Assembly: GCF_004216915.1 (NCBI RefSeq)
Contig: NZ_SGXD01000002.1
Location: forward strand, 372,001-436,000
Reading direction: 5' to 3'
DNA: 64,000 nucleotides
Source of the DNA: Motilibacter rhizosphaerae
GTDB lineage: Bacteria; Actinomycetota; Actinomycetes; Motilibacterales; Motilibacteraceae
The position numbers and the translations under genes are program-made. Each line of letters begins with the position of its first letter. Position 1 is the first letter of the stretch. The notes under the pieces were generated by a model. The model saw nothing but the letters and a program-made list of their open reading frames with translations. It ran no database searches and had not been told where the DNA came from. This document shows, in pieces, positions 1 through 64,000 of the stretch.

Positions 1-1
1 C

Positions 2-1738
2 TGCGCCAGCCTCGGCTACCTCGGCGCGCTCGTCCTGCACCAGGACGCCGCGGCCTTCCCGCTCGTGCTCGTCCCGCTCGTCACCGTGGTCTACGCGGGC
101 CACGCCTTCAGCGGCGTGGAGGACGAGCGGCTGCGCTTCCAGGCGCTGTTCACCGCCGCCCGGGCCCAGCACGCGGCGCGCGACTCGCGCGAGGTCCTGG
201 CCAGCGCGGTCGAGGCCGGCGAGCACGCGCTCGGCAACAGCGACGTGCGCATCGTCAGCGAGCGGCCGGACGGCGGCATCGCCAGCCCGCTCGGGCAGGG
301 CGGACCCTGGCTGGCCGCCTCCCCCAAGGGCACCGCCACGCGGGTCTACCAGGACGACGACGTCGACGTGCTCGACCTGCTCGCGACCCTCACCGGCGAC
401 TCGCTGAGCCGCCTCGCCCTCGTCAGCGAGCTCGAGCAGCTCGCCACGGTCGACGGCCTCACGGGCCTCGCCAACGGCGCCGCCCTCGCCCGCGCCCTGC
501 GCGAGGCCGGGCCGGGGGCCGCGGTGCTCTTCATCGACCTCGACGGCTTCAAGGCGGTGAACGACGAGCACGGGCACGACGCCGGGGACGCGCTGCTGCG
601 GGCCGTCGCGCACCGCCTGCGCCGGTCGGTCCGCACGGGTGACCTCGTCGCGCGCCCCGGCGGCGACGAGTTCGTCGTGCTGCTGCCCGAGGCGGACGGT
701 CCGACGGCCGAGGGGCTGGCCGCGCGCGTGGTGACCGACCTCGCCCGCCCCGTCTCCGTCGGCGGCAGCACGGTCGCGGTCGGCGCCAGCGTCGGCGTCG
801 CGGTCGGCGGTGGCGACCTGGTGCGCCGCGCGGACATCGCGATGTACGCCGCGAAGCGCGCCGGCAAGGACCGCTACGCCCGCTGCACCGACGAGATGCA
901 CCGCCAGCACATGGAGGCCCGCGACCTGCCGGAGCAGCTGCGCGGCGCCGGCGAGCGCGGCGAGCTCGTCCTGCACTACCAGCCGATCGTCGACCTGGCG
1001 CTGGGCCGCGTCGACGGCGTCGAGGCGCTCATCCGGTGGCAGCACCCGACGCGCGGGCTGCTGGCCCCCGACGCCTTCATCCCGCAGGCGGAGGAGTCCG
1101 GGGTCGTCGACGAGCTCACGGCGTGGGTGCTGCAGCGGGCGGTCGCGGACGGGGCGGCGCTGCACGCGGCGGCCGGGCGGCAGGTCTCGATCAGCATCAA
1201 CGTGCCCGCGGCGGCGCTGGTGCGCGGCGTGCTGCTGGACGAGCTGCGCCACGGCAGCCGCGAGGACGTGCAGCTCATCCTCGAGGTGACCGAGACGACG
1301 CTGGCTGAGCCGGCTGCCGTGCCGGTCCTGGAGGAGTTCCGCCGGCGCGGGGTGCGCATCGCCCTCGACGACTTCGGTACGGGCCACTCCTCGCTCGCGG
1401 CCCTGCGCCTGCTCCCCGTCGACATCATCAAGCTCGACCGCGCCTTCACCGCCGACCTGCCGGGCGACCCGCGCGCGGGGCACCTCATCCGCTCGGTCGG
1501 CTCGCTCGCCAGCGCCCTGGACAAGCCGCTCGTCGTGGAGGGCATCGAGGGCGCCGACCAGCTCGCCGAGCTGCAGCGGCTGGGCGTCGTGCTCGGCCAG
1601 GGCTTCCTGCTCGCCCGGCCGGCCCCGCTGGCGCAGGTGCTGCCGCTCGTCGCACCGGGCGCGACCGTGCGCGGGCTGCGTCAGCCGCCGCTGACCGCCA
1701 GCTCGGCGTCCGCACCGAGCCCGGCGCAGGTGCCGTAG
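2..1738 (+). CDS. GGDEF-EAL bifunctional c-di-GMP protein (5' end outside window)
   Basis: This gene makes and/or breaks cyclic-di-GMP. The reading frame is open from base 2, so the true start lies upstream; the first codons (LGYLGALVL, then FPLVLVPLVTVVYAG) look like the end of a membrane region. A linker leads to a GGDEF domain with an intact GGDEF signature (RPGGDEF near 654-671) and, five residues before it, an RTGD match to the RxxD inhibitory site. The EAL domain that follows keeps EALIRW, an N in SINVP, the ExTE motif (EVTETT), DDFGTG, the lysine of IIKLDR and GQGF, so both catalytic centres look functional. The family regulates motility, adhesion or development. Which activity dominates cannot be told. 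The 3' end overlaps dusB, which is convergent, by 58 bases. Confidence 0.93.
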   Translation, partial: CASLGYLGALVLHQDAAAFPLVLVPLVTVVYAGHAFSGVEDERLRFQALFTAARAQHAARDSREVLASAVEAGEHALGNSDVRIVSERPDGGIASPLGQGGPWLAASPKGTATRVYQDDDVDVLDLLATLTGDSLSRLALVSELEQLATVDGLTGLANGAALARALREAGPGAAVLFIDLDGFKAVNDEHGHDAGDALLRAVAHRLRRSVRTGDLVARPGGDEFVVLLPEADGPTAEGLAARVVTDLARPVSVGGSTVAVGASVGVAVGGGDLVRRADIAMYAAKRAGKDRYARCTDEMHRQHMEARDLPEQLRGAGERGELVLHYQPIVDLALGRVDGVEALIRWQHPTRGLLAPDAFIPQAEESGVVDELTAWVLQRAVADGAALHAAAGRQVSISINVPAAALVRGVLLDELRHGSREDVQLILEVTETTLAEPAAVPVLEEFRRRGVRIALDDFGTGHSSLAALRLLPVDIIKLDRAFTADLPGDPRAGHLIRSVGSLASALDKPLVVEGIEGADQLAELQRLGVVLGQGFLLARPAPLAQVLPLVAPGATVRGLRQPPLTASSASAPSPAQVP

Positions 1739-2835
1739 GGGTCGTCGAGCCAGCCCTCGGGCAGCGCCAGGCGCTTCTGCGGGCTCGTCCGCCCACGCGG
1801 GCGGCCGAGCTCGGCCTCGGGGAACGGCTGGGCAGGGTCGAGCTCGCCCAGCAGCGCGTCGAGCTCGGCGAGGCTGCTCACGAGGCCGAGCCGCTGGCGC
1901 AGGTGGGACCCCACGGCGAAGCCCTTGAGGTACCACGCCATGAACTTGCGCAGCTCGCGCAGCCCGCGGTCCTCCCCGGTCCACGCGGCGAGCAGCTCGC
2001 CGTGGCGCCGGACCGTCGCGGCGACCTCGCCGAGCGAGGGCTGCGGGGGCGGGGGTGCCCCGTCGAACGCCGCCGCCAGGTGGGCGAACAGCCACGGCCG
2101 CCCGAGGCAGCCGCGCCCCACGACGACGCCGTCCGCCCCGGTCTGCGCGAGCATCCGCAGCGCGTCGTCGGCCTCCCACACGTCGCCGTTGCCGAGCACC
2201 GGGACGCTGGTCGACTCCTTGAGCCGGGCGACCGCCTCCCAGTCGGCCTCGCCGCTGTAGCCCTGGATCGCCGTGCGGCCGTGCAGGGCGACGGCAGCGA
2301 CGCCCTCCTCCTCGGCGATGCGCCCGGCGTCGAGGTAGGTCAGCCGCTCCTCGTCGAGCCCCTTGCGGGTCTTGAAGGTGAGCGGGACCTCGCCGGCAGC
2401 GGCCACCGCACTGCGGACGATCGCGCGCAGCAGGTCGCGCTTCCACGGCAGCGCCGCTCCCCCGCCGCGCTTCGTGACCTTGGGCACGGGGCAGCCGAAG
2501 TTGAGGTCGACGTGGTCCACCCCGTGCTCCGCCACGAGGATGCGCACGGCCTCGCCGACGTAGTGCGGGTCCACGCCGTACAGCTGGACGCTGCGCGGGA
2601 CCTCGCCCGGCGCCGGCTCGAGCAGGTGCAGGGTCTCGCGGTCGCCCTCGACGAGCCCGCGGCTCGTGATCATCTCGCTGACGAACACGCCGCGCCCGCC
2701 GGCGGCCTCGCGGCAGAGCTGCCGGTACGGCGGGTTGGTGATCCCGGCCATCGGCGCCAGCACCACCGGCAGGTCGACGCGCAGCCGCCCGAGCTGGAGG
2801 GGCGCCACGCTGGCGGGCAGGGTCGGCGCGCTCAC
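1681..2835 (-). CDS. dusB: tRNA-dihydrouridine synthase
   Basis: This FMN enzyme reduces specific uridines in the tRNA D-loop to dihydrouridine using NADPH. The 384-residue protein is a TIM barrel. It begins with the family motif VLAPMAGITNPPYRQLC (about residues 25-41), has the catalytic cysteine in NFGCP (Cys115), and ends its barrel with the phosphate-binding GNGDVW and GADGVVVGRGCLGRPW segments. A helical C-terminal domain follows. I chose the GTG at 2835 because the family begins shortly before LRVDLPVVLAPMAG; a longer frame reaches 2925 but its extra 30 residues are unconserved in style. In many actinobacteria the gene lies close to glyS. Here about 15 kb of accessory genes separates the two. 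Confidence 0.95.
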   Translation of the reverse strand: MSAPTLPASVAPLQLGRLRVDLPVVLAPMAGITNPPYRQLCREAAGGRGVFVSEMITSRGLVEGDRETLHLLEPAPGEVPRSVQLYGVDPHYVGEAVRILVAEHGVDHVDLNFGCPVPKVTKRGGGAALPWKRDLLRAIVRSAVAAAGEVPLTFKTRKGLDEERLTYLDAGRIAEEEGVAAVALHGRTAIQGYSGEADWEAVARLKESTSVPVLGNGDVWEADDALRMLAQTGADGVVVGRGCLGRPWLFAHLAAAFDGAPPPPQPSLGEVAATVRRHGELLAAWTGEDRGLRELRKFMAWYLKGFAVGSHLRQRLGLVSSLAELDALLGELDPAQPFPEAELGRPRGRTSPQKRLALPEGWLDDPYGTCAGLGADAELAVSGG

Positions 2836-2996
2836 CCCACCAGTGTGCCAGCGCTCCTGGTATACCGAGGCGACGCACGGCACCGACCCGACCGCCTCCA
2901 GCAAGCGTGTTGACGTCGAGTTCACGACGCGACATCGGGTGGAAACACCGGCTCTGTATACCGTTCCTGACGGCTCACCACCGGCCAGGAGGCGGG
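2836..2996 (+). promoter_or_regulatory. Promoter region of the catabolic operon with two GntR-type boxes
   Basis: This 161-base gap separates dusB from the divergent nine-gene operon. It holds a perfect 8-base palindrome GGTATACC (2859-2866, in TGGTATACCG) and a second, half-matching box TGTATACCG (2955-2963). GntR-family regulators of the FadR/FCD class generally bind palindromes close to GTMTAKAC, and such a regulator is encoded at the far end of the operon (13569-14246). A possible -35 TTGACG lies at 2910-2915, but no convincing -10 sits 17 bases after it. TATACC inside either box could itself serve as a -10. The ribosome site AGGAGG (2987-2992) precedes the ATG at 2997. Confidence 0.55.
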
Positions 2997-4175
2997 ATGA
3001 CCAGCGGGACCACGGCTGCGCCGAGCGTACGGCTCGACGCCCGGCAGCGCGCGGTGCTCGACCGCGTCGCGGCGGCCGAGCGCGCCTCGATCGCCGCGCT
3101 ACCGACCGACGACCCGCTCGACCCGAAGCGGCGCGCCCGCGTCGCGGCGACCCTGCCCGAGCTGGTGGCGCAGCCGCAGGCGGTGCGCGCGACGTGGGCG
3201 GCGGGGTCGGAGGCCCTCGAGCGCGTGGCGTCCTCCCTGCTCGAGCGGCGGCCGGAGCGCGTGCTCCTCACCGGCGCCGGCGACTCGCTCGCCGTGCTCG
3301 CCGCAGCCCGGCTCGCGCTCGAGGGCGCCCTCGGTGTCCCCTGCGAGCCGGTGCAGAGCCTGGAGCTCGCGAAGTACCAGGTGGGCACGCTCAGCGACCG
3401 CACGCTCGTCGTCGCCCTGTCCAGCTCGGGCGAGACGACGCGCACCGCCGAGGCGCTCCTGCTCGCCCAGCACGCGGGGGCGGCGACCCTGGCCCTCACC
3501 AACACCCCCGGCTCGACGCTGGACGTGGAGAGCACGCACCAGCTGCACGTCGTGGCCACGCGCGTCGGCTGGCCGACGCAGTCCTCGACCGCCGCGCTCG
3601 CGCTGCTCCTCCGGCTCGCCTGCCTGGTCCGGGTCGGCGCCCGCCAGGCCGGGGCCGAGGCGCTGCTCGCGGAGCTCGACGCGCTGCCGGAGGCGATGGG
3701 CGAGGCCCTCGCCGGGATCGACGCGCCCCTCGCCGCCCAGGCCGCGCGGGAGGCTGCCGGACGGATGTACCTCTTCTCCGGCGGCGGCCCGAGCGCGGCC
3801 GCTGCGGTCGTGGGTGCCGCGAAGGTCAAGGAGTGCACGCCCGACCACGCGCTCGCGGTGCAGGTCGAGGAGTACCACCACTACAACTCGCAGAAGGCCG
3901 GGGAGCCGCTCTGGCTGATCGCCCCCTCCGGGCCCTCGGTCCCGCGGGCGCTCGACACCGCCCGCGAGGCCCGGCGCTTCGGCGGCCGCGTCTACGTCGT
4001 CACCAGCGCCGGCGAGACCGCCTTCGACGGCGAGGACGTCGACGGCGTCGTCCGGCTCCCCGACGTCGCCGAGGAGCTCAGCGGCCTGCTGACGTTCCTG
4101 CCGGCCCAGCTGGTCGGCTACCACCTCGCGGTCGCGAAGTTCGCGCTCGCGGAGGCGGGGGGCCCCCGTGGCTGA
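2997..4175 (+). CDS. SIS-domain sugar isomerase/deglycase, FrlB/AgaS/GlmS-like
   Basis: The 392-residue protein has two SIS domains like the isomerase half of GlmS and the fructosamine-6-phosphate deglycases FrlB and FraB. The first SIS domain (about 85-185) has the sugar-phosphate loop SSSGET at 142-147. The second (about 255-385) contains EEYHHYN at 291-297, where GlmS and FrlB relatives carry catalytic Glu and His. Such enzymes rearrange or cleave an amino-sugar phosphate, releasing an amine and a hexose 6-phosphate. The start at ATG 2997 is set by AGGAGG four bases upstream. It is the first gene of the operon, and its stop overlaps the next start (GTGGCTGA). With the adjacent PfkB kinase it mirrors the frlB-frlD pair. 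The exact substrate is unknown. Confidence 0.8.
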   Translation: MTSGTTAAPSVRLDARQRAVLDRVAAAERASIAALPTDDPLDPKRRARVAATLPELVAQPQAVRATWAAGSEALERVASSLLERRPERVLLTGAGDSLAVLAAARLALEGALGVPCEPVQSLELAKYQVGTLSDRTLVVALSSSGETTRTAEALLLAQHAGAATLALTNTPGSTLDVESTHQLHVVATRVGWPTQSSTAALALLLRLACLVRVGARQAGAEALLAELDALPEAMGEALAGIDAPLAAQAAREAAGRMYLFSGGGPSAAAAVVGAAKVKECTPDHALAVQVEEYHHYNSQKAGEPLWLIAPSGPSVPRALDTAREARRFGGRVYVVTSAGETAFDGEDVDGVVRLPDVAEELSGLLTFLPAQLVGYHLAVAKFALAEAGGPRG

Positions 4176-5103
4176 GGAGCCGGACCTGCAGCCGCCGGAC
4201 CTGCAGCCGCTGGACCTGCAGCCGCTGGACCTGCTCTGCCTGGGCAACATCACCATCGACGAGGCGGTCGCCCCGGACGGCTCGTCGACCTCCGCGCTCG
4301 GCGGGGACGCGCTGTTCGCCGCCCTCGCCGCCGCGCTCGGTCCCGCGCGCGTCGGCTGGCTGGCGCCGGTCGGTACGGACCTGCCCGACAGCGCCCGGCA
4401 GGACCTCGCGGCTGCGGGCCTGCCCGTCAGGACGCAGCCCGTGCGGGCCCTGCCCACCGTCCGCAACGTCGTCCGCTACGCCGCCGACGGCACGCGCACC
4501 TGGGAGATGCTCTGCACCGAGGAGGACTTCGACGAGCTGTCGGTACGGCCCTCCGACCTCGACGAGGACCTGCTGCGCAGCAGGGCCTTCCTCGTCTGCG
4601 GCATGAGCCTGCGCGCCCAGCTCGCCCTCTCGCCGTGGCTCCGCGCGCAGGCGGCCGGCACCGTCTACCTGGACCTCCAGGAGGACTACCTCGAGGGCAA
4701 CGAGGACGAGCTGCTCGCCCTGGTCTCCAGTTGCGACGTGTTCCTCCCGAGCGAGGTGGAGGCCGTGGCGCTCGCGCGGACGAGCGACCTCGGGGAGGCC
4801 GCGCGGACCTTCCGCGACCTCGGCCCGCAGACCGTGGTCGTCAAGCGCGCCGAGCGCGGCTGCCTCGTCCTGCTCCCCGGGGCGAGCGACCTCGTCGCGG
4901 TGCCGGCCGACCTCGTGGAGGCCGTCGACAGCACCGGCGCCGGGGACGCGTTCTGCGGGGCCTTCGCGGCCCACCACGCGCTGACCGGCGACGCCCTCGG
5001 GGCCGCCCGCGCCGGCGCCCGCGCCGCCCGGACGGCCGTCAGCGGTCCCGGCCTCTCCGCGCTCCTCGCGGAGGTCGTCGCGGCCAGGGGCGTGCGCGCA
5101 TGA
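4168..5103 (+). CDS. PfkB-family carbohydrate kinase
   Basis: This ribokinase-fold enzyme transfers phosphate from ATP to a sugar or sugar conjugate. The 311-residue protein shows the N-terminal GGDALFAA motif (about 45-52) for substrate binding. It also has the second PfkB signature DSTGAGDAFCGAF (254-266), in which Asp260 of GAGD is the catalytic base. Next to an FrlB-like SIS gene, the closest functional analogue is FrlD/FraD, the fructosamine 6-kinase, but a nucleoside or other sugar could be the substrate. The N-terminus before the fold (residues 5-24) consists of repeated DLQPL units encoded by a 15-base tandem repeat. The GTG start overlaps the previous stop by eight bases, and the gene ends in ATGA shared with the next gene. 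Confidence 0.85.
   Translation: MAEEPDLQPPDLQPLDLQPLDLLCLGNITIDEAVAPDGSSTSALGGDALFAALAAALGPARVGWLAPVGTDLPDSARQDLAAAGLPVRTQPVRALPTVRNVVRYAADGTRTWEMLCTEEDFDELSVRPSDLDEDLLRSRAFLVCGMSLRAQLALSPWLRAQAAGTVYLDLQEDYLEGNEDELLALVSSCDVFLPSEVEAVALARTSDLGEAARTFRDLGPQTVVVKRAERGCLVLLPGASDLVAVPADLVEAVDSTGAGDAFCGAFAAHHALTGDALGAARAGARAARTAVSGPGLSALLAEVVAARGVRA
4182..4226 (+). repeat. 15-base tandem repeat, three copies plus a partial fourth
   Basis: The unit GGACCTGCAGCCGCY occurs at 4182-4196, 4197-4211 and 4212-4226. A diverged fourth copy (4227-4241) already encodes the first beta strand of the kinase. The repeat yields DLQPP, DLQPL, DLQPL at the N-terminus of the PfkB protein, ahead of the conserved fold. 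It is in frame, so expansion or contraction would change only linker length. Confidence 0.9.
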
Positions 5104-5816
5104 GCGGCCCCCGGATCCGCGTGGTCAACCCCAACACGACCGCGAGCATGACGGCGAGCGCCGTCGCCGCCGCCCGCCGTGCCGCTCCGCACGCCACCGT
5201 CGAGGGCAGCACCCCCTCGCGCGGCGTCGACTCCGTCGAGAGCCACGTCGACGAGGTGTGGGGTGCCCTCGGGGTGCTCGAGCAGGTGCTCGCGGGCGAG
5301 CGGGCGGGCACCGACGCGTACGTCGTGGCGTGCTTCGGCGACACCGGGGTCCCGGCCGCGCGCGAGGTGGCCCGGGGACCGGTCGTCGGCATGACCGAGG
5401 CCGCGCTCCTGACCGCCGCGCTCGTCGCGCACCGCTTCACCGTGGTCACCCTGCCCCGGCGCACGCGCGAGCAGTCCGACCGGGTGGTCGGCGCGCTGGG
5501 GCTGGGGCACCGCTGCGTGGTGCGCGCCGTCGACGTCCCGGTCGCCGAGGTGCACGAGGACTCCACGCACCTGCTGGAGACCTTCGTGGAGCAGGGGCGG
5601 CTCGCCCTGGAGGAGGACGCGGCGGAGGCGCTCGTGCTCGGCTGCGCCGGGCTCACCGACCTCGTCGATCCGCTCCGGGCCCGGCTGGGTGTGCCGGTGG
5701 TCGAGGGCGTCGCCGCCGCCACCACGTTGGCCGTGGCCCTGCTCGCCCAGGGCGTCGGCACCTCGCGCGCCGCCACCTGGGCCGCGCCCGAGCGGCTCGG
5801 ACCGGTGGGCGCATGA
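5100..5816 (+). CDS. Asp/Glu/hydantoin racemase family protein (allantoin/hydantoin racemase-like)
   Basis: This cofactor-independent two-cysteine racemase or isomerase has 238 residues. It opens with RVVNPNTTASMT, the hallmark start of the HyuE/HpxA (hydantoin and allantoin racemase) branch. Cys78 in ACFGDTG and Cys182 in LGCAGL occupy the positions of the catalytic acid/base pair. Members invert the stereocentre of 5-substituted hydantoins or allantoin, or act as maleate or arylmalonate enzymes. In this operon a ureide or hydantoin intermediate fits the two hydrolases that follow. The ATG at 5100 overlaps the kinase stop (ATGA), and its own stop overlaps the next ATG in the same way. Confidence 0.85.
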   Translation: MSGPRIRVVNPNTTASMTASAVAAARRAAPHATVEGSTPSRGVDSVESHVDEVWGALGVLEQVLAGERAGTDAYVVACFGDTGVPAAREVARGPVVGMTEAALLTAALVAHRFTVVTLPRRTREQSDRVVGALGLGHRCVVRAVDVPVAEVHEDSTHLLETFVEQGRLALEEDAAEALVLGCAGLTDLVDPLRARLGVPVVEGVAAATTLAVALLAQGVGTSRAATWAAPERLGPVGA

Positions 5817-7339
5817 CCGCCACCGGCACGCTGTTCACCGACGTGCTCGTCTGGGACGCGGACGCGCCGGGCGGCACCACGGGCCCGACCGACGTGCTCG
5901 TCCGCGGCCAGCGCATCGCCGCGGTGGGGCGCGTCGACCGCACCGAGGTCGACCCCGGCACCCGGGTCGTCGAGGGGCACGGGCACCACCTGCTCGTCCC
6001 CGGCCTCGTCAACGCCCACTTCCACTCCCCCGCCAACCACCTCAAGGGCTCCCTGCCGAGCCTGCCGCTCGAGCTCTTCATGCTCTTCGAGTCGCCCGTC
6101 ACCCCGGAGCTGCGCGCGACGCCGCGCGAGGCGTACCTCCGGACGGCGCTCGGGGCGCTCGAGATGCTGCGCGGCGGCACGACGTGCGTGCAGGACGACG
6201 CCTTCCTCATGCCGTCACCCGAGCCCGACGTCATCGACGCGGTGCTGTCGGCGTACCGGGACTGCGGGATCCGCGCCCGGGTCGCGCTCGACCAGCCGAC
6301 GCTGCCGGAGGCCGACAAGCTGCCGTACCTCGCCGATGTGCTCGACGCGGCGCAGCTGGCGCTGCTGCGCGAGCCCGCCCCCGCCTCCGAGCAGCGGCTG
6401 CTGGAGAGCTACGACCACCTGGTCCGCACCTGGCACGGCGCCGCCGACGGCCGGCTGCGCGCCGCGGTCTCGGTCTCGGCGCCGCAGCGGGTCAGCCCGG
6501 AGTACTTCGGGTCGCTCGACGACCTCAGCCGCTCCCACGACCTGCCGCTCTACGCGCACATGCTGGAGACCCGCGCCCAGCGGGTCCTCGCGACCGAGCA
6601 GCCGCGCTTCGCCGGCCGGTCGCTCGTGCGCTGGACCGCGGACCTCGGCCTGCTCAGCGAGCGGATGAACGTCATCCACGCGGTGTGGGTCGACGAGGAC
6701 GACATCGAGCTGCTGGCGGCGTCCGGCGCGGTGGTGGCGCACAACCCGGTGAGCAACCTGCGGCTCGGCAGCGGGGTGATGCCGTTCCGCGCCCTGCGCC
6801 GCGCCGGCGTGCCCGTCTGCCTCGGGGTGGACGAGGCGATCTGCGGCGACGCGGTCGACATGTGGGGCGTCGTCCGGACCGCCGGCCTCGTGCACACCAT
6901 CAGCGGGCTCCCCGACGAGGAGTGGCCCTCCGCCCACGAGGTGCTGGACTGCCTGTGGCGCGGGGGCGCGCAGGCCGTGCGGCAGCCGGACGAGCTGGGC
7001 GGCGTACGCCCGGGCATGCTCGCCGACCTCGCCCTGCTCGACCTCCACGGCCTGGCGTTCACCCCGCTCAACGACGTCCCCGGCCAGCTCGTCTACTGCG
7101 CGTCGGGCCAGGACGTCGTGCTGACGATGGTGGACGGCGCGGTGGTCGTCGACGACGGTGCGGTCACGACCGTCGACGAGGCCGCCCTGCTCGCCGAGGC
7201 CCGCGAGCTGTTCGCGGTGAAGCGACCGCTCGTCGAGGCGGCCCGGCAGGAGGCGGCGGCCTGGCTGCCGGCGTACCGCGCGATGGCCCGGCGCGCCGCC
7301 GCGGCCGAGGTCGGGATGTCGCGGTGGGTGGGCCGGTGA
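5813..7339 (+). CDS. Amidohydrolase, ATZ/TRZ (cytosine/guanine deaminase-like) family
   Basis: This is a metal-dependent hydrolase or deaminase of the amidohydrolase superfamily with 508 residues. The first metal ligands are in NAHFH (His69, His71). Further candidate active-site residues are His249 and Glu252 (YAHMLE), His289 (IHAVW), His310 (AHNPVSN) and Asp340 (LGVDEA), the pattern of the chlorohydrolase/deaminase branch that includes TrzA, AtzA and SsnA. The N- and C-terminal beta segments form the usual small sandwich domain. It probably deaminates or opens a nitrogen heterocycle. The C-terminal 60 residues (from about 450) extend beyond the typical 440-470 residue family length. Overlaps of four bases at both ends tie it to its neighbours. 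Confidence 0.85.
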   Translation: MTATGTLFTDVLVWDADAPGGTTGPTDVLVRGQRIAAVGRVDRTEVDPGTRVVEGHGHHLLVPGLVNAHFHSPANHLKGSLPSLPLELFMLFESPVTPELRATPREAYLRTALGALEMLRGGTTCVQDDAFLMPSPEPDVIDAVLSAYRDCGIRARVALDQPTLPEADKLPYLADVLDAAQLALLREPAPASEQRLLESYDHLVRTWHGAADGRLRAAVSVSAPQRVSPEYFGSLDDLSRSHDLPLYAHMLETRAQRVLATEQPRFAGRSLVRWTADLGLLSERMNVIHAVWVDEDDIELLAASGAVVAHNPVSNLRLGSGVMPFRALRRAGVPVCLGVDEAICGDAVDMWGVVRTAGLVHTISGLPDEEWPSAHEVLDCLWRGGAQAVRQPDELGGVRPGMLADLALLDLHGLAFTPLNDVPGQLVYCASGQDVVLTMVDGAVVVDDGAVTTVDEAALLAEARELFAVKRPLVEAARQEAAAWLPAYRAMARRAAAAEVGMSRWVGR

Positions 7340-8235
7340 GTGCGCCCTGGTCGTACTCGCCGATCACCGCCCGACCCGCCGGGCGCTGGCCGGGCGGCAA
7401 GCGGCTGGCCGTCTACTGCGCAGTCGGCGTCGAGGAGTACCGCTTCGGCGACGGCCACACCGAGGACCTGCTCGACGGCGTCGAGGGTCCCGACCTCGTC
7501 AACACCTCCTGGCGCGACTACGGCAACCGCGTGGGCGTCTTCCGGCTGCTCGACCGGCTCGACGCGCTGCAGGTCCCGCCCACCCTGCTGTGGAACACGA
7601 TGGTCTACGACACGGCGCCCGACGTCGCGGTCGCGGCGCGCAAGGCCGGGGCGGAGTTCGTCGGGCACGGCATCTCCAACTCCGACAGCCTCGCCGGGCT
7701 CGGCGACGACGAGCAGCGGGCGTACCTCGCGGCGGTCGCGGAGCGCATCGGGCGCGAGGAGGGGCAGCCCCCGGGCGGCTGGTCCAGCCCCTGGCTCACC
7801 CACACCCCGAGCACGCTCGACCTGCTGGCCGGCGCGGGCTACGACTACCTGCTCGACCTCCGCCTCGACGACCAGCCCGCGTGGCTGCCCACGGCGGGCC
7901 GCCCGGTCCTCGCCATCCCGTACGCGCTGGAGCTCAACGACAGCACCACGCAGGTCGGGCGGCGTGCCACGGCCGGCGACTTCGCCGACATGGTCGTGGA
8001 CGAGTTCGACGAGCTGCTCGCCGCCTCCGCGGACGCGCCGCTCGTGATGAGCATCGTCGTCCACTCCTTCATCTCGGGCGCGCCGTTCCGCCTGCGGGCG
8101 CTCACCCGCGCCCTCGAGCACCTGGCCGCGCGGGCGGACGACGTGTGGTTCACGCAGCCGCGGCAGATCCACGAGGCCTGGTCGCGCATGTTGCCGGCAC
8201 CGTCGTCACCAGCAGGGGAGGTGGGTCGTGGCTGA
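7336..8235 (+). CDS. Polysaccharide-deacetylase-fold hydrolase, PuuE/allantoinase-like
   Basis: This 299-residue NodB-fold protein resembles the PuuE branch, whose members hydrolyse allantoin and related amides rather than polysaccharides. It has the YCAVGVEEYRFGDG opening, GHGISNSDSL in the middle, the WSSPWLTHTPSTLDLL strand and the late HSFISGAPFR segment that matches the His-x3-Ser-Gly-x-Pro-x-Arg ending of PuuE relatives. No signal peptide is seen, so it is cytoplasmic. It lies between the amidohydrolase and the transporter genes. GTG 7336 overlaps the previous stop (GTGA), and its stop lies inside the GTGGCTGA that begins the ATPase gene. The substrate is not known. Confidence 0.8.
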   Translation: MSAPWSYSPITARPAGRWPGGKRLAVYCAVGVEEYRFGDGHTEDLLDGVEGPDLVNTSWRDYGNRVGVFRLLDRLDALQVPPTLLWNTMVYDTAPDVAVAARKAGAEFVGHGISNSDSLAGLGDDEQRAYLAAVAERIGREEGQPPGGWSSPWLTHTPSTLDLLAGAGYDYLLDLRLDDQPAWLPTAGRPVLAIPYALELNDSTTQVGRRATAGDFADMVVDEFDELLAASADAPLVMSIVVHSFISGAPFRLRALTRALEHLAARADDVWFTQPRQIHEAWSRMLPAPSSPAGEVGRG

Positions 8236-10039
8236 GAGCCCGGCGCAGGCCGCCCGCCAGCGGCGTACGGACCTGGTGGCGGAGGTCACCGGCCTGTGGG
8301 TGTCGCTGCAGCGCCGCGGCGTCCGCAGCGACGTCGTGCGCGGCGTCGACCTGGAGGTCCGCAAGGGCGAGATCCTCGGCCTCGTCGGGGAGTCCGGCTC
8401 GGGCAAGAGCGTCCTCGGCCTCACCCTGCTCGGGCTGCTCCCGCAGGCGTCCGAGCCGCGGGTGAGCGGCCGCGTCGTCGTCGCGGGGACCGACATGGTG
8501 CACGGCCGGGCCCCCGAGCTGCGCGCCGTCCGCCGCCAGCACCTGGGCGCGGTCTTCCAGGACCCGATGACCTCGCTCAACCCCACGATGCGCGTGGGCC
8601 GGCAGGTCACGGAGGTCAGCGGGGACCGCGGGGAGGCGGTGCGGCTGCTCACCCGGGTCGGCGTGCCGCGCCCTGACGAGCGGCTGCGCTCCTACCCGCA
8701 CGAGCTCTCGGGCGGCCTGCGCCAGCGGGTCATGGCGGCGATCGCCCTGTCCGGTACGCCCTCCCTCGTCATCGCCGACGAGCCGACCACCGCCCTCGAC
8801 GTCACGGTGCAGGCGCAGCTGCTCGACCTGCTCCGCGAGCTGCGCGACGACCTCGGCTGCAGCGTGCTGTTCGTGACGCACGACCTGGCCGTGGCGGCGC
8901 AGCTCACCGACCGCATCGCCGTGCTGTACGCCGGTCGCGTCGCCGAGACCGGCGCCACGGCAGAGGTGCTGCGGCGGCCGGCCCACCCGTACACCGCGGG
9001 GCTGCTGCGCAGCCGGCTCAGCCTCACCACGCCCCGTGGCGCCGTCCTTCCCACCCTGCCCGAGGAGACCGCCTCGTCCGAGGAGCGGATGCGGGGGTGC
9101 GCGTACCACTCCCGCTGCCCGCTCGTCCTGGAGCGCTGCGCGACCGACGTGCCCCCGCTGGCGGGGCTCGACGTCGCTCCGGCGCGTGAGCGCAGGCGGG
9201 CGTGCTGGCGCAGCGAGCAGGAGGTCGCGGCGTACGCGGCCAGCCGGCCCGCTCCCCTCGGCCCCACCCGGCTCCGCACGGATGCCCAGGGCGACGCCGT
9301 CGTGGAGGTCTCCCGGCTGTGCAAGGACTTCTCGCAGCGGCAGGGGTGGCGGCGGACGAGCGTCCTGCACGCCCTGCGTGACGTCGACCTCGTCGTCGCG
9401 CGCGGGGAGGCGGTCTCCGTCGTCGGCGAGAGCGGGTCGGGGAAGTCCACGCTGCTGCGCGTGCTCGCCGGGCTCACCGAGCCGACGAGCGGGACGGCGG
9501 TCGTCCGCGGCCGCCGCCAGATGGTCTTCCAGGACGCGGGTTCCTCGCTCACCCCGTGGATGAGCGTCGGCGACCTGCTGCGCGAGCAGCTGCGCCCGCT
9601 GCGCCTCGACCGACGCGCCGCCGACGCCCGCATCGCCGAGGTGCTGGGCCTCATGCAGCTCCCGGCCGCGACGGCCCAGGCGCGGCCGGGTGAGCTCTCC
9701 GGCGGCCAGCGCCAGCGCGTCGCTCTCGCCCGCGCCGTCGTCGTCGCCCCGGACGTGCTGCTCTGCGACGAGCCGACCAGTGCGCTCGACGCCTCGCTCG
9801 CCGCCGGCGTGCTCAACCTCGTCCGCGAGCTGCGCGCCGAGCTCGGCATGGCGGTCCTGTTCGTCACGCACGACCTGTCGGTCGCGCGGCTCATGGGCGA
9901 CCGGATCGTCGTCATGCGCGGCGGCAAGGTCGTCGAGGACCGCGCGGCCGAGGCCGTCGTCAGCGACCCGCAGCACGCGTACACCCGGGCGCTGCTGCAG
10001 GCGGTGCCGGAGATCGCGGCGGAAGGCCAGCCGGCATGA
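8228..10039 (+). CDS. Fused dipeptide-type ABC transporter ATPase (DppD-DppF-like)
   Basis: This 603-residue protein carries two complete nucleotide-binding domains that are separate DppD and DppF proteins in many bacteria. The first has GESGSGKSV (Walker A), LSGG and IADEPTTALD (Walker B). It is followed near residues 280-320 by the cysteine-containing oligopeptide/dipeptide C-terminal segment. The second has GESGSGKST, LSGGQRQRV and CDEPTSALD. Both look catalytically intact, so one polypeptide powers the two permeases encoded next. A GGGGAGG-like ribosome site (about 8214-8222) precedes the GTG at 8228. Confidence 0.93.
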   Translation: MAESPAQAARQRRTDLVAEVTGLWVSLQRRGVRSDVVRGVDLEVRKGEILGLVGESGSGKSVLGLTLLGLLPQASEPRVSGRVVVAGTDMVHGRAPELRAVRRQHLGAVFQDPMTSLNPTMRVGRQVTEVSGDRGEAVRLLTRVGVPRPDERLRSYPHELSGGLRQRVMAAIALSGTPSLVIADEPTTALDVTVQAQLLDLLRELRDDLGCSVLFVTHDLAVAAQLTDRIAVLYAGRVAETGATAEVLRRPAHPYTAGLLRSRLSLTTPRGAVLPTLPEETASSEERMRGCAYHSRCPLVLERCATDVPPLAGLDVAPARERRRACWRSEQEVAAYAASRPAPLGPTRLRTDAQGDAVVEVSRLCKDFSQRQGWRRTSVLHALRDVDLVVARGEAVSVVGESGSGKSTLLRVLAGLTEPTSGTAVVRGRRQMVFQDAGSSLTPWMSVGDLLREQLRPLRLDRRAADARIAEVLGLMQLPAATAQARPGELSGGQRQRVALARAVVVAPDVLLCDEPTSALDASLAAGVLNLVRELRAELGMAVLFVTHDLSVARLMGDRIVVMRGGKVVEDRAAEAVVSDPQHAYTRALLQAVPEIAAEGQPA

Positions 10040-10890
10040 CCGCGCCGCTCGCGGTCGGTCCCGTCCGCGCCCCCCGCTCCGCCGTACGCCTCCCCCGCGC
10101 CCTGCCGTGGGTCCTCGCCGCGCTGCCGCTGCTCGTGACGATCGTGGCCCTGCTCGCCCCCGAGCTCGCGCCCGACGACCCGGTGCAGCCGGTCGGCGCG
10201 CTGAACCTCCCCGTCGGCTCCGCCGGCCACCTGCTCGGCACCGACTCCATCGGCCGCGACCTGCTCAGCCGGACGCTGCTCGGGATGCGCGTCAGCTGGT
10301 TCTCCAGCCTGCTCGTCGTCGCCGTCGGGCTCCTCGTCGGCGGGACGATCGGCACGGTCGCCGGCGCCGTGGGCGGCTGGGTCGACGCGGTGCTCATGCG
10401 CGTCACCGACCTCTTCCTCGCGCTGCCGGGGACCCTCGTCGCGATCGCGATCGTCGCCGCGCTGGGACCGGGGCTCGCCCACACGCTGGTCGCGATCTCG
10501 GTGGTGTGGTGGCCGTACTACGCGCGCATCCTGCGCGGCGAGGTGCGCGCCCTCGTGGTCCGCCCGCACGTGGAGGCCGCCCGGGTCGCGGGGGCGGGTC
10601 GCTGGCGCGTCATCGCCAAGCACCTGCTCCCCGGCGTCATCCCCACCGCCGTCGTCACGGCGAGCCTCGACATCGGCAACGTGGTCCTCCTGCTGGCAGG
10701 TCTCTCCTTCCTCGGGCTGGGCGAGCCCGCGCCAGCGCCGGAACTGGGGGCGGACACCGCACGCGCCCTGGGCCAGCTGCTCAGCGAATGGTGGGTCCCG
10801 GTCGTCCCCGGGCTGGCCGTCCTCCTGCTGAGCCTGGTCAGCAACCTCGGCGGGGACGCCGTGCGCACCCTGCTGGCGGGGCGACGGTGA
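10036..10890 (+). CDS. ABC transporter permease, DppC-type
   Basis: This is an inner-membrane subunit of the Dpp/Opp-type importer, 284 residues long. A first transmembrane helix (LPWVLAALPLLVTIVALLAP) precedes the DppC hallmark LLGTDSIGRDLLSR. Five further helices follow, and the cytoplasmic EAA loop (VEAARVAGAGRWRVIAKHLLP) contacts the ATPase. It is coupled by ATGA to the ATPase gene and by GTGA to the next permease. In most dipeptide operons the order is binding protein, B, C, D, F; here it is DF, C, B, binding protein. Confidence 0.92.
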   Translation: MTAPLAVGPVRAPRSAVRLPRALPWVLAALPLLVTIVALLAPELAPDDPVQPVGALNLPVGSAGHLLGTDSIGRDLLSRTLLGMRVSWFSSLLVVAVGLLVGGTIGTVAGAVGGWVDAVLMRVTDLFLALPGTLVAIAIVAALGPGLAHTLVAISVVWWPYYARILRGEVRALVVRPHVEAARVAGAGRWRVIAKHLLPGVIPTAVVTASLDIGNVVLLLAGLSFLGLGEPAPAPELGADTARALGQLLSEWWVPVVPGLAVLLLSLVSNLGGDAVRTLLAGRR

Positions 10891-11870
10891 GCCGCTTCGT
10901 GGCGGTCCGGACCGCCAGCGCAGCAGGGCTCCTGCTCGTCCTCTCCTTCATCATCTTCTGCCTGCAGGCGGTCTCGCCCGGGGACCCCGTACGCGCCTCG
11001 CTGGGTGCCAACTCCTCACCCGCCGCGGTGGCGGAGGCACGCCGCCGGCTGGGGCTCGACGACCCGTTCTTCGCGCGCTACTGGCACTTCCTGCGCGACC
11101 TGCTGCACGGCGACCTCGGCCAGTCGCTGCGGACCCACCGCCCGGTGACGACGGACCTCGGCGACTTCCTGCCTGCCACGACGGAGCTCGTGCTCGTGGC
11201 CTTCCTGCTGGCGCTCCTGCTGGGCGCGCTGTTCGCCGTCTCCGCCTCGCTGCGCTGGCCCGGCGGTACGGCGTTCCGCGCGGTCCTCCTCGTGGGCGCG
11301 GCCGCACCGCCGTTCCTGCTGGCGCTGGGCGCGATCCTGCTCTTCTACGCGCACCTCGGCTGGCTGCCCGCCTCGGGCCGCGGGGGTGACGAGGGCGCCG
11401 GCGGGTGGGTCCTGCTCGGGTCGCTGCTCACCCTGCACCTGGGCACGGCAGCCTCGGCGCTGCAGCACGTCCTGCTGCCCGCACTGGTCCTCAGCATCGC
11501 GCCCGCCATCAGCATCGGGCGCATCCTGCGGGCCAGCCTCGACGGCACCCTCGCCGCCGACCACGTCCGCACGGCTCGCGCGAAGGGGCTGCCGGAGCCC
11601 GGCGTCCTCGCCCGGCACGTCGTGCGCAACAGCCTGGGTCCGGCCGTCTCCATGGCCGGGCTCCAGCTGGGGTTCATGTTCGCCGGCGTCGTCGTCGTCG
11701 AGCAGGTCTTCAGCTGGCCGGGGATCGGGACCTACCTCTCGAGCAGCATCCCCGTCTCGGACTTCCCCGCCATCGCCGGCGTGACGCTCGTGCTGGGGGC
11801 GGTCTACATCGTCCTCAACGCGGTCGTCGACGTGCTCCAAGCCCTCGCCGATCCCCGCACCACGGCATGA
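10887..11870 (+). CDS. ABC transporter permease, DppB-type
   Basis: This is the partner permease of 327 residues. It has the DppB topology: an N-terminal helix (GLLLVLSFIIFCLQ), a large external loop with DPFFARYWHFLRDLLHGDLGQS, then five helices. The EAA-like loop is ADHVRTARAKGLPEPGVLARHVVRN, followed by the conserved VEQVFSWPGIGTYL near the end. The GTG start at 10887 overlaps the previous stop. A 28-base gap separates it from the binding-protein gene, the only true gap inside the operon. Confidence 0.92.
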   Translation: MSRFVAVRTASAAGLLLVLSFIIFCLQAVSPGDPVRASLGANSSPAAVAEARRRLGLDDPFFARYWHFLRDLLHGDLGQSLRTHRPVTTDLGDFLPATTELVLVAFLLALLLGALFAVSASLRWPGGTAFRAVLLVGAAAPPFLLALGAILLFYAHLGWLPASGRGGDEGAGGWVLLGSLLTLHLGTAASALQHVLLPALVLSIAPAISIGRILRASLDGTLAADHVRTARAKGLPEPGVLARHVVRNSLGPAVSMAGLQLGFMFAGVVVVEQVFSWPGIGTYLSSSIPVSDFPAIAGVTLVLGAVYIVLNAVVDVLQALADPRTTA

Positions 11871-11898
11871 CCGCACCCCTGGACCCGAGGAGACCGCA

Positions 11899-13500
11899 GT
11901 GACCCCACCCCTCCGCCTCGCCCCCGCACTCGTCGCCACCGCGCTCGTGCTCACCGCCTGCTCCGGCTCGTCGGGGACGTCCTCGAAGACCGCCAGCACC
12001 AGTGCCGCCAGCACCGGCGCGAGCGCGCCAGCCGGGAAGACCACGCTCGTCGTCGGGCTCTCCGGCGACATCGGCCAGCCGCCGGACCCTGACGTCTACT
12101 ACGCGAACAACGGGCTGGCGATCGTGCTGAACGCGTACGAGGGTCTGGTGCAGTACAAGAACGACGCCGACACCGTGCAGATCGCGCCGCGGCTCGCGAC
12201 GAGCTGGACCGTCGACAAGACGCACACGGTCTACACCTTCACGCTGCGCCCGGGCGTGACCTTCCACGACGGCACGCCGTTCACGAGCGCCGCGGTCAAG
12301 GCGTCCTTCGACCGGCGCAACGCCGTCAAGGGCGGGGCGGCGTACATGACCGCGGGGGTGAAGAGCGTCGACACCAGCGACCCGATGAAGGCCGTCGTCA
12401 CGCTGGACGCGCCGAACTCCGCCTTCCTCGACTACCTCGCCTCACCCTTCGGCCCGAAGATGCAGTCCCCCGCGGGCATCGCGAAGTACGCCGGCAAGGA
12501 CCACGACCAGACCTACCTGCAGACCCACGACATCGGCAGCGGCCCGTACACCCTCACCTCGGTGCAGCCGGGCACGGAGTACGACCTCACGCAGTACCCC
12601 GGCTACTGGGGGAAGAAGTCGCCCTTCACGAAGGTCCGGCTGCCGATCTTCAGCGACCCGTCGGCGCTCCAGCTCGCCCTCGACAAGGGCCAGGTCGACA
12701 CCGTGGTGGCCGCGCTGCCCAGCTCGGCGCTGAAGAAGTACAAGGACAAGAAGGGGATCAGCAACTACTTCCTGCCGACCCTGCAGTCGGCCCTCGTGAC
12801 GGTCAACCCGACCCGCAGCTTCTTCGCGACGGTCCCTGCGCGCATGGCGTTCCTCAAGACGATCAACCAGCAGCAGCTGGTCTCGCAGGTGCTGGGTGAG
12901 CGCTCCGAGCCGGCGACGACGCTGTACGCCAAGGGGATGATCCCGGGCGGTGCGGACAAGCAGACGATCACCTACGACCCGAGCGCGATGAAGGCGTACG
13001 CGAAGACGCTGCCGTCGGGGACGTCCATGTCCATCGGCTACGCGAGCGACAACGTCAACGCCCAGCAGATGGCCAACATCGTGGCGGCGCAGCTGCAGGC
13101 CGACGGCATCAAGGCGACGGCGAAGGGGTTCCCGACCAGCCAGGTGTTCGGGTGGGTGCAGGACCCACCGAAGGGCCCGGACGCCTTCATCGACGGCAAC
13201 AACGGCCCCGACGGCGGCAGCCCGTACATGTGGGGGCACGTGTTCTGGGACAAGACCGGTGGCATCGACTACTTCGGCTGCGACGACCCGCAGACCGACA
13301 GCGAGCTCAACACCGCGGTGAAGACCGGCGACACCGCGCTCTACGTCTCGGCCGCCCAGAAGTACGCCGCCACCGGCTGCTACCTGAACCTGTCCTACAA
13401 CAAGGACTGGGTGGTCGCGCAGAGCTGGTTGACCGGCGTCGCGGCCGCGCACAACATCGGCGCCAACGAGCTGGACTTCAGCCTGCTGGGCGTCGGGTAG
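11899..13500 (+). CDS. Extracellular solute-binding lipoprotein of the Dpp/Opp-type importer (SBP family 5)
   Basis: This is the substrate-capture protein of the transporter, with 533 residues. The signal peptide ends in the lipobox LTAC with Cys21 as the lipidated residue, followed by a Ser/Thr/Ala-rich tether. The mature part shows family-5 features: an NAYEGLVQYK segment, FTLRPGVTFHDGTPFTSAAVKASFDRR (about 115-140) and the central YGYW-like region (YPGYWGKKSPFTKVRLP). It is the last gene of the operon and the best handle on the substrate, because specificity resides here. The start is GTG 11899, with GAGGAG ten bases upstream. Family members carry peptides but also opines, nickel and glycosides. 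Confidence 0.92.
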   Translation: MTPPLRLAPALVATALVLTACSGSSGTSSKTASTSAASTGASAPAGKTTLVVGLSGDIGQPPDPDVYYANNGLAIVLNAYEGLVQYKNDADTVQIAPRLATSWTVDKTHTVYTFTLRPGVTFHDGTPFTSAAVKASFDRRNAVKGGAAYMTAGVKSVDTSDPMKAVVTLDAPNSAFLDYLASPFGPKMQSPAGIAKYAGKDHDQTYLQTHDIGSGPYTLTSVQPGTEYDLTQYPGYWGKKSPFTKVRLPIFSDPSALQLALDKGQVDTVVAALPSSALKKYKDKKGISNYFLPTLQSALVTVNPTRSFFATVPARMAFLKTINQQQLVSQVLGERSEPATTLYAKGMIPGGADKQTITYDPSAMKAYAKTLPSGTSMSIGYASDNVNAQQMANIVAAQLQADGIKATAKGFPTSQVFGWVQDPPKGPDAFIDGNNGPDGGSPYMWGHVFWDKTGGIDYFGCDDPQTDSELNTAVKTGDTALYVSAAQKYAATGCYLNLSYNKDWVVAQSWLTGVAAAHNIGANELDFSLLGVG

Positions 13501-13514
13501 TCGACTCCGTCAGG

Positions 13515-13546
13515 GCGGCGCCACGAGCTCCGGCTCGCGGCGCCGC
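13515..13546. terminator. Strong hairpin between convergent genes
   Basis: Arms GCGGCGCCACGAGC (13515-13528) and GCTCGCGGCGCCGC (13533-13546) pair with a single mismatch around a four-base loop TCCG. There is no T-tract, which is common for actinobacterial terminators. It lies between the stop of the binding-protein gene and the stop of the GntR gene, so it can end transcription from both sides. Confidence 0.75.
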
Positions 13547-13568
13547 TCCGCTGTGCGCCGGTCCTGCG

Positions 13569-14246
13569 CTACTCCTGCACGCCCGGGTGGTCGTGCAGCA
13601 CCCGCAGCGACTCGAGCCGGTCGCGCTCGATGTGCGCGTAGGCCACGGCCTCGGCGACCCGCTCGTTGCCGGAGCTCACTGCCTCGTAGAGCTCCTGGTG
13701 CCCGTGGAGCGCGTCGCCCGGGTCGAGCTGGCTGGTGAGGTAGAACAGCCACTGCATGCGGCCCGCCACCGAGCGCATGACCGAGCGCATCAGCGCGTTG
13801 TCGGTCATCTCCACGATGGTCTCGTGGAAGCGCGCGGAGTCCGCGGCGATGCGGTACGCGTCGCCCTGCCCCACGCCCTCCTGCGACGAGCGCAGGGCCT
13901 CCCCCAGCACGGCGGGCGACGCGCCGAGGGCGACCTGGCGGGCGGCGTACCTCGCGGCCCCGACCTCCAGGCACAGCCGGAGGTCGAACAGGTCGTGCGC
14001 CGAGCGGATCGTCCACGTGGAGACGACGGCCCCGCGGCGCGGGAGGGTGGAGACGAACCCGTCGACCTCCAGCAGCGGCACGGCCTCCCGCAGCGGGACG
14101 CGCGAGACCGAGAGCTCCAGCGCCAGCGGCTGTTCGGCGAGCCGGGATCCCTGCGGGTACTTGCCGCGGATGATCCCTTCGCGCAGGGTCGCGTAGATCT
14201 GCCGCGACAGCGAGTCCGGGCGCGGCCCCGGGTCCACGGCGGTCAT
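13569..14246 (-). CDS. GntR-family transcriptional regulator, FCD (FadR) type
   Basis: This 225-residue DNA-binding regulator has an N-terminal winged helix (about 12-78). Its recognition region LAEQPLALELSVSRVPLREAV, with the wing VDGFVSTLPRRGAVV, is typical of GntR. The C-terminal all-helical FCD ligand domain carries metal/ligand-binding candidates in DLRLCLE, FHETIVEM and GHQELYEAV. I chose the ATG at 14246 because GGGGAG lies four bases before it; a GTG at 14258 is also in frame. It faces the nine-gene catabolic operon and is its likely specific repressor, consistent with GntR-type boxes at 2858-2963. Its own upstream region shows no similar box. Confidence 0.9.
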   Translation of the reverse strand: MTAVDPGPRPDSLSRQIYATLREGIIRGKYPQGSRLAEQPLALELSVSRVPLREAVPLLEVDGFVSTLPRRGAVVSTWTIRSAHDLFDLRLCLEVGAARYAARQVALGASPAVLGEALRSSQEGVGQGDAYRIAADSARFHETIVEMTDNALMRSVMRSVAGRMQWLFYLTSQLDPGDALHGHQELYEAVSSGNERVAEAVAYAHIERDRLESLRVLHDHPGVQE

Positions 14247-14321
14247 GCTGCTCCCCACGACGACGACCGTCGCATCCTTCCACGCTCCCGTGAACGGGAA
14301 GTCTCGCGCGGGAGCCTGATG

Positions 14322-14870
14322 TCAGCGGGAGACCAGGCGGCGCACGCCCCTCGCCGCGGCGTACGCACCGGCGAGGCCGGCCGCCCACGGCGCTGCGACG
14401 ACGAGCGGGTCGAGCCACTGGTGGTGGAGGTCCACACGCCCGCGTCGCGAGGCGAGGCCGTGGGCGGAGAGCTCGCTGCGCAGCCCCGTCGCCGGTGGGA
14501 CCATGGCCCCGCTGCCGAGCCGGCCCTCGAGGGCGTCGACGCGGTCCGCGGCGAGCAGCAGCAGCCAGTGGGCGGAGCGGCCTTCGCTGTAGGTGGCGTA
14601 CGCGTACTTCCGGATGGCGCCGGAGAGGCCGCGGGGCGGGCAGGACGTGCCGAAGACCGGCGGCAGCATGCCGTGCTCGATCGAGCGCTCCCGCGGCCAG
14701 CGCTCCTCCTGGCGCTCCGGGAAGTCCCAGTGGGCGCCGGTGTCCTGGTGCACCTCGCGCGGGAAGGCGGGCCGGTCAGCGGGGTCGAGGTCGACGCCCC
14801 AGCCGGGGATCCGCTCGCGCAGCTCCTCCGGGCTCGGCGTCACCGTCGGCTTGTCTGCGGTGTAGGTCAT
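14322..14870 (-). CDS. Conserved hypothetical protein linked to the alcohol dehydrogenase
   Basis: I do not recognise a function. The 182-residue protein begins MTYTADKPTVTPSPEELRERIPGWG and has a middle segment rich in aromatic and charged residues, including a putative KYAYATYSEGR motif. It ends with one moderately hydrophobic stretch (DPLVVAAPWAAGLAGAYAAARG) that could anchor it in the membrane. It starts 11 bases after the dehydrogenase stop with a GGGA ribosome site, so the two form an operon. Because of the frameshift in the dehydrogenase, the unshifted upstream frame runs into this gene and gives a false 569-codon fusion. The chosen start is the first ATG after the true dehydrogenase stop. 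Confidence 0.65.
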   Translation of the reverse strand: MTYTADKPTVTPSPEELRERIPGWGVDLDPADRPAFPREVHQDTGAHWDFPERQEERWPRERSIEHGMLPPVFGTSCPPRGLSGAIRKYAYATYSEGRSAHWLLLLAADRVDALEGRLGSGAMVPPATGLRSELSAHGLASRRGRVDLHHQWLDPLVVAAPWAAGLAGAYAAARGVRRLVSR

Positions 14871-14881
14871 CGCTCGTCCCT

Positions 14882-16031
14882 TCAGGCCGCGGCCGGCACG
14901 ATCAGCGGCTTGATGCAGCCGTCGAGCTTGCTCGAGAAGATGTGGTACGCCTCGGCGATCTCGTCGAGCGGGATCCGGTGCGTGACGATGTCGCTGGGCT
15001 TGAAGTAGCCCGCCTGGATGTGCTGGAAGAGCCGGTCCCAGCTGGCGCTTCACGGGCGCTTGGTTCATGCGCAGGGTGAGTCCCTTGTTCATCGCGTCGC
15101 CGAACTTCACCGCGCTGAACATCGGTCCGTACGCGCCCATGACGGAGATCGTCCCGCCCTTGCGCGCACTGTCGATCGCCCAGTTGAGCGCAACGGGAGA
15201 ACCGCCCTGCAGCTTGAACTTCGTCGTGGTCACGTGCTGGAGGAAGTTGCCGTCGGCCTCCGCGCCGACCGCGTCGATGACGCGATCGACGCCGAGGTGA
15301 CCGGTGATCTTCTTCATGTGCACGACGATGTCGTCGTAGTGCGTGAAGTTGTAGACCTCGGCGTGCGCGAAGGACTTCGCCTTCTCCAGCCGGTAGTCGA
15401 GGTGGTCGACGACGATCACCCGGCCCGCGCCCATGAACCACGCGGACCGCGCCGCGTAGAGACCGACGGGACCGGCTCCGAGCACGAGGACCGTGTCGCC
15501 CTCGACGATGTCGGCGAGCTGCGCCCCGAAGTAGCCGGTGGACAGGGCGTCCGTGAGGAGGACCGCGTCCTCGTCGTCCATCCACTCGGGGATCTTCGCC
15601 GGGCCGACGTCGGCGAAGGGCACCCGGACGTACTCCGCCTGGCCGCCGTCGTAGCCGCCGGTGGTGTGCGAGTAGCCGTAGATCCCGCCGACCGCGGTGG
15701 CGTTCGGGTTGACGTTGTGGCAGTTGGAGTAGAGCCCACGCGCGCAGAAGAAGCACGAGCCGCAGTAGATGTTGAACGGCACCATCACCCGGTCACCCGG
15801 CTGCAGCCGCTCGACGCTGGAGCCGACCTGCTCGACGACGCCGATGAACTCGTGCCCGAAGGTCATCCCGACCCGGGTGTCGGGCATCATCCCGTGGTAG
15901 AGGTGCAGGTCGGACCCGCAGATCGCGGCGAGCGTGACGCGGACGATCGCGTCGTTCGGGTGCTCGATCCGGGGGACGTCCTTCTCCTCCAACCGGATCT
16001 TGTACGGGCCGCGGTAGACCATCGCGCGCAT
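14882..16031 (-). pseudogene. Zinc-dependent alcohol dehydrogenase with a single-base frameshift
   Basis: This is a medium-chain zinc dehydrogenase, probably acting on alcohols or formaldehyde-type substrates with NAD. It shows catalytic-zinc Cys in CGSDLH, GHEFIGVV, four structural-zinc cysteines in CGSCFFCARGLYSNC and the Rossmann motif GAGPVGLYAARS. After MNQAPVKRQ the frame breaks. One extra base around 15041 shifts reading; in the +1 frame the normal family ending resumes at once (WDRLFQHIQAGYFKP, later FSSKLDGCIKPLIVPAAA) and stops at 14882-14884. So the gene reads as 16031-15042 joined to 15040-14882. It starts at ATG 16031 behind GAGGAGGA. The break may be a real recent mutation or a sequencing error; no slippery run is obvious. 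Confidence 0.85.
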
Positions 16032-16288
16032 GGCGTCCTCCTCGGGTGGCGGTATGCACCCGCTTCCCGGCTCCCGTCCCCCGCAACCGCCGGAACGGGT
16101 TGCCGTCGCCGTCCGGTGGGCAGGGGCTCCTCAGGTCCAGCAGCCGGCCTCCCACGCCACCCGCGCCGAGGAGACGACCGTGTCGACGCAACCGGACCCG
16201 GCCACTCGGCACCAGGGGTCGAGGCGTTCGGCGAGGAGACGCCGCTGAGCCGCGCGGGCCAGCCGCCGGAGCTCGCGCCGCCCCTCGG

Positions 16289-16341
16289 ACCGAACAAGGG
16301 CACCCAGTGCGCCTCCCAGCAGCACTGGGGCGCCCCGTTCG
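16289..16341. repeat. Intergenic palindrome, copy A
   Basis: The left arm begins CGAACAAGGGCACCCAGTGC (16291-16310). The right arm (about 16321-16341, CACTGGGGCGCCCCGTTCG) is its imperfect reverse complement. The first 20 bases of the left arm are identical to copy C at 17538-17557, beyond the next gene. It could form a long hairpin. Confidence 0.8.
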
Positions 16342-16372
16342 ATCCGGGGCCTCGCCGAGGGGCCACCCCCGG

Positions 16373-16427
16373 ACTGAACGGGGGCACCCAGTGCCCCTCC
16401 GGGCGCGACTGGGGCACCCTGTTCGGA
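16373..16427. repeat. Intergenic palindrome, copy B
   Basis: This is a second member of the same family, about 30 bases after copy A. The left arm is CTGAACGGGGGCACCCAGTG (16374-16393). The right arm contains GACTGGGGCACCCTGTTCGG (16407-16426). It is more diverged than copies A and C but keeps the GGGCACCCAGTGC core. Confidence 0.75.
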
Positions 16428-16547
16428 CGGTAGCCAGCGAGGGCGGGTGCGCTGTCCACACGGCTGTGGTGTGCGGTTCCGCGGGCATGTCCACAACCGG
16501 TACGCGGCAGGGCGACCGGGGCGCGGCACCAGCGCAGGCTGTGCCCC

Positions 16548-17522
16548 GTGCCACGACGAAGCCTGCGCACCGACTCGGCGCTCATCGCCGACCTCGCCGA
16601 GCACCGCGACGGCGTCACGACCCTGGCCGAGCTCGCGCAGATGGGGATCGCCGCGCCCACTGCTGTCGGGCGCTGCCGCCCAGGCGGCCCGTGGCAGTCA
16701 CCGCTTCCCGGAGTGGTCGTGCTCCACAGCGGTCGTCCGAGCCAGGGGCAGCTGGAGCGGGCCGCCCTGGCCTACGCGGGCGACGGCTCGGCGCTGACCG
16801 GGATCGCGGCCCTGCGCCGAGCTGGCGTGCCACGCCTCCCTCCGCCCGAGCCCATCCGCGTGCTCGTGCCCCACGAGCACCGTCGGCAGAGCCGCAGGTT
16901 CGTGGTCGTGGAGCGGACCCGCCGCATGCCGGAGGACCTGGACGTCGTACGCGGACTGCCCTGTGCGCCGCCAGCCCGGGCGCTCGTCGACGAGTGCCGA
17001 CAGCTGCACGCACCCGCCGAGGTGCGCGCCCTCGTCGCGGCGGCCGTCCAGTCGAGCGTCTGCAGCGTCAGCGAGCTGCGCGAGGAGCACGCTGCTGCGG
17101 CGAACAGGCGCAAGGCCCTCATGGCGATGGTGCTGGCCGAGGTCGGCGCCGGAGTCCGTTCCGTGGCCGAGGGGGACGCTCGGCGGGTGGTGCTCCGCTC
17201 GGGGCTGCCGCAGCCGCTGTGGAACGTCGACCTGCTCGACCAGCACGGCCGCTTCCTCGCCCGGCCCGACGCCTGGTGGGACGAGCTGGCCGTCGCCCTC
17301 GAGATCGACTCGGTCGAGTGGCACATCAGCCCCAGCGACTACCTGCGGACGCAGGACCGGCAGCGCCGGCTGACCGAGCTGGGGGTGCTCGTGGTCCCTG
17401 TCGCACCAGGGGAAGTGCGCCGTCGGCCGCAGGCGCTGGTCGAGCAGCTCAGGCGCACCCTGGCCGCGGCAGCCCTGCGACCGCGGCCAGCGGTGCAGGT
17501 GGTCACGCGCGCAGCGGCGTGA
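16548..17522 (+). CDS. AbiEi-like winged-helix / Vsr-like nuclease-fold protein
   Basis: This 324-residue protein is of a type common and variable in actinobacteria. The N-terminal part (about 5-75) looks like the AbiEi antitoxin winged helix: LIADLAEHRDGVTTLAELAQMG, then VVVLHSGRPSQ. The C-terminal part (about 215-300) contains RPDAWWDELAVALEIDS and DRQRRLTELGVLVV, matching the Asp...Glu-x-Asp pattern of DUF559/Vsr-type PD-(D/E)XK folds. No toxin partner is adjacent, so a classical AbiE pair is not present. The gene is bracketed by related palindromic repeats. The role is unknown; defence or selfish-element functions are inference. The start is GTG 16548, without a strong ribosome site. Confidence 0.65.
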   Translation: MPRRSLRTDSALIADLAEHRDGVTTLAELAQMGIAAPTAVGRCRPGGPWQSPLPGVVVLHSGRPSQGQLERAALAYAGDGSALTGIAALRRAGVPRLPPPEPIRVLVPHEHRRQSRRFVVVERTRRMPEDLDVVRGLPCAPPARALVDECRQLHAPAEVRALVAAAVQSSVCSVSELREEHAAAANRRKALMAMVLAEVGAGVRSVAEGDARRVVLRSGLPQPLWNVDLLDQHGRFLARPDAWWDELAVALEIDSVEWHISPSDYLRTQDRQRRLTELGVLVVPVAPGEVRRRPQALVEQLRRTLAAAALRPRPAVQVVTRAAA

Positions 17523-17538
17523 CCACCCGCCCAGGAGC

Positions 17539-17587
17539 GAACAAGGGCACCCAGTGCACGTGGGAGTGCTACTGGGTGCCCTTGTTC
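17539..17587. repeat. Intergenic palindrome, copy C (perfect 17-base arms)
   Basis: Arms GAACAAGGGCACCCAGT (17539-17555) and ACTGGGTGCCCTTGTTC (17571-17587) are exact reverse complements around a 15-base loop. The element lies between the convergent stops of the AbiEi-like gene and glyS and would act as a two-way terminator. It shares 20 identical bases with copy A on the other side of the AbiEi-like gene. Confidence 0.9.
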
Positions 17588-17608
17588 ACACGAGAAGGGA
17601 GCGCGGCG

Positions 17609-18991
<1,383 letters not shown>

Positions 18992-19055
18992 GGGGGGTCT
19001 CCAGTCCGGCTGGCGGTCGGCGGGCGCTCGCTGACGTACGGGCGAGGACAGCAGG

Positions 19056-19340
19056 CTACCGGCTGACCCGGACGTCGTACGTCGTCGGTTCGTCCACGGC
19101 GGAGACCAGCACCGCCATGAGCGCGGCCCGGGCGTCCGCCGCGCTCATGCCGCGCCGGGCGGCACCGACCGACTCCCAGCGCACGACGAGCGTCCAGAGG
19201 TCGGGCTCGTCGAGGTTCGGGCCGGCGTCGGCGCCGAGGAAGCCCGGCCGCGCGGCCAGCAGCTCGACGGCGGCGGCGACGGCCGCGGCGAACGACTCCC
19301 CCGACTCGACGGGGACGCGGTGGCGGGTCACGACGAGCAC
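19056..19340 (-). CDS. Small antibiotic-biosynthesis-monooxygenase-like (ABM fold) protein
   Basis: This 94-residue protein has the ABM/dimeric ferredoxin-like pattern. A first strand ([10 protein letters not shown]) leads to a helix with [22 protein letters not shown]. Then come [19 protein letters not shown] and a final strand (TTYDVRV). Relatives include small monooxygenases and stress proteins, but no catalytic residue can be assigned. The GTG start at 19340 lies 51 bases from the divergent ZIP gene. It is followed by glyS on the same strand after 64 bases. Confidence 0.65.
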
Positions 19341-19391
19341 GCGGGGATCCTGCCACGGAGGAGGTGCGGCGGCCGCGGATACCCTGCCCCC

Positions 19392-20120
19392 GTGGTCCTC
19401 GCCTTCACGATCGCCTCCGTGCTGAGCACCGCGATCGGCGGCGTGGTCGCGCTGCGCAACCGCGACCGGCTCCACCTCGTGCTGGGCTTCACCGCCGGCG
19501 TGCTGCTCGGGCTGGTGCTCTTCGACCTCGTGCCCGAGCTGTTCCGCATCCGCCACGCCGACCTCGGTGGCGTCCCCCTCCCGATGGTGACGGCAGCGGC
19601 GGGCTTCCTCGCCCTGCACCTGCTCGAGCGCGGGCTGGCGCTGCACGCGGCGCACGAGGGCGAGTACGAGCCGCACTCCCACCACGACCCGGCGATCGGG
19701 CTGGCCTCGGCCGCCGCGCTCGTCGCGCACTCGTTCCTCGACGGTGTGGGCATCGGGCTGGGCTTCCAGGCAGGGACGGCGATCGGGGTCAGCGTCGCGA
19801 TCGCCGTGGTGGCGCACGACTTCGCCGACGGGCTCAACACGGTCGGCATCATGGTCGCGCACGGCAACACCTCGCAGCGCGCCCGCGTCATGCTCGGCGC
19901 CGATGCGGTCGCCCCCCTCCTGGGCGCGGCCAGCACGCTGGTCTTCACGCTGCCGGAGTCCTGGCTCGGCGGCTACCTCGGCTTCTTCGCCGGGTTCCTG
20001 CTCTACCTCGCCACCTCGGACATCCTCCCCGAGGCCCACGCCCGGCACCCGTCGCGGCTGACGCTGAGCTGCACGGTGCTCGGCGTGGCGATGATGTGGG
20101 CGATCGTCAGCCTGAGCTGA
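19392..20120 (+). CDS. ZIP-family metal transporter
   Basis: This is probably a divalent metal (zinc/iron/manganese) importer of the inner membrane. The 242-residue protein has about eight hydrophobic helices. A His-rich cytoplasmic loop (HEGEYEPHSHHDP, about 97-109) separates the first three helices from the rest. The metal-site helices carry HSFLDGVGIG and HDFADGLNT, the paired ZIP signatures in which His, Asp and Asn line the pathway. I chose GTG 19392 because a -10-like TACCCT (19380-19385) ends six bases before it, indicating a leaderless mRNA; an upstream extension encodes an unlikely hydrophilic leader. A hairpin follows the stop. Confidence 0.88.
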   Translation: MVLAFTIASVLSTAIGGVVALRNRDRLHLVLGFTAGVLLGLVLFDLVPELFRIRHADLGGVPLPMVTAAAGFLALHLLERGLALHAAHEGEYEPHSHHDPAIGLASAAALVAHSFLDGVGIGLGFQAGTAIGVSVAIAVVAHDFADGLNTVGIMVAHGNTSQRARVMLGADAVAPLLGAASTLVFTLPESWLGGYLGFFAGFLLYLATSDILPEAHARHPSRLTLSCTVLGVAMMWAIVSLS

Positions 20121-20124
20121 GCCT

Positions 20125-20146
20125 CCCTAGCGGACGACCGCTAGGG
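20125..20146 (+). terminator. Terminator hairpin after the ZIP gene
   Basis: CCCTAGCGG (20125-20133) and CCGCTAGGG (20138-20146) form a perfect nine-base stem with loop ACGA. It starts five bases after the ZIP stop codon. Confidence 0.75.
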
Positions 20147-20244
20147 GTACGCCGGGCGACGGTGAGGGATCATGTCGGTGAACACCGGCACGCGGTGCGG
20201 GACGACGACGGCGACGAACCCCCGCGGCGAACCTGGAGGTCGCC

Positions 20245-20499
20245 ATGGACGCAAGGGGCTCCACCAGCAGGGACGTCACCAGCAGCAGCCGCAGGGAGTT
20301 CGGGGCCGGCCTGCCCGCGCTCGACGTCGAGGACGTCGCCGTGGTCCTGCCGGCGAGCTACGCCGCGCGCTGCGGGCGGTGCGGGACCGCGTACCTCCCC
20401 GGGTCGACCATCGGCCACAGCGCGACCTACGGCTGGGTCGCCACGTGCTGCGTGCCCGGGATGCGGCGCGGGGCGCGCCAGCAGGCGCAGGGCGCTTGA
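20245..20499 (+). CDS. Small hypothetical protein with a CxxC motif
   Basis: I do not recognise this 84-residue protein. A polar N-terminus is followed by a core with paired cysteines (CGRCG, Cys43 and Cys46) and later CC in VATCCVPG, which could bind a metal or form disulfides. The case for a gene is a good GGAGGT ribosome site (20234-20239) five bases before ATG 20245 and a compact, non-repetitive core (TAYLPGSTIGHSATYGW). The stop overlaps the operator of the MerR gene downstream. Confidence 0.5.
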   Translation: MDARGSTSRDVTSSSRREFGAGLPALDVEDVAVVLPASYAARCGRCGTAYLPGSTIGHSATYGWVATCCVPGMRRGARQQAQGA

Positions 20500-20526
20500 C
20501 CCTGCCGCAGCGTCAACCTCCACGCT
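20496..20526 (+). promoter_or_regulatory. MerR-type promoter/operator of the TipA-like gene
   Basis: TTGAC (20496-20500) and GTCAA (20512-20516) form an inverted repeat. TTGACC also serves as the -35 (20496-20501), and a weak -10 CACGCT follows at 20521-20526 after a 19-base spacer. Operators lying in long 19-base spacers are the rule for MerR regulators, so the gene at 20572 probably controls itself here. Confidence 0.5.
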
Positions 20527-20571
20527 GGTAGCGCGCCGGAACACCTCCGGCGCGGAACGGGAGACGGCGCC

Positions 20572-21312
20572 GTGCGCTGGTCGATCGGCGAGGTCGCGGA
20601 GCTCTCGCGCGTGACCCCGCGCACGCTGCGGCACTACGACGCGATCGGCCTGCTCGTGCCGGCGGGGACCGCCGCCAACGGCTACCGCTGGTACGAGCGC
20701 GAGCAGCTGCTGCGCCTGCAGCAGATCCTGCTGCTGCGCGAGCTCGGCCTGGGCCTCGACACGATCGCCGACGTCCTCGCCGGACAGCGGGACCCGGTGG
20801 AGACGCTGCGCGGGCACGAGCAGCGGCTGCGCGACGAGGGTCAGCGGCTCGGCCGGCTCGCGGACACCGTCTCCCGGACCATCGCCCACCTCGAAGGAGG
20901 AGCACCGATGCCCACGGAGCAGCTGTTCGACGGGTTCGACGCGGAGGAGAGCCTGGCCGCGCGCTACGGCGACCGCGTACGCGACCACGTCGCGACGGCG
21001 CGGGAGCGGACGAAGGACTGGACGGCCAAGGACTTCTCGGCCGCTGCGCAGGAGTACGACGAGCTCGACGCGCGGATGCTCGCGCTGGTGCGGGCCGGCC
21101 TGGCACCGGACGACGCGCGGGTCCTCGACCTCGTCGACGAGCACTACCGGCTGGTGTGCCGGCACTGGACGCCCGACCGCACGAGCTACGCCGGACTGGG
21201 CCAGCTGTACGTCGACGACCCGCGGTTCCGCGCGCGCTACGACGCCCTCGACCCCGCCCTCGCCGAGTTCTCCCGCGACGCGCTGGCGGCGTACGCGGAG
21301 CAGCGCCTCTAG
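20572..21312 (+). CDS. MerR-family regulator with TipAS ligand domain
   Basis: This is a 246-residue TipA-type activator. The MerR helix-turn-helix lies at 1-70 ([37 protein letters not shown]) and the dimerisation coiled coil at about 75-110. A C-terminal TipAS globin-like domain (about 130-246) recognises hydrophobic antibiotics in related proteins. An ATG inside the gene (20908, preceded by AAGGAGGAG) could allow the TipAS domain alone to be made, as Streptomyces tipA does. The GTG start at 20572 follows its own MerR-type promoter. The stop overlaps that of convergent uppS by two bases. Confidence 0.9.
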
Positions 21313-22124
21313 GCTCCGGGCACCTCGTTCGGCACGGCGCCGCCGTAGCGGCGGTCGCGGCGGGCGTACTCCTCGATGGCCTGCCAGAGGTGGCGCCGGT
21401 CGAAGTCCGGCCAGAGCGTGTCGAGGAAGACGAGCTCGGCGTACGCCGACTGCCACGGCAGGAACCCCGAGGTGCGCAGCTCGCCGCTGGACCTGATGAA
21501 GAGGTCGACGTCGCGCATGTCCGGCGCGTACAGGTAGCGCGCGAGGCTGCGCTCGTCCACCCTCGCCGGGTCGACCCGGCCCGCGGCGACGTCCGCCGCG
21601 AGCGCGCGGGCGGCGTCGCCGAGCTCGGCGCGGCCGCCGTAGTTGATGCAGATGTTCAGCGTGATCAGGCGGTTGTCGCGGGTCTGCTCCTCGGCGACCT
21701 TGAGCTCGCTGATGACGCTGCGCCAGAGCTTCGGCTCGCGGCCGACCCAGCGGATGCGCACGCCCCGGGCGTCCAGCTCGTCGCGCCGCCGCCGGATGAC
21801 GTCGCGGTTGAAGCGCATGAGGAAGCGCACCTCGTCCGGCGAGCGGCGCCAGTTCTCCGTCGAGAACGCGTAGGCGGAGATCTCCTCCACGCCGATCTCG
21901 ATCGCGCCGTGCACCACGTCGATGAGGCTGGCCTCGCCCTGCTCGTGACCTGCCGTACGCGGCAGTCCCCGCTGCTTGGCCCACCGTCCGTTGCCGTCCA
22001 TGACGATCGCGACGTGGCGCGGGACGAACTCCGCCGGGATCGCCGGCGGACGTGCCCCCGTCGGGTGCGGAGCCGGGGGCAGCGAGCCGCTCGCCGGACG
22101 CGTCGGGCGGGACAGGCCTCTCAC
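21309..22124 (-). CDS. uppS: Isoprenyl transferase (polyprenyl diphosphate synthase, UppS-like)
   Basis: This cis-prenyltransferase builds the C50-C55 polyprenyl diphosphate carrier for cell-wall synthesis. The 271-residue protein has the catalytic [23 protein letters not shown] (Asp of MDGNG), [17 protein letters not shown] and the C-terminal [27 protein letters not shown] substrate region. The GTG start at 22124 overlaps the recO stop (GTGTGA). An N-terminal proline-rich stretch (about 7-32) precedes the fold, as in other actinobacterial Z-prenyltransferases. The recO-uppS pairing is conserved in the phylum. Confidence 0.95.
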
Positions 22125-22852
22125 ACACGCTCCACGAGTCGCAGCGAGCGCAGGCCGCGCTCGAGGTGCCAGTTGAGGTACGCCGCGGTCAGCCCGTGCC
22201 CCTCGCGCCGCGCGCGCTCCTCGCTGCCGTCCGCGGTCTCCCAGTCGCCGGTGAGCAGCGCGCCGAGCAGCACGAGGACGGCCGGCGACGGGTGCGCGGC
22301 ACCGGGCACGGTGCAGTCCGGGCAGAGCGAACCGCCTGCTGCGACGGCGAAGCTGCCGTGCGGGCCCATGAGCCCGCACCGCGCGCACGCGTCGAAGGTC
22401 GGGGCGTAGCCGGCGATCGCCAGCGAGCGCAGCAGGAAGGCGTCGAGGACGAGCCCGGGGTCGTGCTCGGTGCCGGCCAGCGCGCGCAGCGCGCCGAGCA
22501 GCAGGAGGTACTGCTGCACCGCGGGTTCCTGCTCGGCATCGGTCAGCCGCTCGACCGCCTCGAGCATCGCCGTGCCCGCGGTGTAGCGGCCGTAGTCGGC
22601 GCCGAGCACCCCGGCGTACGGCGTCAGCGTGACGGCCTGCGTCACGATGTCGAGCGAGCGCCCGGTGTGCAGCTGCAGGTCGACGTGCATGAACGGCTCG
22701 AGCCGCGCGCCGAACTTCGAGCCCGTGCGCCGCACGCCCTTGCCGACCGCGCGGACCCGCCCGTGCTCGCGGGTGAGGATCGTGATGATCCGGTCGGCCT
22801 CACCGAGCTTCTGGGTGCGCAGCACGACACCCTCGTCGCGGTAGAGACCCAT
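22121..22852 (-). CDS. recO: DNA repair protein RecO
   Basis: This recombination mediator loads RecA and anneals single strands together with RecR/RecF. The 243-residue protein begins with the OB fold ([30 protein letters not shown]). A helical domain follows, then a zinc site CARCG ... CPDC (about residues 163-186), as in many actinobacterial RecO proteins. The ATG at 22852 lies 62 bases after the leuA stop, with a terminator between. Its last codon overlaps the uppS start. Confidence 0.94.
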
Positions 22853-22874
22853 CCCCCCATGCTGCCACGCGGGA

Positions 22875-22909
22875 CGCCCCGGCCCGTACGCCCGCGCCGG
22901 GCCGGGGCG
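22875..22909 (-). terminator. Terminator hairpin between leuA and recO
   Basis: CGCCCCGGCCCG (22875-22886) and CGGGCCGGGGCG (22898-22909) make a perfect 12-base stem with an 11-base loop, five bases beyond the leuA stop. It should separate leuA from recO-uppS transcription. Confidence 0.8.
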
Positions 22910-22914
22910 CGCGC

Positions 22915-24708
<1,794 letters not shown>

Positions 24709-24753
24709 CTAATCGGCCTCGTCGCGGCGGCGAAGGAGGAGGGCGCCGAGCAT
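24709..24753 (-). CDS. leuL: leuA leader peptide
   Basis: This 14-residue peptide, MLGALLLRRRDEAD, has four leucines (three consecutive) followed by three arginines. It is the typical shape of an actinobacterial leu leader. It is encoded 75 bases upstream of leuA. A TACGCT -10 ends six bases before its ATG, so translation should begin at the very 5' end of the mRNA. Ribosome stalling at the CTC CTC CTT run when Leu-tRNA is scarce would affect the hairpin just downstream. Confidence 0.75.
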   Translation of the reverse strand: MLGALLLRRRDEAD

Positions 24754-24759
24754 GGTGCC

Positions 24760-24765
24760 AGCGTA
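24760..24765 (-). promoter_or_regulatory. -10 element of the leuL-leuA transcript
   Basis: TACGCT on the minus strand is followed by GGCACC and the ATG of the leader peptide. The spacing predicts a transcript starting at or next to the A of ATG. No strong -35 is visible. Confidence 0.6.
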
Positions 24766-24794
24766 GGCCACTCCCCACCCGTCCTGCCAGGCAC

Positions 24795-26126
24795 CTACCC
24801 CGCGAGCGGCGCGAGCACCTCGGCGACCTCGCGGGCGCGGCCGACGGGGAGCTGCGAGGTGGACACGCGGACGGCGGGTCCGGAGGCCAGCCGGAACCTG
24901 CTCCCCGGCGCGACCGCGACCCCCTGCTCCAGCGCTCCGGCGACCGCACGCGCCTCGTCGTGCACCGGCACCCAGGCGTTGAGCCCGCTCCTCCCCCAGG
25001 CGCGTACGCCCCGGTCCGCGAGCGCCGCCACGAGCGCCGCGCGCCGCTCGTCGTAGACCTCCGCCGCCCGGGCGACGACGTCCCCCTGCGTGGACCACGC
25101 GCGGGCCGTCGCGTCCTGCAGCAGCGTGCTGACCCAGCCCGGCCCGAGCCGCAGCCGCCCCGCGGTCCGCGCGACGGTCACCTCGTCGCCGGCGACGACG
25201 GCGCAGCGCAGGTCCGGTCCGTACGCCTTGGAGGCCGAGCGCACGTGCACCCACCGCCGGGTGGCGCCGGCGAGCGTGCTCAGCGGCAGCCGTGTGAGCG
25301 CCGCGCCGTGGTCGTCCTCGACGACGAGGACCTCGGGGTGCGCCGACAGCAGCCCGCGCAGCACCTCCGCCCGCTCCTGCGAGACGGCGGCCCCGGTCGG
25401 GTTCTGCGCACGGGCGGTGACGACGACGGCGGCCACCCCCGAGGCGAGCGCCGCCTCGAGGGCGTCCGGCAGCGGGCCCTCCTCGTCCAGCGCGACCGGC
25501 ACGGCTGCGTGCCCCATCGCCGGCAGCAGGTCGAGCACGTTGCCCCACCCCGGGTCCTCGACCGCGACGCGCGCGCCCGGGCGCACCACCGCCCGCAGCG
25601 CCCGCTCGATCGCGTCGAGCGCGCCGCTCGCGACCGTCAGCTCGGCGGTCGGGACGCCCTCGGCCCCGAGCGCCTCGCGCGCCGCGGAGCGCAGCAGGTC
25701 GGTCAGCCCGTCGCGGCCGGCCACGGCGTACCCCGTCGAGACGGGCGGCACGTCCAGCAGCAGCGGCGGGAGCAGCGCCGGGTCTGGTTCGCCGCGGGTG
25801 AGGTCCAGCGCGCCGGGCGGGACCGGCGGCCCGAGGCTCCCCCGCGGCGTGGTGCTCGGCCGCTCCAGCACGCGCGTGCCCGCGCGCCCGGCGGTCTCGA
25901 CGAGCCCGCGGTCGCGCGCCGCGCGGTACGCCGCCGCCACCGTGTTGGCGTCGACCCCGATCCAGCGGGCGAGGCTGCGGATCGGCGGCAGCACGGACCC
26001 CGGGAGCAGCTCGCCGCGGCGGACCGCGGACTCGAGCCGCTCGGCGATGGCGGCGGCCCCGGGCGCGGCCAGCAGGGCAGCAATGCGTTCGACGCCGGCT
26101 GCCTCGTCGTCTACCGTGTCGGCCAT
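24795..26126 (-). CDS. MocR-type regulator (GntR HTH plus PLP aminotransferase domain)
   Basis: This is a 443-residue fusion of a GntR winged helix (about 20-85; LPPIRSLARWIGVDANTVAAAYRAARDRGLVE) with a fold-type I aminotransferase domain. PLP-site features are ARAQNPTGAAVS, VVEDDHGAAL and SASKAYGPDLRC, where the lysine would hold PLP. MocR regulators sense PLP or amino acids and often control vitamin B6 or transport genes. The divergent neighbour is a PNPOx-like flavoprotein, which suggests a B6-related regulon. Its ATG (26126-26124) overlaps the ATG of that gene (26125-26127) on the opposite strand. Confidence 0.88.
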   Translation of the reverse strand: MADTVDDEAAGVERIAALLAAPGAAAIAERLESAVRRGELLPGSVLPPIRSLARWIGVDANTVAAAYRAARDRGLVETAGRAGTRVLERPSTTPRGSLGPPVPPGALDLTRGEPDPALLPPLLLDVPPVSTGYAVAGRDGLTDLLRSAAREALGAEGVPTAELTVASGALDAIERALRAVVRPGARVAVEDPGWGNVLDLLPAMGHAAVPVALDEEGPLPDALEAALASGVAAVVVTARAQNPTGAAVSQERAEVLRGLLSAHPEVLVVEDDHGAALTRLPLSTLAGATRRWVHVRSASKAYGPDLRCAVVAGDEVTVARTAGRLRLGPGWVSTLLQDATARAWSTQGDVVARAAEVYDERRAALVAALADRGVRAWGRSGLNAWVPVHDEARAVAGALEQGVAVAPGSRFRLASGPAVRVSTSQLPVGRAREVAEVLAPLAG

Positions 26127-26140
26127 GGCAGCAGATCGTA
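26112..26140. promoter_or_regulatory. Face-to-face leaderless promoters of the MocR and PNPOx genes
   Basis: On the plus strand TACCGT (26112-26117) ends seven bases before the ATG at 26125. On the minus strand TACGAT (26140-26135) ends eight bases before the ATG at 26126. Each -10 therefore lies within the other gene's first codons. The sequence GTACTAGT between them is a small palindrome that a regulator could use. Confidence 0.5.
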
Positions 26141-26760
26141 CTAGTGCAATCACACCTCCCCCTCCGCGACGCAAGCTCGAGCGCTACGCCGACGAGGACG
26201 CGGCCTGGGAGTTCGTCCGCTCGCAGTGGCTCGGCCACCTGTGCTGGGCACGCGAGGACGGCTTCGCCCAAGCGCTGCCGATGATGTACGCGGCCAGCGG
26301 GAGCACGGTGTGGCTGCACGGCTCGACCGGTGGCGGCCTCGGCCTGCGCGCGCGGGAGGCGGAGCTCCCCGCCTCGCTGACCGTCACGCAGCTCGACGGG
26401 ATCGTGCTAGCACGGAGCGCCGTCCACCACAGCCTCAACTACTCCTCCGTGCTGGCGCACGGCCGGCTCCGGCTCGTGACCGACGAGCCGACGAAGCGGG
26501 AGGCCTTCGACGCCCTGCTCGACGCGGTCTGGAGCGGACGCAGCACCGCCAGCCGCCCGGCGGACTCCCGCGAGCTCGCGGCCACCGCGGTGCTCGCCCT
26601 CGAGGTCGACGCGATCACGCTGAAGCGGCGCACCGGCGGTCCGGTCGACGACGAGGCCGACCTCGCACTGCCGCACTGGGCGGGCGTGGTGCCGCTGCGC
26701 ACGGTGCAGGGGACCCCGGAGCCCGCGGCCGACCTGCGGTCGGGGACCCTCGGGCCCTAG
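26125..26760 (+). CDS. Pyridoxamine 5'-phosphate oxidase-fold flavoprotein
   Basis: This 211-residue protein is a split-barrel FMN/F420-binding protein of the PNPOx-like group. It has DAAWEFVRSQWLGHLCWAREDGFAQALPMMYA at 20-55, then STVWLHGSTGGGLGLRAREAELPASLTVTQLDGIVLA and the late VDAITLKRRTG strand. Family members bind flavin or haem; true PdxH activity is not assured, and many relatives are uncharacterised. It is divergent from the MocR gene with overlapping start codons. Stop 26758-26760 faces the subtilase gene. Confidence 0.75.
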   Translation: MAADRTSAITPPPPRRKLERYADEDAAWEFVRSQWLGHLCWAREDGFAQALPMMYAASGSTVWLHGSTGGGLGLRAREAELPASLTVTQLDGIVLARSAVHHSLNYSSVLAHGRLRLVTDEPTKREAFDALLDAVWSGRSTASRPADSRELAATAVLALEVDAITLKRRTGGPVDDEADLALPHWAGVVPLRTVQGTPEPAADLRSGTLGP

Positions 26761-26761
26761 C

Positions 26762-26777
26762 CGGCCACAGCTGGCCG
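26762..26777. terminator. Short hairpin between convergent genes
   Basis: CGGCCA (26762-26767) and TGGCCG (26772-26777) pair around CAGC, directly after the PNPOx-like stop and 16 bases before the subtilase stop. It is a weak but well-placed terminator candidate. Confidence 0.4.
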
Positions 26778-26792
26778 TCGCCCAGCAGTGCG

Positions 26793-28850
26793 TCAGGTGA
26801 CGGTCAGCGTCCGCTTCGAGCTCGTCGACGCGCTGTAGCCGTCGCTCGCCGGCACGAGCACGCGCAGCGCACGGGTCCCGTCGCGCTCGAGCTGGACGCG
26901 GAAGCGGTAGCGGCCGGTGCCGTCGGTGACGCCGGTGAGCAGGTCGCGCCAGCGCCCGCCCTGCAGGTGCTGGAGCAGCACGGTGGTGCCGCGCTCCCCC
27001 GGCGTCACCCGCCCGGTGACCCGCACCTGCCCGCCGCTCGCGACGCGGGTGCTGCTGAGCGCGGCGCTGACGCGGCGGGTCAGCCCGACGACCTGCACCG
27101 GGCCGGCCGCCGCCGGGGAGCCGGGGACGCCGCGGAAGTACCAGCGCACCGCCGTCGTCGCGGACGGCGCGACCGTCACCGACGCGCGGCCGTCGAGGCC
27201 CGTACGGACCGCGGGGGCGCAGCTCCACCGGCGCGAGGCCGCGGCGCGGAAGCACGGGACGACGAGCTGGCGGGCCAGGGGCGTCCAGGTCACGGCGTCG
27301 TGCAGGGTGGCCGTGGCGACCGCCCGGCCCCCGGTGTGCACGGTGGGCGGGGCGACGGAGGACTCCAGCGTCGTCCCCGGCTGGAGCGCGCGGTACGCGT
27401 CCGCCATGTCGTTGGTCGCCGTGCCGCGCGCGGGCACGGAGCGCAGCGGCTTGCCCGTGTGCACGACCCGGTCGACGAGCTCGGTGGCCGGGAGCCGGCC
27501 CGCGCTCGCCAGCAGCGCGACCTCGCCGGTCACGTGCGGAGCGGCCATCGAGGTCCCGGAGAGGAAGCCGTAGGCGCGGGAGTAGTCGCCCTTCGTCAGC
27601 GCGCCCGGGATCGTGCTCCACACCGAGACGCCGGGGGCGAGCAGGTCGACGCTGCGGTAGCCGTAGTTCGAGAACGGCGCCAGGCGACCCCTGTTGTCCA
27701 CGGCCCCGACGGTGATGACGTTGGGGGAGAGCGACGCGGCCGGGTAGGGCACGTCAGTGCTCGTGTCGCCCGCGGCCTCGGCCGCCAGCGCCGCGTCGAC
27801 GTCGATGCCGGCGTCCTGGCCGTCCGCGCTGACGACACCGTTGCCGGCGGCCGCGACGATGACGATGCCGTACTCCTGGCCCAGCGTCGTGAACAGGTCG
27901 TCGATCTCCGCGCGGTCGCGCGCGTCGGTCGCCGAGATGCTCCAGCTGGCGTTGACGACCTTCGCGCCGTGCAGCGCGGCGTAGACGAGCGCCTCGAAGA
28001 TGCCGTCCGAGCCGCAGTCGTCGCCGTTGGCCTTCGTGCCGAACACCTTCAGCGGCATGATCGTCACGCCGGGCGCGACACCGCTCGTGCCGGCGCCGTC
28101 GTCGGCGGCAGCGATCGTGCCGGCCACGTGGGTGCCGTGGAGGTCGTTGAGCTCGCGCTCGCCGCCGTCGTCGAAGTACTCGTCCGGGTCGTAGACCGAC
28201 CCGTCCTCGTGGCAGAAGTCCCAGCCGTGGAGGTCCTTCTCCTTCGGCCGGTCGGGGTTCAGCGACGTCGGCCTCGGGTTGGTCCAGATGCTCGGCGCGA
28301 GGTCGGGGTGCGTGATGTCCACGCCCGAGTCGATGACCGCGACGATCGTCGAGCGGCTGCCCCTGGTCCGGGCCCAGGCCTCGGGGGCGTCGACGTCGAC
28401 GTTGAAGGCGCCCTTCTGCGGCGCGCTCACGTCGGGGTCGAGGATCGTCTGGCCGTCGTTGCGCAGCCCCCACTCCTGCGACAGCTGGTCCGGCGCCGGC
28501 GTCGCGTCGCGCAGCACCGGCAGGTCCGGGATCGCGAAGCGCACACCGGGGCGGCCGCGCAGCGAGGCCGCGACGTCGGAGGCGTCCTCGCCGGCGGGGA
28601 CCGGCACGCTCTCGGTGCGCGGCACCTCCGCGCGGGAGGCCGCGTGCAGGTCCGCCGACTGCAGCGCCACCTGGCGCTGCGCCGCGGTCGCCCCCGGCGC
28701 GTACCAGACGAAGACGCTGGAGGCGCCGCGGTCAGCGGCGGGGACCGCGGCCGACGACGGGAAGGGCAGGCCCACGCCCGCGAGCAGTCCCAGCGCGAGC
28801 GCGGGACCTGCGGTCAGCACGAGCGGACGGCGCAGGGGCCGCAACGGCAT
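26793..28850 (-). CDS. Secreted S8 subtilisin-like serine protease
   Basis: This extracellular protease of 685 residues begins with a Sec signal peptide (MPLRPLRRPLVLTAGPALALGLLAGVG, cleavage near SSAAVPA). An inhibitor-like propeptide runs to about 125. The S8 domain (about 150-480) has catalytic Asp in VIDSGVD, His in HGTHVAGT and Ser in GTSMAAPH. The C-terminal 200 residues form beta-rich repeats with two cysteines (VPCF, WSCAPA) and end in SKRTLTVT, probably a substrate- or wall-binding domain. No membrane anchor is visible. It stands alone between two convergent units. The start is ATG 28850 with GGAG nine bases upstream. Confidence 0.93.
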   Translation of the reverse strand: MPLRPLRRPLVLTAGPALALGLLAGVGLPFPSSAAVPAADRGASSVFVWYAPGATAAQRQVALQSADLHAASRAEVPRTESVPVPAGEDASDVAASLRGRPGVRFAIPDLPVLRDATPAPDQLSQEWGLRNDGQTILDPDVSAPQKGAFNVDVDAPEAWARTRGSRSTIVAVIDSGVDITHPDLAPSIWTNPRPTSLNPDRPKEKDLHGWDFCHEDGSVYDPDEYFDDGGERELNDLHGTHVAGTIAAADDGAGTSGVAPGVTIMPLKVFGTKANGDDCGSDGIFEALVYAALHGAKVVNASWSISATDARDRAEIDDLFTTLGQEYGIVIVAAAGNGVVSADGQDAGIDVDAALAAEAAGDTSTDVPYPAASLSPNVITVGAVDNRGRLAPFSNYGYRSVDLLAPGVSVWSTIPGALTKGDYSRAYGFLSGTSMAAPHVTGEVALLASAGRLPATELVDRVVHTGKPLRSVPARGTATNDMADAYRALQPGTTLESSVAPPTVHTGGRAVATATLHDAVTWTPLARQLVVPCFRAAASRRWSCAPAVRTGLDGRASVTVAPSATTAVRWYFRGVPGSPAAAGPVQVVGLTRRVSAALSSTRVASGGQVRVTGRVTPGERGTTVLLQHLQGGRWRDLLTGVTDGTGRYRFRVQLERDGTRALRVLVPASDGYSASTSSKRTLTVT

Positions 28851-28953
28851 GAGGACTCCAACGACCTACGGGGACGACGTGCACGCACCAGTGCCCTCGC
28901 CGCGCTGCGCAGGCCCGTACGTCCCGGTCAGTCTCGCAGACGAGAGCCGCGAT

Positions 28954-28970
28954 CCGGGCATTGTGCCCGG
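28954..28970 (-). terminator. Terminator hairpin after era
   Basis: CCGGGCA (28954-28960) and TGCCCGG (28964-28970) form a perfect seven-base stem with a TTG loop. It lies 18 bases beyond the era stop and upstream of the subtilase promoter region (28851-28950). Confidence 0.65.
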
Positions 28971-28988
28971 TCCGGCGTGGTGCGGGCC

Positions 28989-29906
28989 TCAGAACCCGAG
29001 CCGCGCGAGCTGGCGCGGGTCGCGCTGCCAGTCCTTCGCGACCTTGACCCGGAGGTCGAGGTAGACCGGCGCGCCGAACAGCGCCTCGATCTGCTGGCGC
29101 GCCCGGGTGCCGACGTCGCGCAGCCGGGCGCCCTTCGTCCCGATGACGATGGCCTTCTGGCTGGGCCGCTCGACGAACAGCGTCGCCGCGATGTCGATGA
29201 GCGGGCGGTCCTCCGGCCGGTCCTCGCGGTAGGCCATCTCCTCCACGACGACGGCGATGGAGTGGGGCAGCTCGTCGCGCACGCCCTCGAGGGCCGCCTC
29301 GCGCACGAGCTCGGCGACCATGACCATCTCGGGCTCGTCGGTGAGCTCCCCCTCCGGGTAGTAGGCCGGTCCCTCCGGCAGCAGCCGGGTGAGCAGGTCG
29401 GTGAGCAGGCCGACCTGCTCGTCGGCGACGGCGGACACCGGGACGACGTCCGCCCACTCGATGCCGGTCGCCTCGCCGAGCCGCATGACGGCGAGCAGCT
29501 GCTCGGCCACCCGCTCGCGCGGGACCTTGTCGGTCTTCGTGACGATCGCGACCTTCGGCGTGCGGCGGACCTTCGCGAGCTCGCCCGCGATCCAGGTGTC
29601 GCCCTGGCCGATCCTCTCGTCGGCCGGCAGGCAGAAGCCCACGACGTCGACCTCGCCCAGCGTCGTCATGACGACCGCGTTGAGCCGCTCGCCGAGCAGC
29701 GTGCGCGGCTTGTGCAGGCCGGGGGTGTCGACGAGCACGAGCTGCGCGTCCTCGCGGTGCACGATGCCGCGCACGGCGTGGCGGGTGGTCTGCGGCCGCG
29801 ACGAGGTGATCGCGACCTTCTCCCCGACGAGGGCGTTGGTGAGGGTCGACTTGCCGGCGTTGGGCCGCCCGACGAAGCAGGCGAAGCCGGAGCGGAAGGC
29901 GCTCAC
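28989..29906 (-). CDS. era: GTPase Era
   Basis: This essential GTPase assists 16S rRNA maturation and 30S assembly. The 305-residue protein has G1 GRPNAGKST, G3 DTPGLHKP, G4 TKTD and a C-terminal KH domain (about 215-300) with the VIGTKGARLRDVG loop that holds the 3' end of 16S rRNA. The GTG at 29906 overlaps the stop of the preceding gene (GTGA). It is the last gene of the phoH-ybeY-CorC-era unit. Confidence 0.96.
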   Translation of the reverse strand: MSAFRSGFACFVGRPNAGKSTLTNALVGEKVAITSSRPQTTRHAVRGIVHREDAQLVLVDTPGLHKPRTLLGERLNAVVMTTLGEVDVVGFCLPADERIGQGDTWIAGELAKVRRTPKVAIVTKTDKVPRERVAEQLLAVMRLGEATGIEWADVVPVSAVADEQVGLLTDLLTRLLPEGPAYYPEGELTDEPEMVMVAELVREAALEGVRDELPHSIAVVVEEMAYREDRPEDRPLIDIAATLFVERPSQKAIVIGTKGARLRDVGTRARQQIEALFGAPVYLDLRVKVAKDWQRDPRQLARLGF

Positions 29907-30277
29907 GCGCCGGCCCGTACGGACCGGACGACGCGGCCGCGCGCGTCGGCGAGGATGACGGGGCAGTCGGCGCCGGCGAGGTCCGCGACCGCGGCGAGGT
30001 CGGTGGTGGACGGCTCGTGCGCCTCCCCCACGACGACCGCCGCCTCGAGCGTCGCCGCGCCGCTGGAGACCGCCGCGGCGACCGCGGCCTGCAGGGCGCT
30101 GAGCCGCAGGGAGGGCAGCTCCACGGTCGCGGCGAGGTAGGTCCGCCCGTCCCCGTCGCGGACCGCGGCCCCCTCGGGGCGGGCGAGGCGGGCGCGGGCG
30201 GAGCGCGCGAGCGTGACGAGCTTGGCGTCCTCGGGGTCGAGGGCGGTCTGCGCCGCGGGGGCGTCCGGCTGGCTCAC
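29903..30277 (-). CDS. Cytidine-deaminase-fold protein lacking zinc ligands
   Basis: This 124-residue protein occupies the conserved slot between CorC and era, like mycobacterial Rv2365c. It follows the cytidine deaminase plan: a helix with LARSARARL, a DGDGRTYLAATVELPSL strand, a long alanine helix, a VVVGEAH strand and a final VILADARGRVV. However, the zinc motif H/CAE is replaced by LSALQAAV and the PCxxC motif is absent. It therefore cannot be a normal deaminase. The family is conserved, so a structural or regulatory role linked to ribosome assembly genes is possible. ATG 30277 overlaps the CorC stop. Confidence 0.75.
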   Translation of the reverse strand: MSQPDAPAAQTALDPEDAKLVTLARSARARLARPEGAAVRDGDGRTYLAATVELPSLRLSALQAAVAAAVSSGAATLEAAVVVGEAHEPSTTDLAAVADLAGADCPVILADARGRVVRSVRAGA

Positions 30278-31620
30278 TGGTGCACCTGCTCCTGCTGGTC
30301 GGTGGCGGTCTCGGCGGACGGGCCGTCCTGCTCCGCGCCGGGCTCGTCGACGGCGGCGGGCTCCGGCACCTCCACCAGGACGGTGGCGACCCGGTTGCGG
30401 CGCCCGAGCCCGGACTCGGCGGTGAGGGCGATGCCCGCGACCTCCACCCGCGCGCCCGGGATGGGCACGCGGCCGAGGTGCTTGGCGAGCAGGCCGCCCA
30501 CGCTGTCGACGTCCTCGTCCTCGAGGTCGACTCCCAGGATCTCAGACAGGTCGCCCAGGTTGAGCCGCGCGCTCACCCGCAGCGTGCGCTCGTCGAGGTG
30601 CTGGACGTCGGGGACGCCCGAGTCGTACTCGTCGCTGATGTCGCCGACGATCTCCTCGAGGACGTCCTCGATGGTGCACAGGCCGGCGACGCCGCCGTAC
30701 TCGTCGATGACGACGGCGAGGTGGTTGCGCTGCGCCTGCATCTCGCGGAGCAGGGCGTCGACCCGCTTGGACTCCGGCACGAACGCCGCCGGCCGCATGG
30801 CGGTCTCGACGTGCAGCGCGGAGGAGCGCGGCTCGTCGTGCGTGCGCCGCACGAGGTCCTTGAGGTAGACGACGCCGACGACGTCGTCGAGCGACTCGCC
30901 GATGACCGGGATGCGCGAGAAGCCGCTGCGCAGGGCGAGCGACAGCGCCTGGCGCAGCGTCTTGTGGCGCTCGATCCACACCATGTCGGTGCGCGGCACC
31001 ATGATCTCGCGGGCCACGGTGTCGGCGAGCTCGAAGACCGAGTGGATCATCGCGCGCTCGTCGGTGTCGATGACGGCGTTCTCCTGCGCCAGGTCGACGA
31101 GGTCGCGCAGCTCGGCCTCGGAGGCGAACGGCCCCTCGGCGAAGCCGCGCCCCGGCGTCAGTGCGTTGCCCACGAGGATGAGCAGCGAGGTGAGCGGGCC
31201 GAGCAGGAGCGCGATCCGGCGCACCCCCGGCGCCACGACGAGCCCGACGGTGTCGGCGTGCTGGCGCCCGAGCGTGCGCGGCGAGACCCCGATCCCGACG
31301 TACGACGCGACGGCGAAGACCGCACCCGCGAGCAGCACGCTGCCCGCGGACAGGCCCAGGACGCGGACGGCCGCCCAGGTCAGCAGCGACGCCGCGAGGG
31401 CCTCGGCCGCGACCCGCAGGAAGGTGAGCACGTTGAGGTAGCGCGCGGCGTCCACGGCGATCTCGTGCAGCGCGTCGGCTCCGCGCCGCCCCTCGCGCAC
31501 GAGCTCCTCGACCCGGGAGCGGCCCACGCGCGAGAGCGCCGCCTCGGCCATGGCGAGCACGGCGGCGACGAGCACGAGCACGACGACGCCGGCCAGGACC
31601 CACGCGTCGGCGGCGCTCAC
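30274..31620 (-). CDS. CorC/HlyC family membrane protein (CNNM/DUF21 and CBS domains)
   Basis: This 448-residue membrane protein is probably involved in magnesium or other divalent-ion export. A DUF21/CNNM transmembrane domain of about four helices (1-160) opens with a helix running VLAGVVVLVLVAAVLAMAEAAL. A CBS pair follows (about 185-310; MVPRTDMVWIERHKTL, VVIDEYGGVAGLCTIEDVLEEIVGDI), and then a CorC_HlyC domain. The C-terminal 40 residues are acidic and Glu/Gln-rich. The ybeY gene lies 52 bases upstream and the next gene overlaps by four bases. Older haemolysin annotations of this family are not supported. Confidence 0.9.
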   Translation of the reverse strand: MSAADAWVLAGVVVLVLVAAVLAMAEAALSRVGRSRVEELVREGRRGADALHEIAVDAARYLNVLTFLRVAAEALAASLLTWAAVRVLGLSAGSVLLAGAVFAVASYVGIGVSPRTLGRQHADTVGLVVAPGVRRIALLLGPLTSLLILVGNALTPGRGFAEGPFASEAELRDLVDLAQENAVIDTDERAMIHSVFELADTVAREIMVPRTDMVWIERHKTLRQALSLALRSGFSRIPVIGESLDDVVGVVYLKDLVRRTHDEPRSSALHVETAMRPAAFVPESKRVDALLREMQAQRNHLAVVIDEYGGVAGLCTIEDVLEEIVGDISDEYDSGVPDVQHLDERTLRVSARLNLGDLSEILGVDLEDEDVDSVGGLLAKHLGRVPIPGARVEVAGIALTAESGLGRRNRVATVLVEVPEPAAVDEPGAEQDGPSAETATDQQEQVHQ

Positions 31621-31672
31621 GGCTGCCGCACGCCCCTCGGTGCCGGCCCGCCAGCGGGGATCACAGGGGGCG

Positions 31673-32146
31673 TCACAGCGTCCCCGCGCCGCGTCGCCGG
31701 TCGCTGCGCCACGCGTCGAGCAGCTTGCCCTGCAGCCCGAACATCACGGCGTGCTCCTCGGGCTCGGCGTGGTCGTGCCCCAGCAGGTGCAGGATGCCGT
31801 GGACCAGCAGCAGGTCGAGCTCGTCGGCAGTGGAGTGCCCCGCCTCGGCGGCCTGGCGCTCGGCGACGGTCGGGCAGAGCACGATGTCGCCGAGCAGCCC
31901 CGGCTCGGGCTCCTCGTCGTCGCGCGGCGCCCGCAGCTCGTCCATCGGGAAGCTCATGACGTCGGTCGGGCCCGGCAGGTCCATGAAGCGGACGTGCAGG
32001 TCCTCCATCGCCCTCTCGTCGACGACGGCGACCGACAGCTCGGCCAGCGGGTGGATGCGCAGGCGGTCGAGCGTCGCCCGGGCGAGGGCGACCAGCCGCT
32101 CCTCGTCGAGCGCGACGCCCGACTCGTTGTTGACCTCGATGCTCAT
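31673..32146 (-). CDS. ybeY: Endoribonuclease YbeY
   Basis: This zinc endoribonuclease matures the 3' end of 16S rRNA and acts in ribosome quality control. The 157-residue protein carries the family motif [11 protein letters not shown] with its three zinc-binding histidines (about 116-126). Earlier conserved parts are [17 protein letters not shown] and [15 protein letters not shown]. The ATG at 32146 overlaps the phoH stop (ATGA). Confidence 0.95.
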
Positions 32147-33186
32147 GCGCGCGAGGGACCGCGGCGGTCCTGGCCCTTCGCCCCGTGGCGGGCAGTGGCG
32201 GGGCCGCCCTGCGAGTCGAAGCGCTCGTAGGCGGCGACGATGTCGCTGACCAGCCGGTGGCGCACGACGTCCTGGGAGGAGAGCCGGCAGAAGGCCACGT
32301 CGCCGACGTCGCCGAGGATGTCCTGGACGACCCGCAGCCCGCTCTGCGTGCCGCTCGGCAGGTCGACCTGCGTCACGTCGCCGGTCACGACCATCCGCGA
32401 GCCGAACCCGAGCCGGGTGAGGAACATCTTCATCTGCTCGGCGGAGGTGTTCTGCGCCTCGTCGAGGATGATGAACGCGTCGTTGAGCGTGCGGCCGCGC
32501 ATGTAGGCCAGCGGCGCGACCTCGATGACGCCCTCGGTCATGAGCCGCGGGATCGTCGCCGGGTCGAGCATGTCCTGCAGGCTGTCGTAGAGCGGGCGCA
32601 GGTAGGGGTCGATCTTCTCGCTCAGCGTCCCGGGCAGGAACCCGAGCCGCTCCCCCGCCTCGACCGCGGGCCGCGTGAGGATGATGCGCGTGACCTGCTT
32701 GCCGAGCAGGGCCTGCACGGCCTTCGCGACCGCGAGGTAGGTCTTGCCGGTGCCGGCGGGGCCGATGCCGAAGGTGATGGTGTTGCGGTCGATCGCGTCG
32801 ACGTAGCGCTTCTGCCCGAGCGTCTTCGGGCGGATCGTCTTGCCGCGGTTGCTGAGGATCGAGAGCGTGAGCACCTCGGCGGGCTGCTCCTCGGTCGCGT
32901 CGCGCAGCATCCGCACGCTGCGCTCGACCGCGTCGCCGGTGAGGCCCTGCCCGGTGCGCAGCACCGTGACGAGCTCGGCGAACAGCCGCTCGGCGAGCGC
33001 GGCCTCGGAGGGCGCGCCGGTGAGCGTGATCTGGTTGCCGCGCACGTGGATGTCCAGGTCGGGGAACGCGCGCTCGACCACGCGGAGCAGCTCGTCGGCC
33101 GGGCCGAGGAGCGCCACCATCGGCTGGCTCGCGGGGACCGTGATGGTGGACGAGGTGCTCGCCTCTGAGGTGCCGGTGTTCGCCAT
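32143..33186 (-). CDS. phoH: PhoH-family ATPase/helicase-like protein
   Basis: This 347-residue PhoH protein has an N-terminal KH-like region ([19 protein letters not shown]). The ATPase core has Walker [26 protein letters not shown], Walker [11 protein letters not shown] and [11 protein letters not shown]. PhoH with YbeY is a widespread pair thought to process or unwind RNA. It is the first gene of the phoH-ybeY-CorC-era operon. The start is ATG 33186 with AGGAG about 20 bases upstream and a hairpin in the leader. Confidence 0.93.
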
Positions 33187-33219
33187 GGGTCGGCCGGGGG
33201 CGGCCTGCTCCTGTCCTTC

Positions 33220-33265
33220 CCCGGCGCTGCGCCGGGCTCGTGCGCGGATGTCCCCTCCGATGCTA
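33220..33265 (-). promoter_or_regulatory. Promoter and leader hairpin of the phoH operon
   Basis: TAGCAT on the minus strand (33265-33260) is a good -10. It predicts a leader of about 67 bases before the phoH ATG. Within the leader CCCGGCG and CGCCGGG (33220-33236) form a seven-base stem with loop CAG (read on the minus strand) just ahead of the ribosome site. Control through this hairpin is possible but unproven. Confidence 0.5.
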
Positions 33266-33297
33266 CCCAGCGGACGGCCCTGGGCACCCGCGCGATC

Positions 33298-34563
33298 TCA
33301 GCCCGACCTGCGCCCGGGGGCTGCCGGCGCCGAGGGCGCGGCCCCTCCCGCGAGCTGCGGCAGCGGCAACCCGTCGAGGTCGTCCTGAGCGCCGGCGTCC
33401 GCTTGCGGGCGCGTCGGGGACTCGGTCGTGAACAGCCGGGCGAAGCGCGCCGACAGCACGATCGCCTGGTCGTCGACGTAGCGGGTGAACGCGGCGGCCG
33501 CCGCGAAGCACACCAGGAGGGTGACGGCGAAGGAGGTCGCAGCGGCGGCGCCGTAGCCGAGGTCCGGGGCGAGCCGGGCGAGCAGCCAGCACGAGAGGCT
33601 CCCCAGCACGAGCACGTGGAGGAGGTAGAGCGAGAACGAGACGCGCCCGAGGAACTGCAAGGGGCGCGTCCGCAGCACGGCCGAGAGCGGGCCGAGCGAG
33701 AGCACCCCGATGAGGATCCCGACCGCGGACAGCTCGTGCGCGAGCTGGTGCAGCGGCGCGACGTGCGCGGGTGCGTGGAGGTCGACGAGGCGGTTGAGCA
33801 CCATGCCCGGGAACGTCTTCACCGGCCACAGGCCGAGCAGCAGCCCGACCCCGAGGAGGGCCGGGGCCCAGCGCTCGAGCGCGGCGCGCACCCGTGGAGC
33901 GTTGTGCCACCCGTCGCAGATGGCGACCCCGGCGATGAACGCCGCGTAGTAGTCCTGCAGGAACCACAGGAGGAGGGCGGCGTACAGCCAGCCCCGGCGC
34001 CGCACCCGGCCGACGATGAGCAGGGTGCCGAAGACGATGAAGGACCCGGTGAGCTCGTAGCCCATCGTCCACAGGCTGCTGTCGAACTGGGGCGCCGCGT
34101 GCGTGAAGGCGCCGACCAGGCCCTCGTCCAGGGCTGGCCGGAGGTGGGCCTGCACCGTCCACTGCACCGCGAGCCAGCCGGTGGAGCCGCTGACCCGCGC
34201 GCCCTCCTGGTTGTGCATGAGCCCCGCACGCATCAGGGCCGCCGCGACGAGGACGGCGGAGAGGACGGGCACGACGAGCCGCACGTAGCGGCGCAGCGCA
34301 CTGCTGACGACGGCGTCGCGCGACCCCGTCTGGAAGAACTTGGCGCTGAGCACGAAGCCGCTCAGCACGAAGAAGACCGCGACGGCGATCTCGCCGTTCC
34401 ACAGCAGCGTCAGCGGCGGCTGGCGCAGCGCGGGCTCGAACCACTCGTGCTGCACGACCCCCACGCCGGAGACCGCGGGCAGGAAGGTGTTGATGGAGTG
34501 CGTCATCACGACGACGAGCGCGGCGAAGCCCCTCAGGCCGTCGAGGTTGGCGTACGTCCGCAC
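33298..34563 (-). CDS. Acyltransferase family 3 membrane protein
   Basis: This 421-residue integral membrane O-acyltransferase type has about ten hydrophobic helices. It begins with the family signature YANLDGLRGFAALVVVMTHSINTF, where His is the likely catalytic residue. It continues with IAVAVFFVLSGFVLSAKFF and later GRVSFSLYLLHVLVLG. Members acetylate cell-surface glycans or antibiotics. The C-terminal 45 residues are hydrophilic and proline/alanine-rich. It stands alone. GTG 34563 follows GGAGGAG by six bases. Confidence 0.88.
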   Translation of the reverse strand: MRTYANLDGLRGFAALVVVMTHSINTFLPAVSGVGVVQHEWFEPALRQPPLTLLWNGEIAVAVFFVLSGFVLSAKFFQTGSRDAVVSSALRRYVRLVVPVLSAVLVAAALMRAGLMHNQEGARVSGSTGWLAVQWTVQAHLRPALDEGLVGAFTHAAPQFDSSLWTMGYELTGSFIVFGTLLIVGRVRRRGWLYAALLLWFLQDYYAAFIAGVAICDGWHNAPRVRAALERWAPALLGVGLLLGLWPVKTFPGMVLNRLVDLHAPAHVAPLHQLAHELSAVGILIGVLSLGPLSAVLRTRPLQFLGRVSFSLYLLHVLVLGSLSCWLLARLAPDLGYGAAAATSFAVTLLVCFAAAAAFTRYVDDQAIVLSARFARLFTTESPTRPQADAGAQDDLDGLPLPQLAGGAAPSAPAAPGRRSG

Positions 34564-34640
34564 CCTGTCTCCTCCGGGTCGCCGCGCCTCCCGGACGCGT
34601 CTGGCCGGCGCAGTCTAGGTCAGCGCAGCCGGGTGACGCG

Positions 34641-34994
34641 TCAGCCCGGCGGCCAGCCGAGGTCGCGCCCGCCGATGACGTGGGCGTGCGCGTGGAAGAC
34701 CGTCTGCCCCGCGCCGGCCCCGGTGTTGAAGACCGTGCGGTACGCCTCCAGCCCCTCCGCCCGCGCCACCTCCCCCACGAGCTCGCCGACGGCGGCGAGC
34801 CCCGCGGGGTCCGCGACCGCGAGCGCGGCGAGGTCGGGTGCGTGGGTGCGCGGCACCACGAGGACGTGCGTCGGGGCCTTCGGGTCGATGTCGCGGAAGG
34901 CGTACGCGCCGGCGCTGGACGCCACCTCCGTCGAGGGCACCTCGCCCGCGACGATCCGGCAGAACAGGCAGTCGGCCACGGGGCTGGTGGTCAC
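34641..34994 (-). CDS. HIT-family nucleotide-binding hydrolase
   Basis: This 117-residue histidine-triad protein has CLFCRIVAGEVPS at the N-terminus with a potential zinc Cys pair. The triad HAHAHVIGG (about 101-109) has central His catalysing hydrolysis of nucleoside phosphoramidates or dinucleotides. It is coupled to the M13 peptidase gene by a GTGA overlap. Similar HIT proteins sit near phoH in many actinobacteria. Confidence 0.92.
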   Translation of the reverse strand: MTTSPVADCLFCRIVAGEVPSTEVASSAGAYAFRDIDPKAPTHVLVVPRTHAPDLAALAVADPAGLAAVGELVGEVARAEGLEAYRTVFNTGAGAGQTVFHAHAHVIGGRDLGWPPG

Positions 34995-36970
34995 CAGATC
35001 CGCACCCGGTCCGCGGGCTCCAGCCAGAGCCCGTCGCTGGTCGCGGTGCCGAAGGCCGCGTGGAACTCGTCGAGGTTGCGCACGACCGCGTTGCACCGGA
35101 ACTCGGTCGGCGAGTGCGGGTCCACGGCCAGGCGGCGGGCCACATCGGCGTCGCGGCCCTTGCCGCGCCAGATGCGCGCCCAGCTGATGAAGAACCGCTG
35201 CCAGCCGGTGAGGCCGTCGATCACCGGCGGCTCCGCGCCGCCGAGCGACAGCTCGTAGGCCTTGTACGCGACGGTGAGACCCCCGAGGTCGCCGATGTTC
35301 TCGCCCACGGTGAGCGCCCCGTTGACGTGCTGGCCCGGGGTCTGCGCCGGCTCGAGCGCGTCGAACTGCGCGATCAGCGCGGCCGCCCGCTCGTCGAACG
35401 CGGCCCGGTCGGCGTCGGTCCACCAGTCGTGGAGGTTGCCGGCGCCGTCGTACTTCGAGCCCTGGTCGTCGAAGCCGTGGCCGATCTCGTGCCCGATGAC
35501 GGCGCCGATGCCGCCGTAGTTGACCGCCGCGTCGGCGTCGGGGTCGAAGAACGGCGGCTGCAGGATCGCCGCCGGGAAGACGATCTCGTTCATGCCCGGG
35601 TTGTAGTAGGCGTTGATCGTCTGCGGCGTCATGAACCACTCGCCACGGTCGACGGGGCCGCCCAGCTTGGCGAGGTCGCGGTCGAGCTCGAACGCGTCGG
35701 CCCGCTGGACGTTGCCGACCAGGTCGTCGCGCCGGACCTCCAGCGCCGAGTAGTCGCGCCACTCGTCGGGGTAGCCGATCTTGGGCGTGAACGCGTCGAG
35801 CTTCTCGAGCGCGCGGGCCTTGGTCTCCGGGCTCATCCAGTCGAGCGCGGTGATGTCCTCGCGGTACGCCTCGACGAGGTTCCCGACGAGCTCGAGCATG
35901 AGCTCCTTCGAGCGCGGCGGGAAGTGGTCGGCGACGTAGCGCCGGCCGAGCGCCTCCCCGAGCGCGGACTCGACGACGTCGATCCCGCGCTTCCAGCGCT
36001 CGCGCTGCTCGGGCGCGCCCGTGAGCGTGGTGCCGTAGAACGCGAAGCTCTCCGCCGCGAGCGCCTCGGGCAGCAGGGGCGCGCTGGCGCGCAGCAGGCG
36101 CCAGGCGGCCCAGTCCTGCCAGTCGCGCAGCGGCACCTCGACGAGCGCCGCCGACAGGCCGGCGAGGAAGCTCGGCTGGCGCACGACGACCTCGGCGAGC
36201 GCGCTCTCCGGAGCCTCGAGCCCCTCCAGCCACGCCGCCCAGTCGTACGCGGGAGCGAGCTCGGCCAGCCCGGCCCGCTCGACGAGCGTGTAGGACTTCA
36301 CCGCGTCGCGCGCGGAGACGCGGTCCCAGTGCACGCCGGCGAGCCGCTCCTCCAGCGCGTAGGTGCGCGCGGCGCGGCCCTCCGGGTCGTCGAGCCCGGC
36401 GAGCGCGAGCATGCGCACGAGGTGCTCGCGGTACGCGGTGCGGACCGGCTCGAAGGACTCGTCGCGGTAGTAGGACTCGTCGGGCAGCCCGAGCCCCGCC
36501 TGGGAGAGGTGGACGACGTAGCGGTCGGAGCGCTTGGCGTCGGTGTTGACGTACGCCGCCACCGCCCCGGTCACCCCCTTGCGCTGCAGGGCGCCGAGCA
36601 GCCGGGCGAGCTCGGAGGTGCTGGTCACGGCCTCGATCGCGGCGAGGTCGCCGGCGAGCGGCGTCGTGCCGAGCCGCTCGATGGTCTCGACGTCGAGGAA
36701 GCTGGCGTAGAGGTCGCCGACCTTGCGCTCGTCGGTGCCCTCGGCGGCCGGGGAGGTGGCGAGCGTCTCGACGAGGCGGCGCAGGTGCGCCTCGGCCTCG
36801 TCGTGCAGGTCGTAGAACGTGCCCGCCGACGCCCGGTCGTCCGGGATCGCGACGTCGTCGAGCCACCGCCCGTTGACGAAGCGGAACAGGTCGTCCTGCG
36901 GGCGCACCTCCGGGCGGCCGTCCGCCAGGTCGATGCCGCTCCGCAGCGGGCTGCTGGTCCCCGTGCTCAT
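34991..36970 (-). CDS. M13-family zinc metallopeptidase (neprilysin/PepO-like)
   Basis: This 659-residue endopeptidase has a long helical N-terminal domain. The catalytic half follows with NAYYNPGMNEIVFPAAIL, the HExxH motif in VIGHEIGHGFDDQG and the third zinc ligand Glu in GENIGDLGGL, where Asp completes the ExxxD motif. The C-terminus ends in RVRIW, close to the Cys-x-x-Trp/VRIW ending of the family. No signal peptide is seen, so it should act in the cytoplasm on short peptides. ATG 36970 overlaps the stop of the upstream membrane protein. Confidence 0.94.
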   Translation of the reverse strand: MSTGTSSPLRSGIDLADGRPEVRPQDDLFRFVNGRWLDDVAIPDDRASAGTFYDLHDEAEAHLRRLVETLATSPAAEGTDERKVGDLYASFLDVETIERLGTTPLAGDLAAIEAVTSTSELARLLGALQRKGVTGAVAAYVNTDAKRSDRYVVHLSQAGLGLPDESYYRDESFEPVRTAYREHLVRMLALAGLDDPEGRAARTYALEERLAGVHWDRVSARDAVKSYTLVERAGLAELAPAYDWAAWLEGLEAPESALAEVVVRQPSFLAGLSAALVEVPLRDWQDWAAWRLLRASAPLLPEALAAESFAFYGTTLTGAPEQRERWKRGIDVVESALGEALGRRYVADHFPPRSKELMLELVGNLVEAYREDITALDWMSPETKARALEKLDAFTPKIGYPDEWRDYSALEVRRDDLVGNVQRADAFELDRDLAKLGGPVDRGEWFMTPQTINAYYNPGMNEIVFPAAILQPPFFDPDADAAVNYGGIGAVIGHEIGHGFDDQGSKYDGAGNLHDWWTDADRAAFDERAAALIAQFDALEPAQTPGQHVNGALTVGENIGDLGGLTVAYKAYELSLGGAEPPVIDGLTGWQRFFISWARIWRGKGRDADVARRLAVDPHSPTEFRCNAVVRNLDEFHAAFGTATSDGLWLEPADRVRIW

Positions 36971-37668
36971 CCCTCGCGCCTCCCCGTCCGACGTCCCTCG
37001 AACCTATCCCGGGGCGCGGCGCGACCCGCGAGCGCCCGGTCCAGCCCCCGGTCGAGCGCCGCGTACGCGCCGGCGAGGGCGAAGAACACGACCGCGACGA
37101 CGACGGCGTTGGCGAGCACGCGGGCGTACCCGTGGTCCTGCACGTCGAGGAAGGGATAGGGGTACCAGTCGCCGGTGAGCGGCCCGCGGGCCAGCGTGAC
37201 GACGAGGTACGCGACGGGGAAGACCGCCGCCCGCAGCGCGCGTGGCACCGTGGCCTGGCCCCGCGGGCCGGACGCCAGCCAGCCGACGACGGTGAGCAGC
37301 GGGGAGACCGTGTGCAGCAGCACGTCCGAGGCCTTGGCCGCGCCGCTGAGGTCGAGGAGGTCCTTGAGCACCGCGTGGTAGACGACGCCGGTGAGGCTGA
37401 TGGCGACGAGTCCCGCGAGCCGGACGACGGCGAACCACGCCGGCAGGACCCGCGGCGCGGCGGCGAGCACGGCGTGGGTCAGCAGGACCAGCACGTTGGA
37501 CTCGATGGTGAAGAAGAAGAGCAGGTTCAGCACCCGCGCGGGCGTCGAGGTGAAGTGGCCGCCCTCGTGCGCGGCCGTGACGAACGCCTGCATGACGAGG
37601 CCGACGCCGGCCGCGAGGGCCGTGACGGCGTACCAGGTGCGGGCCAGCGGCGAGCGCCAGTCGATCAT
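36967..37668 (-). CDS. Pr6Pr-family integral membrane protein
   Basis: This is a 233-residue protein with six predicted helices. It begins WYAVTALAAGVGLVMQ and continues with LLFFFTIESNVLVLLTHAVL, LVAISLTGVVYHAVL and the conserved loop ending GDWYPYPFLDV. This matches the Pr6Pr family of six-pass membrane proteins of unknown function found in actinobacteria and plants. It is the first gene of a three-gene unit with the M13 peptidase and HIT protein, coupled by ATGA. The C-terminal tail is strongly basic. Confidence 0.8.
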   Translation of the reverse strand: MIDWRSPLARTWYAVTALAAGVGLVMQAFVTAAHEGGHFTSTPARVLNLLFFFTIESNVLVLLTHAVLAAAPRVLPAWFAVVRLAGLVAISLTGVVYHAVLKDLLDLSGAAKASDVLLHTVSPLLTVVGWLASGPRGQATVPRALRAAVFPVAYLVVTLARGPLTGDWYPYPFLDVQDHGYARVLANAVVVAVVFFALAGAYAALDRGLDRALAGRAAPRDRFEGRRTGRREG

Positions 37669-37704
37669 GCGCCCAGCCTGGCAGAGCGGCGCCGTCCGCG
37701 CGGC

Positions 37705-38439
37705 TCAGGACCAGCGGGTCGTGCGGGCGAGCACCACCCCTGCGGCGACCGCCCCGGCGGTGGAGGTGCGGAGCACGGAGGGTCCGAGCCGCACCGCGCG
37801 GGCACCCGCTGCCGCGAAGGCCGCCAGCTCGGCGCCCGAGACCCCGCCCTCGGGGCCGACGACGAGGACGACGTCCCCGGTCGCAGGGACCTCCACCCCG
37901 GCGAGCGGCTCCGCCGCCTCCTCGCCGAGCACGAGCGGCAGCGCCGCGCCGCGCAGCAGGTCGGCGACCTCCCGGGTCGTCGCGGCCTCGGCGACCTCGG
38001 CGAAGCGCGCCCGGCGCGCCTGCTTGCCGGCCTCGCGGGCGGTCGCGCGCCACTTCTCCAGGGCCTTCGCGCCGCGCTCGCCGCGCCACTGGACGACCGA
38101 GCGCTCTGCCTGCCACGGCACGACCACGTCGACGCCGACCTCGGAGAGGACCTCGACGGCGAGCTCGGCGCGCTCGCCCTTCGGCAGCGCCTGCACGACG
38201 ACGACGCGCGGGGCGGGCGCCGGCTCGCGCTCAACCTCCTCGACCGCGCAGCGCACCCGGTCGCCGTCGACGACGGTGACCCGGCACCGGGCCCGCGTCC
38301 CCCGCCCGTCGACGAGGTCGACGCGCTCGCCCGGCTCCACGCGGCGCACCCGCGCGGCGTGCCGTCCCTCGGGGCCCTCGAGCAGCAGCTCGCCGGCCGG
38401 CTCGGCCGGGAGCGGTGCGACGAAGACCGGTGCGGTCAC
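37705..38439 (-). CDS. rsmE: 16S rRNA (uracil-1498-N3)-methyltransferase
   Basis: This SPOUT-fold methyltransferase of 244 residues modifies U1498 of 16S rRNA. It has an N-terminal PUA-like domain (HAARVRRVEPGERVDLVDGRG). The knotted SAM domain has ALPKGERAELAVEVLSEVGVD, the SERSV-like region AERSVVQW, VVGPEGGVSGAEL and LGPSVLRTSTAGAVAAG, all typical of RsmE. GTG 38439 overlaps the dnaJ stop. It is the third gene of the hrcA-dnaJ-rsmE operon. Confidence 0.95.
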   Translation of the reverse strand: MTAPVFVAPLPAEPAGELLLEGPEGRHAARVRRVEPGERVDLVDGRGTRARCRVTVVDGDRVRCAVEEVEREPAPAPRVVVVQALPKGERAELAVEVLSEVGVDVVVPWQAERSVVQWRGERGAKALEKWRATAREAGKQARRARFAEVAEAATTREVADLLRGAALPLVLGEEAAEPLAGVEVPATGDVVLVVGPEGGVSGAELAAFAAAGARAVRLGPSVLRTSTAGAVAAGVVLARTTRWS

Positions 38440-39557
38440 CGGCCGTTGAAGGCGTCGCGCAGCCGGGAGAAGAAGCCCTGCTCGCCGGGGCGGAAGTGCC
38501 CGTCCGGTCGCTCCTCCCCGCGCAGCGCCGCGAGCCGGCGGAGCAGCTCCTCCTGCTCGTCGTCGAGCTTCGTCGGCACGGCGACGTCGACGTGGATGAG
38601 CAGGTCGCCGCGCCCGGTGCCGCGCAGGTGCTGGATGCCCCGGGCCCCCAGCGGGATGACCGAGCCCGGCTGCGTGCCGGGACGGATGTCGATGCGCTCG
38701 GCGCCGTCGAGGGTCTCGAGCGTCACGCTCGTGCCCAGCGCGGCGGCGGTCATTGGCAGCGTGACCGTGCAGTGCAGGTCGTCGCCGTGCCGGGTGAACA
38801 GCTCGTGCGGGCGCTCCACGACCTCGACGTAGAGGTCGCCGGCCGGGCCGCCGCCGAACCCGACCTCGCCCTGCCCGGCGAGCTGGATGCGCGTCCCGGT
38901 GTCGACGCCCGGCGGCACCTTGATCGAGAGGCTCTTGCGGGTCCTGATCCGGCCCTCCGCGTCGCACTCGGGGCAGGGGCTGGGGATCGTCGTACCGAAC
39001 CCCTGGCACGCGACGCACGGCCGCGTCGTCATGACCTGCCCGAGGAAGGAGCGCGCGACCTGCTGGGTCTCGCCGCGCCCGTGGCACACGAGGCAGGTCT
39101 GCGGGCTGGTGCCGGGGGCGGTGCCCGCTCCCGAGCAGGTGGGGCAGATGACGGCGGTGTCGACGAGGATCTCCTTCGTCGCGCCGAAGGCCGCCTCGGA
39201 GAGGTCGAGCTCCAGCGAGATCAGCGCGTCCTGGCCACGACGCATGCGCGGCCGCGGACCGCGCTGCCCGCCCCCGGCGCCGCCGAAGAACGCGTCCATG
39301 ATGTCGTTGAAGCCGAAGCCCGCGCCGAAGCCGCCGCCCGTCCCGCTGGGGTCGGCGCCGAGGTCGTAGCGCTCCCGCTTCTGCGGGTCGGAGAGCACCT
39401 CGTACGCGTGGGTGACCTCCTTGAAGCGGTCCTGCGTCTCCGGGTCCGGGTTGACGTCCGGGTGGAGCTCACGGGCGAGCTTGCGGTAGGCCCGCTTGAT
39501 CTCGTCGGTCGAGGCGTCGCGGGACACCCCGAGCAGGTCGTAGAAGTCAGCAGCCAC
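38436..39557 (-). CDS. dnaJ: Chaperone protein DnaJ (DnaJ2 type)
   Basis: This is a type I Hsp40 that delivers clients to DnaK and stimulates its ATPase. The 373-residue protein has a J domain with the HPD motif (ELHPDVNPD) and a Gly/Phe-rich stretch (GGGFGAGFGF). Four zinc repeats follow (CPTCSGAG, CLVCHGRG, CVACQGFG, CPECDAEG), then the C-terminal client domains. I chose GTG 39557, with GAGG eight bases upstream and homologues starting right before the J domain; an ATG at 39587 is in frame but has no ribosome site. It is the hrcA-linked paralogue, distinct from the dnaK-grpE copy expected elsewhere. Confidence 0.95.
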   Translation of the reverse strand: MAADFYDLLGVSRDASTDEIKRAYRKLARELHPDVNPDPETQDRFKEVTHAYEVLSDPQKRERYDLGADPSGTGGGFGAGFGFNDIMDAFFGGAGGGQRGPRPRMRRGQDALISLELDLSEAAFGATKEILVDTAVICPTCSGAGTAPGTSPQTCLVCHGRGETQQVARSFLGQVMTTRPCVACQGFGTTIPSPCPECDAEGRIRTRKSLSIKVPPGVDTGTRIQLAGQGEVGFGGGPAGDLYVEVVERPHELFTRHGDDLHCTVTLPMTAAALGTSVTLETLDGAERIDIRPGTQPGSVIPLGARGIQHLRGTGRGDLLIHVDVAVPTKLDDEQEELLRRLAALRGEERPDGHFRPGEQGFFSRLRDAFNGR

Positions 39558-39623
39558 CGGGTCGGCCTCGCTCCAGGGGGTCGGCATCGCAGGACGTGTG
39601 CAGGGGGTCGGCGGTCACGGCGC

Positions 39624-40643
39624 TCAGCCGTCGGCGAGGATCTGGCCGACGTAGCGGGCCACGGCGCGCACCGCCCCCATCGTCGAGGGGTAGTCCATCC
39701 GCATCGGGCCGAGCACGCCGATGCCGGCGAGGGCGTGGTCGCCCGAGCCGTAGCCCACGCTGACGACCGCCGTCGAGGTGAGCCCCTCGGGGTTCTCGTC
39801 GCCGATGCGCACGGTGAGCGAGCTCGTGCTCGTCGCCTCGCCGACGAGGCGGAGCAGGACGACCTGCTCCTCGAGCGCCTCGAGGACCGGCTGGATGGTG
39901 AGCGGGAAGTCCTGCCCGAAGCGGGCCAGGTTGGCCGCGCCCGCGAGCACGACGCGCTCCTCGCGGGTCTCGACGAGGGTCTCGAGCAGCGTCGAGACGA
40001 TCGCCCCGACGACGGCGCGCTCGGCCTGGTCGGGGTACTGCTCGGGCAGCCGCTCCAGCGCGCCCGGAGCGTCCGCGAGCGCCATGCCGGCCAGCAGCCC
40101 GCCGAGCGTGCTGCGCAGGCCGCTGACGAGGTCCTCGGAGCACGTGTGCGGCGACTCGACGACGCGCTGCTCGACGCGGCCGGTGTCGGTGATGAGGACG
40201 ACCATGACGCGCGAGGGGCCGAGCCAGACGAGCTCGACGTGGCGCACGGAGGAGCGCGAGAGCGAGGGGTACTGCACCACCGCGACCTGGCGGGTCACCT
40301 GGGCCAGCAGCCGCACCGTGCGCATGACGACGTCGTCGAGGTCGAGCGAGCCCTGGAGGAAGGTCGCGATCGCGCGCTTCTCCGCCCCGCTCAGCGGCTT
40401 GATGCTGGAGAGCCGGTCGACGAAGAGCCGGTAGCCCTTGTCCGTGGGGACGCGACCGGCGCTGGTGTGGGGCTGGGCGATGTAGCCCTCCTCCTCCAGC
40501 GCCGCCATGTCGTTGCGGATCGTCGCCGGCGAGACCCCGAGGTTGTGCCGCTCGACCAGCGCCTTCGAGCCCACCGGCTCGTGCGTGGAGACGTAGTCCT
40601 CGACGATGGCGCGCAGCACGGCGAGCTTGCGCTCCTCGGTCAT
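39624..40643 (-). CDS. hrcA: Heat-inducible transcription repressor HrcA
   Basis: This repressor of class I heat-shock genes binds CIRCE elements and needs GroEL to stay active. The 339-residue protein has an N-terminal winged helix ([60 protein letters not shown]), a GAF-like middle and the conserved C-terminus [29 protein letters not shown] chose ATG 40643 over an in-frame extension to 40688 because GGGGAGG precedes it. A degraded CIRCE lies upstream. Confidence 0.96.
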
Positions 40644-40681
40644 GCACCCTCCCCTCGGCTCCGTCGCCGCGCGGCCTGCTG

Positions 40682-40713
40682 CTGGCACTCGCGGCGCTCA
40701 AGTGCCAAGTCTA
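40682..40713 (-). promoter_or_regulatory. CIRCE-like operator and -10 of the hrcA operon
   Basis: CTGGCACTC (40682-40690), nine bases, then AAGTGCCAA (40700-40708) matches the CIRCE plan (arms around a nine-base spacer). The right arm has two mismatches. The minus-strand -10 TAGACT (40713-40708) overlaps it, so bound HrcA would block transcription of hrcA-dnaJ-rsmE. Confidence 0.65.
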
Positions 40714-40783
40714 GCGTCGGGTCGCGGCCGCGCCAGGGCGTACGGGCCGGGTGGGGCGGCCGAGCCGGGGGTAGGGAGGCCCC

Positions 40784-41008
40784 ATGCCGCTCCTGTCGAA
40801 GCTCGTGACGTTCGCCCGCTCCCCCCAGGGCAAGAAGCTGCTCGGCGAGGCCCAGCGCCGCGCGAAGGACCCGCAGACCCGCGCCCAGGTGCAGCAGCTG
40901 GTCCAGCGCGCCCGCTCGGGGCGGGGCGGCTCGGGACAGGGCGGCTCGGGACAGGGCGGCTCGGGACAGGCTGGCTCGGGACAGGGCGACGGGCCCACCG
41001 AGCGCTGA
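40784..41008 (+). CDS. Small basic protein with a GSGQG repeat tail
   Basis: This 74-residue protein has an amphipathic, basic N-terminal half (LLSKLVTFARSPQGKKLLGEAQRRAKDPQTRAQVQQLVQRAR). Its tail is built from GGSGQ repeats. Small proteins of this shape are frequent in actinobacteria, but I know no function. The ribosome site GGGAGG precedes ATG 40784 closely. It is divergent from hrcA. Confidence 0.6.
   Translation: MPLLSKLVTFARSPQGKKLLGEAQRRAKDPQTRAQVQQLVQRARSGRGGSGQGGSGQGGSGQAGSGQGDGPTER
40928..40987 (+). repeat. Four tandem copies of a 15-base unit
   Basis: Unit GGCTCGGGACAGGGC occurs at 40928, 40943, 40958 (two changes at its end) and 40973. It encodes GSGQG steps in the tail of the small protein. 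Being in frame, changes in copy number alter only tail length. Confidence 0.9.
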
Positions 41009-41058
41009 GGCCCGCGCGCCTCCGCAGCACCGCGGCCCACCCGGGCTAGCGTCGGACG

Positions 41059-41877
41059 GTGCTGCCGTACGGACCCTCCGCCCTCCCCCAGAAGCCGCGC
41101 AGGGCCCCGCTGCCCGAGGTCGCGGCCGAGCTCGGCCTCGTCCTCGAGGACGCGCAGACCGGCTGGTGCGGGGCGGTCGTCCTGCTCGAGAAGCAGCCGC
41201 AGGGGCTCGTCGTCGTGCTCGAGGACCGGCACGGCGTGCGGCGCTCCTTCCCCGCCGGTCCCGGGTTCCTGCTCGAGGGCAAGCCGGTCCGCCTGGTCCG
41301 CCCGGTGGTCGCGGCGCCGGCGTCCCCGACGCGTACGGCCTCCGGGTCGGTCGCCGTCGCCGGCGTGCAGGCGCGGGTCGCCCGCGGCAGCCGGATCTGG
41401 GTCGAGGGCAAGCACGACGCCGAGCTCGTCGAGAAGGTGTGGGGCGACGACCTGCGCATCGAGGGCGTCGTGGTCGAGATGCTCGACGGCGTCGACGCGC
41501 TGCCCGACGAGGTGCTGGCGTTCCGCCCAGACTCGCGGCACCGGCTCGGCGTGCTCGTCGACCACCTCGTGCCGGGCTCGAAGGAGTCGCGGATCGCCGC
41601 GCAGGTGACCTCGCCGCACGTGCTCGTGCTGGGGCACCCGTACGTCGACGTGTGGCAGGCCGTGCGCCCCTCGGTGCTCGGGCTGCGCGCCTGGCCGGAC
41701 GTGCCGCGCGGGCAGCCGTGGAAGGAGGGCGTCTGCGCGGCGCTCGGCTGGCCGGTCGACCCGCCCGCCGCCTGGCGCCGGATCCTCGGGTCGGTCCGGA
41801 CCTACGCCGACCTCGAGCCCTCCCTGCTGGGCCGCGTCGAGGAGCTCATCGACTTCGTCACGGCCGCGCCGGAGTGA
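41059..41877 (+). CDS. DUF3097 domain protein
   Basis: This 272-residue conserved actinobacterial protein of unknown function is usually found near hrcA-dnaJ-hemW. It has GWCGAVVLLEKQPQGLVVVLEDRHGVRRSF, then SRIWVEGKHDAELVEKVWGDDLRIEGVVVEMLDGVDAL. HRLGVLVDHLVPGSKESRIA and WKEGVCAALGWP come later. The EGKHDAELVEKVWG and DHL stretches resemble a TOPRIM-like fold with acidic metal-binding positions; that is inference. TAGCGT (41047-41052) ends six bases before GTG 41059, so a leaderless mRNA is likely. Confidence 0.82.
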   Translation: MLPYGPSALPQKPRRAPLPEVAAELGLVLEDAQTGWCGAVVLLEKQPQGLVVVLEDRHGVRRSFPAGPGFLLEGKPVRLVRPVVAAPASPTRTASGSVAVAGVQARVARGSRIWVEGKHDAELVEKVWGDDLRIEGVVVEMLDGVDALPDEVLAFRPDSRHRLGVLVDHLVPGSKESRIAAQVTSPHVLVLGHPYVDVWQAVRPSVLGLRAWPDVPRGQPWKEGVCAALGWPVDPPAAWRRILGSVRTYADLEPSLLGRVEELIDFVTAAPE

Positions 41878-41881
41878 GCCG

Positions 41882-42658
41882 CTAGACGAGCTCGACGACG
41901 TCGGCGATCGAGTCGAGCACGCGGCTCGGCCGGAACGGGAACCGGCCCACGTCCTCGCGGCGCGTCGACCCGGTGAGCACGAGCAGCGTCTCCAGCCCCG
42001 CCTCGATGCCGGCGACGACGTCGGTGTCCATCCGGTCGCCGATCATCACCGTGCCCTCCGAGTGCGCGGAGATCCGGTTGAGCGCGCTGCGGAACATCAT
42101 CGGGTTCGGCTTCCCCACGAAGTACGGCCGAGCCCCTGTCGCCTCGGTGATGAGCGCGGCGACGGCGCCCGTCGCGGGCAGCGGTCCCTCGGCAGAGGGC
42201 CCTGTGGCGTCGGGGTTCGTCGCGATGAAGCGGGCGCCAGCACCCACGAGCCGGATCGCCTTGGTGATGGCCTCGAAGGAGTACGTCCGGGTCTCCCCCA
42301 GCACGACGAAGTCCGGCGCGGTGTCGGTGAGCGTGTAGCCCGCCTCGTACAGCGCGGTCGTGAGACCGGCCTCGCCGATGACGTACGCCGATCCTCCCGG
42401 CAGCTGGTCGGCGAGGAAGTCCGCCGTGGCGAGCGCCGAGGTCCAGATGGCGCTCTCGGGGACGTCGAGCCCGGAGCGGTGCAGGCGGGCGGCGAGGTCG
42501 CGGGGCGTGAAGATCGAGTTGTTGGTGAGCACGAGGAACCGGCGCTCGCGCTCCTGCAGCCGCTGGAGGAACTCCGCCGCCCCCGGCAGCGCCGCGCCCT
42601 CGTGCACGAGGACGCCGTCCATGTCGGTCAGCCAGCACTCGCGGGAGCGTTCGGTCAT
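41882..42658 (-). CDS. HAD-superfamily IIA phosphatase, NagD-like
   Basis: This is a 258-residue hydrolase of small phosphate esters. Motif I is [11 protein letters not shown] with two catalytic aspartates. Motif II is LTNNS, motif III the lysine in VGKPNP, and motif [13 protein letters not shown]. The large cap domain between II and III marks subclass IIA. Substrates could be nucleotides, sugar phosphates or damaged metabolites. TAGGGT (42671-42666 on the minus strand) sits seven bases before the ATG, suggesting a leaderless transcript. The stop lies four bases from that of DUF3097. Confidence 0.9.
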
Positions 42659-42773
42659 GGCGCCGACCCTAGCGAGGCGACCTCAGGGGCAGGATCGGGG
42701 AAGTCCCGGATCCCCCCGCGTGCCCGCGCCCCTAGCGTGGGGGCAGCACGCCGGACCAGCAGGAGGAAGCACC

Positions 42774-43244
42774 GTGAGCGAGGGCCCGTCCTTCGAGAAG
42801 CCGCCGACGCCGCCGGGCGCGTACGCACCACCGCCGGGACCGCCGCCCGGCCCGGCGTGGGGGCCGCCGCCGGGGTACGGCCGGCCGCCCACCGCGCAGG
42901 AGGACCGCATGTGGGCGCTGGGCGCGCACCTGTCCGGGCTCGTCGCCTCGCTGGTGCTGTTCGGCTTCCTCGGCCCGCTCGTCGTCCTGCTCGTGCAGGG
43001 CCCGCGCTCGCCCTGGGTGCGGCGGCACGCGGTCGAGGCGCTGAACTTCTGGATCCTGCTGTTCGGGGTCGGCGTCCTCGGGATCGTGGTGAGCGTGCTG
43101 ACGCTCGGGTTCGGGCTCCTGCTCGTCATCCCGGTCGGGCTGCTCGTCATGGTCCTCGCGGTCGTCTTCTCGGTGCAGGGCGCCGTGGCCGCGAGCAACG
43201 GCCTCGACTACCGCTACCCGGTCAACCTGCGCATCGTGAGCTGA
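42774..43244 (+). CDS. DUF4870 (Tic20-like) membrane protein
   Basis: This 156-residue protein has a proline-rich N-terminal third (GAYAPPPGPPPGPAWGPPPGYG) and then the DUF4870 core. EDRMWALGAHLSGLVASL and SPWVRRHAVEALNFWI lead into three hydrophobic helices, and it ends with GLDYRYPVNLRIV. The function is unknown. A -10 TAGCGT (42733-42738) and a strong AGGAGGA ribosome site (42761-42767) precede GTG 42774. A very strong hairpin follows the stop. Confidence 0.82.
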   Translation: MSEGPSFEKPPTPPGAYAPPPGPPPGPAWGPPPGYGRPPTAQEDRMWALGAHLSGLVASLVLFGFLGPLVVLLVQGPRSPWVRRHAVEALNFWILLFGVGVLGIVVSVLTLGFGLLLVIPVGLLVMVLAVVFSVQGAVAASNGLDYRYPVNLRIVS

Positions 43245-43251
43245 GCCCCGG

Positions 43252-43312
43252 TCCCCAACGTTGTGGCCCTGGTTCGCGTCCTGGCACCGAACCAGGGCCA
43301 CAACGTTGGGGA
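43252..43312. terminator. Perfect 25-base inverted repeat between convergent genes
   Basis: TCCCCAACGTTGTGGCCCTG and the five bases after it (43252-43276) are exactly complementary to 43288-43312, around an 11-base loop. It fills the gap between the DUF4870 stop (43244) and the hemW stop (43313). It would end both transcripts. Its layout resembles the palindromes near 16300 and 17560, with a different core. Confidence 0.9.
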
Positions 43313-44536
43313 TCAGTCGACGAGGTCGCGGACGACGGCGTCGGCGAGCAGACGGCCGCGCAAGGTGAGCGCGGCCCGGCCGTCGGCGTACGCGTCGGCG
43401 CGGAGCAGCCCGTCGCCCACCAGCCGGCCGGCGGCCCGCAGCCCCGGCGCGCGGAGCACGTCGAGCGGCACGCCCGCGGCGAGCCGGCTCTCCAGCAGGA
43501 CCCGCTCGACGCGGCGGTCCTCGAGGGCGAGCTCCTCGCGGGCCGCGGCGGGCGAGCGGCCGGCGGCGAGCGCCCCGGCCCAGGCCGCCGGGTGCTTGAC
43601 GTTCCACCAGCGGGTCCCGCCGACGTGGCTGTGCGCCCCTGGGCCGAAGCCCCACCAGTCCGCGCCGCGCCAGTAGGCCTCGTTGTGCCGGCACTCGCCG
43701 CCGGGCCACGCCCAGTTCGACAGCTCGTAGCAGGTGTAGCCCGCGGCGGTGAGCAGTTCGTCCGCCAGGGCGTACGCGTCGGCCATGAGGTCGTCGTCGG
43801 GGACCGCGACCTGCCCGCGGCGCACCTGGGCCGCGAGCCGGGTGCCCTCCTCGACGATCAGCGCGTACGCCGAGACGTGGTCCGGCTCGAGCGCGAGCGC
43901 GGCCTCGAGCGAGCGGCGCCAGTCGACGAGCGACTCCCCCGGCGTGCCGTAGATGAGGTCGACGCTGACGTGCTCGAACCCCGCCTCGCGCGCCTCGGCG
44001 ACCGCGGCGGGGACGCGCTCGGGGCGGTGCCGGCGCTCGAGGGTCGCGAGCACGTGCGGCACCGCCGACTGCATGCCGAGCGACACGCGGGTGAACCCGC
44101 CGGCGCGCAGGGCGCGCAGCGACCCGAGCGAGACGGTGTCCGGGTTGGCCTCCGTCGTGACCTCCACGCCGTCGGCCAGACCGAAGGCGCGCTCGAGCGA
44201 GCGCAGGGCGCCGACGAGGTCGGAGGGGTCGAGCAGGGTCGGCGTCCCTCCCCCGACGAAGACCGTGTCGAGCGGCGGCGCGCCCGGCAGGACCGCCTGC
44301 GCCAGTGCGACTTCCTGCTGCACCGAGTCGAGCCACGTCGCGCGGCTGACGCCCGGCCCGAGCTCGTCGGCGGTGTAGGTGTTGAAGTCGCAGTAGCCGC
44401 AGCGGGTCGTGCAGTACGGCACGTGGAGGTAGGCCGAGAAGGTACTGCTCCCGAGGGAGTCCAGCGCACTCGCGGGGAGCGACCCGTCCGCGGGCGCGGG
44501 GGCGCCGTCGGGGAGGGTGGAGGGCACGCCCTCCAT
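43313..44536 (-). CDS. hemW: Radical SAM haem chaperone HemW
   Basis: This 407-residue radical SAM protein is of the HemN/HemW family and is thought to deliver haem to respiratory proteins. The iron-sulfur motif is CTTRCGYCDF (CxxxCxxC). SAM-binding features are VFVGGGTPTLL, TTEANPDTVS and VDLIYGTPGE. The C-terminal HemN domain has GFGPGAHSHVGGTRWWNVKHP. As a HemW-type protein it lacks the extra cysteine after CxxxCxxC that marks true coproporphyrinogen oxidases. Its start lies close to a hairpin after the glycosyltransferase gene. Confidence 0.93.
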   Translation of the reverse strand: MEGVPSTLPDGAPAPADGSLPASALDSLGSSTFSAYLHVPYCTTRCGYCDFNTYTADELGPGVSRATWLDSVQQEVALAQAVLPGAPPLDTVFVGGGTPTLLDPSDLVGALRSLERAFGLADGVEVTTEANPDTVSLGSLRALRAGGFTRVSLGMQSAVPHVLATLERRHRPERVPAAVAEAREAGFEHVSVDLIYGTPGESLVDWRRSLEAALALEPDHVSAYALIVEEGTRLAAQVRRGQVAVPDDDLMADAYALADELLTAAGYTCYELSNWAWPGGECRHNEAYWRGADWWGFGPGAHSHVGGTRWWNVKHPAAWAGALAAGRSPAAAREELALEDRRVERVLLESRLAAGVPLDVLRAPGLRAAGRLVGDGLLRADAYADGRAALTLRGRLLADAVVRDLVD

Positions 44537-44572
44537 TGAACCCGACGCTGCGACCTGCTCAGGTCGGGTTCA
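44537..44572 (-). terminator. Hairpin between the glycosyltransferase gene and hemW
   Basis: TGAACCCGAC (44537-44546) and GTCGGGTTCA (44563-44572) pair perfectly. An alternative inner stem CGACCT/AGGTCG (44551-44556 with 44561-44566) competes with it. It spans the glycosyltransferase stop to the base before the hemW start, so it may terminate the first or modulate the second. Confidence 0.6.
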
Positions 44573-45652
44573 GGCTGCGACAGCGGCGGCCGGGCTCGCG
44601 GGCGCGGGCGGCGCGTGCAGCGCGAGCATCGAGCTGACGGTGCGCGACCAGGGGAACTCCTCGGCCCGCGCCCGCGGCCCGCCGGGGCCGTGCGCCCGCA
44701 GCTCGAGCGCCTCGAGCACTCCGACCGCGAGCCCCGCCGGCGTACGCGGCACGACCACCCCGGACGCGTCCGTCACCACCTCGGCCGCCGCGCTGCCGGC
44801 GGGCGCGACGACGGGCGTGCCGCAGGCGAGCGCGGCGAGCACGTCGACGGCGCGGACGTCCTCCGCGCCCGGCGCGACGACGACGTCGACGCTCGCGAGC
44901 ACCGCTGCGAGCTCACCCCGGTCCGGCAGCGGCCCGAGCAGGGTCACCGGCAGCCCGCGCGCGGCCTGGCGCAGGGTGCCGCCGGGGCGGGCGCCGAGCA
45001 CGACGAGCCGCGCGTCGACCCCGCACGCCCGCAGCCGCCGCAGCGCGGCCGGGAGCAGATCGGGCCGCTCTCCCTGGCCCACCGCGTCCGAGGCGGCGAC
45101 GAGGACGCGCGCGCCCTGGGCCAGGCCGGCCCGCAGCTCCTCGTCGCGGCGGCACGGGACGAACGTCGCGAGGTCGGTCCCGCGCGGCACCCACCGCGCG
45201 TTCGCGACGCCGAGCCGGGTGAAGCGCTCGGCCGCCGTGCTCGTCGGGCACACGACCGCACCGAAGGACGCCGCCAGCGCGAGGGCCCGGCGCTCGGCGG
45301 CCCGCGCCGGGGAGGCCGGGGCCGCCGTCGCCGGTGCCCCGCCGCGGGGCGGTGGGGGCGCGAGGACCAGCGACCCCACACCGGCCGTCCCGGCCCACGC
45401 GCCGACCCAGCCCAGTCGGGGGTCGGCCACCTCCACGCGGTCGGGCTGCACCCGCTCGAGCTCGGCCAGCAGCGTGCCGCGCACCGCTGCGGCGGGTGAG
45501 CCGTGGGGGCGACGGCCGGCCGGGCGAGCCGTGGGCCCGGGCGGCAGGACGACGACCTCGTGGCCCGCCGTCGCGTACCCCTCGCAGAGGGCGTGGAGCA
45601 GCGACCGGGCGCCGGGTCCCTGCTCCGGCGTCGCGAGGTGGAGGATGCGCAT
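44570..45652 (-). CDS. Glycosyltransferase, group 1 (GT4-like)
   Basis: This 360-residue GT-B enzyme has an N-terminal Rossmann half with ILHLATPEQGPGARSLLHALCEGYATAGHEVVVL. The C-terminal donor half has RVLVAASDAVGQGERPDLLPAALRRL, LLGPLPDRGELAAVLASVDVVVAPGAEDVRAVDVLAALACGTPVVAPAGSAAAEVV, as in GT4 enzymes. The Glu-x7-Glu pair of classical GT4 is changed (EDVRAVDVLAAL), so donor use is uncertain. I chose ATG 45652 since the family begins at MRILHLA; an upstream extension is arginine-rich and unlikely. Confidence 0.8.
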   Translation of the reverse strand: MRILHLATPEQGPGARSLLHALCEGYATAGHEVVVLPPGPTARPAGRRPHGSPAAAVRGTLLAELERVQPDRVEVADPRLGWVGAWAGTAGVGSLVLAPPPPRGGAPATAAPASPARAAERRALALAASFGAVVCPTSTAAERFTRLGVANARWVPRGTDLATFVPCRRDEELRAGLAQGARVLVAASDAVGQGERPDLLPAALRRLRACGVDARLVVLGARPGGTLRQAARGLPVTLLGPLPDRGELAAVLASVDVVVAPGAEDVRAVDVLAALACGTPVVAPAGSAAAEVVTDASGVVVPRTPAGLAVGVLEALELRAHGPGGPRARAEEFPWSRTVSSMLALHAPPAPASPAAAVAA

Positions 45653-45747
45653 CCCGCAGGGTCGCCTGCGCCGGTTGCCAGCAGGCCGTCCGCGGCGTGT
45701 CCGCCCGGCCAACACCCGGTGGAGATCGCGTCGCAGGTCAAGCGGCC

Positions 45748-46572
45748 TCAGGGCAGGTCGTAGGGCACGTGCTGCCCCTCGAGCGCGGCGGCGCAGCCGC
45801 AGCCCTGCTGCTGCGCCGGCAGCACGGGCACGGTCGCCGCGAGGAGCACGCGGACGCGCGCGACGTTGCCGGCCATCACCGCGAGGACCTCCTGGTGCGT
45901 CACGCCCGCGTCGCCCTCGACGCCCGCGTCGAGGTCGGTGACGAGGGCGATGCAGGCGTAGCAGAGCCCGAGCTCGCGGGCGAGGGAGGCCTCCGGCATG
46001 CCCGTCATCCCGACGACGCTGCCGCCGAGCGCGGCGTGCCAGCGCGACTCCGCGCGGCTGGAGAAGCGCGGCCCGTTGACGACGACGAGCGTGCCGCTCG
46101 GGACCACGTCCTCCCCGACGGCCGCCGCGCCCTGCTGGACGCCGCTGCGCAGCACCGGGCAGTACGGGTCGGCGAAGCCCACGTGCACGACCCCGTCGTC
46201 GGTGTCGCTGAAGGTGTGCGCCCGGCCCCAGGTGCGGTCGACGACCTGGTCGGGCAGCACGACCGTGCCCGCCGGCAGGTCGGCGCGCAGCGAGCCGACG
46301 GCGCTCGGCGCGAGCACCTGCCGCACGCCCAGCGACCGGAGCGCCCAGAGGTTGGCCCGGTAGTTGACGCGGTGCGGCGGGAAGCGGTGGCCGCGCCCGT
46401 GGCGCGGCACGAAGACGACCTCGCGACCGCCGACCAGGCCGACGGTGAGGACGTCGCTGGGCGGCCCGTACGGCGTGGTGACGCTCACCTCGCGGGCGTC
46501 GTCGAGCAGGTCGTAGAGGCCGGACCCCCCGACGACTCCGACGGGCGCGGTCTGCTCAGCGGCTGCGGTCAC
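45748..46572 (-). CDS. mtnP: S-methyl-5'-thioadenosine phosphorylase / purine nucleoside phosphorylase family
   Basis: This enzyme splits methylthioadenosine or a related nucleoside with phosphate to free the base for salvage. The 274-residue protein has VGVVGGSGLYDLL, PRHGRGHRFPPHRVNYRANLWALRSLGVRQVLAPSAVGSL, NGPRFSSRAESRW and the methionine segment GMTGMPEASLARELGLCYA. The C-terminus carries a Cys-x-Cys (QGCGCAA). TAGCCT on the minus strand (46584-46579) ends six bases before GTG 46572, so the message is probably leaderless, and its -10 overlaps the MOSC stop codon. Confidence 0.88.
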   Translation of the reverse strand: MTAAAEQTAPVGVVGGSGLYDLLDDAREVSVTTPYGPPSDVLTVGLVGGREVVFVPRHGRGHRFPPHRVNYRANLWALRSLGVRQVLAPSAVGSLRADLPAGTVVLPDQVVDRTWGRAHTFSDTDDGVVHVGFADPYCPVLRSGVQQGAAAVGEDVVPSGTLVVVNGPRFSSRAESRWHAALGGSVVGMTGMPEASLARELGLCYACIALVTDLDAGVEGDAGVTHQEVLAVMAGNVARVRVLLAATVPVLPAQQQGCGCAAALEGQHVPYDLP

Positions 46573-46581
46573 CGCCGCAGG

Positions 46582-47226
46582 CTAGCGAGCGGCGGAGACG
46601 GGGACGTCGAGGACGCGCTGCGAGGGCATGGCGCGCAGCGCCGACGTCCGCCGCCCGCCGGTCCGGGCCGCGAAGACCTCGGCCACGCTCGGCGCGCCGC
46701 TCGGGCGCCAGACGACCTCGACGGCGTCGCCCGCGGTGACCGTCCCCGGGCGGACGACCGCGAGGTACGCCCCCGGCCGGCGCGCCGCGAGGAACTCGCG
46801 CTGGAGCTCGGGGCGCTCGAGGTGGACGGAGAGCTTGCGGCAGGGGATGCGCGGACCGCGGACCTCGAGCAGGGCGGTGCCCACGCGCCAGGTCTCGCCG
46901 ACCAGCGCGCCGTCGACGTCGAGCCCGACGGTCGTGAGGTTCTCGCCGAAGGCGCCCGGCCAGAGCGAGCGGCCGAGCTGCGCCTCCCAGGCGGCGAGCG
47001 ACTCGAACGCGTAGGCGTAGACCGCCTTGTCCGCCCCGCCGTGGTTCCTGGCGTCGACCTGGACGTCGCCGGCGAGCCCGAGCTCGGCGACCTCGACCGC
47101 GCCCGGGACGGGGCGCTTGTCGATGCCGGTGGCGCCGACCGCGGGGAGCTCGCTGCCCCCGGAGGTGTTGACGCTGACGATCGTGGCGGTGTGCCGGCGC
47201 TGGCCGGGGATGCCCGTACCGTCCAT
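46582..47226 (-). CDS. MOSC-domain protein (YiiM-like)
   Basis: This 214-residue MOSC protein is related to YiiM and to molybdenum-cofactor sulfurase C-termini. Typical features are VAELGLAGDVQVDARNHGGADKAVYAYAFESLAAWEAQLGRSLWPGAFGENLTTVGLDVDGALVGETWRVG, then RGPRIPCRKLSVHL with the conserved cysteine, and RPGAYLAVVRPGTVTAGD. Members reduce N-hydroxylated substrates such as 6-hydroxylaminopurine using Moco. A palindromic site lies at its promoter. Confidence 0.88.
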   Translation of the reverse strand: MDGTGIPGQRRHTATIVSVNTSGGSELPAVGATGIDKRPVPGAVEVAELGLAGDVQVDARNHGGADKAVYAYAFESLAAWEAQLGRSLWPGAFGENLTTVGLDVDGALVGETWRVGTALLEVRGPRIPCRKLSVHLERPELQREFLAARRPGAYLAVVRPGTVTAGDAVEVVWRPSGAPSVAEVFAARTGGRRTSALRAMPSQRVLDVPVSAAR

Positions 47227-47346
47227 GCTCGTCGCCCCCCTCCGGTTCCGTCCCGTGCTGCGCTGCCGGGTGGTGCCCGTGCCTCCGGCCCTCCCGATCG
47301 CCCTTCTCAGGACATCTCGGACGGGGAGCGGGACGACCCGAGCCCT

Positions 47347-47367
47347 TCTCCACGACCGTAGTGGAGA
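47347..47367 (-). promoter_or_regulatory. Palindromic site over a -10 upstream of the MOSC gene
   Basis: TCTCCAC (47347-47353) and GTGGAGA (47361-47367) form a perfect inverted repeat with a seven-base centre. On the minus strand that centre contains TACGGT (47360-47355), a good -10. A protein bound here would block transcription of the MOSC gene, whose ATG is about 120 bases further on. Confidence 0.4.
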
Positions 47368-47430
47368 GAGCGCTCCACAGGGCAGATTTCCCGTGCGTGC
47401 CGCCCCTTCGGTCGTGCGGCATCACCGCAG

Positions 47431-47457
47431 GTCACCGCGCGGTCGCGCGGATGTGAC
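47431..47457 (-). terminator. Hairpin after lepA
   Basis: GTCACCGCGCG (47431-47441) pairs with CGCGCG plus GTGAC (47444-47457) with a three-base bulge. It lies 24 bases past the lepA stop and upstream of the MOSC promoter. The rest of the 255-base gap (47227-47481) holds no convincing gene. Confidence 0.55.
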
Positions 47458-47481
47458 CGTACGACAGCGGGGAGGTGCGGC

Positions 47482-49341
47482 CTACTTCTTCGCGGGGGCG
47501 GCGTCGGTGGAGAGCGCGGCGATGAAGGCCTCCTGGGGGACCTCCACCCGGCCGACCATCTTCATCCGCTTCTTGCCCTCCTTCTGCTTCTCCAGCAGCT
47601 TGCGCTTGCGGGTGATGTCACCGCCGTAGCACTTGGCGAGGACGTCCTTGCGGATGGCGCGGATGTTCTCGCGCGCGATGACCCGCGCTCCGACGGCGGC
47701 CTGGATCGGCACCTCGAACTGCTGGCGCGGGATGAGCTCGCGCAGCTTCTTGGTCATGTCGACGCCGTACGCGTAGGCCTTGTCCTTGTGGACGATGGCG
47801 CTGAACGCGTCGACCGTCTCGCCCTGCAGCAGGATGTCGACCTTGACGAGGTCGGCGGACTGCTCGCCGACGGGCTCGTAGTCCAGCGAGGCGTACCCGC
47901 GGGTCCGGGACTTGAGCGCGTCGAAGAAGTCGAACGCGATCTCCGCCATCGGCATCGTGTACTTCAGCTCGACGCGGTCCTCGGACAGGTAGTCCATGCC
48001 GAGCAGGCTGCCGCGGCGGTTCTGGCAGAGCTCCATGATCGGGCCGACGAACTCGGTCGGGCTGAGCACGGTCGCGCGCACCATCGGCTCGTCGACCTCG
48101 GCGATCTTGCCGCCGGGGAACTCGCTGGGGTTGGTGACGGTGTGCTCGGTGCCGTCCTCCATCACCACCCGGTAGACCACGTTGGGCGCGGTGGAGATGA
48201 GGTCGAGCTTGAACTCGCGCTCGAGCCGCTCGCGCACGATCTCGAGGTGGAGCAGCCCGAGGAAGCCGCAGCGGAAGCCGAAGCCCAGCGCCGCGGACGT
48301 CTCCGGCTCCCATACGAGGGCGGCGTCGTTGAGCTGGAGCTTCTCCAGGGCGTCGCGCAGGTCCGGGTAGTCGTCGCCGTCCATGGGGTAGAGCCCGGAG
48401 AACACCATGGGCCGCGGGTCCTTGTAGCCCCCGAGCATCTCGGTCGCCGGCCGGGCGTTGAGCGTGACCGTGTCACCGACCTTGCTCTGCCGGACGTCCT
48501 TCACCCCGGTGATGAGGTAGCCCACCTCACCGACGCCGAGACCGTCGCCGGGGACCGGCTCGGGCGAGATGACGCCGACCTCGAGCATCTCGTGGGTCGC
48601 CTTGGTCGAGAGCATGAGGATGCGCTCGCGCCGGCTGAGCGTGCCGTCGATGACGCGGACGTAGGTCACCACGCCGCGGTAGGAGTCGTAGACCGAGTCG
48701 AAGATGAGCGCGCGCGCCGGGCCGTCCGGGTCGCCGACCGGTGCCGGCACCTGGCGGACGACCTCCTCGAGCAGCTCCGCCACGCCCTCGCCCGTCTTCG
48801 CGCTCACGCGGAGCACGTCGGAGGGGTCGCAGCCGATGATGTGCGCGAGCTCCGCGGCGTACTTCTCCGGCTGGGCGGCGGGCAGGTCGATCTTGTTGAG
48901 GACCGGGATGATGTGGAGGTCGTTCTCCAGCGCGAGGTAGAGGTTCGCGAGCGTCTGGGCCTCGATGCCCTGCGCGGCGTCGACCAGCAGGATGCAGCCC
49001 TCGCACGCCGCGAGCGAGCGGGAGACCTCGTAGGTGAAGTCGACGTGCCCCGGGGTGTCGATGAGGTTGAGCACGTAGGTCGTGCCGTCCCCGCTGCGGA
49101 ACGGCAGCCGCACCGCCTGCGACTTGATCGTGATGCCGCGCTCGCGCTCGATGTCCATGCGGTCGAGGTACTGCGCCCGCATCGAGCGGTCGTCCACGAC
49201 ACCGGTCACCTGCAGCATCCGGTCGGCCAGCGTCGACTTGCCGTGGTCGATGTGGGCGATGATGCAGAAGTTCCGGATCACCGCCGGGTCGGTCCGGCTC
49301 GGCTGGGGGGCGTCACCGGAGCGGGCAGGAGCAGGGGGCAC
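47482..49341 (-). CDS. lepA: Elongation factor 4 (LepA)
   Basis: This ribosome-bound GTPase back-translocates or helps 30S biogenesis. The 619-residue protein has G1 [10 protein letters not shown]3 DTPGHVDF and G4 NKID, the EF-G-like domains, and the LepA-specific C-terminal domain ending in [37 protein letters not shown] chose GTG 49341, preceded by GGAAGG, because about 20 residues before [18 protein letters not shown] is normal for actinobacteria. Upstream in-frame codons run antisense to rpsT and holA and are not real. Confidence 0.96.
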
Positions 49342-49431
49342 GGGCGGGGACAGCCTTCCGGTACGGGTCGCGGGCCTCCATGGTCGCACGCGCGAGGGCG
49401 GGCGCCCCGGTGGCGGACGGGATGCGCGGCT

Positions 49432-49460
49432 TTGGCGGATCCGCGGCCTCCTGCTAACCT
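49432..49460 (+). promoter_or_regulatory. rpsT promoter
   Basis: TTGGCG (49432-49437), 17 bases, TAACCT (49455-49460) is a good vegetative-type promoter. It gives an rpsT leader of about 73 bases. It lies in the gap between divergent lepA and rpsT. Confidence 0.65.
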
Positions 49461-49539
49461 GGTGCGTCGCGTCACGGCAGCACCATGCGCCGCGCCGCAC
49501 CTCCAGACGTCCAGCTCGACACCGGCGAGGCACTGCTCC

Positions 49540-49806
49540 GTGGCCAACATCAAGTCCCAGATCAAGCGCAACCGGCAGAACGAGGCCGCCCGCCTTCGCA
49601 ACAAGGCGGTCAAGTCGTCGCTCAAGACGGCGATCCGCAAGTTCCGCGAGGCCTCGGACGCGGGCAACGCCACCGAGGCCGCCGCGCTCGCCGCCGCTGC
49701 GACGCGCGCCCTCGACAAGGCCGCCAGCAAGGGCGTCATCCACAAGAACCAGGCAGCCAACCGCAAGTCGGCGATCGCCAAGCGCGCCGGCTCGCCCAGC
49801 GCCTGA
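49540..49806 (+). CDS. rpsT: 30S ribosomal protein S20
   Basis: This small, basic primary rRNA-binding protein of 88 residues begins [35 protein letters not shown] and has [22 protein letters not shown] near the end, all typical of S20. The GTG start at 49540 has GGCGAGG about ten bases upstream. It is divergent from lepA and convergent with holA, as in many actinobacteria. Confidence 0.97.
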
Positions 49807-49821
49807 CGCAGTCCGCTCCGC

Positions 49822-49855
49822 ACGGGGCCGTCCTCCTCCGGGAGGGCGGCCCCGT
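49822..49855. terminator. Two-way terminator between rpsT and holA
   Basis: ACGGGGCCG (49822-49830) and CGGCCCCGT (49847-49855) pair perfectly. The inner bases CCTCC/GGAGG extend the stem. It lies 16 bases after the rpsT stop and 22 before the holA stop. Confidence 0.85.
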
Positions 49856-49876
49856 CGGCGTCTCCGCGGAGGCCGG

Positions 49877-50830
49877 CTAGCGCTCGCCGCGCAGCCGGCT
49901 CGCGGTGACGACGGCCCGCTCCACGGCGTACGCCGGGTCGGCTCCCCCGCCCTTGACCTCGACGTCGGTGGCGGCGATGACGGCGATCGCCTCGGCGAGG
50001 CCCTGCTCGGTCCAGCCGCGGGCCTGGCGGCGCACGACGTCGAGCTTCCACGGCGGGACGCCGATGTCGGCGGCGCGGGCGGCGCGACCGGCGGAGGCGA
50101 CCTTGGCGACCGTGCGCAGCGCGCCGGCGAGGGCGGCGGTGAGGGGGACGGGGTCGGTGCCGGTCTGCAGCGCCCAGCGCAGCGCGACGAGCGCGTCGCC
50201 GGTGCGCCCCTCCACGACCGCGTCGGCGACCACGAAGCCGCTGACCTCGGCGCGGCCCTCGTAGTAGCGGCGGACCGCCTCGAGCGTGCCCGGACCCTCG
50301 ACGTCGCTGGCCAGCTGGCTGCAGGCCGCCGCGAGCGAGCGCAGGTCGCCCCCGACCGCGTCGAGCAGCGCCTCTGCCGCGTCGGGGTCGAGCTTGCGGC
50401 CCTTCCCGGCGCGCCGGAACTCGGCTCCCACGAAGGCCAGCTTGTCGCTGCGCTTCTTGACCTCGTCGCAGGCGACGACGCGGGCGCCGGCCGCCTTCGC
50501 CGCGTCGAGGACCTTGCGGCCGCGGTTCCCGCCGCGGTGCAGCAGGACGAGGGCCACGTCGTCGGCGGGCGCGGCGAGCGCGCCGAGCACCTCCGCGACC
50601 GCGCTCTCCCCCGCCTCCTCGAGCCCGCGGACGACGACGACCCGCGACTCCCCGAACAGCGACGGGCTCGTGGCCTGCGCCAGCACCCCGCCCACCAGCT
50701 CCGCGGCGGCGAGCTCGACCAGCTCCGCGGCCGGGTCGGCGGCGCGCGCCGCCTCACGCACCTCGACGACGGCCCGCTCGACGAGGAGCTCCTCGGGGCC
50801 GGTGACGAGCGTGAGCGGAGGGGCGGTCAC
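49877..50830 (-). CDS. holA: DNA polymerase III subunit delta
   Basis: This clamp-loader subunit opens the beta clamp. The 317-residue protein has the HolA plan: [19 protein letters not shown] at the start, [46 protein letters not shown] and [22 protein letters not shown]-terminal collar domain has [24 protein letters not shown]. Sequence conservation in this family is low, but context (comEC-holA-rpsT) makes it secure. The start is GTG 50830. Confidence 0.93.
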
Positions 50831-50950
50831 GGCAGGGAGCGTACGCGGCGGCGGGGACGTTCAGGGGCACCGGCGTGCGTGGCAGACTCGCGGCCGGCGG
50901 GCGCCCGTCCGAGCGCCCTGCCCACCCCCGCCGACCCCCAGGAGCGCCGC

Positions 50951-51358
50951 GTGCCCGAGCCCCTGTCCGCCGAGGTCCGCGAGCTGCTCGCGCGCCCGAA
51001 CCCCGCCGTCATCGCCACCGTCCGCCCGGACGGCTCCCCCGTCTCGGTCGCGACGTGGTACCTGCTCGACGGCGACCGCATCCTCGTCAACATGGACGAG
51101 GGCCGGCGCCGGCTCGAGTGGCTGCGCCAGGACCCGCGCGTCTCGCTGACCGCGCTCGCCGAGGGCGACTGGTACACCCACGTCAGCGTGCAGGGCCGGG
51201 TCGTCGAGTGGCGCGACGACGAGGACCTCGCGGACATCGACCGGCTGTCCCGGCACTACGGCGGCGGGGCGTACCCGAACCGCGAGCGGCGCCGGGTGAG
51301 CGCGTGGATCGAGGTCGAGCACGTGCACGGCTGGGGCAGGGTCGCGGCGCGCGGCTGA
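50951..51358 (+). CDS. PPOX-class (probably F420-dependent) oxidoreductase
   Basis: This 135-residue split-barrel protein begins LSAEVRELLARPNPAVIATVRPDGSPVSVATWYLLDGDRILVNMDEGRRRLEWLRQDPRVSLTA, the usual shape of the actinobacterial PPOX/F420 family. It ends with WIEVEHVHGWGRV. Members reduce diverse substrates with F420H2; the substrate is unknown here. The start is GTG 50951 with AGGAG ten bases before it. It stands alone between two minus-strand units. Confidence 0.88.
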   Translation: MPEPLSAEVRELLARPNPAVIATVRPDGSPVSVATWYLLDGDRILVNMDEGRRRLEWLRQDPRVSLTALAEGDWYTHVSVQGRVVEWRDDEDLADIDRLSRHYGGGAYPNRERRRVSAWIEVEHVHGWGRVAARG

Positions 51359-51468
51359 GACCCGCCCTACGACCGCCGGTGGGGGTCGCCGACTGACGCG
51401 CAACCGCGGACGCGCACCCGCTGACGCCCACCGGCTGGGCTCGACGGCTGACGCCCCGCGGCTGGCCC

Positions 51469-53820
51469 TCACCGGCGGCGCACCAGGGCGGGGCCCGCGG
51501 GCGTCGCGAGCACGGCGAGGTCGCCGTCGTCGTCGGTCCGCCCGACGACCGCCCCCGCCCCGCGCAGCAGGTCCAGCGTGGCCGGCGCCGGGTGGCCGTA
51601 GTCGTTGCTCTTGCCCACGGAGACGAGCGCGACCCGCGGGCGCAGGCCGGTGAGGAACCCGGGGTCCTGGTGGACCGAGCCGTGGTGCGGCACCTTCAGC
51701 ACGTCCACGCCCGAGTCCAACGGCGGCGAGCCGAGGTGGAGCGCGGCCTGCGAGACCGGCGTGACGTCGCCGGTCAGCAGGATGCGCAGACCGGCGCTGC
51801 GCACGAGCAGCACGACGCTGGCGTCGTTCGGGTCCTCGCCGGCGGTGACCGACGCGGGCGCGAGGACCTCCGCGCTGCCGCCCGACCAGGTCCAGGTCGT
51901 CCCCGGGACGGCGACGACGGGCTCGATGCCGCGGGCGGCGACCCAGCCCGCGACCCGGCGCGCCTCCCCCGGCGGCTCGGCGAGCGGGCTGACGAGCAGC
52001 GTGCCGACGCTGCGACCGCGCAGCGCACCCGGCAGGCCCTCCACGTGGTCGGCGTGGTCGTGGGTGAGGACGAGCAGGGCGACCCGGTGCACCCCGAGCG
52101 TGCGCAGGCAGCGGTCGGCCGCAGCGGGGTCGGGACCCGTGTCCACGACGACCGCGGTCCCGGGCTCGCTGGTCGAGAGCACGAGGCCGTCCCCCTGCCC
52201 GACGTCGCAGGCCACGACGACCCAGCCCTCAGGCGGCCAGTGCGGCGCGGACAGCCGCAGCGCCAGCAGGGCGAGGACCGCGGCCAGGGCGGGCACGACG
52301 ACGGGGCGCGCGAGCACCCGCGGCCCGGCCCACCAGCCGAGGGCGACGAGCACGGCCAGCCCGAGCGCCGCCGGCACGCCGGAGGGCCACGGCACGGCCC
52401 CGCCGGGGAGCCGGCTCGCCACCGCCGCGACGAGCACGACCAGCCCGGCCGGCACGGCGCCCAGCAGGGCGAGCACCCGGGCGACCGGCAGGCAGAGCGG
52501 TGCCACCAGGGCCGCGGCGACGCCGAGCAGCGTGGCGGGGGCGACGAGCGGGGCGACGAGGAGGTTCGCCGGGACCGCCACGAGGCTGACCTGCCCCGAG
52601 AGCAGCACGACCACGGGCACGGTCGCGAGGTGCGCCGCGACCGGCACCGCGAGCGCCTGCGCCGCCGGGAGCGGGAGCCCGCGCCGCCGCAGCGCCGCCG
52701 TGAGCGGGGGCGCGAGCAGGAGCAGCGCGGCCGTCGCCAGGACCGAGAGCGCGAAGCCGTAGGAGCGGGCCTGCCAGGGGTCGCCGACGACGAGGACGAG
52801 CACCGCGGCGGCGAGCGCCGGGAGCGGCGCCGTCGGCCTGCCCGCCGCCGTGCCGAGCAGCGCGACGACGCCCATCGCCGCCGCGCGCAGCACGCTCGGC
52901 TGCGGGCGCGCGAGGACGACGAACCCGGCGAGCGCGAGCAGCCCCAGCGCGGGGAGCCAGCGGCCGCGGACGCCGGCCCAGCGGCCGAGCAGCAGGGCCG
53001 CCCCCACGACGAACGCGACGTTGGCCCCGGACACGGCCACCAGGTGGGTCAGCCCCGCCGTCCGGAACTCCGCCCGCACGGCGTCGGGCAGCAGGCCGGT
53101 GTCGCCGTCGACGAGCCCCGGGAGCAGGCCGCGCGGCCCGCTCGGCAGCCCCGCCACCGCCCGGCGCAGGCCGGCGCGCAGGCTCCCCGCCCCGCGCTGC
53201 AGCAGCGAGGGCGGCCGCACGTGGTCCGGAGCGCCCGCGACCACGAGGGTCGCCGCGGCCCCCGAGCCCGGCTCGGCGGCGGTGAGGCGGCCGTGCGCGA
53301 CGACGTGCTGGCTGGGCAGCAGGGCGGCCCACCGGGAGTCGCGGGCCAGCAGCTCGGCGGGGAGGCGGACGCGCCACCGCGTACCGCGTGCGGTGACGGC
53401 CTCGACCCGCACCGGGAGCGCCACCATCCCCTGGTCGGGCCGGCCCGGGCGCGGGCGTGCGGCGAGGACCACGGGGTCGCCGGTGACGACGACGTCCGCG
53501 GTCGCGCTCGCGCCGACCGCCGCGAGGGCGTGCACCGGGCCCGCGCGCAGCGGAGCGGCGCGGGCCAGTCCCACGCCCAGCCCGAGCGCCCCGGCGAGGG
53601 CGACCGCGCCGACGACCCTGGCCCGTGGCCCGGGACGGAGGACGACCGCACCGGCCAGCAGGAGGAGCAGGACCACCGCCGCCACGACCAGCCGCGCCGC
53701 CCCGACGAGGCCGCACCAGGCACCGGCCCACGCGCCCAGCGCCGGCAGCACGAGGCGCAGGTCGGCCGGCTCCGCGTGAGGAGCGCTCGCGGCGGGACGC
53801 GCCGGTGCAGCGCCCGTCAC
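51469..53820 (-). CDS. comEC: ComEC/Rec2-family DNA uptake channel protein
   Basis: This 783-residue membrane protein moves single-stranded DNA across the cytoplasmic membrane. N-terminal helices and an OB-like external domain lead to the competence domain (about 250-530; TAGLTHLVAVSGANVAFVVGAALLL). The C-terminal metallo-beta-lactamase domain (about 570-783) has CDVGQGDGLVL, LTHDHADHVEG with metal ligands, LLTGDVTPVSQ and PHHGSVHQDP. All key motifs are present, so the channel should work. GTG 53820 overlaps the comEA stop. Whether this organism is naturally competent is not shown. Confidence 0.94.
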   Translation of the reverse strand: MTGAAPARPAASAPHAEPADLRLVLPALGAWAGAWCGLVGAARLVVAAVVLLLLLAGAVVLRPGPRARVVGAVALAGALGLGVGLARAAPLRAGPVHALAAVGASATADVVVTGDPVVLAARPRPGRPDQGMVALPVRVEAVTARGTRWRVRLPAELLARDSRWAALLPSQHVVAHGRLTAAEPGSGAAATLVVAGAPDHVRPPSLLQRGAGSLRAGLRRAVAGLPSGPRGLLPGLVDGDTGLLPDAVRAEFRTAGLTHLVAVSGANVAFVVGAALLLGRWAGVRGRWLPALGLLALAGFVVLARPQPSVLRAAAMGVVALLGTAAGRPTAPLPALAAAVLVLVVGDPWQARSYGFALSVLATAALLLLAPPLTAALRRRGLPLPAAQALAVPVAAHLATVPVVVLLSGQVSLVAVPANLLVAPLVAPATLLGVAAALVAPLCLPVARVLALLGAVPAGLVVLVAAVASRLPGGAVPWPSGVPAALGLAVLVALGWWAGPRVLARPVVVPALAAVLALLALRLSAPHWPPEGWVVVACDVGQGDGLVLSTSEPGTAVVVDTGPDPAAADRCLRTLGVHRVALLVLTHDHADHVEGLPGALRGRSVGTLLVSPLAEPPGEARRVAGWVAARGIEPVVAVPGTTWTWSGGSAEVLAPASVTAGEDPNDASVVLLVRSAGLRILLTGDVTPVSQAALHLGSPPLDSGVDVLKVPHHGSVHQDPGFLTGLRPRVALVSVGKSNDYGHPAPATLDLLRGAGAVVGRTDDDGDLAVLATPAGPALVRRR

Positions 53821-54776
53821 ACCCGGACCCGCTTGCGCAGGTCGGCGAGCCGGGCGTCCCCGATCCCGCCGACCTCGCGCAGCTCGTCGACGCTGCTGAA
53901 GCGCCCGTGGGCGGTGCGCCAGTCGAGGATGCGCTGCGCCAGCACGGGGCCGACGCCGGGCAGGCCGTCGAGGTCCCCCGCCGTGGCGGCGTTGAGGTCG
54001 AGCAGACCGCCCGCACCCGTGCCCGTCGCGCTCCCAGCGGCGGTGCCCCCGGCCGCCGGCGGCGGCTGCGCCGCGCTCGGCGCGAGCACCTCCCCCACCG
54101 CCGGGACCACCAGCTGCTCGCCGTCGACGAGCGGACGGGCGAGGTCGAGCTGGCGGAGGTCCGCGCGCGGGGCGGCACCCCCGGCGAGCTCGACGGCGTC
54201 GGTGACCCGCGAGCCGGCCGGCAGCCGCACCACCCCCGCACGGCGGACGCGTCCCTCCACGTCCACGACGACCTCCGCAGCCGCGGCCGACGGGGGTGCC
54301 GCGGCACCGGTGCCGGTGACCACGGCCGCGCTGCTCGACGGGCGGGCGGCCGCCGCAGCAGCAGGAGGGGCGAGCTCGGCGTGCGGGCGCTGGAGCAGCC
54401 AGGCCAGGGCGACGCCCAGGGCCGCCGCAGCCGCGAGGGCGGCGCACGCGAGCAGCGCGGGGCGCGACATCGCGGTCTCGGCCCGGTGCCGGGCGAGCAG
54501 CGCGCCCCCCGCCGCTCGCGGCGGCGCCGGCGCGGGCACCGGGAGGCCGCCGTCGACCGGGGACGGGTCCGCCGGCTCCTCCGCGAGCCAGCCCGTCCCG
54601 TCGTCGGGGACCCAGGGCCGCCCCTCCTGGACCGGCACGTCCGGCCCGAGGGTCGCGACAGGCAGCGTCAGCGCCCGCAGCCGGCGGACCGCGGGACCCC
54701 GGTCGGTGCTCGGGCCGCCGGGCGGGGAGTCGTCGGACCAGGAGGACCAGGAGTGCCTGGCGGAGGGGGGCGCCAC
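53817..54776 (-). CDS. comEA: ComEA-like DNA-binding protein (SLBB and helix-hairpin-helix)
   Basis: This 319-residue protein captures double-stranded DNA outside the membrane. It has a long cytoplasmic, disordered N-terminus of about 105 residues rich in Pro, Ser and Asp. One transmembrane helix (LLACAALAAAAALGVALAWLL) follows, then an Ala-rich stalk, an SLBB domain (about 175-235; VDVEGRVRRAGVVRLPAGSRVTDAV) and the ComEA helix-hairpin-helix (LLDLNAATAGDLDGLPGVGPVLAQRILDWRTAHG). I chose GTG 54776 because TAGCGT sits seven bases before it. The long N-terminal tail is unusual. Confidence 0.9.
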   Translation of the reverse strand: MAPPSARHSWSSWSDDSPPGGPSTDRGPAVRRLRALTLPVATLGPDVPVQEGRPWVPDDGTGWLAEEPADPSPVDGGLPVPAPAPPRAAGGALLARHRAETAMSRPALLACAALAAAAALGVALAWLLQRPHAELAPPAAAAAARPSSSAAVVTGTGAAAPPSAAAAEVVVDVEGRVRRAGVVRLPAGSRVTDAVELAGGAAPRADLRQLDLARPLVDGEQLVVPAVGEVLAPSAAQPPPAAGGTAAGSATGTGAGGLLDLNAATAGDLDGLPGVGPVLAQRILDWRTAHGRFSSVDELREVGGIGDARLADLRKRVRV

Positions 54777-54882
54777 GACCGCGACGCTAGGCAGCGGGGC
54801 GCGCCGCCGCGTACGGCGACGTCCCCCTGGGGACAAGCTCTCCCCGGCGCGCAGCCACTCCCTGTGGACGGACGCGCCGCGG

Positions 54883-55755
54883 TCAGCCGGGCAGCTGGTC
54901 GAGCAGCTCGCGAGGCAGGCCGCCCACGGCCACGCCGAGGACGCCGGGGCCGGCGTGGGCGCCCACCACGGGCCCGATCTCCCGGACCTCCGGGCGCAGG
55001 CCACCGGCCCGCAGCTCGGCGGCGAGCTCCTCCGCCGCCGACTGGGCTCCCAGGTGCTGGACCCCCGCCACGACCTCGCGACCGCGGCCGCGGAGCAGGG
55101 CCGCGTGCCCGAGGGCCCGGTGCACCATCCGCTCGCGGGCGCGGGCCGTGGTGCGGACGCGCTCGAGCAGCTCCACCCGGCCACCGGTGACGTGCAGGAC
55201 CGGGCGCACCGCGAGCGCCGTGCCGGCGACCGCCTGGCCGGTCGTGATCCGTCCGCCGCGGCGCAGGTGCTCGAGGCTCGGCACGACGAAGGCGAGCCGC
55301 GTCTCCCCCGCGACCCGCAGGACCGTCCGCGCCACCGCCTCCGCGTCGAGCCCGGCAGCGGCGGCCGCGACCCCGGCGGCGACCGACCAGCCGAGCGGCA
55401 GGCCCACCGTGCCGGCGTCGAGCACGTGCACCGGCACGGACGCGTCCTCCGCGCCCTGCCGCGCGGCGAGCACGGTGCTCGACAGCGACTCCGGCAGGTG
55501 CACGGAGACGACCGCCTCGGCGCCCAGCGCTGCGGCCGCGGCGTACGCGGTGCGCAGCGCGCGCGGCGACGGCGCGGCCGTGCTGACGGAGTGCTTGCCC
55601 TGCAGCAGCTCCGGCAGCCGGTCGGCGTCGAGCTCGGAGGGCGAGCCGTCGACGACGAGCGTCACCGGCACCGTCGTCAGCCAGCCCTCCGGCACACCGC
55701 CGAGCAGGGCCGGGAGCGTCGCGGTGCCGTCCGTGACCAGCGCGACGGTGCGCAC
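54883..55755 (-). CDS. DegV-family fatty-acid-binding protein
   Basis: This 290-residue protein binds fatty acids and may present them to fatty acid kinase. It begins TVALVTDGTATLP and has the lipid-pocket motifs HSVSTAAPSPRALRTAY, VVSVHLPESLSSTVLAARQGA and VLDAGTVGLPLGW. The C-terminal part has LEHLRRGGRITTGQA and VVGAHAGPGVLGVAV. GTG 55755 starts four bases after the leuS stop, so the two are co-transcribed. leuS-DegV-comEA is the usual actinobacterial order. Confidence 0.92.
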   Translation of the reverse strand: MRTVALVTDGTATLPALLGGVPEGWLTTVPVTLVVDGSPSELDADRLPELLQGKHSVSTAAPSPRALRTAYAAAAALGAEAVVSVHLPESLSSTVLAARQGAEDASVPVHVLDAGTVGLPLGWSVAAGVAAAAAGLDAEAVARTVLRVAGETRLAFVVPSLEHLRRGGRITTGQAVAGTALAVRPVLHVTGGRVELLERVRTTARARERMVHRALGHAALLRGRGREVVAGVQHLGAQSAAEELAAELRAGGLRPEVREIGPVVGAHAGPGVLGVAVGGLPRELLDQLPG

Positions 55756-55759
55756 CGGC

Positions 55760-58606
55760 TCAGGCAGGGACGATGTTGACGAGCTTGGGCGCGCGCACGA
55801 TGACCGTACGGATCCCCCGCTCCCCGAGCGAGCGCCGGACCCCCTCGGAGGCGAGCGCCAGCTCGCGCAGCGCGTCCTCGCCGATGTCCGGGGCGACGTC
55901 GAGCCGGTCGCGCACCTTGCCCGCGACCTGCACCACGCACACGACCGTCTCCTCAGCGAGCAGCGCGGGGTCGGCCACCGGGAAGGGCTCGTGCGCAAGC
56001 GATCCTGCGTGCCCGAGGCGGGACCACAGCTCCTCGGCGACGTGGGGGGCGAGCGGCGCGAGCAGCAGCACGAGCGGCTCGACCACGGAGCGCGGCGGGG
56101 TCCCTCCGCGCTTGGTCACCGCGTTGTTCAGCTCGATGAGCTTCGCGACCGCGGTGTTGAAGCGCAGCGCCTCGAAGTCCGCGCGCACGCCCTCGATCGT
56201 GCGGTGCAGCACGCGGAGAAGCTCGGTGTCGGGCTCGACGTCGCCGACGACCAGCTCGCCGGTCTCCTCGGAGACGACATTGCGCCAGAGCCGCTGCAGG
56301 AAGCGGAAGGAGCCGACGACCGCGCGCGTCTCCCACGGGCGCGACACCTCGAGCGGGCCCATGCTCATCTCGTAGAGGCGCAGGGTGTCCGCGCCGTACT
56401 CCGCGGCCATCTCGTCCGGCGTCACGCTGTTCTTCAGCGACTTGCCCATCTTGCCGTACTCGCGCTGCACCGGCTCGCCCTGCCAGGTCCAGCCGCCGTC
56501 GGCCTCCTCGACCTCGGCGGCGGGGACGTAGACCCCGCGCGCGTCGGTGTAGGCGTAGGCCTGGATGTAGCCCTGGTTGAAGAGCTTGTGGTACGGCTCG
56601 GAGCTCGAGACGTAGCCCAGGTCGTGCAGCACCTTGTGCCAGAACCTGCTGTACAGCAGGTGGAGCACGGCGTGCTCGACGCCGCCGACGTAGAGGTCGA
56701 CCCCGCCCGTCGCGCCCTCGGCACGGGGGCCCATCCAGTAGCGCTCGTTCTCGGGCTCCACCAGGCGCTGCTCGTCGACGGGGTCGATGTAGCGCAGGTG
56801 GTACCAGCACGAGCCCGCCCAGTTGGGCATGGTGTTGGTGTCGCGCCGGTACTTCTTCGGCCCGTCGCCGAGGTCGAGGGTGACCTCGACCCACTCGGGG
56901 TTGCGCCCGAGCGGCGCCTCGGGGTCGCTCTGCGCGTCGTCGGGGTCGAAGGTCCGCGGCGAGTAGTCCGACACCTCGGGCAGCGTCACCGGCAGCATCG
57001 ACTCGGGCAGCGGCACGACACGGCCGTCCTCGTCGTAGACCACCGGGAAGGGCTCGCCCCAGTAGCGCTGGCGGCTGAACAGCCAGTCCCGCAGCTTGTA
57101 CGTCGTGGTGCCCGACCCGGCGCCGAGCTCCTCGAGCCGGGCGATGGCGGCGGCCTTGGCCTCGGTCCGGCCCAGCCCGTCGAGGAAGCCGGAGTTGATC
57201 GTCGCGCCGTCGCCGGTGTAGGCGGAGTCGTCGGCGAAGCCCTCCGGCGGCTGCACGGTGCGGACCACGGGGAGGCCGAACGCCTGCGCGAAGTCCCAGT
57301 CGCGCTGGTCCTCCGCGGGCACGGCCATGATGGCGCCAGTGCCGTAGCCCGCCAGCACGTAGTCGGCGATGAAGACCGGGATCTCCTTGCCCGACAGCGG
57401 GTTCACGGCGTACGCGCCGGTGAAGACGCCGGTCTTCTCGCGCGAGTCGGCGGTGCGCTCCTCCTCGGACTTCGCCGCGGCGCGGGCCCGGTAGGCTTCT
57501 ACGGCCTCGGCGGGCGTGGCGGCTCCGCCGGTCCAGCGCTCGTCGACGCCCTCCGGCCACGCGGCGGCCGTGATGGTGTCGACGAGCTCGTGCTCGGGGG
57601 CGAGGACGACGTAGGTGGCGCCGAACAGCGTGTCCGGGCGCGTGGTGAAGACGCGCACCGAGGAAGCGCTGGCGGACAGCGAGAAGTCGACATGCGCACC
57701 GTTCGAGCGGCCGATCCAGTTGCGCTGCATGAGCTTCACGGGCTCGGGCCAGTCGAGCCGGTCGAGGTCGTCGACCAGCCGGTCGGCGTACGCCGTGATG
57801 CGCATCATCCACTGGCGCAGGTTGCGCTTGAACACGGGGAAGTTGCCGCGCTCGCTGCGCCCGTCGGCGGTGACCTCCTCGTTGGCGAGGACGGTGCCGA
57901 GGCCCGGGCACCAGTTGACCGGCGCGTTCGAGCGGTAGGCCAGTCGCTCCTGGTCGAGCAGCTCGGCCCGCTCGTCACCGGTGAGCTCGCTCCACGCACG
58001 GCCGTCGGGGGTGGGCCGCTCCCCCGAGGCGTACGCGGCTTCGAGCTCGGCGATGGGGCGGGCACGGCCAGCCTCGCGGTCGTACCAGGAGGCGTGGACC
58101 TGCAGGAAGATCCACTGGGTCCAGCGGTAGTAGTCCGGGTCGATCGTCGAGATCGAGCGCCGCGCGTCGTGGCCCAGACCGAGCCGCCCGAGCTGCACGC
58201 GCATCGTCGCGATGTTGCCCTCGGTGGTGACGCGGGGGTGCTGGCCCGTCTGCACGGCGTACTGCTCGGCGGGCAGGCCGAACGCGTCGAAGCCGAGCGT
58301 GTGCAGGACGTTGTAGCCCGTCATGCGCGAGTAGCGCGCGAACACGTCCGTCGCGATGTAGCCCAGCGGGTGCCCGACGTGGATGCCCGAGCCCGAGGGG
58401 TACGGGAACATGTCCATGACGAAGCGCTTCGGGCGGTCGTCGACCGGGCCCGCGAGGGCGCCGACGGGGTTGGGCGCCTCGAAGGTCCCCTCCGCCGTCC
58501 AGCGCTCCTGCCAGCGGCGCTCCAGGTCGCCGGCGAGCGCGGCCGTGTAGCGGTGCGCCGGAGCGGCGTCGTCGTCCACACGGGGGTCTGCGCTGGCCGT
58601 CGTCAT
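55760..58606 (-). CDS. leuS: Leucine--tRNA ligase
   Basis: This 948-residue class I synthetase has the HIGH-type motif HVGH in [16 protein letters not shown] (about 74-89). An editing domain carries the [20 protein letters not shown] motif. A KMSKS-type loop is spelled KMGKSLKN, and a long C-terminal anticodon region follows. I chose ATG 58606 ([13 protein letters not shown]), where TAGGCT lies eight bases upstream; further upstream codons are an antisense artefact. The length is at the upper end, with extra insertions between the HIGH motif and the editing domain. Confidence 0.97.
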
Positions 58607-58670
58607 GACGGGCAAGCCTACCGTCGGCGGCGCAGCGGCCCTCCCGGCGGCAGGGGGGCCGAGCGGGCGG

Positions 58671-59618
58671 TCAGGGGGTGTCGGACGAGGAGTGCGTGTC
58701 GTCGGACGGCTGGGGCACGGCGGACTCGCCGGCGGTGGGGCGGCGCTGGATCGAGCGCGCGCGCAGCTCCTCGGCGGCGCGGACGAGCAGCGTCTCGAGC
58801 GTGCCGGAGTCCCACGGCGGCAGCATGGCGCCGCCGACGGTGATGCGGCCGGACCACACGGCACGGTCGAGGGTCTCGTCGGCGCCGAGGCGGCGGCGGA
58901 TGCGCCGCTCGAGCTCCGTGGGCTCGACGCCGGCACCCTGGCCGACGGTGCAGAAGACCTGGTCCTGCCAGCGGGCGACGACGTCGGTCGTCCGCGTCAC
59001 CGCGCGCAGCGCCTCGGCGAGCGCGACGAGCACGTCGGAGACCGCGTCCGCGCCGTGCGCGGCGCGCGCCTCGGCGAGCCCGCCGATCTCCACGAACGTG
59101 CAGTAGACCGCGTCACCCTGCCGGCGGGCGGTCTCGACGATCTGCTTGCCGACGAGCTCGAGCCCGTGGTGGTTGGCGACCCCGGTCAGCGGGTCGCGCA
59201 CGCTGACCGCGTCGACCGCGGCGCGCGCTGCTTCGAGGGCGAGCCGCAGCGAGCGCACGCGGACCGCCACCGCCTCGGCGACGCCCGCGGCGAGCAGCCA
59301 GCCGAGCACCAGCCACAGCGGCCCGGCGACGCTGCCCTGCCCGCGCAGGGCGACGACGACGCAGCCCACCAGCAGGGTGGCCGCCGCGGCGCCGAGCGCC
59401 ACGAGGCGCTCCCGCTGCGGCAGCGACAGGGCCGCCGTGCCCGCCAGGGCGACGGGGACCACGGCCAGCGGTGCTGTCGTCGCGGCGGCGACCGCCGTCA
59501 CGAGGGCGGCCAGCGCGACGACCCCGAGCACCAGCGCAGCCCAGGTGACGAGCCCGCCGGGGGTACGCGCCAGGCGCGCCCGCAGCCGGGCCCACTCGTC
59601 CATCCACAGCACGCTCAC
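58671..59618 (-). CDS. Membrane protein with a degenerate GGDEF domain
   Basis: This 315-residue protein has four to five N-terminal hydrophobic helices (about 18-110). A GGDEF-fold domain (about 135-290) is recognisable by [21 protein letters not shown]. The catalytic GGDEF is replaced by WQDQV ([13 protein letters not shown]). The nucleotide/metal motif that is usually D-x-D-x-F is VEIGGLAEA. It therefore should not make c-di-GMP and may act as a receptor or scaffold. The tail is Ser/Asp-rich. I chose GTG 59618; a GTG at 59612 is also possible. Confidence 0.8.
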
Positions 59619-59754
59619 GCGGCCATCATCGACCGTCCGCGCCCGAAACTGAAGGCCCCAGCCGGATGACGGCCAGGCGGGTCTCCCCCCACCGCCCGGT
59701 GCCGGGTCCGTCACAGGGCGGTTGCCGACCAGGGGCCGGGGGCAACTCGGTGCA

Positions 59755-61398
59755 GTGACGAAGCCCCCCACCGCCCGCACCGCCCCGGCCGTCCCTCCGG
59801 AGGTGCTGCAGACCGCCCGGGAGGTCTTCGGGTGGGAGGAGCTGCGCCCCGGCCAGGGCGAGGCGGTGGCGGCGGTGCTCGCCGGGCGCGACGCCCTGGT
59901 CGTGATGCCGACGGGGGCGGGCAAGTCCGCGACGTACCAGCTGCCGGGGCTGCACCTGCCCGGGCCCACGCTCGTCGTCTCCCCGCTGCTCGCGCTCCAG
60001 CGCGACCAGGCCGAGGGGCTCGGCGCGCACGAGGGCGCGACCCGTACGGTCCGCGGGGCGGTGCTCAACTCCGACCTCGGCGTCCGCGAGCGCGCGGAGG
60101 TCCTCGCCGACGTGCGCGAGGGGCGGGCCGAGTTCCTCTTCCTCGCCCCCGAGCAGCTGGGCAACGACGAGGTGCTCGAGGAGGTGCGCGCCCTGGCCCC
60201 GTCGCTCGTGGCCGTCGACGAGGCCCACTGCATCTCCTCGTGGGGCCACGACTTCCGCCCGGACTACCTGCGCCTCGGCGCGTACCTCGAGGCGCTCGGG
60301 GGCCCGCCGGTCATCGCGCTGACGGCGACGGCCGCTCCCCCGGTCCGCGACGACATCGTCGAGCGGCTCGGCCTGCGCGACCCGTTCGTGCTGGTCCAGG
60401 GGTTCGCCCGGGAGAACATCCGGCTCGAGGTGGTGCGCCCGCAGGACGGCGGCGAGCAGCGCGAGCAGGTGCTCCTCCGCGCGGCGGCGAGCCCGAAGCC
60501 GCAGATCGTCTACGTCGCGACCCGCCGCGACGCCGAGGAGGTGACGGGCTCGCTGGAGGAGCTCGGCCTGCGATCCGCGGCGTACCACGCGGGCCTGCGC
60601 AGGTCGCTGCGCGAGGACGTGCACACGCGGTTCCTCGACGGCGGGCTCGACGTCGTCGTCGCGACGAGCGCCTTCGGCATGGGCATCGACAAGCCGGACG
60701 TCCGCAGCGTCGTGCACGCCGCCGTCCCCGGCTCGCTGGACGAGTACTACCAGGAGGTGGGCCGCGCAGGCCGGGACGGCGAGCCGAGCGAGGCCGTCCT
60801 CTTCTACCGCCCGGAGGACCTGGGCCTGCGGCGCTTCTTCGCCTCGGGCGTGCTCAAGCGCGACGAGCTCGTCGGCGTGGCCAGGCTGCGCGCCGGCGGC
60901 GTCGGCGAGGAGGAGATGCGCGAGCGCACCGGCTTCGGGCCGCGCAAGCTGCCGCGGCTGCTCTCCGCGCTCGAGGAGGCCGCCGAGCAGCAGCCGGACG
61001 CCGGGCCCGAGGAGCTGGCCGACGCCGCGGTCGCGGCGAGCGAGGCGCAGCAGCGGCTGGAGCGCTCGCGCGTCGAGATGGTGCGCGGGTACGCCGAGAC
61101 CGCCGGCTGCCGGCGCCAGTTCGTCCTCGGCTACTTCGGCGAGGAGGCGCCCGGGCCCTGCGGCAACTGCGACAACTGCCTGTCCGGGTCCAGCGCGAGC
61201 GTCGAGGGAGAGGTGCCGGAGGACGCGCCGTACGCGCTGCAAGGCACGGTGGCGCACCCGAGCTTCGGCACCGGCGTGGTGATGCGCTACGAGGACGACC
61301 GGGTGGTCGTGCTGTTCGAGACCGAGGGCTACAAGGTGCTCGGTCTCGACGCCGTCGAGTCGCACGGCCTGCTCGAGGCGGTGGAGGAGGCCGGCTGA
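59755..61398 (+). CDS. recQ: RecQ-family DNA helicase, short form
   Basis: This 547-residue ATP-dependent 3'-5' helicase has motif I MPTGAGKSATYQLP, the DEAH box VAVDEAHCISSWGHDFRPDY, the aromatic-rich loop and motif VI YYQEVGRAGRDGEPSEAVLF. A zinc-binding region has CRRQF and CGNCDNC (about 453-477). There is no full RQC winged helix or HRDC domain. Instead the end is a small beta-rich segment (GTVAHPSFGTGVVMRYEDDRVVVLFETEGYKVL) that is often seen on actinobacterial RecQ-like proteins. The start is GTG 59755. Confidence 0.92.
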   Translation: MTKPPTARTAPAVPPEVLQTAREVFGWEELRPGQGEAVAAVLAGRDALVVMPTGAGKSATYQLPGLHLPGPTLVVSPLLALQRDQAEGLGAHEGATRTVRGAVLNSDLGVRERAEVLADVREGRAEFLFLAPEQLGNDEVLEEVRALAPSLVAVDEAHCISSWGHDFRPDYLRLGAYLEALGGPPVIALTATAAPPVRDDIVERLGLRDPFVLVQGFARENIRLEVVRPQDGGEQREQVLLRAAASPKPQIVYVATRRDAEEVTGSLEELGLRSAAYHAGLRRSLREDVHTRFLDGGLDVVVATSAFGMGIDKPDVRSVVHAAVPGSLDEYYQEVGRAGRDGEPSEAVLFYRPEDLGLRRFFASGVLKRDELVGVARLRAGGVGEEEMRERTGFGPRKLPRLLSALEEAAEQQPDAGPEELADAAVAASEAQQRLERSRVEMVRGYAETAGCRRQFVLGYFGEEAPGPCGNCDNCLSGSSASVEGEVPEDAPYALQGTVAHPSFGTGVVMRYEDDRVVVLFETEGYKVLGLDAVESHGLLEAVEEAG

Positions 61399-61502
61399 GC
61401 GGGGCGCGGCGCCGGCACGTCGGGCGCGCCGAGCGCCTCGGCGGCACGGGCGGCCGTGATCACGGCCAGCACGGCTCCGCCGCGGCACGAGGACCCGGTC
61501 AT
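61329..61502 (-). CDS. Possible small protein antisense to the recQ 3' end
   Basis: A 57-codon frame begins MTGSSCRGGAVLAVITAARAAEALGAP and ends inside the recQ coding region on the other strand. It has a GGGAGG ribosome site five bases before its ATG and a well-formed promoter 39 bases upstream (61541-61570). The product is Ala/Pro/Ser-rich with two cysteines. It is similar to nothing I know. It may be only an untranslated RNA leader. Confidence 0.25.
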   Translation of the reverse strand: MTGSSCRGGAVLAVITAARAAEALGAPDVPAPRPAQPASSTASSRPCDSTASRPSTL

Positions 61503-61540
61503 CGTCGCCTCCCGCTGCTCGTCGCTGGCCCGTCAGGACA

Positions 61541-61570
61541 AGCGTAGAGCGGCGGTGTGGGCTGCGTCAC
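61541..61570 (-). promoter_or_regulatory. Promoter-like sequence firing towards recQ
   Basis: On the minus strand GTGACG (61570-61565), 18 bases, TACGCT (61546-61541) is a promoter of good quality. It lies in the 191-base gap between recQ and the convergent esterase gene. Transcription would run antisense into recQ. The gap also holds a perfect 16-base palindrome GGCCGTGATCACGGCC (61452-61467). Confidence 0.45.
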
Positions 61571-61589
61571 CCCTCGGTGGCGCACCGTC

Positions 61590-62576
61590 TCACGCCAGGC
61601 CGAGCCGCTCGCGCAGGAAGCGCAGCTTGAGCTCGTCGTGCACGTGGCTGGGGCTGTGTCCGCCGAACTGGTTGACGACGATCGACCTGTCCTCGACCTC
61701 GAGCGCGTTGAAGGCCGCGAAGACCGTCGACGGCGGGCAGATGTCGTCCATGAGACCGACCGTCATGTGCACGGGTGCGGTGATCCGCGGGGCGAGCACG
61801 GCGTTGTCGACGTACGCGAGGGTGCGCTCCGCGGTCTCGACGAGGTCGACGTGCTGGGCGAGGAAGTCGCCGACCTCCTTGTAGGGGTTGCTGTCGGTGA
61901 TGCGGATCGCGCGGGAGATGTCGCAGAGGAAGGGCACGTCGGCGGCGACGGCGCGCACCAGGCCGGGGCGCAGGGCGGCGGCCGCGAGCGAGAGCGCGCC
62001 GCCCTGGCTGCCGCCGGTGACCCCGATGCGCGCGGAGTCCACGCCGGGCAGGTCGCGGGCCGCGACGTCGACGGCCCGGGCCACGTCGCAGTAGAGCCGC
62101 GTGTAGTAGTACTGCTCGGGGTCGGTGATGCCCCGCGACATGACGGTGGAGAGCTCGGGGCCGAGGTCAGGGCCGTCGCCCGTGGAGCCGACCGCCCAGC
62201 GCGCGCCCTGCCCGCGGGTGTCCATGACGAGCGAGGCGAAGCCCAGCGCCGGCAGAGCGAGGTGGTCCGCGGGGACGCTGCGCCCGCCGCCGTAGCCGAT
62301 CGAGGTGACGACGACGGGCAGCGGCTCGTCCTCCGCGACGCCCGCGGGGCGGAGGTACCAGGCGCGGATGCGGTCGCCGCGCCCGCCCGAGAACTCGACG
62401 TCCCACACCGGCGTCGGCCCGTAGACCCCGGGCTTCCACCGCTCCAGCGTGGTGGGGCGTGCTGCGGCCTCGGTCGCGGCGAGGACGCGGGACCAGAACG
62501 CGTCGAGGTCGGCAGGGGCCTGCGTCGCGGTGCGGTGGGTCCGCAGCTGCTCCAGCGGCAGGTCGTACCAGGCCAT
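61590..62576 (-). CDS. Acetylxylan esterase / cephalosporin-C deacetylase family hydrolase (CE7-like)
   Basis: This 328-residue alpha/beta hydrolase of the AXE1/CE7 family removes acetyl groups from xylo-oligosaccharides and similar esters. The nucleophile elbow is VTGGSQGGALS (Ser about 186). The family-specific DTRGQGARW lies upstream, and the acid and base are in GLMDDICPPSTVFAAFN and GGHSPSHVH. Start LPLEQLRTHRTATQAPADLDAFWSRVLA is typical. No signal peptide, so it works on imported oligosaccharides. The start is ATG 62576 after GAAGGAG. The promoter carries a cellobiose-repressor-type operator. Confidence 0.92.
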   Translation of the reverse strand: MAWYDLPLEQLRTHRTATQAPADLDAFWSRVLAATEAAARPTTLERWKPGVYGPTPVWDVEFSGGRGDRIRAWYLRPAGVAEDEPLPVVVTSIGYGGGRSVPADHLALPALGFASLVMDTRGQGARWAVGSTGDGPDLGPELSTVMSRGITDPEQYYYTRLYCDVARAVDVAARDLPGVDSARIGVTGGSQGGALSLAAAALRPGLVRAVAADVPFLCDISRAIRITDSNPYKEVGDFLAQHVDLVETAERTLAYVDNAVLAPRITAPVHMTVGLMDDICPPSTVFAAFNALEVEDRSIVVNQFGGHSPSHVHDELKLRFLRERLGLA

Positions 62577-62616
62577 GCGTCAGCGCTCCTTCGCGGTGGG
62601 TCGGCGGTGCCCGCGC

Positions 62617-62634
62617 AGTCTAGGGAGCGCTCCC
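62617..62634 (-). promoter_or_regulatory. CebR/CelR-type operator beside the -10 of the esterase gene
   Basis: The perfect palindrome GGGAGCGCTCCC (62623-62634) adjoins the minus-strand -10 TAGACT (62622-62617). The 14-base operator of the LacI-family cellobiose repressors CebR (Streptomyces) and CelR (Thermobifida) is TGGGAGCGCTCCCA, so 12 of 14 positions match. Placement between -35 and -10 fits a repressor site. No LacI regulator lies in the window. Confidence 0.65.
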
Positions 62635-62664
62635 CCGGAGACGGGCGGGGGTCGGGCCGTCGCG

Positions 62665-62997
62665 TCAGGGCGCGGCGCCGTGCTCGCGCACGAGGCCGAC
62701 CAGCTCGGCGAGGGCGGGAGGGAGGGCGGACTCGGGGGCCTCCAGGGCGGAGTCGCCCCCCGGTGAGTGCAGCACCACCGACCAGCGGAACCCGTCGGCG
62801 CGCGGGGGCGCGGGGGGCGGCGGGGCCGCGACGGCCTCGCCCGCGAGCGCGCGGAGGCGGCCGCCGAGCTCCTCGTCGACGTCGCCGAGCGAGAGCGTCC
62901 AGGCGCGCGCGACGCCGGCGAAGCCCCCGGTGCGCCGCACGGTCACCGCGAGCGCGTCGGTGCCGCCCTCAGTGCCGGCTCCAGTGCCGTCGGTCAT
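62665..62997 (-). CDS. Emfourin-like inhibitor of M4 metalloprotease
   Basis: This 110-residue protein contains VTVRRTGGFAGVARAWTLSLGDVDEELGGRLRAL and a later FRWSVVLHSPGG strand. That matches the pattern of emfourin, the inhibitor encoded beside protealysin-type M4 proteases. It starts seven bases after the protease stop with a GAGCGGGG ribosome site, so both are made from one message. It has no signal peptide, as expected if it guards the cytoplasm or controls the protease. The middle is a run of prolines and alanines (about residues 52-66). Confidence 0.75.
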   Translation of the reverse strand: MTDGTGAGTEGGTDALAVTVRRTGGFAGVARAWTLSLGDVDEELGGRLRALAGEAVAAPPPPAPPRADGFRWSVVLHSPGGDSALEAPESALPPALAELVGLVREHGAAP

Positions 62998-63003
62998 CCC
63001 CGC

Positions 63004-64000
63004 TCAGCTCCCGGTCGGCTCGACGCCGACCGCAGTCCACGCCGCACGCACCGCGCCCGGCGCCGACCCGCCGACGGCCTGCGCCGCTCGCAGGGTGGCG
63101 GCGGCGAACGCGGCGAAGTCCGCCTGCGGGGTCAGCGTGCGGTCGCGCAGCGCGGCGTACCAGACCCGGCCCGCGCCCTCCCCGCTCGAGCCGCCGATCG
63201 CCGTCGCGGCGAGGTAGAACGCGTGGTTGGGGATGCCGGAGTTGAGGTGGACCCCGCCCTCGTCCTCCGAGGTCTCGACGTAGTCGCGCATGTTCGCCGG
63301 CTGCGGGTCCTTGCCGCCGAGCCGCGGGTCGTCGTAGGCCGTCCCCGGAGCCTTCATCGAGCGCAGCGCGACACCGTGCACGCCGGGCAGCAGGAGCTCC
63401 TCGCCGATGAGCCAGTCGGCCTGCTCGGCGGTCTGCTGCAGCGACCACTGCTTGACGCAGCTGCCGAACACGTCGGACATCGACTCGTTGAGCGCGCCGG
63501 ACTGGCCCTGGTAGTCGAAGGCGGCCTCGTACTGCGTCACCCCGTGGGTCAGCTCGTGCCCGATCACGTCGAGCGAGGAGGTGAAGTCGCCGAACACCTC
63601 ACCGTCCCCGTCGCCGAAGAGCATCCGCTCGCCGTCCCACTCGGCGTTGTCCCAGCCCCGCTGGACGTGCACCGACGCGCGCAGCGGCATCCCGCGCCCG
63701 TCGAGGGAGTCGCGGGAGTAGACCTGCGCGTAGAAGCCGTAGGTCGCACCGAGCCCGTCGTAGGCCCGGTCCGCGGCGCCGTCCCCGGTGGCCGGCCCGC
63801 CCTCGTGGCGCACGACGGTGCCCGGCGGCTGGCCGTGGTGCGCGTCGGAGACCGTGCGCTTCGGCGCGAGCGCGGCGACGGCCTCCCCTGCGCCTGCGGC
63901 CCAGCCGGGGGCGCGCGCGTCCTCGCGCAGCCGGCGCACCTCCGCGTCGACGAGGAGGGTCTCCCGCGCGCGGCTGCGGGCGGGCTCGGGGCCGGCCTCG
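63004..64000 (-). CDS. M4 (thermolysin/protealysin-like) zinc metalloprotease, 5' end outside window
   Basis: This neutral metalloprotease has 331 codons visible and runs off the right edge. The zinc motif HELTH lies in SLDVIGHELTHGVTQYEA, and the third ligand Glu in GALNESMSDVFG. The active-site His region is VHLNSGIPNHAFYLAA. Upstream, RTVSDAHHG matches the junction between the short protealysin-type propeptide and the mature enzyme. The first visible codons (RARETLLVDAEVRRLRED) fit the end of that propeptide. It belongs to the protealysin-like group, which usually lacks a Sec signal. An emfourin-like inhibitor gene follows. Confidence 0.92.
   Translation of the reverse strand, partial: EAGPEPARSRARETLLVDAEVRRLREDARAPGWAAGAGEAVAALAPKRTVSDAHHGQPPGTVVRHEGGPATGDGAADRAYDGLGATYGFYAQVYSRDSLDGRGMPLRASVHVQRGWDNAEWDGERMLFGDGDGEVFGDFTSSLDVIGHELTHGVTQYEAAFDYQGQSGALNESMSDVFGSCVKQWSLQQTAEQADWLIGEELLLPGVHGVALRSMKAPGTAYDDPRLGGKDPQPANMRDYVETSEDEGGVHLNSGIPNHAFYLAATAIGGSSGEGAGRVWYAALRDRTLTPQADFAAFAAATLRAAQAVGGSAPGAVRAAWTAVGVEPTGS

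Follow-up and report, generated by a model that had tools for sequence, protein, structure and literature searches.

Palindromic repeats of their own genome bracket many actinobacterial genes for AbiEi-EDxHD fusion proteins

Results

The stretch of DNA analysed here (the window) comprises 64,000 nt of the Motilibacter rhizosphaerae genome. Between a gene for a zinc-dependent dehydrogenase and glyS, which encodes a class II tRNA synthetase, it contains a plus-strand gene with a GTG start codon (16548–17522). Profile matches, a structure model and conservation indicate that its 324-amino acid product consists of an AbiEi-like DNA-binding part (residues 7–200; 16566–17147, plus strand) and a Vsr/EDxHD-fold nuclease domain (residues 205–310; 17160–17477, plus strand). 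Both parts had been proposed in an earlier note on this DNA, and the model, calculated with 30 homologues as input (mean pLDDT 92.8), agrees with it; a missing nuclease fold, which would have refuted the note, is not what the model shows. Residues 7–200 of the model match the AbiEi antitoxin structure 6y8q (Z 11.9, rmsd 5.5, 185 residues aligned), and a PADLOC AbiEi profile detects this part with an E value of 5e-11. Residues 205–310 resemble the catalytic domain of the homing endonuclease I-Bth0305I (3r3p; Z 12.2, rmsd 2.4, 97 residues) and Vsr (1cw0, Z 10.3, 23% identity; 1vsr, Z 9.4). As modelled, the window protein is an AbiEi-like part joined to a nuclease fold, for which a nuclease function is predicted. 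Glutamate 208, aspartate 241 and histidine 259, conserved in 28, 29 and 25 of the 30 homologues, respectively, are what we take to be the active-site residues of the EDxHD type; their placement in the active site is by position, not by residue-by-residue superposition.

With an alignment of seven homologues, Pfam returned MTES_1575 REase five times, AbiEi_4 and AbiEi_1 twice each and DUF559 once; the window protein alone produced only a weak match to MTES_1575 REase (E 0.006). One PADLOC AbiEi profile matched all seven homologues. Neither NCBIfam nor PHROGs yielded a family for the protein, and a profile built from the 30-homologue alignment found no solved structure by sequence. A study of HEPN proteins introduced MTES_1575 REase as a new domain of the Vsr type, as far as its available text goes (PMC3710099).

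Three palindromic units of a REP-like family (family 1), to which no strand is assigned, bracket the gene. Units A (16291–16341) and B (16375–16425) form a tandem pair, 84 nt apart, upstream of it, and unit C (17538–17588) lies between the gene and glyS. All are 51 nt long and in register, and over 60 nt the other two copies are 80% and 68% identical to A. The earlier note had described these three related palindromes, and its details were found in the sequence: A and C have CGAACAAGGGCACCCAGTGC exactly in common, and C possesses perfect 17-nt arms separated by a 15-nt spacer. Single-strand folding was more stable than that of dinucleotide shuffles for each unit (z scores of −5.3, −3.6 and −10.0 for A, B and C, respectively), and none of 200 shuffles folded as well.

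The family extends well beyond the trio known from the earlier note. In the 4.3-Mb window genome (G000) the 11-mer GGGCACCCAGT occurs 51 times (31 forward, 20 reverse), as compared with 4 occurrences of the same pattern read backwards. There are at least 32 palindromic units at 21 places, including the three of the window, a lower bound as only the surroundings of exact 11-mer matches were considered; three single 11-mer matches (L037, L050, L054) are not surrounded by a palindrome. Units often occur as tandem pairs about 74 bp apart. Their outer arms (GAACrrGGGCACCCAGT...ACTGGGTGCCC..GTTC) are strongly conserved and their middle is variable. According to crude gene calls, 14 of the 32 units are located in gaps between tandem genes, 11 between convergent and 3 between divergent genes, and 4 inside a called ORF; two of the three in divergent gaps are A and B. 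Similar calls in the congeneric genome G001 placed 3 of 17 units in tandem and 9 in convergent gaps. Base-pair changes among the 32 family 1 units gave no support for an RNA structure beyond that expected from column make-up. By eye, the flanks of units in both genomes appear C-rich on the 5' and G-rich on the 3' side, which could reflect a target preference or merely the composition of gene ends. An insertion of units into the loops of older terminator hairpins was considered and rejected, left and right flanks being no more complementary than shuffled pairs (1676 and 2062 of 5000 permutations as high).

The window genome encodes two further homologues, which are 29–30% identical to the window protein (nearest, 29%). 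One of them (C2:670734) is flanked by palindromes of the type CCCAACGTyGTG..CTGGT, of which additional copies are present at C2:510998, C2:415258 and C3:584719 (eight arm matches at five places in the approximately 455 kb searched). The copy at C2:415258 lies within the window (43253–43311, no strand assigned) and is a 59-nt unit with 24-nt arms. The other homologue (C2:101551) is preceded by four copies of a CGTGATCATGCA repeat and followed by three inverted ones; with up to 4 mismatches, this repeat has 34 matches in about 455 kb of the genome. Backwards controls for the second and third family gave no match in the same approximately 455 kb. As each of the three homologues has a two-sided repeat of its own, three homologues correspond to three repeat families. 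Dense clusters of the CGTGATCATGCA repeat, arranged head-to-tail and inverted, were noticed at C2:300504–300888 (L194), C2:348996–349257 (L196) and C3:272683–272885 (L042), and are reminiscent of higher-order REP clusters.

Homologues are present in 24 of 30 relatives searched. The closest ones (46–52% identity; G001, G003, G018, G004 and G009) stand beside palindromes of other sequences, found on both sides wherever both flanks were readable, and a second homologue in G003 likewise adjoins palindromes of different sequence. Testable loci numbered 35 (the window locus and all but one of the 35 from a named-genome scan); at 13 of them, upstream and downstream flanks had a segment in common with a score of at least 21, versus 4 of 754 slid frames. 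For further, mostly remote homologues (22–36% identity) the figures at a score of at least 18 were 22 of 39 versus 2 of 344 slid frames, with one homologue lacking a downstream flank (L230) counted as a miss. Pooled and freed of genes fetched twice, 88 homologues included 47 with a two-sided repeat at a score of at least 18 (43 at ≥20, 34 at ≥25), as compared with 1 of 159 neighbouring genes, the pooled score being the best of several gene-end definitions and hence slightly more lenient than that of the control. Positives came from Pseudonocardia, Amycolatopsis, Actinomycetospora, Jiangella and Serinicoccus, among others. The remaining 41 of the 88 homologues were below the threshold; three among them (L060, L032, L219), with scores of less than 18, are nonetheless flanked on either side by palindromes whose divergence keeps them from being counted. 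The flank scores of L071, L076 and L083 were dropped as contig-end artefacts, and L100 was left out of the counts owing to a short flank.

On a tree of 84 proteins, genes with flank repeats are found on both sides of the midpoint root. They are clustered nonetheless, with 19 changes of state versus a mean of 27.8 after shuffling (0 of 500 shuffles as low), and flank repeats are absent throughout a group of 13 proteins, 12 from Streptomyces and 1 from Actinacidiphila (support 90, not starred). Similarity of the palindromes tracks that of the proteins weakly (Spearman 0.14 for 43 genes; 6 of 2000 permutations as high).

By hand count in the 30-homologue alignment, flank repeats accompany 16 of the 25 proteins with E208, D241 and H259 and none of the 5 in which these residues have decayed (L104, L107 and L118 from Streptomyces, L101 from Saccharomonospora, and L110), three of which are not independent as they come from the same genus. 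Motif and repeats may have been lost jointly in these five proteins, which make up a small sample. A simple nuclease-motif pattern was not associated with flank repeats among the 88 proteins (Fisher p 0.25 at score 18 and 0.64 at score 20); this pattern misses some family members, and at L093 and L111 gene ends running into the downstream palindrome had hidden the repeats. Because of such overlaps the flank scores were recomputed after the motif test.

The flanking palindromes are in turn members of repeat families of the respective genome, as revealed by counts of matches that include arms and strands and are not numbers of elements. With up to 3 mismatches, the G001 palindrome has 41 matches in its own genome and none in 15 others, among them the congener G000. 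The palindrome of Amycolatopsis suaedae is found 90 times in its genome and once in 15 others, and that of Pseudonocardia oroxyli 283 times and not at all in 16 others. For G016 there are 120 matches at home and 0–7 in each of 16 other genomes, with backwards controls reaching 14. The Jiangella and Serinicoccus palindromes are of low copy number (11 matches, with at most 2 elsewhere and 2 for its own backwards control, and 7 matches, with up to 4 elsewhere, respectively). All five paralogues of G016 carry two-sided palindromes of their own, two pairs of which are partly alike. Units read individually begin with C/TGAAC in family 1, TTGGCAC in G001 and GTCCGA in G016.

Many genes of this kind are bracketed by a palindrome that belongs to a repeat family of their own genome, and this pairing of gene and repeat holds across actinobacteria as well as within single genomes. 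The REP/RAYT-like arrangement proposed in the earlier note is borne out in that palindrome families go with many of the homologues. Its second refuting condition, copies distributed with no tie to such genes, calls for caution: individually, most family 1 copies of the window genome lie away from any such gene, just as REPs do from RAYTs, and the link emerges across genes and genomes. Being hairpins near gene ends, the palindromes might be ordinary terminators or chance repeats with no relation to the gene. The frequencies among neighbouring genes and slid frames, and the different palindromes of different paralogues in one genome, refute this reading as far as such controls go, and leave it a probability close to nil. 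Barely more credible is an AbiE-type toxin–antitoxin or defence gene with the palindromes as operators for its own control: the AbiEi matches by profile and structure would fit, but no toxin gene adjoins the window gene, whose neighbours at this locus are the dehydrogenase and tRNA synthetase genes, and the palindromes occupy both flanks and recur elsewhere in tens to hundreds of copies.

The gene adjoins glyS in eight genomes (the window and L057, L058, L059, L060, L061, L063 and L085; the entries L086, L087 and L088 duplicate L061, L060 and L059). The palindromes differ among most of these loci, the same one being found in L060 and L063, which are from one genus. A gene that stays beside glyS while the palindromes mostly differ indicates that the gene is inherited in place and the repeats are replaced. 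A search with the window protein, which remote homologues may escape, detected a homologue in one of 72,556 plasmid records and in none of 50,697 phage records.

Between the congeners G000 and G001 the replacement is far-reaching. Fifteen of the 17 G001 places are away from the gene, and none coincided with a G000 place in a blastn comparison with the 10-kb G000 surroundings; likewise, none of the three non-gene places in a syntenic stretch of the two genomes coincides. Two sites, the G000 pair C2:320882 and G001 C12:253073, have no unit of the respective family in the other genome, gain and loss being indistinguishable. The G000 site opposite G001 C12:94947 had been a candidate for an empty site and was rejected, as the second G000 family has a palindrome there. 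In P. oroxyli, one gap contains tandem monomers and an inverted pair; in two congeners the corresponding gap is shorter and lacks these units, and in one of the two it includes a run of N.

More closely related genomes behave differently. G016 and G039 are 89.8% identical over 190 kb, and in the compared stretch each of the four G039 units corresponds to a unit in G016 (in one case in rearranged form), whereas two of seven G016 units have no equivalent in G039. No fresh insertion was caught in this stretch. A previous count, according to which five of seven G039 places were not shared with G016, was discarded as an artefact of a strict pattern, since degenerate units yield four counterparts out of four. 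Among three species of the genus, the number of places with the strict G016 palindrome is 33, 7 and 0. Repeat turnover thus appears slow when species are close, and complete when they are more distant. At G016 C1:929654–930364 (L309) a segment of about 630 bp that includes a small ORF is enclosed by two units, and G039 has a single unit and no such segment at the corresponding place (C7:343670, L321), a difference that looks like recombination between units, or capture.

These comparisons bear on two further explanations. Gene and flanking palindromes might constitute an insertion element with terminal inverted repeats, solitary palindromes being its non-autonomous relics. The repeats on both sides of the gene and the segment of about 630 bp between two G016 units where G039 has one could be taken in its favour. 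However, the gene has remained next to glyS in eight genomes, the other homologues in its own genome share only 29–30% identity with it, and a single plasmid record and no phage record of those searched contained a homologue, so that we regard such an element as very unlikely; the small module suggested earlier, if taken to move as a unit, is not supported on the same grounds. Alternatively, the protein might be a domesticated palindrome binder that serves chromosome structure, transcription ends or repair and promotes no copying now, with palindromes that are bidirectional terminators or landmarks spread by another or a past process. That the units are strong hairpins, located mostly in tandem or convergent gaps in G000 and G001, and that G016 and G039 have these places largely in common is in line with this explanation. 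By contrast, the replacement of a whole-genome repeat between congeners (41 matches versus 0) while the gene stays calls for copying, and where one genome has several paralogues whose repeats differ, partner-specific spread accounts for this better than a single terminator function does. We consider the domesticated binder rather unlikely.

Discussion

We propose that the palindromes are dispersed repeats of the REP/REPIN kind and that the gene is their dedicated partner, a non-transposase counterpart of RAYT acting by recognition, cutting and repair-copying; we give this reading a probability of roughly 0.6. The AbiEi-like part would most likely recognize the cognate palindrome, be it as duplex, cruciform or single-stranded hairpin. 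The EDxHD nuclease domain would then nick or cut at the palindrome or at a target, and in the course of repair a copy of the repeat would be placed at new intergenic sites, in a manner resembling homing. Such a route is attractive because the nuclease domain matches a homing endonuclease, although a fold alone proves no function. We infer that the protein binds the palindrome, cuts DNA and by cutting drives copying.

A more far-reaching version, to which we accord slightly less than even chances, is that actinobacteria harbour a widespread class of REPs made and spread by a nuclease instead of a transposase. Each AbiEi-EDxHD protein would cut its own palindrome or a target, new sites would receive the palindrome through repair, and proteins labelled AbiEi antitoxin or DUF559-type would in fact be the engines of genome-specific repeat families.

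The origin and spread of REP-like repeats is an old question, and the only dedicated enzyme named in the cited papers, as far as their available text goes, is the RAYT transposase; the CGTC superfamily of REPs is said there to have no dedicated enzyme (PMC3733652). The bracketing of genes by palindromes suggests a so far undescribed origin and mode of spread for palindromic repeats. A further kind of partner gene, unrelated to RAYT and with many versions and many cognate repeats, amounts to a set of natural replicates, among which swaps of protein and repeat can reveal how recognition is encoded and what the mechanism is. Many actinobacterial proteins scored as AbiEi defence by PADLOC profiles would have to be read differently as well. 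A literature search that had preprints and most subscription papers outside its scope found no paper in which dispersed palindromes are linked to proteins of the AbiEi, DUF559, MTES_1575 or Vsr-like kinds.

Type IV (AbiE) toxin–antitoxin systems have a gene for the toxin AbiEii beside that for AbiEi. The window protein shares the fold and profile of the AbiEi antitoxin in residues 7–200 but differs from it by the additional predicted nuclease domain, by the missing toxin gene at the window locus and by its link to repeats. Residues 205–310 share the modelled fold and the conserved E, D and H with Vsr, MTES_1575 REase and I-Bth0305I. EDxHD-type enzymes of this kind include mismatch-repair and intron-borne ones. 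The window protein is neither; its domain is joined to an AbiEi part and associated with palindromic repeats. From an insertion sequence one would expect gene and ends moving as a unit, near-identical copies and presence on plasmids and phages, which is not what was found.

The closest parallel is the REPtron, i.e., REPs or REPINs together with RAYT. According to the available text of the respective papers, RAYT genes are distinct and single-copy, each standing next to a REPIN class of its own (PMC3116915), and the REPIN partner is an HUH transposase (PMC8266576). Common to both systems are dispersed extragenic palindromes that occur singly, as inverted pairs or in clusters, and a distinct gene located next to the repeat class that belongs to it, with several such pairs per genome and the gene in single copy and inherited in place. 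They differ in the partner, which here is an AbiEi-EDxHD fusion and not an HUH/Y1 transposase, and in the hairpin foot, where the family 1, G001 and G016 units read carry neither a GTAG nor a CGTC tag. The Y1 transposase family PF01797 was found in none of 14 non-Streptomyces genomes (a set without G016), positive controls including E. coli being detected, and in one of two Streptomyces genomes, whose homologue (L090) is without flank repeats. GTAG REPs have been reported from Proteobacteria, Cyanobacteria, Chloroflexi and the PVC group in the available text of the survey concerned (PMC3733652). CGTC-tagged REPs, described there as lacking a dedicated transposase, are similar in being dispersed palindromes, mostly inverted dimers, without RAYT. 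However, that text names a dedicated gene for none of them and does not contain the word Actinobacteria, whereas the repeats studied here have a partner gene and no tag. The system is neither a REPtron nor a complete AbiE toxin–antitoxin system; it works like a REP/REPIN–RAYT pair with an unrelated protein.
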